From: a virus
DNA: 26,158 nt
IMG/VR virus record: IMGVR_UViG_3300025889_000834
Location: 1 to 26,158 of that record
Reading direction: 5' to 3' (one strand)
The notes beneath the pieces are model-generated. The model did no database searches. It was not told where the DNA came from and worked only from the letters and a program-made list of their open reading frames with translations. The position numbers were made by a program, and so were the translations under genes. The first letter of the stretch is position 1, and each line of letters opens with the position of its first letter. This document shows positions 1 through 26,158 of the stretch, piece by piece.

Positions 1-159
1 AGGTATTTCGAGCCGCTCTATACGGCTAGGCACAACCGCCGAAAGTATGTTCGATATAAGAAAAAACACTCCCCCCAACCCAACCAGCAGTCGAAAAAGC
101 CGGCTAGTATACCAGCGATATTTCAATACAGGGTAGAAGTCGCTCGAAATGAGGCGTAA
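1..159 (+). CDS. Possible 3' end of an upstream gene (partial)
   Basis: Frame 1 is open from the first base to a TAA at 157-159, giving about 52 residues rich in Lys, Arg, Gln and Pro (for example HNRRKYVRYKKKHS near the start). I recognise no family. A second frame is also open over most of this stretch, so the open frame is weak evidence. The rest of 1-169 holds a short hairpin (AGCCG at 11-15 pairing with CGGCT at 23-27) and a TAAGCT element at 157-162. In lambda the region before the terminase genes carries cos, but I cannot identify a packaging site here by eye. Confidence 0.25.
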   Translation, partial: RYFEPLYTARHNRRKYVRYKKKHSPQPNQQSKKPASIPAIFQYRVEVARNEA

Positions 160-162
160 GCT
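157..162 (+). promoter_or_regulatory. TAAGCT element, candidate -10 box before small terminase
   Basis: TAAGCT lies seven bases before the terS start codon at 170, in the context TAAGCTTTAGTCCATGG. It resembles the TAnnnT -10 elements described for cyanobacteria and the TAGGCT found before the genes at 8412 and 10803. No convincing -35 box is visible. If it is a true -10, transcription would begin almost at the ATG and the mRNA would be leaderless. The element overlaps the TAA stop of the possible upstream frame. Confidence 0.3.
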
Positions 163-169
163 TTAGTCC

Positions 170-727
170 ATGGCACTAATTTCGAGAGCAGAAGCGGCAC
201 GTGCTTTAGGAGTAACAAGCGAAGCCGTTTACGCCGCCGTTAAGCAGGGCCGTCTCAGCACCATCACCGCCAAAGACGGTCGCGTCATGGTGAACAGCGA
301 GACCATGAGAGACGAGTGGGCCAGAAACACACAAAAGCGCATCGGCCGCGGCCCCAAACCCCCTGGCACGCCCCCGAAACCCCTTCGCCCCCGTGAAGAG
401 CGCATGACAAGCGGCAGAATCACCCGCACCGTCGAATCCATTCCCGAATACGAGGAAAGTCGCGCCCGTACGGAACACTTAAAGGCTGAACTCCTCGAGC
501 TGGAACGTAAGCAGAAAGAGGCGCTCTTAGTCCCAGCGGCTGACATCGAGGCGAAGTGGGTAGAGATCATCACCCAAGCCCGCACCAAGATCCTTGGCAT
601 CCCCACCAAGGCCAAACAACGCATACCAGACCTTGATACCGACGCGATGAGCATCCTCGAGGACGTGGTACGCGAGACGCTCGAGGACCTCAGCGCAACC
701 GCGGATTACGAGGAAGAAGCCGAATGA
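170..727 (+). CDS. terS: Terminase small subunit (Nu1-like, HTH)
   Basis: Predicted 185-residue small terminase, which recognises the packaging site in phage DNA and recruits the large subunit. Residues 1-50 form a winged-helix/HTH domain of Nu1 type (MALISRAEAARALGVTSEAV, then a GRLS...DGRVMV wing), followed by a basic Pro-rich linker at about 55-75. Residues about 90-125 are a charged helical stretch (EHLKAELLELERKQKEALLV) that suits oligomerisation, and the C-terminus is acidic. It sits directly before the large terminase and overlaps it by four bases (ATGA), as Nu1 precedes A in lambda. No Shine-Dalgarno is close to the ATG at 170. The family call rests on the HTH pattern plus position. 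Confidence 0.8.
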   Translation: MALISRAEAARALGVTSEAVYAAVKQGRLSTITAKDGRVMVNSETMRDEWARNTQKRIGRGPKPPGTPPKPLRPREERMTSGRITRTVESIPEYEESRARTEHLKAELLELERKQKEALLVPAADIEAKWVEIITQARTKILGIPTKAKQRIPDLDTDAMSILEDVVRETLEDLSATADYEEEAE

Positions 728-2583
728 ACAACCTCTTACGCCTTGAAAACGCCGCATTTAGCGCCTTTAAGCCCCCTAAACGCCTCACTTTGAGCGAGTG
801 GGCCGACACCTACGCCTATCTGAGCAGCGAATCCAGCGCTGAGGGCGGCCGGTGGCGCACCCTGCCTTATCAGAAGGGAATCATGGACGCGATCACCGAC
901 AACAAGGTCGAGCAGGTCACGGTGATGAAGTCAGCTCGCGTCGGCTACTCCAAGATCCTCAACCACGTCATCGCCTACTACATCCACCAGGATCCAGCGC
1001 CAATCATGTTGGTGCAGCCCACCATCGAAGACGCCCAGGGCTACTCCAAAGAGGAGATCGCCCCCATGCTCCGCGACACCCCCTGCCTAAAGGGCCTGGT
1101 AAGCGACTCGAAGGCAAAGGACGGCGCTAACACGATCCTGCAAAAGCAATTCCCCGGTGGCACGCTCAGCCTTGTAGGCGCTAATTCGCCCCGTGGCTTC
1201 CGCCGCGTAAGCCGCCGCATCGTGCTCTTCGACGAGGTCGACGGCTACCCCGCATCGGCCGGCGCGGAAGGCGACCAGATCAAGCTGGGCATCCGCCGAA
1301 CCGAGTACTACTGGAACCGCAAGATCGTCGCCGGCTCCACGCCCACGATCAAGGACTTCAGCCGCGTGGAACGCCTCTTCCAGCAGAGCGACATGAGGCG
1401 CTACTTCGTCCCATGTCCCGACTGCGGCTTCATGCAGTACCTCAAGTGGGGCAACATCAAGTGGCGCGATGACGATCCCTCCACCGCCGCCTACTGCTGC
1501 GATGGCTGCGGCGTCCTAATTCCGCACAGCAAAAAGCGCTGGATGGTGGAGCGCGGCGAGTGGCGTGCCACCGCTCCCGGCAACGGCAAGCACGTGGGCT
1601 TCCACATCTGGGCCGCGTACAGCTACTCACCCAACGCCAGCTGGTCAAATCTCGTCGAAGAGTTCCTGGACTCCAAGGGTGACGCCGAGCAGCTCAAAAC
1701 GTGGATCAACACCACCCTTGGCGAAGTCTGGGAAGACGAATACGCCTCCAAGATCGGCGCCGACTCCCTGATGGAACGCGCCTCTAATGAGCGCTACAAA
1801 CAAGGCGTTCCACCGGTCGAAGCCTTAGCCGTGACGGTGGGTTGCGACGTCCAGGATGATCGCTTGTCCCTCTCCGTTTGGGCATGGGGCCGTGAGGAAG
1901 AGGGCTGGCTAATTGATCGGGTCAAGATTTACGGCGCTCCGTCACGCCCGGAGGTTTGGAAACAACTGGACGAAGTCCTGGCACGCCCTTATGTCAACGA
2001 AGCGGGCGAAGAGATGAAGATCCTCGTCTGCGCCATTGACTCTGGCGGTCACCACACCCAGGAGGTTTACCAGTACAGCCGAGAGCGCGCCCACCTCGGC
2101 GTCATAGCGATCAAGGGTGTGGGTCAGAAGGGCAAGCCTGTATTGGGCAAATCAAGCAAGGTAGACATCAACTACAAGGGGCGGTCCCTGAAAAAGGGCG
2201 CACAGCTCTTTCCGGTTGGCGTTGATGGGATTAAATCGCTGCTGTTTGGGCGGCTTAAGCACAACGACCCTGGTCCGGGCTACCTGCATTTCTACCCGAC
2301 GATCACGCCTGATTACTTCCAGGAGCTGACAGCGGAGCGTCAAATTCTGCGGTTTAGGAATGGCTTCCCTGAGCGCATTTGGGTGAAGAAGAGCCAGAGC
2401 CCCAACGAGGCACTGGACGAACTGAACTATGCGTACGCGAGTTTGCATCGTCTTTACCAGAAATACGACAGGCGAAGCATCTGGGATCAATTAGAACGAC
2501 GTAATGAACCTAACCAGAGCCCACCGCTAGGATCAAAGCAGCAAAACGCGCCTAAACGCGCCAATTTCGTAAAGAGCTGGTGA
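724..2583 (+). CDS. terL: Terminase large subunit, gpA family (ATPase and nuclease)
   Basis: This 619-residue packaging motor pumps DNA into the prohead and cuts concatemers. The N-terminal ATPase has a deviant Walker A (KSARVGYSK, 69-77) and a Walker B (RRIVLFDEVD, Asp170 and Glu171). A Cys cluster (CPDCG at 231-235; CCDGCG at 258-263) looks like the zinc ribbon seen in many gpA relatives. The nuclease domain starts near 365, with candidate metal-binding acids in GCDVQDDR (Asp375), AIDSGGHH (Asp439) and DELNYA (near 565-566). Its length matches the gpA family (about 600-640). The ATG overlaps the terS stop, with AGGAAGAAG upstream as a weak ribosome site. Confidence 0.95.
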   Translation: MNNLLRLENAAFSAFKPPKRLTLSEWADTYAYLSSESSAEGGRWRTLPYQKGIMDAITDNKVEQVTVMKSARVGYSKILNHVIAYYIHQDPAPIMLVQPTIEDAQGYSKEEIAPMLRDTPCLKGLVSDSKAKDGANTILQKQFPGGTLSLVGANSPRGFRRVSRRIVLFDEVDGYPASAGAEGDQIKLGIRRTEYYWNRKIVAGSTPTIKDFSRVERLFQQSDMRRYFVPCPDCGFMQYLKWGNIKWRDDDPSTAAYCCDGCGVLIPHSKKRWMVERGEWRATAPGNGKHVGFHIWAAYSYSPNASWSNLVEEFLDSKGDAEQLKTWINTTLGEVWEDEYASKIGADSLMERASNERYKQGVPPVEALAVTVGCDVQDDRLSLSVWAWGREEEGWLIDRVKIYGAPSRPEVWKQLDEVLARPYVNEAGEEMKILVCAIDSGGHHTQEVYQYSRERAHLGVIAIKGVGQKGKPVLGKSSKVDINYKGRSLKKGAQLFPVGVDGIKSLLFGRLKHNDPGPGYLHFYPTITPDYFQELTAERQILRFRNGFPERIWVKKSQSPNEALDELNYAYASLHRLYQKYDRRSIWDQLERRNEPNQSPPLGSKQQNAPKRANFVKSW

Positions 2584-2587
2584 GGCC

Positions 2588-3163
2588 GTGAACATCCCAA
2601 CAACGATCCGAGCCGGCGACACAGTGAAGTGGCGTGACGACTCAACCGTCGACGTATTCGGAGCCGCAATAACCAGCGCCGACTGGACTCTCACCTACTA
2701 CTTACGCACTAACACCGCCTCCGAGGGCGCCACAATCACCGGCAGCGCCTACGGCACCGGCTGGCAATTCACCATCGCCGCTGGTACGTCCACCAACTTC
2801 GACGCCGGCAAGTGGTACTGGACAGCTGTCGCCACTAAGGGCAGCGAAGTAATCACGATCGGCAATGGCGGCCTCACCGTCAATGCAGCCCTGACCTATG
2901 CGGGCAGTCCCGCCGCTTACGACGGCCGCACGCAAGCCCAGAAAGACCTAGACGCAGTTCAAGCCGCAATCCGCGCAATCCTCAGCGGCGGCGTCGTCCA
3001 GGAATACCGCATTGGTACGCGCAACCTGAAGAAGTACGACCTAGCCGATCTACTGCAGCTCGAGGGCAAATTAAAGGCCGACGTCAAACGCGAAGAGCAA
3101 GCCGAGCTCATTGCTAACGGCTTGGGCAATCCCCGCAACATGTTCGTCCGCTTCAACGCCTAA
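2588..3163 (+). CDS. gpW-like head completion protein with N-terminal beta domain
   Basis: 191 residues starting at GTG, four bases after the terL stop. The C-terminal part, from about residue 115 (RTQAQKDLDAVQAAIRAILS, then a short hairpin VVQEYRIGTRNLKKYDLADL and a long helix), has the helix-hairpin-helix layout of lambda gpW, which plugs the filled head and forms the connector. Its place between large terminase and portal is exactly that of W. The first ~105 residues are a separate beta-rich, Ig-like domain (TIRAGDTVKW...WYWTAVATKG) absent from the 68-residue lambda gpW. Assignment of the C-terminal domain is inference from pattern and synteny; the N-terminal domain's role is unknown. Confidence 0.7.
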   Translation: MNIPTTIRAGDTVKWRDDSTVDVFGAAITSADWTLTYYLRTNTASEGATITGSAYGTGWQFTIAAGTSTNFDAGKWYWTAVATKGSEVITIGNGGLTVNAALTYAGSPAAYDGRTQAQKDLDAVQAAIRAILSGGVVQEYRIGTRNLKKYDLADLLQLEGKLKADVKREEQAELIANGLGNPRNMFVRFNA

Positions 3164-3166
3164 GCC

Positions 3167-4744
3167 ATGGGACTCCGCACTCGCGTACGCAACTTCTTGG
3201 GCTTCGGCGCTAAGCAGCCCCAGCCTGCACCCCGTCGCCGCTCCTACCAAGGTGCGCTGATCTCCCGCCTAACCAATGACTGGTTGGCGTCGCAGACCAG
3301 CGCCGACGCTGAGATCCGTACCAGCCTGCGCAAGCTGCGCGACCGCTCTCGCGAGATGGTCCGCAACAACCCTTACGCCCGCCAGGCGAAGCGGACCACC
3401 CAAATCAACGTCGTCGGCACCGGGATCAAGCTGCAATCCCAGGTGCTTCAGCTGCGCGGTAATAAGCGGGATGATCGAATCAACAAGCTCATCGAATCCA
3501 AGTGGGACGCTTGGTGTCGCGCCGACAGCTGCGACGTCGCGGGCCGCTACAGCTTCAACCAACTTGAATGGCTTGCCACTGGAGCGCTCCCCGAATCCGG
3601 TGAAGCCCTGTTCCGCATTGTCCGCCGCCCCTTCGGCAAATCCCGCATCCCCCTCGCCCTGCAGCTCCTTGAGAGCGACCTACTGGATGAGGAGTACCAG
3701 GGTGGCACGCTGGAGCGCTCCAACGAATGGCGCAACGGCGTTGAAGTCAACGAGTGGGGCCGCCCCGTTCGCTATGCCTTCCTGACTCGTCACCCCGGCG
3801 ATTACTGGTTCCAGGGCACCCCACAACGCGAGGAAAAGCACGTCTTCATCGCTGCCGACGACATCATCCACCTGTTCATGCCGGAGCGTCCCGGCCAGAA
3901 CCGCGGTGTCCCCTGGTTCCACAGCGTCATGTTCGACGCCCACCAGCTGCAGGGCTACGAGGAAGCTGCCGTGATCCGTGCCCGCGTGGCCGCCTCGATC
4001 ATGGGCTTCATCACTAATAACGAAGGTGAGCTCACTGCCGACGACGTCGACAACAACCAGCGCGTAAGCGACTTCGAGCCTGGTACGTATAAGTACCTGA
4101 GTCCCGGTGAGAGCGTCACTGTCCCAAACATCAACTCGCCTGACCAGCAGTTCGAGATGTTTGTCAAAAACAAGGTCCGCCGCTTCGCCTCGGGCTTCGG
4201 CTGCTCCTACGAAACGCTCAGCCGCGATTTCAGTGACACTAATTATTCGAGTTCGCGCCTGAGCCTCCTCGAGGATCGCGAGCATTGGCGCGTCATCCAG
4301 AACTACTTAATCGAGAACTTCCACATGCGGGTCTTCCGCGAGTGGCTAAGCCTGGCCGTGCTTAGTGGTGAGCTGCCCCTGCCTGATTACGAGACCCGGC
4401 CCGAGCGCTACGAGTCGCCTCGCTGGATGGCTCGCGGCTGGAGCTGGGTCGATCCCCTCAAGGAAGTCAAGGCTTACCGCGAAGCTGAGCAGGCCGGCTA
4501 CATGACCAAGGCGCAGATCATCGCCTACACCGGTGGCGATTACGACGACAACGTCATGGAACTGGCCCGCGAGCAGGAGTTGGCCGCCGGCGCCGGCATT
4601 GCTCTGGACAAGGATTTACTCGATGCCCCAGCTCCCGCAGCGGCCGAGCCTGCACCAGAAGTTCCAACTGACGCAGCTACAACTACAGGTGCGGACGAAC
4701 CGCCGGCACGCACGAGAAGTACGCGCCGTCGCAAAACCGACTGA
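3167..4744 (+). CDS. Portal protein, lambda gpB family
   Basis: 525-residue portal subunit, expected to form the dodecameric ring at the head vertex through which DNA enters and leaves. The signature near residues 55-90 (LRKLRDRSREMVRNNPYARQ followed by NVVGTGIKLQ) is typical of the gpB family, as are LESDLLDEEY and EHWRVIQNYL further on. The C-terminal ~60 residues are an Ala/Pro/Glu-rich tail ending in a basic RTRSTRRRKTD stretch, probably disordered. The start three bases after the previous stop has no clear ribosome site. Lambda gpB is cleaved during maturation; whether this tail is removed cannot be seen. Confidence 0.95.
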   Translation: MGLRTRVRNFLGFGAKQPQPAPRRRSYQGALISRLTNDWLASQTSADAEIRTSLRKLRDRSREMVRNNPYARQAKRTTQINVVGTGIKLQSQVLQLRGNKRDDRINKLIESKWDAWCRADSCDVAGRYSFNQLEWLATGALPESGEALFRIVRRPFGKSRIPLALQLLESDLLDEEYQGGTLERSNEWRNGVEVNEWGRPVRYAFLTRHPGDYWFQGTPQREEKHVFIAADDIIHLFMPERPGQNRGVPWFHSVMFDAHQLQGYEEAAVIRARVAASIMGFITNNEGELTADDVDNNQRVSDFEPGTYKYLSPGESVTVPNINSPDQQFEMFVKNKVRRFASGFGCSYETLSRDFSDTNYSSSRLSLLEDREHWRVIQNYLIENFHMRVFREWLSLAVLSGELPLPDYETRPERYESPRWMARGWSWVDPLKEVKAYREAEQAGYMTKAQIIAYTGGDYDDNVMELAREQELAAGAGIALDKDLLDAPAPAAAEPAPEVPTDAATTTGADEPPARTRSTRRRKTD

Positions 4745-4757
4745 TCGGTACTGACTG

Positions 4758-7676
4758 ATGGCACTCGTAAACGGGCAGGAAATCGACTTACTGCCCACAA
4801 AGGGCATGCGGGACGAAGCCAAGCGCTACCGCGTCTGGAAACAGCAAGGCGAAGCCGGTGGTACGGAAGTAGCTGCTCGTCGCGCCACGCAAATCCTTAG
4901 CGGCGACGAACTTAGCCCCGAAACCGTACTAACGATGAACGCCTGGTTCGCCCGGCATGAAGTCGACAAGCAGGCGGAAGGATTCAGGCCTGGCGAGGAA
5001 GGTTATCCAAGTCCCGGTCGCGTGGCCTGGGCCGCATGGGGCGGCGACGCAGGAATGAGCTGGGCCGCTACAAAAGCGGAGAGCATAAAAAACTCCGCGG
5101 ATAGACTTATGCAAGCCTTGGCCGATTTTCCTATGGACGGACCACTCGACTTATATGAGTTGGATGAATCCGCCGTGGAGTTCGGTGAGCGTCCATATCC
5201 CAACGAGCATGCAGCCCGTCTGCGTGACCCTTCCCAGTACGAGCGTTTCCGCCGTGCAAACAATCGCGGTGGCGAGGGTGTGGATTTCATCTTCGGTATT
5301 AAGGAAGGAACTGCTGAGCTTCAGGCAATCCGCTTCAAGCTGAGCCGTTTCACTTCTGCTGAAGCACGTCAATGGCTAAGGGACAACGATTACACGCCCA
5401 TCCAGTTTGAACCCGCTACCAACGAGAAAGCTATGGATGCTGAACTCCAGCGTGCAGCGCCTGATGCGCTCAAGGAAGGTGACTTCGTTTCATGGGATAG
5501 CTCGGGCGGCAGAGCTCGTGGCCGCATCGAGCACGTGATGCGCGAGGGCACCCTCGGTGTTCCCGGCACCGAGTTCAGCATCAACGCCACCGAAGAGGAT
5601 CCCGCCGCCCTTATCCGCATCTACCGCGATGGCGAACCGACCGAAACGATGGTCGGCCACCGTTTCAGCACCTTGACCAAGATCGACGACATCCGTTCGC
5701 TCAAAGTCGAGATCAAGATCGAAATGGATGACAGCGAGGATGACTCCATGGAAGAGGAGGATGCGGAAGACGCCATGTCCATGGAAGATGAGCCCGCGGA
5801 TGAGGAAGAGCGCGCCCTGGCACGTGACCTCGAGGGCGGTAAGTACACACGTACCGAAGCCACCGAGTTCCGCAGCGTCAAGGCCCGCACTTTCGAGTTT
5901 CCCTTCAGCTCTGAGTATCCGGTGGCCCGCTACTTCGGCAACGAAGTACTTAGCCATGAGGGCAGCGCTGCGGATCTGACTCGTCTGAACGATGGGGCGC
6001 CCCTGCTGTTCAACCACAATCCCGACAAGGTTGTGGGCGTGGTGGAGCGTGCTTGGATCGACGAGAGCAAGCGCCGCGGTTACGCAAAGGTGCGTTTCTC
6101 GCGCAATAAGTTCGCCCAGGAAGTTCTTGACGACGTCAAGGACGGAATTTTGCGCGGAATTAGCTTCGGCTACGCCATCGAGAAGATGGAAGAGCGCGAC
6201 GGTGACTTTGTTGCAACTCGTTGGTCACCGCACGAAGTCTCGGTTGTAAGTATTCCGGCAGACCCCACAATTGGGATCGGGCGTTCATTACTTTCCCCGG
6301 AACCGATTATGGATGAGGTCTTGCAAGTCGCTGAGCCTAGTATTAGTGACGAAGTAGCTTCTCCCGCTGCGCAAGTAGAGGAAGAGGCAACGACACGCCA
6401 AGCGGCCGAAACCGCATCTATCCCCATTCCTGCAATGGAAGAAAACACCCCAGATCTGGAGGTGATCCGGTCCAAGGCCGCTGAGGCCGAGCGGACTCGT
6501 ATCGCCGCCATTTCCGCACTGGGCGCTAAGCACCAGATGCAAGACCTGGCTCGCGAACTCATCGACGGTGGTCGCACCCTCGATGAGGCTCGTGCTGCCG
6601 TCCTCGACAAACTCGGCTCTACTCCCGTGGAACAACCCATCCGTTCGACTGACGTCACCACCAACGACGTTGGCCTGTCTGAAAAAGAGACCAAGCGCTT
6701 CAGCTTTGTTCGCGCTCTGAACTACCTGGCCAACCCTGGCGACGCTTCTGCTCGTCGTTCGGCTGAGTTCGAGATCGAAGTTGGCGAAGCCGCCGCTAAG
6801 AAGTACGAGCGCTCCAGCAACGGCATCGTGGTGCCCAACGAGGTGCTGCGTCGCGATCTGGTGGTCGGCACCTCCACCGCCGGTGGCAACCTGGTTGCCG
6901 ACGAGCTGCTGTCCGGCTCCTTCATCGACCTGCTCCGCAACCGTCTTGCCCTGGCTCAAGCCGGCGTGACCATGCTGAGCGGCCTGCAGGGCAACATCAG
7001 CATCCCCCGTCAGTCTTCGGCCGCCACTGCTTACTGGGTCGGCGAGGGTTCCTCCCCCACCGAAAGCCAGCAGGCAATCGACCAGGTCAACATGACCCCC
7101 AAGACCGTGGGTGCTTTTGTTGACTACTCCCGCCGTCTGCTGCTCCAGTCCTCCATCGACGTGGAAGGCATGGTGCGCAACGACCTGGCCCGCGTGATCG
7201 CCCTCGAGCTTGACCGCGCCGCCATCTACGGCACCGGCTCTGCCAACCAGCCTCTGGGTCTGACCAACGTGACCGGTATCGGCACTCAGTCCCTGACCAG
7301 CTATGGCACCTTCGCCGAGTACATCGGCATGGAGACCGACGTTGCATCCGCCAACGCCGACGCCGGCTCGCTGCGTTACGTGGTGAACGCCGCTGCCCGT
7401 GGTGCGCTGAAGAGCACCGAGAAGGCAACGAACACTGGCATGTTCGTCTTCGAGAACAACGAGATCAACGGCTATCCCGCCATCGTCTCCAACCAGCTCG
7501 CCAGCAACGACGCACTGTTCGGCGACTTCTCGATGATGATCATGGGCATGTGGTCCGGTCTGGATCTGACCGTGGATCCTTACGCCGGTGCTACCGCAGG
7601 CACCGTCCGCATCATCGCCCTGCAGGACGTGGATGTGGCCGTCAAGCAGCCCGGCGCCTTCTGCTACGCCACCTGA
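4758..7676 (+). CDS. Capsid polyprotein: accessory modules, S78 prohead protease and HK97-type major capsid protein
   Basis: One 972-residue frame with five parts. (1) About 1-120: a phage module with PGEEGYPSPGRVAWAAWGGD. (2) About 130-220: a module with PYPNEHAARLRDPSQYERF. (3) About 237-310: an HVA1/TUDOR-like domain (GDFVSWDSSGGRARGRIEHV), then a strongly acidic linker at 324-352. (4) About 360-512: an HK97-type S78 prohead protease with catalytic His420 in LLFNH and Ser469 in GISFGY. (5) About 565-625: a charged helical delta/scaffold-like stretch, then the HK97-fold major capsid protein from about 640 to the end. In HK97 itself the protease and capsid are separate genes. The protease presumably frees the capsid subunit and removes the rest during head maturation. 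The frame is continuous; I saw no internal stop or frameshift. Confidence 0.93.
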   Translation: MALVNGQEIDLLPTKGMRDEAKRYRVWKQQGEAGGTEVAARRATQILSGDELSPETVLTMNAWFARHEVDKQAEGFRPGEEGYPSPGRVAWAAWGGDAGMSWAATKAESIKNSADRLMQALADFPMDGPLDLYELDESAVEFGERPYPNEHAARLRDPSQYERFRRANNRGGEGVDFIFGIKEGTAELQAIRFKLSRFTSAEARQWLRDNDYTPIQFEPATNEKAMDAELQRAAPDALKEGDFVSWDSSGGRARGRIEHVMREGTLGVPGTEFSINATEEDPAALIRIYRDGEPTETMVGHRFSTLTKIDDIRSLKVEIKIEMDDSEDDSMEEEDAEDAMSMEDEPADEEERALARDLEGGKYTRTEATEFRSVKARTFEFPFSSEYPVARYFGNEVLSHEGSAADLTRLNDGAPLLFNHNPDKVVGVVERAWIDESKRRGYAKVRFSRNKFAQEVLDDVKDGILRGISFGYAIEKMEERDGDFVATRWSPHEVSVVSIPADPTIGIGRSLLSPEPIMDEVLQVAEPSISDEVASPAAQVEEEATTRQAAETASIPIPAMEENTPDLEVIRSKAAEAERTRIAAISALGAKHQMQDLARELIDGGRTLDEARAAVLDKLGSTPVEQPIRSTDVTTNDVGLSEKETKRFSFVRALNYLANPGDASARRSAEFEIEVGEAAAKKYERSSNGIVVPNEVLRRDLVVGTSTAGGNLVADELLSGSFIDLLRNRLALAQAGVTMLSGLQGNISIPRQSSAATAYWVGEGSSPTESQQAIDQVNMTPKTVGAFVDYSRRLLLQSSIDVEGMVRNDLARVIALELDRAAIYGTGSANQPLGLTNVTGIGTQSLTSYGTFAEYIGMETDVASANADAGSLRYVVNAAARGALKSTEKATNTGMFVFENNEINGYPAIVSNQLASNDALFGDFSMMIMGMWSGLDLTVDPYAGATAGTVRIIALQDVDVAVKQPGAFCYAT

Positions 7677-7691
7677 TCTCTAAGTGAGATC
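7675..7691 (+). other. Small hairpin at the end of the capsid gene
   Basis: GATCTC (7675-7680) and GAGATC (7686-7691) form a perfect six-pair stem with a five-base TAAGT loop, overlapping the capsid stop codon TGA at 7674-7676. No T-run follows, so it is not an intrinsic terminator. It could mark an mRNA 3' end or processing point after the most abundant product, but the stem is short and may be chance. Confidence 0.3.
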
Positions 7692-7711
7692 TAATCACCG
7701 CTTAACGACTC

Positions 7712-7957
7712 ATGCGAATTGAGATCCTGCGGCCGGTGATGATCTACGGGGAGCCCACGCAAGAGGGCTCCTTCGTCGAGGTCAGAGATTCGGACGCCTA
7801 TCTACTGATCGGAATGAATAAGGCCCGTGTGGCCGAATCTGCTCCCGAACCAGTAGTTGAACCCAAACCAGAGCCCAAAGCCGAGCCTGCACCGGAGCCC
7901 AAAGCCGAGGTCGAGGCAAAGCCCAAGCGCACCCGTTCCACCACTCCTAAGGAGTAA
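7712..7957 (+). CDS. Small head-associated protein with Pro-Glu-Lys-rich tail
   Basis: 81 residues. The first ~40 (MRIEILRPVMIYGEPTQEGS...LLIGMNKARV) resemble small proteins often encoded just after phage capsid genes; the exact function of that family is not known to me. Residues 42-72 are a repetitive Pro/Glu/Lys/Ala linker built in part from a 15-base direct repeat (7871-7885 and 7895-7909). The C-terminus KPKRTRSTTPKE is basic and shares RTRST with the portal C-terminus. A capsid accessory or head-tail joining role is inferred from position only. Confidence 0.7.
   Translation: MRIEILRPVMIYGEPTQEGSFVEVRDSDAYLLIGMNKARVAESAPEPVVEPKPEPKAEPAPEPKAEVEAKPKRTRSTTPKE
7871..7909 (+). repeat. 15-bp direct repeat encoding the EPKAE linker unit
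   Basis: GAGCCCAAAGCCGAG occurs at 7871-7885 and again at 7895-7909. It encodes the repeated Glu-Pro-Lys-Ala-Glu unit in the disordered tail of the small head protein. Such coding repeats can expand or contract by slippage, changing linker length. Confidence 0.7.
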
Positions 7958-7960
7958 GTC

Positions 7961-8341
7961 ATGGCCATCCTTCAGCAAGCCCTCGATAAGCTCGGTCTTA
8001 TCGCTGGCCACCCCACCGCTGCCCGCACCGCCACTGGCCAGACCAGCGGCATCGACCTGCAGACCTACGACGGCGACGTCGTCTTCCTGCTGGACTCTGC
8101 AGCCGGCACCGGCACCAGCCCCACCCTCGACGTGACCATCGAGGATTCCGCTGACAACTCCAGCTTCGCCGCCATCACCGGCGCCGCCTTCACCCAGGTG
8201 ACCGGCACCGCTTCTGCCCAGAAACTGGTTGTCAACAAGGACAGCGCTCGCCGCTATGTCCGCGTGAAGTACACCATCGGCGGCACCACCCCCTCCTTCA
8301 CCTTCTCGGTGAACGCTGTGGGCGTGGCCAAGTACGGCTAA
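7961..8341 (+). CDS. Probable capsid decoration or minor head protein (beta-rich)
   Basis: 126 residues, beta-strand rich, Ala/Thr/Gly-rich. An AAGGAG site at 7949-7954 is well spaced before the ATG, suggesting high expression. The core (DVTIEDSADNSSFAAI ... ARRYVRVKYTIGG) has the look of small phage structural beta-sandwich proteins encoded after the capsid gene. Lambda's decoration protein gpD is also encoded beside the capsid gene, so decoration is a reasonable guess, but I see no specific gpD signature. It is the last gene before the terminator at 8361. Protein 8696-9022 has a similar RYVR core and may be a distant relative. Confidence 0.6.
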   Translation: MAILQQALDKLGLIAGHPTAARTATGQTSGIDLQTYDGDVVFLLDSAAGTGTSPTLDVTIEDSADNSSFAAITGAAFTQVTGTASAQKLVVNKDSARRYVRVKYTIGGTTPSFTFSVNAVGVAKYG

Positions 8342-8360
8342 GCCGTAAGCGTCGACTAGG

Positions 8361-8396
8361 GCGCCCGGACCTAAGTGGGTCTGGGCGCTTTTCTTT
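8361..8396 (+). terminator. Intrinsic terminator after the head genes
   Basis: GCGCCCGGACCT (8361-8372) pairs with GGGTCTGGGCGC (8377-8388): a 12-pair stem with two G-U pairs and an AAGT loop, followed directly by TTTTCTTT. It lies 20 bases after the stop of the decoration-like gene and 16 bases before the next start, so it should end or attenuate the head transcript. Confidence 0.9.
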
Positions 8397-8399
8397 GAC

Positions 8400-8405
8400 T
8401 AGGCT
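8400..8405 (+). promoter_or_regulatory. TAGGCT element, candidate -10 box after the head terminator
   Basis: TAGGCT lies six bases before the ATG at 8412 and just after the terminator T-run, in the context TAGGCTGTATCCATGG. It fits a TAnnnT -10 box and would restart transcription for the connector genes. No -35 box is visible; that position falls inside the terminator stem. At this spacing the transcript would begin at or next to the ATG. Confidence 0.35.
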
Positions 8406-8411
8406 GTATCC

Positions 8412-8696
8412 ATGGCATTCACAGAAGACTTAGACGTTTTCTTCTCCACTGCGGGCTTTGGCCTGTCGGTGACTTCTGGAAACACCACGGCAGTAGGCAT
8501 CCTCGATATGCCGAGCGAAATCATCGCTGACGGCGTAGTCCTAACCACTGACTACAAACTGCTGGTCAAAACGTCTGATTTTCCGAGCCTGGCACGCGGC
8601 TCAGCCATTACCGTCGACGGCACGAATTACACCGTGCGTGAACCAATGCTGATCGACGACGGCAAGATCACGCAAGTCTTCCTGATGAAAAACTGA
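8412..8696 (+). CDS. Head-tail connector, lambda gpFII-like
   Basis: 94 residues, close to lambda FII (117 residues) in size and position. FII proteins cap the head after packaging and bind the tail. The pattern GILDMPSEI near residues 29-37, the strand YKLLVKTSDFPSLARGSAIT and the ending VDGTNYTVREPMLIDDGKIT are characteristic of this family as I know it. The next gene overlaps it by one base (TGATG). Confidence 0.75.
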   Translation: MAFTEDLDVFFSTAGFGLSVTSGNTTAVGILDMPSEIIADGVVLTTDYKLLVKTSDFPSLARGSAITVDGTNYTVREPMLIDDGKITQVFLMKN

Positions 8697-9022
8697 TGCC
8701 TGAGATCTACGGAGCCTGGGCCGACCGCCGGTCCAACATTGTTGAACTAGGGACGCTAACCGCTGTCGGAGAGACCGCCGCAGTAGAAGTCAGCGGTGAT
8801 AGCTTCACGTTTGTGCATGACGTGACGGGAAACAATGTCACCACAATCGACGAGGGCAGTCTCGATGGCACACATTGGTTCTCTTTAGATGAGGCAAAAA
8901 CCCATGGCTCCACTGGTGTAAGTGCGGTCTTCTATCCAAATCGCGTGGTGCGTTACGTACGTTCACGGGTTAGTGCGATTGATCCCGGTGAATCCGTAAT
9001 CATCACAATGGCCTGCGACTAA
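8696..9022 (+). CDS. Small structural protein of unknown function (beta-rich)
   Basis: 108 residues, translationally coupled to the connector gene. It contains EGSLDGTHWFSLDEAK and VVRYVRSRVSAIDPG, a pattern seen in small phage virion proteins with a discoidin- or Ig-like fold. Lambda has gpZ at this place, but I see no gpZ similarity. A connector or minor virion role is inferred from context only. The RYVR strand echoes the protein at 7961. Confidence 0.65.
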   Translation: MPEIYGAWADRRSNIVELGTLTAVGETAAVEVSGDSFTFVHDVTGNNVTTIDEGSLDGTHWFSLDEAKTHGSTGVSAVFYPNRVVRYVRSRVSAIDPGESVIITMACD

Positions 9023-9035
9023 AGCGCATAACTGC

Positions 9036-9062
9036 ATCCATGCTCATAATGCACGCATGGAT
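9036..9062 (+). repeat. Inverted repeat covering the start of the 50-residue gene
   Basis: ATCCATGC (9036-9043) and GCATGGAT (9055-9062) are perfect eight-base inverted repeats with an 11-base loop. The start codon ATG at 9057-9059 lies inside the 3' arm. It could be an RNA hairpin hiding the start, or a dyad operator. The loop contains TCATAAT (9044-9050), which resembles a -10 box. Confidence 0.55.
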
Positions 9063-9209
9063 AAGCGCACTAAGGAGAACTGGGTAAAGGTATTAGAGGC
9101 GCTGGAACGCGCCGGTAAGACTGATTGCCATATCTACAGACGGGCACAAGCCATAGTTAATAACAGGCCCGATCCAGGACCCTTCGGCTCCTTGTACTCC
9201 AAGCCATGA
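9057..9209 (+). CDS. Small 50-residue protein of unknown function
   Basis: The frame runs from ATG 9057 to TGA 9207-9209 (MDKRTKENWVKVLEALERAG ... NNRPDPGPF) and overlaps the next gene by four bases (ATGA), which supports a real coupled gene. It is charged, helical in the first half and Pro-rich at the end, with no signal or membrane segment. I have the impression of similar small hypothetical proteins in cyanobacteria and their phages, but cannot confirm it here. There is no ribosome site before the ATG, which sits in a hairpin arm. Confidence 0.6.
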   Translation: MDKRTKENWVKVLEALERAGKTDCHIYRRAQAIVNNRPDPGPFGSLYSKP

Positions 9210-9631
9210 CAACTAAGCGTGAACGTGTCCTCAGTGCCATTCGCACTGCACTGACAGATACGACCGGCGTTGGCACGCGGATCTATCGCTCGCGGGTCGA
9301 GCCCATGGCCCGCGCCGAGTCACCAGCGATCATCATCGAGCCGCTCACCGACACCGCAGTCCAGAACACCAGCCTTCCCCGCCTGGACTGGACCCTTCGC
9401 GTCCGAATTAGCGTCATTGTTCGCAGCACAACTCCCGATACAACTGCCGACGCAATTATCGAGAGCATGCACAGCAAACTTATGGCGGACCTAACGCTTG
9501 GCGGATACGCAATCGACATCCAGCCTGCACAAACGACCTTCAACTTCTTCGAGGCAGATCAACCTGCCGGCGTCGTGTTCTGTGAATACGAAGTGCTGTA
9601 CAGAACACAGGTTGCTGATCTGACCAGCTGA
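9206..9631 (+). CDS. Tail terminator / minor tail protein, gpU-like
   Basis: 141 residues in the position of lambda gpU, just before the tail tube gene. gpU-type proteins form a ring that stops tail tube growth and joins the tail to the head. The layout fits: an N-terminal helix (RERVLSAIRTALTDTTGVGT), a strand with SPAIIIEPLTD, a central strand LDWTLRVRISVIVRS, a helix ADAIIESMHSKLMADL, and a final strand CEYEVLYRT. Sequence similarity in this family is low, so the call leans on fold pattern and synteny. Confidence 0.75.
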   Translation: MTTKRERVLSAIRTALTDTTGVGTRIYRSRVEPMARAESPAIIIEPLTDTAVQNTSLPRLDWTLRVRISVIVRSTTPDTTADAIIESMHSKLMADLTLGGYAIDIQPAQTTFNFFEADQPAGVVFCEYEVLYRTQVADLTS

Positions 9632-9642
9632 GCAAAAAGGGG

Positions 9643-9655
9643 TAGCCTTAGGCCT
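9643..9655 (+). promoter_or_regulatory. TAGCCT-TAGGCCT tandem TAnnnT-like element
   Basis: TAGCCT (9643-9648) is followed directly by TAGGCCT (9649-9655), in the short gap before the small ORF at 9676. It resembles the TARGCT elements before 170, 8412 and 10803. No -35 box is evident. It is a weak candidate promoter for the tail tube gene group. Confidence 0.2.
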
Positions 9656-9675
9656 ATCAACCCAGTCGACTTACC

Positions 9676-9915
9676 ATGACTGATGAACACCGTGGTGAAG
9701 GCGGGAGTTACCTGCTGGACCCGGAAACGGGCGAGCGCACGTTACTTAAGCGCACGCTTCCCCCAACACCATCTGAGGTAACCACCAATGGCCCTGCTAC
9801 TGCGGAAACGCCTGATTCTGATCGAGACGGAGTCGACGTACGGGACGGATCCGACTCCAACCGGCGCCGACGCCGTTCTGGTGCGGGATCTGAACATCAC
9901 CCCTCAGCAGAGTGA
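9676..9915 (+). CDS. Small ORF overlapping the tail tube gene start
   Basis: 79-residue frame. The first 37 codons lie before the tail tube start and give RGEGGSYLLDPETGERTLLK, a pattern I associate with small phage proteins carrying a GGSYxxDPxTG motif found among tail genes. The last ~42 codons lie in another frame inside the tail tube gene and are low-complexity (Asp/Ser, then RRRRR). That may mean the real protein is short with a non-conserved tail. Function unknown. A 128-base overlap is long for this phage. Confidence 0.5.
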   Translation: MTDEHRGEGGSYLLDPETGERTLLKRTLPPTPSEVTTNGPATAETPDSDRDGVDVRDGSDSNRRRRRSGAGSEHHPSAE

Positions 9916-10723
9916 TGTAGTCAACCGGGACGTGGTGCGTCCCTACCTGGGTGCCAGCCAGCAGCTGCTCGCCAACACCCGCGTTGAATGCACCTTCAGC
10001 GTCGAGCTGACCGGTTCCGGCACCGCTGGTACGGCCCCCGCTTACGGCAAAGCTCTCCAAGCTTGCGGCCTGAGCGAAACCATCGTTGCTTCCACCAGCG
10101 TCACCTACGCCCCTGTGAGCGCGAGCTTCGGCTCCGTGACCATCTACTACAACATCGATGGTCTGCGCCACAAGGTCACCGGTGCCCGCGGAACCTTCAC
10201 TATCAACGCTGCCGTTGGCGAAATCCCCACGATCGATTTCACCTTCACCGGCGTGTACAACGCCCCCGATGACAGCGCCCTGCCCTCTGCGACCTACGCA
10301 AACCAGGCAAACCCGCTGATCTTCAAGAACGGCAACACCAGCAGCTTCCAGCTCCTGTCCTATGCCGGCGCTCTGCAGTCCTTCAGCTTCGACCTGGGCA
10401 ACTCCCTGGTCTACCGCGAGCTGGTGGGCGGCACCAAGCAAGTGCTGCTGACCGATCGTTCCGCCACTGGCTCGACCACCATCGAAGCCATCAGCATCGC
10501 CACGAAGGATTACTTCGCAGCGGCTCTGACTGACACCACCCTGGGGAACCTCGACTTCACCCACGGCACGGTTGCCGGCAACATCGTCGACTTCGCCTCC
10601 ACCAAGGTTGACATCGGCGACGTGAGCTACGGCGATCAGGATGGCATCGCAATGCTGACCATCCCCTATACCTGCGTGCCCAGCACCAGCGGCAACGACG
10701 AATTCTCCCTGGCTTACACCTAA
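9788..10723 (+). CDS. Major tail tube protein, gpV-like
   Basis: 311 residues with a GAGG ribosome site nine bases before the ATG. It begins MALLLRKRLILIETESTYGT, a start pattern common to phage tail tube proteins, and is Thr/Ser/Ala/Gly-rich and beta-rich throughout. YYNIDGLRHKVTGARGTFTI and GEIPTIDFTFTGVY are the central strands of the tube fold. Position between tail terminator and tail chaperones matches lambda V. It is followed by a strong terminator. Together with the tape measure it defines a long non-contractile tail; no sheath gene is present. Confidence 0.9.
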   Translation: MALLLRKRLILIETESTYGTDPTPTGADAVLVRDLNITPQQSDVVNRDVVRPYLGASQQLLANTRVECTFSVELTGSGTAGTAPAYGKALQACGLSETIVASTSVTYAPVSASFGSVTIYYNIDGLRHKVTGARGTFTINAAVGEIPTIDFTFTGVYNAPDDSALPSATYANQANPLIFKNGNTSSFQLLSYAGALQSFSFDLGNSLVYRELVGGTKQVLLTDRSATGSTTIEAISIATKDYFAAALTDTTLGNLDFTHGTVAGNIVDFASTKVDIGDVSYGDQDGIAMLTIPYTCVPSTSGNDEFSLAYT

Positions 10724-10742
10724 GCCGCGGTCAGGATTCACG

Positions 10743-10768
10743 GGGGTTGCCTAGGCAGCCCCTTTTTT
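10743..10768 (+). terminator. Intrinsic terminator after the tail tube gene
   Basis: GGGGTTGCC (10743-10751) pairs with GGCAGCCCC (10754-10762), with one G-U pair and a minimal loop, followed by six T (10763-10768). It should lower transcription from the highly expressed tube gene into the downstream genes. Its core GCCTAGGC is repeated at 10772-10779. Confidence 0.92.
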
Positions 10769-10779
10769 ATTGCCTAGGC
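10747..10779 (+). repeat. Duplicated palindromic TTGCCTAGGC
   Basis: TTGCCTAGGC occurs at 10747-10756, inside the terminator stem, and at 10770-10779 directly after the T-run. The GCCTAGGC core is self-complementary, so the two copies can pair with each other instead of forming the terminator. The second copy also contains the TAGGCT element at 10775-10780. Confidence 0.75.
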
Positions 10780-10780
10780 T
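10775..10780 (+). promoter_or_regulatory. TAGGCT element, candidate -10 box before the peptidase gene
   Basis: TAGGCT directly after the tail tube terminator, 22 bases before the ATG at 10803. It is the same hexamer as at 8400, which also follows a terminator. If a -10 box, transcription would start near 10787. No -35 box is recognisable. Confidence 0.35.
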
Positions 10781-10802
10781 CGACTAAGCACACCGCGGGT
10801 TC

Positions 10803-11573
10803 ATGGACCTCACCGCATCTCACGACACTCTGCTCAAGAAGGAGCCGGTTCCCGGAGCAGAACTTGAGCCCGGTAAGAAGTCTGCGGTAAGTAAGGGTAA
10901 GCAGTACCAGGGAGTCAAGGTACTGAGCGAGCAAGACGTCCACACCCAAGTCGAACTGCCCTATGGCCAGGGAACTTGGTGGCTCTTTAACGGTCACTGG
11001 AACGGCCTTGAGGGTGAAGAGGAGAAGCCTGCCCCCGCCGGTGACGGCAGCATTCGCCTCACCGTCCCCTACTTCAACCAGGTCGACAATTACACCCAGG
11101 CACACCGGACCTGCAATAGCAGCTCCTGCGCAATGTGCCTCGCCTTTTTCCGCTCTAACGCAATCAAAGGCGATGACGACTACCTACGCCGCCTAATTGG
11201 TGGGGGGTATGGCGATACAACGGACCATGGAGCGCAAACCCGCCTGCTTAAGGATTACGGCCTCAACTCCACCTGGCATACAAACCTCGGCTTCGCTGAT
11301 CTTGAAACCGAACTGCGCCTGGGACGTCCAGTAGTCATTGGCATCCTGCACCGCGGCTCACTATCAGCGCCTACAGGCGGGCACATGTGTGTGGTCATCG
11401 GCATGACCTCTAAGGGTGATTTCATCGTCAATGACCCTTACGGCAGCTGCAACGACGCCTACTCCGGTCCCGTTGCCAACGGCCGCGGCACTGTCTATAG
11501 CCGCTCCATGCTGAAAGCACGCTGGTTGCCCGATGGTCCGAACTCCGGCTGGGGCCGTAAGTTCCAGCCGTAA
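10803..11573 (+). CDS. C39-type cysteine peptidase, probable peptidoglycan lysin
   Basis: 256 residues. About 1-68 form an SH3-like or cyanophage-type N-terminal domain (VELPYGQGTWWLFNGHW), and 85-256 a Peptidase_C39_2-like papain-fold domain. The likely catalytic set is Gln93 (VPYFNQVD), Cys104 (RTCNSSSCAMCLAFF), His194 (GGHMCVVIGM) and Asp211 (VNDPYG). There is no signal peptide or membrane segment. Such domains occur in phage lysins. It lies between tail tube and tail chaperone genes, after a terminator, so it could be a virion-associated enzyme for wall entry or the endolysin in an unusual place. No holin is visible nearby. Peptidoglycan as substrate is inference. Confidence 0.8.
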   Translation: MDLTASHDTLLKKEPVPGAELEPGKKSAVSKGKQYQGVKVLSEQDVHTQVELPYGQGTWWLFNGHWNGLEGEEEKPAPAGDGSIRLTVPYFNQVDNYTQAHRTCNSSSCAMCLAFFRSNAIKGDDDYLRRLIGGGYGDTTDHGAQTRLLKDYGLNSTWHTNLGFADLETELRLGRPVVIGILHRGSLSAPTGGHMCVVIGMTSKGDFIVNDPYGSCNDAYSGPVANGRGTVYSRSMLKARWLPDGPNSGWGRKFQP

Positions 11574-11604
11574 ATCGCATTTACGCAACGCGATAACTTA
11601 GATG

Positions 11605-11610
11605 TAAGCT
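11605..11610 (+). promoter_or_regulatory. TAAGCT element before the tail chaperone gene
   Basis: TAAGCT lies 24 bases before the ATG at 11635, in a 61-base gap that also holds a weak ATCGC/GCGAT inverted repeat (11574-11578 and 11590-11594). It matches the TARGCT pattern before other gene groups. No -35 box is clear, and TAAGCT also occurs by chance inside genes, so this is a low-confidence promoter. Confidence 0.2.
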
Positions 11611-11634
11611 GAAGCAGAACTACTACTGCAACTT

Positions 11635-11961
11635 ATGGCGTTCATTCGCAAAAAGGTCAAAACCTTCAAGTGGCCCGTGAACGTGGAGGAACCCTCTGAC
11701 GGCGGGACATTTGAAACCACGACCTTCGACGCAGTGTTCAAGCGCCTGGGACGTGCAGAGTTCCTCAAGCTCAGTGAGAAAAGTGAATTCGACCTCCTCA
11801 AAGCTGTATTGGCCGGATGGGATGGCATCGAAGATGAGGCTGGTAAGGCTGTACCTTTCTCTCTGGAGGCTGTGCGCGAACTTAGCGACGATCCTTACTG
11901 GATCCGCGGAGTCCTCAAGGCCTACACCGACACCTTTGAAGGGGCGCGGGCGGGAAACTAA
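11635..11961 (+). CDS. Tail assembly chaperone, gpG-like
   Basis: 108 residues. It occupies the G position between tail tube and tape measure genes. G-type chaperones bind the tape measure protein and bring it together with tube subunits; they are not in the finished virion. The N-terminus is a beta stretch (KKVKTFKWPVNVEEPSDGGT), followed by helices (FLKLSEKSEFDLLKAVLAGW). The reading frame ends TTTGAAGGG...GGAAACTAA with a slippery heptamer just before the stop, the hallmark of this gene pair. Confidence 0.85.
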   Translation: MAFIRKKVKTFKWPVNVEEPSDGGTFETTTFDAVFKRLGRAEFLKLSEKSEFDLLKAVLAGWDGIEDEAGKAVPFSLEAVRELSDDPYWIRGVLKAYTDTFEGARAGN

Positions 11962-12314
11962 AGGAGGCTGCGATCTTCTGGGCGGGCGGCAGTAAGCGCG
12001 TCGAGGATAAGTCGCAGGACGATGCCAAAGCCCTCGGCATTGTCCTGCCCACCCCCGAGCCCACAGAAGAAAGCAGCGGCAAAGACTTCGAGGTCTGGGA
12101 TGAGAACTGGGACATCGTGATGATGTTCCTGCGCATGCAGACCCAGTGGACCGTCAGCATGGCCGGTTACGTCGGTCTGAAGTACGAGGTGCTGCTTAGT
12201 AACGGCGGCTTATTTGACCTCTACAATGTGGGCAATCGCCGCGACATGCTTGAAGGTCTCCAGATCATGGAGGCCGCAGCACTAAGCGAACTAAGCAAGC
12301 GCTCCGATGGCTAA
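11635..12314 (+). CDS. G-T tail chaperone made by -1 ribosomal frameshift
   Basis: A second product of the G gene. A -1 shift at GGGAAAC (11952-11958) moves ribosomes from the frame of 11635 into the frame that continues LKEAAIFWAGG and ends at TAA 12312-12314, giving 108 + 118 = 226 residues. The T part has no good start of its own: its frame opens only after a TGA at 11937-11939 and is continuous to 12314; the first ATG at 12117 would lose its first 53 codons. In lambda, gpG binds the tape measure and gpT recruits tube subunits. The tape measure start overlaps the T end by eight bases. Confidence 0.9.
11952..11958 (+). promoter_or_regulatory. GGGAAAC slippery site for -1 frameshifting
   Basis: The heptamer fits X_XXY_YYZ with X = G, Y = A, Z = C, read in the zero frame as G GGA AAC, and the zero-frame stop TAA follows at once (11959-11961). 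After slipping, tRNAs re-pair on GGG AAA and the next codon is CTA in the T frame. AAGGAGG follows in the mRNA, but I see no strong downstream stem. Confidence 0.9.
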
Positions 12315-15300
12315 GACGGTAAGCGACATTATTCTCCGGCTAGGCGTCCAGGGTATTGAGGGCGTCGACCGGCTGAAGAGCGCTTTCCGCGGTCTTGATC
12401 AGTCCTTAGGTCCCAGTCAGCAGAGCCTTCTCGAGCTCCGCAAAAGTATTACAGAGTTTGCAAAAGCGGGTGATCGCTCCACGCAATCCATCCGTGGTCA
12501 GCTCGAAGCATTCAAGGGACTGCGCGATCAGGCAACAATCGGCAGTCGCGCATATATCCAACTAACCAATGACATAAGCAGGCTGACTAAAGAGCTAAAG
12601 GCTCTTGATGTCGGGCTTAAGCAAACCGAGCAGCAGGCTACTCGCACCATCGGTCAGGTTTTATCTCAAATACCTGCACGTAAATCGGATGCGTTTACGC
12701 GCCAGATTGCACAACTCAACCAGGAACTTAGTAAGTACAGCGTTACAAGTGCTCGATACGCTGAAATTCTGCAGCAGATCCAGGAGCGCAGCGCTGCTTT
12801 CGGTCGTGCTCAGCAACGTCAAGCTGTAATTTCAGCTGCCCGCGGCGTGAATCTCGAGGCCGGTGGTCCGGCTCTGGCTGCACTTCGCGTCGATCAGCGG
12901 CTACCCAACACCACCGCCGCTCTACGTCTTCAAATTTCAGAGCTGGCCCAGGACCTCGAGAACCTGGACCGCACCAGCACTGACTACTTCATCACGCAAA
13001 ACCGCCTTGCGGATTTGCAGCGTGAACTCGCCGGCTCTAATGATCTGGTTGCGGCGTCCTACGACCGCCTTTCAGCAGCTCAAGACGCATCGACTCGACG
13101 CGCCAAAAAGCTTGCCGACATCCAGGAGTACTACAGAACCCAAGGTCCGCTAGCTCCAGGAGCCGCTGGATTTAGAGACCCAGCCACCGGCGCGATCATT
13201 GCCCGTGGTACTCGCGAAGGCATTGTTCCCCTGCGCCAGGGACCAGTACGCCCGGACAATATCTTCCCGGTCACGAGTGCTGCCGAATCAATGCGCTTAT
13301 CGGCGCAACGAGCTGGTGCGCGTCCGGCTTTAGGCGCCCGCGGCTACGCCCAAGTTGCAGGTGCCGCAATCTCCGGCGGAATCTTCGGTGGCCCCGAAGG
13401 TCTCTTAGGCGGTGTGGCCGGTGGTGCGCTTGGCGGTGTTGGCGGTGCCTTTGCCGGTGCAGCCATTGGCGCGCAAATAAGCGGGCTGCGCCAACAACTT
13501 GCCGCTACGGCGGATTACGCCGCTCAAATCGGCAAGCTGCAGATCGCACTGCGCGGCGTTGCTGGTAGTCAAAGCGAATACACCCGCGCCCTCCAGGCCG
13601 CGGCTTCAATCACAGAGCGGTTGAATATCCCTCAGGAAGTTGCAATTAGCGGCATCACCCGCCTAAGTGCTGCGGTTAAGGGTGCTGGCGGCTCAGTCAC
13701 TGATGCCGAAATGGTATTCAATAACGTCACCGCCGCCATCAAGGCAACTGGCGGCAGTGCGGAAGACGTCCAAGGCGCAATTACCGCCATGGTTCAGGTC
13801 TTCTCTAAAGGCAAGGTCAGCGCAGAAGAACTAAGCGGTCAGTTAGGTGAGCGTTTGCCCGGTGCGGTGACGATGTTCGCCGAAGCCAACAAGATGTCTC
13901 TGCCTGAGCTGCAGGATGCGCTCAAGAAGGGTGAAGTCGGCTTGAACGAGCTGATGAACTTCGTTGAAGCGCTCGGTGTGCGCTTTACCGGGACGGCTCA
14001 GCAAATCGCCAGCAGCAGTGCTGACGCTGGTGCGCGTCTGACGGTTGCCTTCAACCAGATGAAACTGGAAGTCGGCAAGGCGCTCCAGCCCATTGGCGCT
14101 GAGTTCCAGAACGCTTTCGCTGAGTTCCTTACCGACATCACCCCTTCACTCATTGAGGCAGCTAAGGCAGTTGCCAGCGGCCTGAAGCTAATTCTGGACA
14201 ACGCTAAGAACATTGCCGCTATCGCCAAGTTCGCCGCAACTTTTGCACTAGTCAATCTGGCAATGAAGGCGTTCATTGCAATGAACGGGCCTATCAGCAC
14301 CGTATTCCTAGCGCTCCAGGCTGGCTTCGCCCGCACCTCCCAGCAAGCGATCGTCGCCGAGATGCGTATAAAAGCCGCAGGTGCATCACTGCGTGCGTTC
14401 GCCTTAGCCGCCGCAGCTCCAATTGTTATTACTGTTGCCGTATTAGGCATACAGAATTTGATTCAAGCCAGGCAAGAACTGGATCGAATCCGTGGCCGTA
14501 AATCCCAGGGTGGAGCAGCGGGCATATTTGGCGGATCAGCTACTAGGGAACAGCAGGAAACAGCACGTAAAACGCTTGCTCAGATTCAGCAGGAGGGCAA
14601 ACGCCTAGATTCTTTACCTGAAGTAGCCAAGGGATTGCTCGGGCCGCTTGCCCCGTTAGTTGGAGGCATGGAAACCGGAGAGCGGGGCCTTCGTAAAGAG
14701 CTTCTAAGAGAAAGAGCAGCTTTTGCTAGAGGCGTTATTGCTTTACCTACAAGACCCGCAGCGGGGGCACCAGAAATACCCGGCCTTACCGATTTCAAAC
14801 CCCCTAAAGGTGAGGATGGTGGCGGAGCTGAAGGTAAGAAAAAGAAGGCAGCCAAAGAAGCGCTCGACTACACAAAACAGGAAGCATATCTACGTATTGC
14901 ACTCCTAACAGCGCAGGAAAGTGGAATAAAGCTCGACGAGATTAAGGCCCAGTATGCTCTCGATGTTTATGAGGCTAATAAGCTCAATGAAACTCCTGAG
15001 AAGCAGCGCGTAGCTTTAGCTGAGGCGTATAACCGTGCCACGTCGAGCACCACCGACTTATTTAGCGACATGGTGGACCGTCATCGTGAGATGGCACGAC
15101 TTGACCAAGATCTAAATAAAGAACTTGAGGATCGCGCATACAAGGTTGGTCTGCTTAACGAGAAGGAGTACAACAGCATCCTGCTACTTAGAGAGCGCAA
15201 GCGCCTAGAAAAAGAGTTTGAGGGATTACCTGGAGCGGAAGCTCGAATCCAAGCAGGCGTCGACCTCTACCGCCAGGAGATCGATCCAACCCAGTTTGAG

Positions 15301-15975
15301 CAGATGAGTCAGAACATCGCCAAACTCAAGCAGGAAATGACCGAGCTACTCAATCCCGTCAATCAAATTGTTGGCGGCGCTAACGCCATTGGCACGGCCT
15401 TCAGCACCTCCTTCACCAACGTAATTAACGGCAGCCAAACAACACAGGAAGCGCTGTCCTCATTCTTCAAGAATCTGGCTAATTACTTCCTCGACATGGC
15501 CGCAAAGATCATCCAGCAGATGATCACTATGGCAATTCTCAACTCGATTGTGGGTCTCCTGCCTGGGGGTGCTCCCGCTGGGGTCGGTAAAGAGAGCAAT
15601 GCAGCCTTTATGGCACGTACAGGTGCTCTGGGGTTTGCCATGGGCGGCGTATTCGACCGCGGCGTCAAGGCTTATGCAATGGGCGGCGTCGTCAATAAGC
15701 CCACCATGTTCGCCTACGCGGACGGCGGCGCAGGCCGCTTCGGGCTGATGGGCGAGGCCGGACCAGAGGCCATCCTCCCCTTGAAGCGCGGATCTGATGG
15801 CCGCCTAGGTGTTGAGACCGGTGGTGCGATGGGCAATATCGTGGTTAATGTCGACGCAACCGGCACACAAGCCGCTGGCGATAGCAAGCAAGGCAAACAG
15901 CTTGGCGAAGCCCTCGGCGTTGCCATCCGCCAAGAGCTGATCAAACAGAAACGTCCTGGAGGTTTGCTCGCATAA
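12307..15975 (+). CDS. Tail tape measure protein
   Basis: 1222 residues; sets tail length and is ejected ahead of the DNA. The N-terminal ~330 residues are helical and Gln/Arg/Leu-rich coiled coil. About 350-395 is a Gly/Ala-rich segment. About 400-560 is the conserved tape-measure domain (ITERLNIPQEVAISGITRLS, GQLGERLPGAVTMFAEANKM). Hydrophobic helices near 635-655 and 690-720 could insert in the host membrane. The C-terminus has AMGGVV...YADGG and GEAGPEAILPLKRGSDGRLG, very typical of lambda-type tape measures. It overlaps the T frame by eight bases and the M gene by one (TAATG). Confidence 0.95.
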   Translation: MAKTVSDIILRLGVQGIEGVDRLKSAFRGLDQSLGPSQQSLLELRKSITEFAKAGDRSTQSIRGQLEAFKGLRDQATIGSRAYIQLTNDISRLTKELKALDVGLKQTEQQATRTIGQVLSQIPARKSDAFTRQIAQLNQELSKYSVTSARYAEILQQIQERSAAFGRAQQRQAVISAARGVNLEAGGPALAALRVDQRLPNTTAALRLQISELAQDLENLDRTSTDYFITQNRLADLQRELAGSNDLVAASYDRLSAAQDASTRRAKKLADIQEYYRTQGPLAPGAAGFRDPATGAIIARGTREGIVPLRQGPVRPDNIFPVTSAAESMRLSAQRAGARPALGARGYAQVAGAAISGGIFGGPEGLLGGVAGGALGGVGGAFAGAAIGAQISGLRQQLAATADYAAQIGKLQIALRGVAGSQSEYTRALQAAASITERLNIPQEVAISGITRLSAAVKGAGGSVTDAEMVFNNVTAAIKATGGSAEDVQGAITAMVQVFSKGKVSAEELSGQLGERLPGAVTMFAEANKMSLPELQDALKKGEVGLNELMNFVEALGVRFTGTAQQIASSSADAGARLTVAFNQMKLEVGKALQPIGAEFQNAFAEFLTDITPSLIEAAKAVASGLKLILDNAKNIAAIAKFAATFALVNLAMKAFIAMNGPISTVFLALQAGFARTSQQAIVAEMRIKAAGASLRAFALAAAAPIVITVAVLGIQNLIQARQELDRIRGRKSQGGAAGIFGGSATREQQETARKTLAQIQQEGKRLDSLPEVAKGLLGPLAPLVGGMETGERGLRKELLRERAAFARGVIALPTRPAAGAPEIPGLTDFKPPKGEDGGGAEGKKKKAAKEALDYTKQEAYLRIALLTAQESGIKLDEIKAQYALDVYEANKLNETPEKQRVALAEAYNRATSSTTDLFSDMVDRHREMARLDQDLNKELEDRAYKVGLLNEKEYNSILLLRERKRLEKEFEGLPGAEARIQAGVDLYRQEIDPTQFEQMSQNIAKLKQEMTELLNPVNQIVGGANAIGTAFSTSFTNVINGSQTTQEALSSFFKNLANYFLDMAAKIIQQMITMAILNSIVGLLPGGAPAGVGKESNAAFMARTGALGFAMGGVFDRGVKAYAMGGVVNKPTMFAYADGGAGRFGLMGEAGPEAILPLKRGSDGRLGVETGGAMGNIVVNVDATGTQAAGDSKQGKQLGEALGVAIRQELIKQKRPGGLLA

Positions 15976-16325
15976 TGGCCACCTTTCCTTCCATCAGTAT
16001 CAGTTACGGCGCAAGGAAGCGTAGTGCTCCTAAGACCCGCACTGTTAAGTTCGGCGACGGGTACGAGCAGCGGCTCCTGTATGGGATTCCTGCACACATG
16101 AACCCCAAGGAATGGAGCGTTACGTGGAACAACATCTCTGAAGCTGACGCTGACACTATCGAAACTTTCCTCAATGCACGTGCTGAGGACAGCGCCAGCT
16201 TCGATTGGACACCTCCAGACGAGACCACCTCTTACAAGTGGGTTTGTACGGAATGGGATAAAACGATTGACTATCCAACACTCTCCACAATCAACGCCAC
16301 CTTCCGCCAGGTCTTCGAGCCCTAA
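15975..16325 (+). CDS. Minor tail protein, gpM-like
   Basis: 116 residues, near lambda gpM (109). It has RTVKFGDGYEQRLLYGI near the N-terminus and TWNNISEADADTIETFLNAR followed by FDWTPP, the standard gpM pattern. It is part of the tail tip assembled around the J hub. Start and stop both overlap neighbours by one base in TAATG, so translation is probably coupled from tape measure through L. GGAGG at 15958-15962 lies 12 bases upstream. Confidence 0.9.
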   Translation: MATFPSISISYGARKRSAPKTRTVKFGDGYEQRLLYGIPAHMNPKEWSVTWNNISEADADTIETFLNARAEDSASFDWTPPDETTSYKWVCTEWDKTIDYPTLSTINATFRQVFEP

Positions 16326-17071
16326 TGGCAGTCCCAACCTCAGAACTCCAGAAGATCAACCCCAGCAGCATCATCGAGCTGTTTGAACTGGAACTGTTCG
16401 CCAATTTGCATGGTGCTGCCTATACCTATCGTTTCCACGCGGGCATCAATGCTGTCGGCTCCGGCGCACAAGACCTGATCTGGGCTGGCAACGCTTACAG
16501 CAAATTCCCTATTGAAGTCGAGGGTTTTGAGTACAACGCTGAGAGTGGCAGCTTGCCGCGGCCGACAATTAAGGTGTCAAACCTATTGGGCGGCATCACG
16601 GCAATTCTGCTGAGCGTCAATAACACCACAGCAGGCAACGATTTAACGGGTGCCAAGCTGACCCGCATCCGCACGCTGGTGCGCTACATCGACGCCGTTA
16701 ATTTCCCCGGCGGCACTAATCCCTACGGCACACCGGACACCAGCGCAAAACTCCCCGACGAGATCTATTACGTCGCCCGTAAAGTCAACGAAAACAGAGA
16801 CGCGGTAACTTTTGAACTCGCGGCAACATTCGATCTCGCTGGCGTCCGCAGTCCTAAGCGTCAATGCAGCTCCAATCTTTGCCCCTGGGTCTACAAAGGC
16901 GCCGAGTGCGGTTATAGCGGCGCTAATTACTACGACGAAAACGACAACACCGTTGGCAACACGGACCAAGATCGCTGCGGCAAACGCCTCAGTAGCTGCC
17001 AGCTTCGTTTTGGCTCAACCAACGCCCTACCGTTTGGGGGTTTCCCCGGCATCGGCGCGTTTAACGGATGA
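16325..17071 (+). CDS. Minor tail protein, gpL-like, with Fe-S cysteine motif
   Basis: 248 residues with the gpL signature [20 protein letters not shown] and a C-terminal CGKRLSSC. Cysteines lie at 181, 186, 195, 218 and 225. Lambda gpL is reported to hold a [4Fe-4S] cluster through four conserved C-terminal cysteines; 186, 195, 218 and 225 are the natural candidates here. The protein is part of the tail tip. It overlaps K by four bases (ATGA). Confidence 0.9.
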
Positions 17072-17775
17072 ACCGCACTACTAAAGCCGCAGCACTGGAA
17101 CACGCCAAGGCGGAAGACCCGCGTGAGGCTTGCGGTCTGCTGGTGGTCATCAAGGGTCGCAAGCGGTACATCCCATGCCGCAACTTGGCAGAAGGTAACG
17201 AGTTTTTCATCCTTGACCCTGCGGATTACGCCGCCGCCGAAGACAAAGGCGAAATTGTGGGCGTCGTGCATAGCCACCCGATCACACCACCAATCCCAAG
17301 CGAGGCAGATCGTGTTGCCTGCGAAAAATCCGGCTTGCCCTGGTACATCGTTAATCCGAAGACCGAACAGTGGGGAGAGCTGTCGCCTGAAGGCTACAAA
17401 GCGCCGTTGATCGGGCGGACGTGGGTATGGGGAGTCAGCGACTGCTGGACGCTGGTGCGCGACTGGTACGCCGAACAGGGCTTGCAGCTACCGGACTGGG
17501 ACCGCCCGACCACACCCGAGGAGTTCAACCAAAATCCGATGTTCGATGACTGCTGGCGCGAAGCGGGTTTCTACGAGGTGGACATTGCAGAGATGCAACC
17601 CGGCGACGCGATGCTGATGGCAATCGACTCCAACAAGCTCAACCACGTCGGCGTCTACATCGGTGACCAGATTGTGTTGCACCATTTACGTGGTCGCCTG
17701 TCCAGCCGTGACTTATTGGGCGAGTGGCTCCTAAAATGCACTGGTAGGGTCTTGCGCCATGGAAAAGGAAGTTAG
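17068..17775 (+). CDS. Tail tip assembly protein, gpK-like (JAMM and NlpC/P60 domains)
   Basis: 235 residues with two enzyme-like domains, as in lambda gpK. The N-terminal JAB/MPN domain keeps a complete JAMM zinc set: Glu20 (PREACGLL), His68 and His70 (VVHSHP) and Asp81 (SEADRVA). The C-terminal NlpC/P60 domain has Cys126 ([14 protein letters not shown]) and His193 (NHVGVYIG), with a possible third residue at His205. The likely role is tail tip assembly, with peptidoglycan cleavage during entry as an inferred role. It overlaps I by 17 bases. Confidence 0.93.
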
Positions 17776-18418
17776 GCTCTACGGTCCACTAGCGAAGTTC
17801 ATCGGACAGCGGAAGTTTCTGGCCGAGATCAGCAGCGCAGGCGAAGCAATCCGAATGCTGCTGGCAAACTTCCCTGGACTGGAACGCCACATGGCAGACC
17901 AGCACTACAAGGTAATTGTTGATAACTACGAAAGTGATTTAGACGAGATTCATCATCCCGCTAGTCAGATCATCAAGATTGTCCCCGTACTGGGTGGTGC
18001 TGGTGGCGGTACGGGCAAAATTATTGCGGGCGTCGCCCTGATTGCCGCAGCGATTGTATTTGCACCTTTAGGCGCCGGATTTTTGGGCCTTGGTGCAGGT
18101 GCCATCAGTGCGGGGGGATCTGCATTTTTGGCGGGAGCTTCAGTGCTTGCTGGAAGCATTGGTTTAAGTCTTGTCGTCGGTGGCGTCGCTCAGCTCTTGT
18201 CGCCCACCCCACAAATCGGTCAACTTGGTCCAGCAACATCCACGCTGGGCAACAGGACAACAACCACAGAAGCTACAGAACTAGACCCACAGGAGTCTTA
18301 CAGCTTTAGTGGTATTCAGAACACAAGTCGTCAGGGCGTACCCGTGCCAGTCGTCTACGGCGAAACCATCATTGGCTCGGTGGTGATTTCTGCTGGCATC
18401 GACGTTGACACGATCTGA
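17759..18418 (+). CDS. Tail tip assembly protein, gpI-like
   Basis: 219 residues. The first ~75 have the ubiquitin-like/beta-grasp look of lambda gpI ([20 protein letters not shown] ... [14 protein letters not shown]). About 87-146 is a long Ala/Gly hydrophobic region. The end ([20 protein letters not shown]) is a module often seen at the end of gpI or the start of gpJ. gpI helps assemble the tail tip with K and J and is thought not to stay in the virion. Confidence 0.88.
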
Positions 18419-18419
18419 C

Positions 18420-21400
18420 ATGACTGAGAAAAAGCAAAACCAGATCATCGGCGCTGGCGGTGGTGGCGGTGGCAGTCAACCCGTTGTTCAGCAAACAGTT
18501 GTCGTTCAGCAGGCAGCAGCACCAGCAGTTCGTACACCAATCCGCACGGCGGATAACCTCGCTTCAACTGCCTTTGCCAACATCCTTGACCTTCTTAGCG
18601 AAGGCGAGATTGAAGGCTTCCCATCTGCCCGCGCCTACACCCGTGGCACGACCAACTACAACCTTGCCCTGCTCAAAGACGTATATCTGACGGATACACC
18701 AGTCCTGCGATCTGGCGCCGATGTCACCAACCTGACCGACGCGGATTACAACTTCAAGGGCGTCAGCGTCGAAGCCCGTTACGGCACAAACGCTCAGGAC
18801 TACATCCCCAAATTCGGTGAAACCACAGAAGACGTAATCAGCGTCAACACCGAAGTCGTACAGGCAACACCTGTCACCCGGCAGATCACCGACACCAATG
18901 TTGATGCAGTGCGCGTCAGCATGGCAATCCCACGTCTTGAGGCTGGAACGGCAGAAGGCGACATTCTCGGTACTAGCGTCACGATTGACATCCAGCTTCA
19001 GTACAACGGCGGCGGTTTTACTACCGTCAAAACTGACACGATTAGCGGGCGCACAGCAGACAAATACGAGCGTGATTACCTCATCGACATTGATGGTGCA
19101 TTTCCCGTTGATCTGCGCGTGGTACGTGTATCTGCAGACAGCAGCGATACCAACGTCAACCCGACAATCTTTGTCGCCTACACCGAACTGATTTATCAAA
19201 AGCTGCGTTATCCCAACAGCGCACTTGCTGCCGTTCGTTTTCAGGCAGAACAGTTCAACAGCATCCCAGCGCGTGCATATCGCATCCGTGGCATCAAGGT
19301 CAAAATCCCCAACAACGCCACCGTCGATCAAGACACCGGGAGAATCACCTACGCAGGCACATGGACTGGCACGTTTGGCGCAGCGCAATGGACAACCTGC
19401 CCAGCGTGGATCCTGTACGACCTGCTGATCAACAAGCGTTATGGCTTTGGCGACCATATTGTCGAGGCACAACTCGATAAGTTCGCCTTCTATTCCGCGT
19501 CTGTTTACAGCAATCAGCTTGTTGATGCAGGCTTAGGCGATGGCACGCAAGAAGCCCGCTTCAGTTGCAACGCGCTGATTCAAAACCAGTACGAGGCGTA
19601 CAAGCTGATCAACGACCTGTGCAGTGTGATGCGCTGCCAGCCGTACTGGTCTACTGGCACGCTGACGATCACTCAAGATAAGCCGACAGATTCCAGCTAC
19701 CTGTTCAACCGCTCCAATGTGCTGGAGCCTGGCTTTAGTTATGCCGGTTCCGACCTAAAGACCCGCCACACCGTCGCCATCGTCAGCTACTTAGACCTTG
19801 ATACCCGCGAACAGAATTACGAGATCGTCGAAGACCGCGACGCGATTGATAAATACGGCTGGGTGGCTACTGAAATCAAAGCGTTTGCCTGCACATCACG
19901 CGGTCAAGCCAACCGCCTCGGGCAGTGGATTCTTTTCAGCGAACAAAACGAAACGGAAGTTATCAGCTTCACCACTTCGATTGACGCTGGAAGCCTTGTT
20001 CGCCCTGGCGCTGTAATCGACGTACAAGATCCTGTACGTTCCGGCGTGCGTTACGGCGGCAGGATTGCAAGTGCAACCACGACGATCATCACTGTCGATG
20101 ATGCGGAAGGTCTGCCCAGCACTCACGCCACCTTGTCAGTGCTACTGCCGGATGGCACGATCCAAACCCGCGAAATCTCCGGTCGTACCGGCACCGCAAT
20201 ATCGGTCGCCACTGCCTTCAGCACCGCCCCTAATCCCAACAGCATCTGGATCGTCCAAACCGATTCAATCCAAACGCAGCAATACCGCGTGCTGACCGTC
20301 AAAGAAACGGAAGGCAACTTGTATTCAATTACTGGTCTGCTCTACAACCCCAGCAAATACGCGCACGTTGAACGCGGCTTCAAACTTGCCACGCGGCAGA
20401 TCAGCAACCTCAATCCGATCCCATCGCCGCCCACCAGCCCGAAAGCCGTTGAAAAGTTCTATATCTCGAACGACAAGGCAAAGGTCAAGATCATCCTGAG
20501 CTGGGCAGCCGTCAAGGGCATCCCGCAGTACAAGATCCGCTATCGCGCTGGCAACGACAACTGGGAACAGGTCACCGTCACCAAGCCCGACGCCGAAATC
20601 CTCGATACCCGCGCCGCCACCTACACCTTCGAGATTTACAGCATCAACTCGCTGGGTCGGCAGTCATCCGACTTCACGCCGTTCAGTTTCACGGCAATCG
20701 GCAAAACCGCCGTACCAGCACAAGTCCAGAACCTGTCCTTCGAGCGCATCAACGCCAATACCGGTCGTCTGCGCTGGGACGCCTCAACCGAAGCTGACGT
20801 GCTGGCAGGCGGCAAAGTTCAAATCCGCCACAGCAGCCTGACCGATGGCACCGGCACCTGGAGCAACAGCGTTGACCTAATCGCCGCTGTACCGGGCAAC
20901 TCCACGGAAGCAACCATCCCGGCAGTTGAAGGCGAAGTTCTGGTCAAGTTTGAGGATGACGGCGGGCGTCAAAGCACCAACGAAACCAGCGTCATCATTG
21001 ATTACCCGGATGCCCTTGGCGAATTCACAGTCCAAGTACGCCGCGAGGATCAAGACACCCCGCCCTTCCAAGGCAATAAAACCGACTGCTTCTACAGCGA
21101 GGATTACGACGCGCTGACGATTGATGGCGACGCCGACATTGACGAAGAACCGGATCTCGACGACATCCCAAACTTCGACTTCTTGGGCAACGTCCTCAAC
21201 AGCGCCACCTACGAGTTCACCAACACGCTGGATCTGGAATCCGTGTTCTCGCTGGATCTTCAGCGCCGCTTCGTCACCCGTGGCTTCCTGCCCGCCGACC
21301 TAATCGACAACCGCGTTGCCCTCATCGACACCTGGGACAACTTCGACGGCGACGTGGTGGATTCGGTCAATGCCGTCCTAGAGCTGCGCCGCACCGACGA

Positions 21401-21833
21401 CAACCCCGCCGGCACACCAACCTGGAGCGGTTGGCAACCATTTGTGAATGGCACCTTCCGAGGTAGGGCGTTCCAGTTCCGCGCCCAGCTCGAATCCTTC
21501 AGCATCGACCAAAACATCCTGATCGACGAACTGGGTTACAAGGCGACCTTCCAGCGTCGCACCGACCAAAGCACCGCCACGGTTACCAGCAGTGCTGGCG
21601 CCACCAACGTCACCTTCGCCAACGCCTTCTTCACTGGTACGACTGTGCTGGGCGGCGTCAACAGCACCCTGCCATCAATCGGCATCACAGCTCAGAACAT
21701 GCAGGGCGGCGACTACTTCGAGGTCAGTAACGTCAGCAGCACCGGCTTCACGGTCCACTTCAAGGATTCGGGAGATAACAGCATTTCGCGTCAGTTCAAC
21801 TGGTCAGCTACCGGTTTCGGTCGCGTCGGCTAA
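18420..21833 (+). CDS. Tail tip hub and host-specificity protein, gpJ-like
   Basis: 1137 residues from ATG 18420. An upstream in-frame TTG at 18405 would add five residues but overlaps I by 14 bases; the ATG just after the I stop is preferred. After a Gly-rich start, conserved gpJ features follow: AFANILDLLSEGEIEGFPSA, TCPAWILYDLLINKRYGFGD and a Cys-containing LINDLCSVMRCQPYWSTG. About 670-860 look like fibronectin type III repeats (SWAAVKGIPQYKIRYR; NTGRLRWDASTEADV). The C-terminal part is beta-rich and may bear fibres or receptor contact. It forms the central tail tip. Confidence 0.95.
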   Translation: MTEKKQNQIIGAGGGGGGSQPVVQQTVVVQQAAAPAVRTPIRTADNLASTAFANILDLLSEGEIEGFPSARAYTRGTTNYNLALLKDVYLTDTPVLRSGADVTNLTDADYNFKGVSVEARYGTNAQDYIPKFGETTEDVISVNTEVVQATPVTRQITDTNVDAVRVSMAIPRLEAGTAEGDILGTSVTIDIQLQYNGGGFTTVKTDTISGRTADKYERDYLIDIDGAFPVDLRVVRVSADSSDTNVNPTIFVAYTELIYQKLRYPNSALAAVRFQAEQFNSIPARAYRIRGIKVKIPNNATVDQDTGRITYAGTWTGTFGAAQWTTCPAWILYDLLINKRYGFGDHIVEAQLDKFAFYSASVYSNQLVDAGLGDGTQEARFSCNALIQNQYEAYKLINDLCSVMRCQPYWSTGTLTITQDKPTDSSYLFNRSNVLEPGFSYAGSDLKTRHTVAIVSYLDLDTREQNYEIVEDRDAIDKYGWVATEIKAFACTSRGQANRLGQWILFSEQNETEVISFTTSIDAGSLVRPGAVIDVQDPVRSGVRYGGRIASATTTIITVDDAEGLPSTHATLSVLLPDGTIQTREISGRTGTAISVATAFSTAPNPNSIWIVQTDSIQTQQYRVLTVKETEGNLYSITGLLYNPSKYAHVERGFKLATRQISNLNPIPSPPTSPKAVEKFYISNDKAKVKIILSWAAVKGIPQYKIRYRAGNDNWEQVTVTKPDAEILDTRAATYTFEIYSINSLGRQSSDFTPFSFTAIGKTAVPAQVQNLSFERINANTGRLRWDASTEADVLAGGKVQIRHSSLTDGTGTWSNSVDLIAAVPGNSTEATIPAVEGEVLVKFEDDGGRQSTNETSVIIDYPDALGEFTVQVRREDQDTPPFQGNKTDCFYSEDYDALTIDGDADIDEEPDLDDIPNFDFLGNVLNSATYEFTNTLDLESVFSLDLQRRFVTRGFLPADLIDNRVALIDTWDNFDGDVVDSVNAVLELRRTDDNPAGTPTWSGWQPFVNGTFRGRAFQFRAQLESFSIDQNILIDELGYKATFQRRTDQSTATVTSSAGATNVTFANAFFTGTTVLGGVNSTLPSIGITAQNMQGGDYFEVSNVSSTGFTVHFKDSGDNSISRQFNWSATGFGRVG

Positions 21834-21864
21834 AGTGCAAGAAATGAACACGTAGGGCGGCGCC

Positions 21865-22470
21865 TTGGCAACCCACGATTACGTCATTGCTAATGGAACG
21901 GGCGCGGCAGTCCGTTCAGATTTGAATGGTGCCTTAGCGGCAATCGTTAGCAATAACAGCGACACCACCGAGCCGACCACGACCTACGCCTACATGTGGT
22001 GGGCGGACACCACAAACGGACTCCTCAAGATCCGTAATGCGGCGGACACGGCATGGGTAACTGTTGGCACGCTGGCTAGCACCAACCTCGGCTTAGCGCC
22101 ACTGGCTTCCCCAAGCTTTACGGGTACAGCCAGTTTTGCCGGCAACATCAACATGACCGGCACTGGCGCCATTGACGTGGCTGCTGGTACGACGGGTGAA
22201 CGCCCTGGCACTCCCAGCAACGGGATGCTTCGGTACAACACGACCGATAACCAATTTGAGGGTTACGTCGCTGGTGCTTGGGGAGAGATTGGCGGCGGCG
22301 GTGGCGCAACTGGCGGTGGCACGGACCAAGTGTTCTACGAGAACGACCAAACCGTGACGACCAATTACACTTTGACTGCATCAACCAACGCCATGAGTGC
22401 TGGTCCGATCACGATCAACAGCTCAGTGGTGGTCACCATCGGTTCCGGTCAAAGCTGGACTATCGTTTGA
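21865..22470 (+). CDS. Tail fibre protein, short (cyanophage-type)
   Basis: 201 residues starting at TTG (21865), with AGGGCGG upstream; there is no better ATG in frame near it. The N-terminus MATHDYVIANGTGAAVRSDL ... YAYMWWADTTNGLLKIRNAA is a module I associate with marine and freshwater cyanophage fibres. A Gly-rich hinge near 140-152 is followed by a short terminal domain FYENDQTVTTNYTL...VTIGSGQSWTIV. Being just after J, it probably attaches to the tail tip. No enzyme motif is seen. Confidence 0.85.
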   Translation: MATHDYVIANGTGAAVRSDLNGALAAIVSNNSDTTEPTTTYAYMWWADTTNGLLKIRNAADTAWVTVGTLASTNLGLAPLASPSFTGTASFAGNINMTGTGAIDVAAGTTGERPGTPSNGMLRYNTTDNQFEGYVAGAWGEIGGGGGATGGGTDQVFYENDQTVTTNYTLTASTNAMSAGPITINSSVVVTIGSGQSWTIV

Positions 22471-22473
22471 GTC

Positions 22474-23037
22474 ATGGCAGTAACTATCTCGGGCGACGGC
22501 ACACTTACAGGCGTATCGGTCGGTGGCTTGCCTGATGGCGTCGTCGATACCGACATGCTGGCTACTAGCGCGGTAACGGCAGCCAAGCTGGCAGCAGGTG
22601 CTGGTGGGAAGATTTTGCAGGTGGTTCAAGGGACAACAGCAACACCCACGGCTACTAACAGCACTACGCTTGTTGATACAGGTTTAAGCGCATCAATACA
22701 ACCAGTTGCAGCTAACAGCAACATCATAGCAATCGTGAATCAAAGTTGCCGAATTTGGGGAGGAATTTATCAAAATGTCGCTCTCGCACTGCTTAGAAAT
22801 TCAACTAAGGTTTGGGGCGATAATGGATCAGTATCGTCTAATCAGTATTACAACGAAACAGGATCTCTAAATCAATACAACTTTTTCTATGTTGCACTAA
22901 ATTATCAAGATGATCCAACGTACACGTTAGGAGACACTATTACTTACAAAACTCAAGCACGCAGATCCGCTAACGACGTTCAATTTCAATATGAAAACCA
23001 TCAAAGTACCATGATCTTGCTGGAGGTAGCAGCATGA
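22474..23037 (+). CDS. Tail fibre / receptor-binding protein
   Basis: 187 residues. The N-terminus (GDGTLTGVSVGGLPDGVVDT then VTAAKLAAGAGGKILQVVQG) is a common fibre module. From about residue 65 a beta-rich distal domain follows (TLVDTGLSASIQPVAANSNI ... STMILLEVA), a widespread phage receptor-binding-type domain. DNA of the distal part is A+T-rich (67 G+C of 180 bases at 22741-22920 by hand count), unlike the head and tail genes. It overlaps the next gene by four bases (ATGA). Confidence 0.8.
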   Translation: MAVTISGDGTLTGVSVGGLPDGVVDTDMLATSAVTAAKLAAGAGGKILQVVQGTTATPTATNSTTLVDTGLSASIQPVAANSNIIAIVNQSCRIWGGIYQNVALALLRNSTKVWGDNGSVSSNQYYNETGSLNQYNFFYVALNYQDDPTYTLGDTITYKTQARRSANDVQFQYENHQSTMILLEVAA

Positions 23038-23348
23038 ATTTTACTTATCGTGATGCTGTTTATTCACTTCGTCCGACAGCTGAATATGTTATTCATGACG
23101 AGGTTATTGAATGGCTAGACACCAAACAAGCTCAGCCATCTGAAGCTGAGATTCAAGCAGAGCTTGTTCGCCTTCAGGCTGACTACGCAGCTACCCAGTA
23201 CCAACGCAACCGCCAACCGGAATACCCACCCATCACTGATCTAGCCGATGCCTTGTACTGGGCGTCTGAGGGTGATAGCACTAAGCTTGACGAGTATTAC
23301 GCCGCGTGTGCTGCCGTGAAGGCTAAGTATCCCAAGGAGGCAAGCTGA
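23034..23348 (+). CDS. Putative fibre chaperone (XkdW-like)
   Basis: 104 residues with GGAGG seven bases before the ATG. It ends EYPPITDLADALYWASEGDS ... VKAKYPK, the pattern of the XkdW-like small proteins found next to fibre genes; the central part is helical (EAEIQAELVRLQADYAATQY). A role in folding or assembling the preceding fibre is inferred from position. It overlaps the fibre genes on both sides (ATGA and TGATG). Confidence 0.7.
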   Translation: MNFTYRDAVYSLRPTAEYVIHDEVIEWLDTKQAQPSEAEIQAELVRLQADYAATQYQRNRQPEYPPITDLADALYWASEGDSTKLDEYYAACAAVKAKYPKEAS

Positions 23349-23992
23349 TGGGACTCCGGCTTCGCAATAGCAGCGGCAACTACGTCGAGCTGAACGCTCC
23401 CAGCAGCATTGCCACGGATGTCAACCTGACGCTACCTAACACGGACGGCGACAGCGGGCAGTACCTGCAGACGAATGGCAGTGGAAGTCTGAGTTGGGCG
23501 ACGGTTAGCGCCAGCAACTTGACTCGTGGGACTGCTGTTGCATCTACCAGTGGTACATCGATTGATTTTACAGGGATTCCAAGCGGTGCGTTAAAAATTA
23601 CAATTTTGCTTGATGAAGTAAGTACCAACGGGACATCTAATCTATTGATTCAGATTGGAGATTCTGGCGGTATTGAAACAACCGGATACGTTAGCCAATC
23701 GGCTCAAACTTTTACTGCCAACGGTAATTTCACGAGTTCGACCGCTGGTTTTGTGTCTGCGTGGGGATCCACTGCTGGAGATCGAAAAGGAGAAATAACG
23801 CTTTATTGTATTTCTGGTAATAAATGGGTCGCTGCAGGCAATCACACAGGAAAGGATGGAGTCAATGAGGGGAATGTCTTAATAGGAGGCGTTAAAACAC
23901 TTTCCGACACTCTTACACAGGTTCGCATCACAACGGTCAATGGTACAGATGCCTTTGACGCTGGAACCATCAACATTATGTACGAGGTGTGA
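23348..23992 (+). CDS. Tail fibre / receptor-binding protein
   Basis: 214 residues with GGAGG seven bases upstream. The N-terminal ~55 residues (MGLRLRNSSGNYVELNAPSS ... NGSGSLSWATV) are a repeat-type fibre module common in cyanophages as I recall. The distal domain (ALKITILLDEVSTNGTSNLL to the end) is beta-rich and its DNA becomes A+T-rich from about 23540, as in the previous fibre. Function as adhesin is inferred. Confidence 0.8.
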   Translation: MGLRLRNSSGNYVELNAPSSIATDVNLTLPNTDGDSGQYLQTNGSGSLSWATVSASNLTRGTAVASTSGTSIDFTGIPSGALKITILLDEVSTNGTSNLLIQIGDSGGIETTGYVSQSAQTFTANGNFTSSTAGFVSAWGSTAGDRKGEITLYCISGNKWVAAGNHTGKDGVNEGNVLIGGVKTLSDTLTQVRITTVNGTDAFDAGTINIMYEV

Positions 23993-23994
23993 TC

Positions 23995-24285
23995 ATGAGA
24001 ACTATCGTCAACGTCCAAACCGGCGAAGTCACCACGGTTCCCTTGACCGCTGAAGAAATCGCTGAACGCGAAGCCTATGCCCGCGACGTACTGCCCGGCA
24101 TCCTGCTGGACAACCTCCGCCGTGAACGCAACCGTCTCCTCACCGAAACGGATTACCTCGCTCTTAGCGACCAAACCCTGACCGCTGAGATGGCAGCTTA
24201 TCGCCAAGCACTACGCGATCTACCTGCAAACACTGTTGACCCGGCTAACCCTGTTTGGCCGACTAAGCCAGGAGGTGCATCATGA
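23995..24285 (+). CDS. Tail assembly / fibre chaperone (Phage_tail_APC-like)
   Basis: 96 residues from ATG 23995, chosen because GAGG (23984-23987) is seven bases away; an in-frame GTG at 23989 would overlap the site region. The core LRRERNRLLTETDYLALSDQ and AAYRQALRDLPANTVDPANP with a terminal VWPTKP match the tail assembly chaperone family placed after fibre genes in many phages. It overlaps the next gene by four bases. Confidence 0.85.
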   Translation: MRTIVNVQTGEVTTVPLTAEEIAEREAYARDVLPGILLDNLRRERNRLLTETDYLALSDQTLTAEMAAYRQALRDLPANTVDPANPVWPTKPGGAS

Positions 24286-24692
24286 GTACGATCAAGGTCA
24301 CCAACATCAAGCACGACAGCAGTGCCACCAACACGCTTGTGCTTGGCTCTGATGGTCGCGTAACCGTCACTGGTGCGATTGGTGCGATTTCCGCTGTCAC
24401 CAGCAGCTCTGGCACGCTGACGCTGAACCTGGCTACTGGCAACAACTTCAGCATCACGCTGAGTGAAACCACCACGATTGCCAACCCAAGCAACATGACT
24501 GCCGGGCAAAGCGGCGTGCTGTTTATCACGCAGGACTCCACGGCTCGCACCGTGTCTTTTGGCAGCTACTGGGACTTTGAAAACGGCGCTGCGCCTTCTG
24601 TATCGACTGGATCCGGTGCTGTGGATGCCCTGGTGTTCACGGTGCGGAGTTCAACTAGCATTACGGCGGCACTGATCAAGAACTTCTCCTGA
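24282..24692 (+). CDS. Tail fibre-associated protein (beta-rich)
   Basis: 136 residues with GGAGG six bases before the ATG. The start MSTIKVTNIKHDSSATNTLV and the later TGNNFSITLSETTTIANPSN ... QDSTARTVSFGSYWDF are typical of small repetitive phage fibre proteins in marine phages. There are no catalytic motifs. Its place between a chaperone and a large adhesin suggests a fibre segment or baseplate-tip decoration. Confidence 0.75.
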   Translation: MSTIKVTNIKHDSSATNTLVLGSDGRVTVTGAIGAISAVTSSSGTLTLNLATGNNFSITLSETTTIANPSNMTAGQSGVLFITQDSTARTVSFGSYWDFENGAAPSVSTGSGAVDALVFTVRSSTSITAALIKNFS

Positions 24693-24699
24693 GGCTGAT

Positions 24700-26158
24700 A
24701 TGGCACCGCTTGGCAATCCGACTCCCCTGCTTCTTAGCCAAGCATCGCCGTACGAGATCAACCAGAGCCTGCGGTTTAACTCGGCGGATAGCGCATACCT
24801 GAATCGCACTCCGGCTAGCGCGGGGAATCGCAAGACGTGGACATGGAGTGGATGGGTAAAAAGATGCACATTTGGATCAGTCGATAATTGTCTATTTAGC
24901 GCCTATGGTAACGGCACTCAAAGCGCCGGCATCTATTTTTCTAATGATGTTCAAAACGATTCCTTAGAGGTTCGCTTTGGTCCGTATTCTGGTGGTTGGC
25001 AAGGTTATCTTGTAACGGCACAGGTTTTTAGGGATCCATCCGCTTGGTATCACGTTGTGTTTGCCGCAGACACGACACAGGCAACAGCAAGCGACCGGCT
25101 TAAGTTATATATCAATGGAACGCAAGTAACCACATTTAATTCAAGTGCGTATCCAACACAAAACACGGATGGTTTTTTAAATCAAGCACAAGAGCATCAA
25201 ATAGGCAGGCTTCAAGGCAGTACTTATTATCACAACGGCTACCTAGCCGAGGTCAACTTCATCGACGGCTCTGCGCTGACCCCATCATCCTTCGGTGAAA
25301 CCGACACCACCACCGGCGCATGGATTCCTAAGCGTTACAGCGGCTCCTACGGCACCAACGGCTTTTATCTGACGTTCGCTGATAACAGCGGCACCACCAG
25401 CACCACACTGGGCAAGGACAGCAGCGGCAACGGCAACAACTGGACGCCCAACAACTTCAGTGTCACCGCTGGTGCAGGCAATGATGTCCTGAGCGACACG
25501 CCGACGACAAACTGGTGCACCTTTAATCCGCTGGCTAACGCTTGGAGCAATTCTGGTACGGGTTCAGTTGCAGATGGCAATCTTTACCTGAGTTACTCCA
25601 GTGGTAACTGGTTCGGTAAAAAAGGCACAATGGCTGTGTCTTCAGGCAAATGGTATTACGAGTGGACCAATACCAGTGGCGGCACTTCTTCTCAATGTGG
25701 TTTTACTACGATTGAATCTGCATCAGAAAATAACAGTGGAGTTTATAGGTATCGCTCAGATGGCGACAAGATCAATACTTCGTACACTTCATACGCTGCA
25801 ACTTGGTCAACCGCTGGTGACATCATTGGTATCGCGCTAGACATCGACGCAGGTACGATTGTTTTCTACAAAAACGGCGTAAGCCAAGGCACAGCGTTTA
25901 GCAGCATCCCCGCAGGCACTTATATACCAGAGTGCGTCATAGAAGGAGCGGGTTATACGGGCTATGCAAACTTCGGACAACGCCCCTTTGCGTACACCCC
26001 ACCGACCGGCTACAAGGCACTGAACACCGCCAACCTGCCCGAGCCGACGATTAAGAAGGGGAGTAAGTATTTCGATGTGCTTACGTGGAGCGGTACTGGT
26101 GGAGGTAGCGGTGCAACACGATCACTGACCGGACTTGGCTTTTCTCCTGATCTCGTGT
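24700..26158 (+). CDS. Large adhesin with LamG and SPRY domains (partial, runs off window)
   Basis: Open from ATG 24700 (GAGG five bases upstream) for 486 codons to the window edge; the true 3' end is beyond. About 25-200 is a LamG/concanavalin A-like lectin domain (TWTWSGWVKR, KLYINGTQVTTF, GYLAEVNFIDGSALTPSSFG). About 236-262 has GKDSSGNGNNWTPNNFSVTA. About 290-440 is an SPRY/B30.2-like domain (SSGKWYYEWT, GIALDIDAGTIVFYKNGVSQ, FGQRPFAYTPPTGYKALNTA). From 450 a further module begins (KKGSKYFDVLTWSGTGG). Probably a virion adhesin that binds cell-surface glycans; the domains give the family, the ligand is unknown. Confidence 0.88.
   Translation, partial: MAPLGNPTPLLLSQASPYEINQSLRFNSADSAYLNRTPASAGNRKTWTWSGWVKRCTFGSVDNCLFSAYGNGTQSAGIYFSNDVQNDSLEVRFGPYSGGWQGYLVTAQVFRDPSAWYHVVFAADTTQATASDRLKLYINGTQVTTFNSSAYPTQNTDGFLNQAQEHQIGRLQGSTYYHNGYLAEVNFIDGSALTPSSFGETDTTTGAWIPKRYSGSYGTNGFYLTFADNSGTTSTTLGKDSSGNGNNWTPNNFSVTAGAGNDVLSDTPTTNWCTFNPLANAWSNSGTGSVADGNLYLSYSSGNWFGKKGTMAVSSGKWYYEWTNTSGGTSSQCGFTTIESASENNSGVYRYRSDGDKINTSYTSYAATWSTAGDIIGIALDIDAGTIVFYKNGVSQGTAFSSIPAGTYIPECVIEGAGYTGYANFGQRPFAYTPPTGYKALNTANLPEPTIKKGSKYFDVLTWSGTGGGSGATRSLTGLGFSPDLV

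Follow-up and report, generated by a model that had tools for sequence, protein, structure and literature searches.

In the lambda C/Nu3 system, a nested in-frame start inside the protease gene gives the scaffold. In phages Mu and PaMx73, an in-frame start within the protease open reading frame (ORF) yields a shorter, assembly-active product (PMC4378225). HK97 has an S78 protease, gp4, and a capsid protein, gp5, which carries a delta scaffold domain on its N-terminal side; these are the products of two separate genes (PMC10275583). The joining of S78 protease, delta domain and capsid protein in a single frame is an already known family, phrog_617. Its fusions in R4C, RcCronus, VP882, phiHAP-1, Mica and S-LBS1 occupy the same position after the portal gene, and the head of roseophage R4C is a T=7 shell with 415 copies of the capsid protein (PMC10276861). 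In the literature searched, which was confined to papers outside subscription, we found no description of a nested start in this fusion family.

Here we describe a member of phrog_617 encoded in a 26 kb virus record (IMG/VR IMGVR_UViG_3300025889_000834); "the window" denotes this whole stretch of DNA, 26,158 nucleotides in length. As in HK97, an S78 protease is combined with a delta domain N-terminal to the capsid protein, but here they form one frame with no stop between them. As in Mu I/Z and lambda C/Nu3, there is a conserved in-frame start codon between the protease and the assembly domain. Unlike in those systems, the putative short product is the delta-capsid protein itself and not a scaffold alone, i.e., the locus is a variant of that arrangement and not a member of it. 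From comparisons among related sequences, we consider it likely that 4758-7676 comprises two nested in-frame genes, one encoding a long form that joins N-terminal modules, protease and capsid protein, and the other a delta-capsid form.

Organization of the long open reading frame

The ORF is one uninterrupted frame of 972 codons (972 amino acids), and lies in a lambda-type head operon with the gene order terminase large subunit (GpA type), portal (PF05136), the 4758-7676 ORF and tail genes. Its parts are listed in Table 1. The preliminary description of this DNA, made from the sequence alone, had proposed two small phage modules (here A and B), a Tudor-like domain (T), an acidic linker, an S78 protease, a delta domain and a capsid protein, in that order, and Pfam, PHROGs and the relatives of the ORF bear this out. 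A sequencing error joining two genes, which that description had named as grounds for rejecting its reading, is ruled out: A, B, T, S78, delta and the major capsid protein (MCP) share one ORF in many viral contigs. Further along the window, the ORF at 24700-26157 runs off the contig end and contains an SPRY domain (PF00622, 7e-13), which is unexpected for a phage tail region.

Table 1. Features of the 4758-7676 locus in the window, and module H in relatives.
Feature	Position	Strand	Remarks
Long ORF of 972 aa (riders A, B and Tudor; acidic linker; S78; delta; HK97-fold capsid protein)	4758..7676	+	
Rider module A (WAAWGGD type, residues ~12-105)	4791..5072	+	part of phrog_2859; helical by prediction
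Rider module B (PYPNEHAARL type, residues ~145-222)	5190..5423	+	without known family; model confidence moderate to low
Rider module T, Hva1_TUDOR / SH3-like barrel (residues ~235-312)	5460..5693	+	PF11160; AF2 model
Acidic linker (residues 319-372)	5712..5873	+	conservation poor
Peptidase S78 domain (residues ~373-515), His420 and Ser469	5874..6302	+	Pfam, PHROGs
Synonymous-constraint peak, codons 548-593	6399..6536	+	
Hairpin GCGG(C)..(G)CCGC, 5' of internal ATG	6402..6415	+	compensatory changes among relatives
Putative nested gene for the 413-aa delta-capsid short form, from ATG 6435 (Met560)	6435..7676	+	Met560 conservation, codon step, SD elsewhere
Delta/scaffold domain (residues 560-708)	6435..6881	+	
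GGAGGTGATC, 10-base complement of 16S 3' end	6458..6467	+	23 bases 3' of ATG
Mature HK97-fold capsid protein (predicted)	6882..7673	+	homology with PDB 8gta
Module H in relatives	L041:3072-4220; L033; L045; L078; L165; L090 (ORF at 5509, aa 778-858)		

In Pfam, Phage_capsid matches residues 709-971 (6e-44, above cut-off) and Peptidase_S78 matches residues 408-504 (2e-9; 38.2 bits, cut-off 21). The catalytic His420 and Ser469 are at the positions given in the preliminary description, and Glu493 is a candidate third residue. Matches to BRX and Cwf_Cwc_15 scored below cut-off and were ignored. The phrog_617 profile ("major head protein") matches residues 373-971 end to end (3e-163), aligning them with positions 22-621 of the 626 in the family; the protease-capsid fusion in a single frame, also claimed earlier, is thereby established. 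Dulem virus 34 was considered as a two-gene relative and rejected: although the proteases are related, the distance between the capsid genes is too great for a single family.

The nearest solved relative is the R4C capsid protein (8gta, E = 5e-53), whose solved chain starts at R4C residue 362 of 629. The equivalent position here is residue 709. This chain start is consistent with cleavage of the capsid precursor by S78 in the prohead, and it would place the mature N-terminus at about residue 709; the range given earlier, roughly residues 620 to 700, would then be slightly too low.

A conserved internal ATG between protease and delta

Relatives of the ORF were collected in three sets: the window's own family and two others, for which RcCronus and CRP-811 served as the respective queries; the set obtained with R4C as query has some contigs in common with the window's family. 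An ATG is present in the S78-delta linker of all 255 of the 255 ORFs that have both S78 and delta. In 74 of 80 CRP-type ORFs this ATG is preceded by a Shine-Dalgarno (SD) sequence of -6 kcal/mol or lower, a strength reached before 2.6% of the other in-frame internal ATGs that served as control. The corresponding figures for the reference phages are 9 of 14 and 4.1%, and examples are found in R4C (tcGGAGGacgcaATG), CRP-811 (aAGGAGaacactATG) and VP882 (agAGGTGcagaaATG). The SD-bearing linker peptides vary between lineages, so constraint on the protein is an unlikely origin of this nucleotide signal.

The window differs from these lineages in having no such ribosome-binding site before the proposed nested start, and within its family just 10 of 81 ORFs have an SD of -6 kcal/mol or lower at any linker ATG. 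The candidate start is Met560 (ATG 6435), which is found in 42 of 43 non-redundant relatives of the window's family, and also in S-LBS1 and S-CBS3. The linker Met has residue number 189 in R4C and 409 in S-CBS3. There is no SD at this ATG in the window (duplex energy +2.9), and close relatives are alike in this respect. Thus, the case for initiation in the window rests on the conserved ATG, the flanking structure and the codon statistics. An alternative ATG, Met518, is also available and is kept in only a few relatives.

In two relatives the long frame is broken while the delta-capsid part is intact. In CRP-823 (L084, 4340-7268), module A is cut off from the remaining frame by an insertion of one base relative to CRP-821, and the pieces are annotated as two major capsid proteins. 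In L222, an in-frame stop occurs near 2368, within S78. Either break could be a sequencing error.

Codon usage, synonymous constraint and RNA structure at the ATG

Codon usage changes at this point. In the window, Nc is 49.5 in the N-terminal part, 45.1 in S78 and 33.0 in delta plus MCP. Length-matched Nc drops 3' of the linker ATG in 229 of 232 ORFs across three sets (77/77, 75/75 and 77/80), as well as in 13 of 14 reference phages, with a median difference of 9-12. When 223 other ORFs of similar size were halved as a control, the median difference was -0.4, and 1.8% exceeded 9. In five other phages, whose protease-type and capsid genes are separate, the two genes differ by 5.7-10.2. For the three sets, the likelihood estimate places the change point at +6, +2 and +6.5 codons relative to the ATG, with a spread that is narrow in the window's family and wide in the CRP and R4C sets. 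Base composition is ruled out as the source of the step in the CRP set, whose parts all have a median GC3 of 0.49. In comparisons with the window, delta plus MCP has a dS some 2-4 times lower than S78, while dN is similar. Part of the codon bias could date from a time when the capsid gene stood on its own.

Synonymous sites are also constrained around the ATG. Within codons 548-593, many codons are 0.8-1.0 identical across the window's family, versus 0.42-0.54 upstream, and the peak is seen again in the overlapping R4C-query set. An overlapping gene in another frame is ruled out as its cause, as between codons 546 and 600 the other frames are interrupted by stops in 43-73 of the 73 sequences. 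In the CRP set there is no such peak around the ATG, as would be expected if the CRP start uses a short SD instead.

A hairpin precedes ATG 6435 by about 20 bases, and by 20-30 or more in relatives. In the alignment, 94% of cells are paired, two pairs show compensatory change, and the covariation score was reached in none of 500 shuffles; the hairpin is also found in S-LBS1 and S-CBS3. The ATG itself is flanked by an A/C-rich leader and, downstream, by a predicted stem at 6461-6506. The 3' part of GGAGGTGATC, which is nearly invariant in relatives, lies inside this stem, and no start codon follows GGAGGTGATC at a suitable spacing. A search of Rfam matched no known structured RNA. A scan of the ORF for promoters of the sigma-70 type found none.

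Two proposed nested products and the alternatives

Translation from 4758 would give the long form, consisting of the head-internal riders, S78, delta and capsid protein; delta and capsid are included because no stop intervenes. At the ratio of long to short form that we infer, this would be a minor product, which would carry the protease and riders into the prohead, with its own capsid domain as the anchor to the shell. Initiation at the internal ATG 6435 would give an abundant 413-residue delta-capsid precursor, the equivalent of HK97 gp5. This short form would build the shell, and the protease would then cut near residue 709 to yield the mature subunit. Nesting of this kind would be a simple way for a phage to avoid one protease per capsid subunit filling the prohead. 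By the same reading, database gene counts and capsid stoichiometry for protease-fusion capsid genes are probably wrong.

With an inner radius of 20-22 nm assumed for a T=7 prohead, 415 copies of the 704 N-terminal residues would take up 87-116% of its interior, whereas 415 delta domains together with 60 long forms, a number that is likewise assumed, would take up 28-38%. This estimate speaks, as a plausibility argument only, against every capsid subunit carrying riders and protease.

The preliminary description had read the ORF as a single polyprotein. If so, each capsid subunit would be made with riders and protease, and it is the protease that would free them during or before assembly. The frame is indeed open in most relatives, contains no sigma-70-like promoter, and is annotated in isolates as one major capsid protein. 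However, the conserved internal ATG is preceded by an SD in other lineages, codon usage and dS both step at the ATG, with no such codon step in the 223 control ORFs, and the volume estimate is contrary. Taking the linker ATG, the SD of relatives, the codon step and the synonymous peak together, an internal start, which the preliminary description had itself named as grounds against its reading, is strongly indicated; we consider a true single polyprotein improbable, and the corollary that one copy of each module is delivered per capsid subunit is left unsupported. Another reading accepts the codon step and constraint and attributes them to RNA structure or to an old fusion, with no internal initiation today. 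The predicted stem at 6461-6506 and the hairpin at 6402-6415 would fit such an origin, but dS is low along all of delta and MCP, well beyond the stems, and SD motifs persist at the linker ATG while the linker peptide varies. We regard this explanation as very improbable.

The short form might instead, or in addition, come from an embedded promoter or a processed transcript, of which the hairpin would be the 5' stem. That the hairpin is conserved and covarying, some 20-30 nucleotides upstream of the ATG, and that the window's family lacks an SD, both lend weight to this possibility; the negative promoter scan, which covered the sigma-70 type only, weighs against it, and in other lineages the SD is enough to explain initiation. 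On balance, we judge an embedded promoter or processing to be unlikely, and favor an internal ribosome start on the transcript of the long form.

Rider modules and their carriers

The unusual part of the ORF is its N-terminal ~370 residues. A counterpart is missing from most phrog_617 isolates; it is present with A and B in the Synechococcus phages S-CBS1 and S-CBS3, and with A plus T or B in the CRP roseophages. The domain search that the preliminary description had proposed for this part returned Hva1_TUDOR (PF11160) at residues 241-287 (5e-6; 26.9 bits, cut-off 24.1) and phrog_2859, a family of unknown function, which covers residues 10-105, i.e., module A. For residues 1-364, AF2 at first gave a poor model (pLDDT 59), and its PDB search was uninformative. 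A second model, with CRP-type rows added, was usable for A and T; its PDB search gave nothing at E <= 0.001. Module T is modeled as a confident beta-barrel, with pLDDT above 90 over most of its length, and its PDB matches to Tudor/KOW are weak.

In close pairs, most dN/dS values of A, B and T fall in the range 0.01-0.15, which denotes purifying selection. Profile searches of the fetched loci distinguish 12 architectures before S78: none (39), A-T (77), A-B-T (58), A-H-B-T (29), B-T (11), A (4), A-B (4), T (2), H (2), and one each of H-B-T, B and A-T-B, counts that are not independent because some contigs were fetched twice. Module H is an extra four-cysteine module that some 30 relatives have between A and B, and matches the high-potential iron-sulfur protein 3h31 (E = 3e-4). 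One relative (L081) has no A, B or T, yet its S78, delta and capsid parts are 83-92% identical to those of the window. Being under purifying selection and mosaic among relatives, the modules are real, maintained and exchangeable cassettes.

Module A also occurs on other head proteins. It is found on the portals of HATV-3 and HRTV-4, on proteases of the S78 type in phiPsal1 and of the XkdF type in DC31, on a protein of DSL-LC01 whose annotation is capsid maturation protease, and on protease-position proteins of HGTV-1 and Vibrio 1.214, whose similarity to DUF2213 is weak or sub-threshold. When the fold predicted for residues 1-321 was compared with viral models by structure search, the names retrieved were mainly prohead proteases, XkdF and portal proteins. 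Thus, the common carrier of module A is a protease or portal, not a capsid protein. Given that an internal start is indicated, the extra modules are most likely part of the protease-bearing long form, and the riders are most likely exchangeable cassettes that accompany the protease, as they do on the separate proteases and portals of other phages. As to function, we think it most likely that they are protein- or nucleic-acid-binding parts of the head interior, either broken down at maturation or ejected together with the DNA. Modules of this set, which includes one that is HiPIP-like in relatives, are shared by several types of internal head protein across the tailed viruses of bacteria and archaea.

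More tentatively, and with somewhat less than even confidence, we suggest that the whole fusion family may build its heads from two nested products. The long product would be a general cargo port for riders (A, B, Tudor, and the HiPIP-like four-cysteine domain), which would be loaded because the protease that bears them includes a capsid domain. For the cyanophage-like branch, the start would be an RNA-structured, SD-less element.

The long form resembles the head-delivered polyvalent and MuF proteins in being multi-domain, in having exchangeable modules and in its place in the head operon (PMC5512222). It differs from them in that neither Pfam nor PHROGs recognized an effector enzyme in the 972-residue chain. 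That the riders are injected counter-defense effectors of this type is nevertheless suggested by a Nodularia phage minor head protein (L094:3419-5017), in which Hva1_TUDOR and module A are fused to an InPase domain, a domain described in polyvalent proteins (PMC5512222), and by the presence of riders on portal-, protease- and MuF-type proteins. On the other hand, A, B and T contain no enzymatic or known effector domain, many relatives have no riders, and polyvalent proteins are reported to be scarce in cyanobacteria and archaea (PMC5512222). An effector role for the riders is therefore doubtful in our view.

In three relatives (L143, L162 and L180), A and B are replaced by another N-terminal cassette (MHDLTEEQVAAIGETVAEVVAEHM..., probably helical). 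Module H is also present on the DSL-LC01 protein mentioned above.
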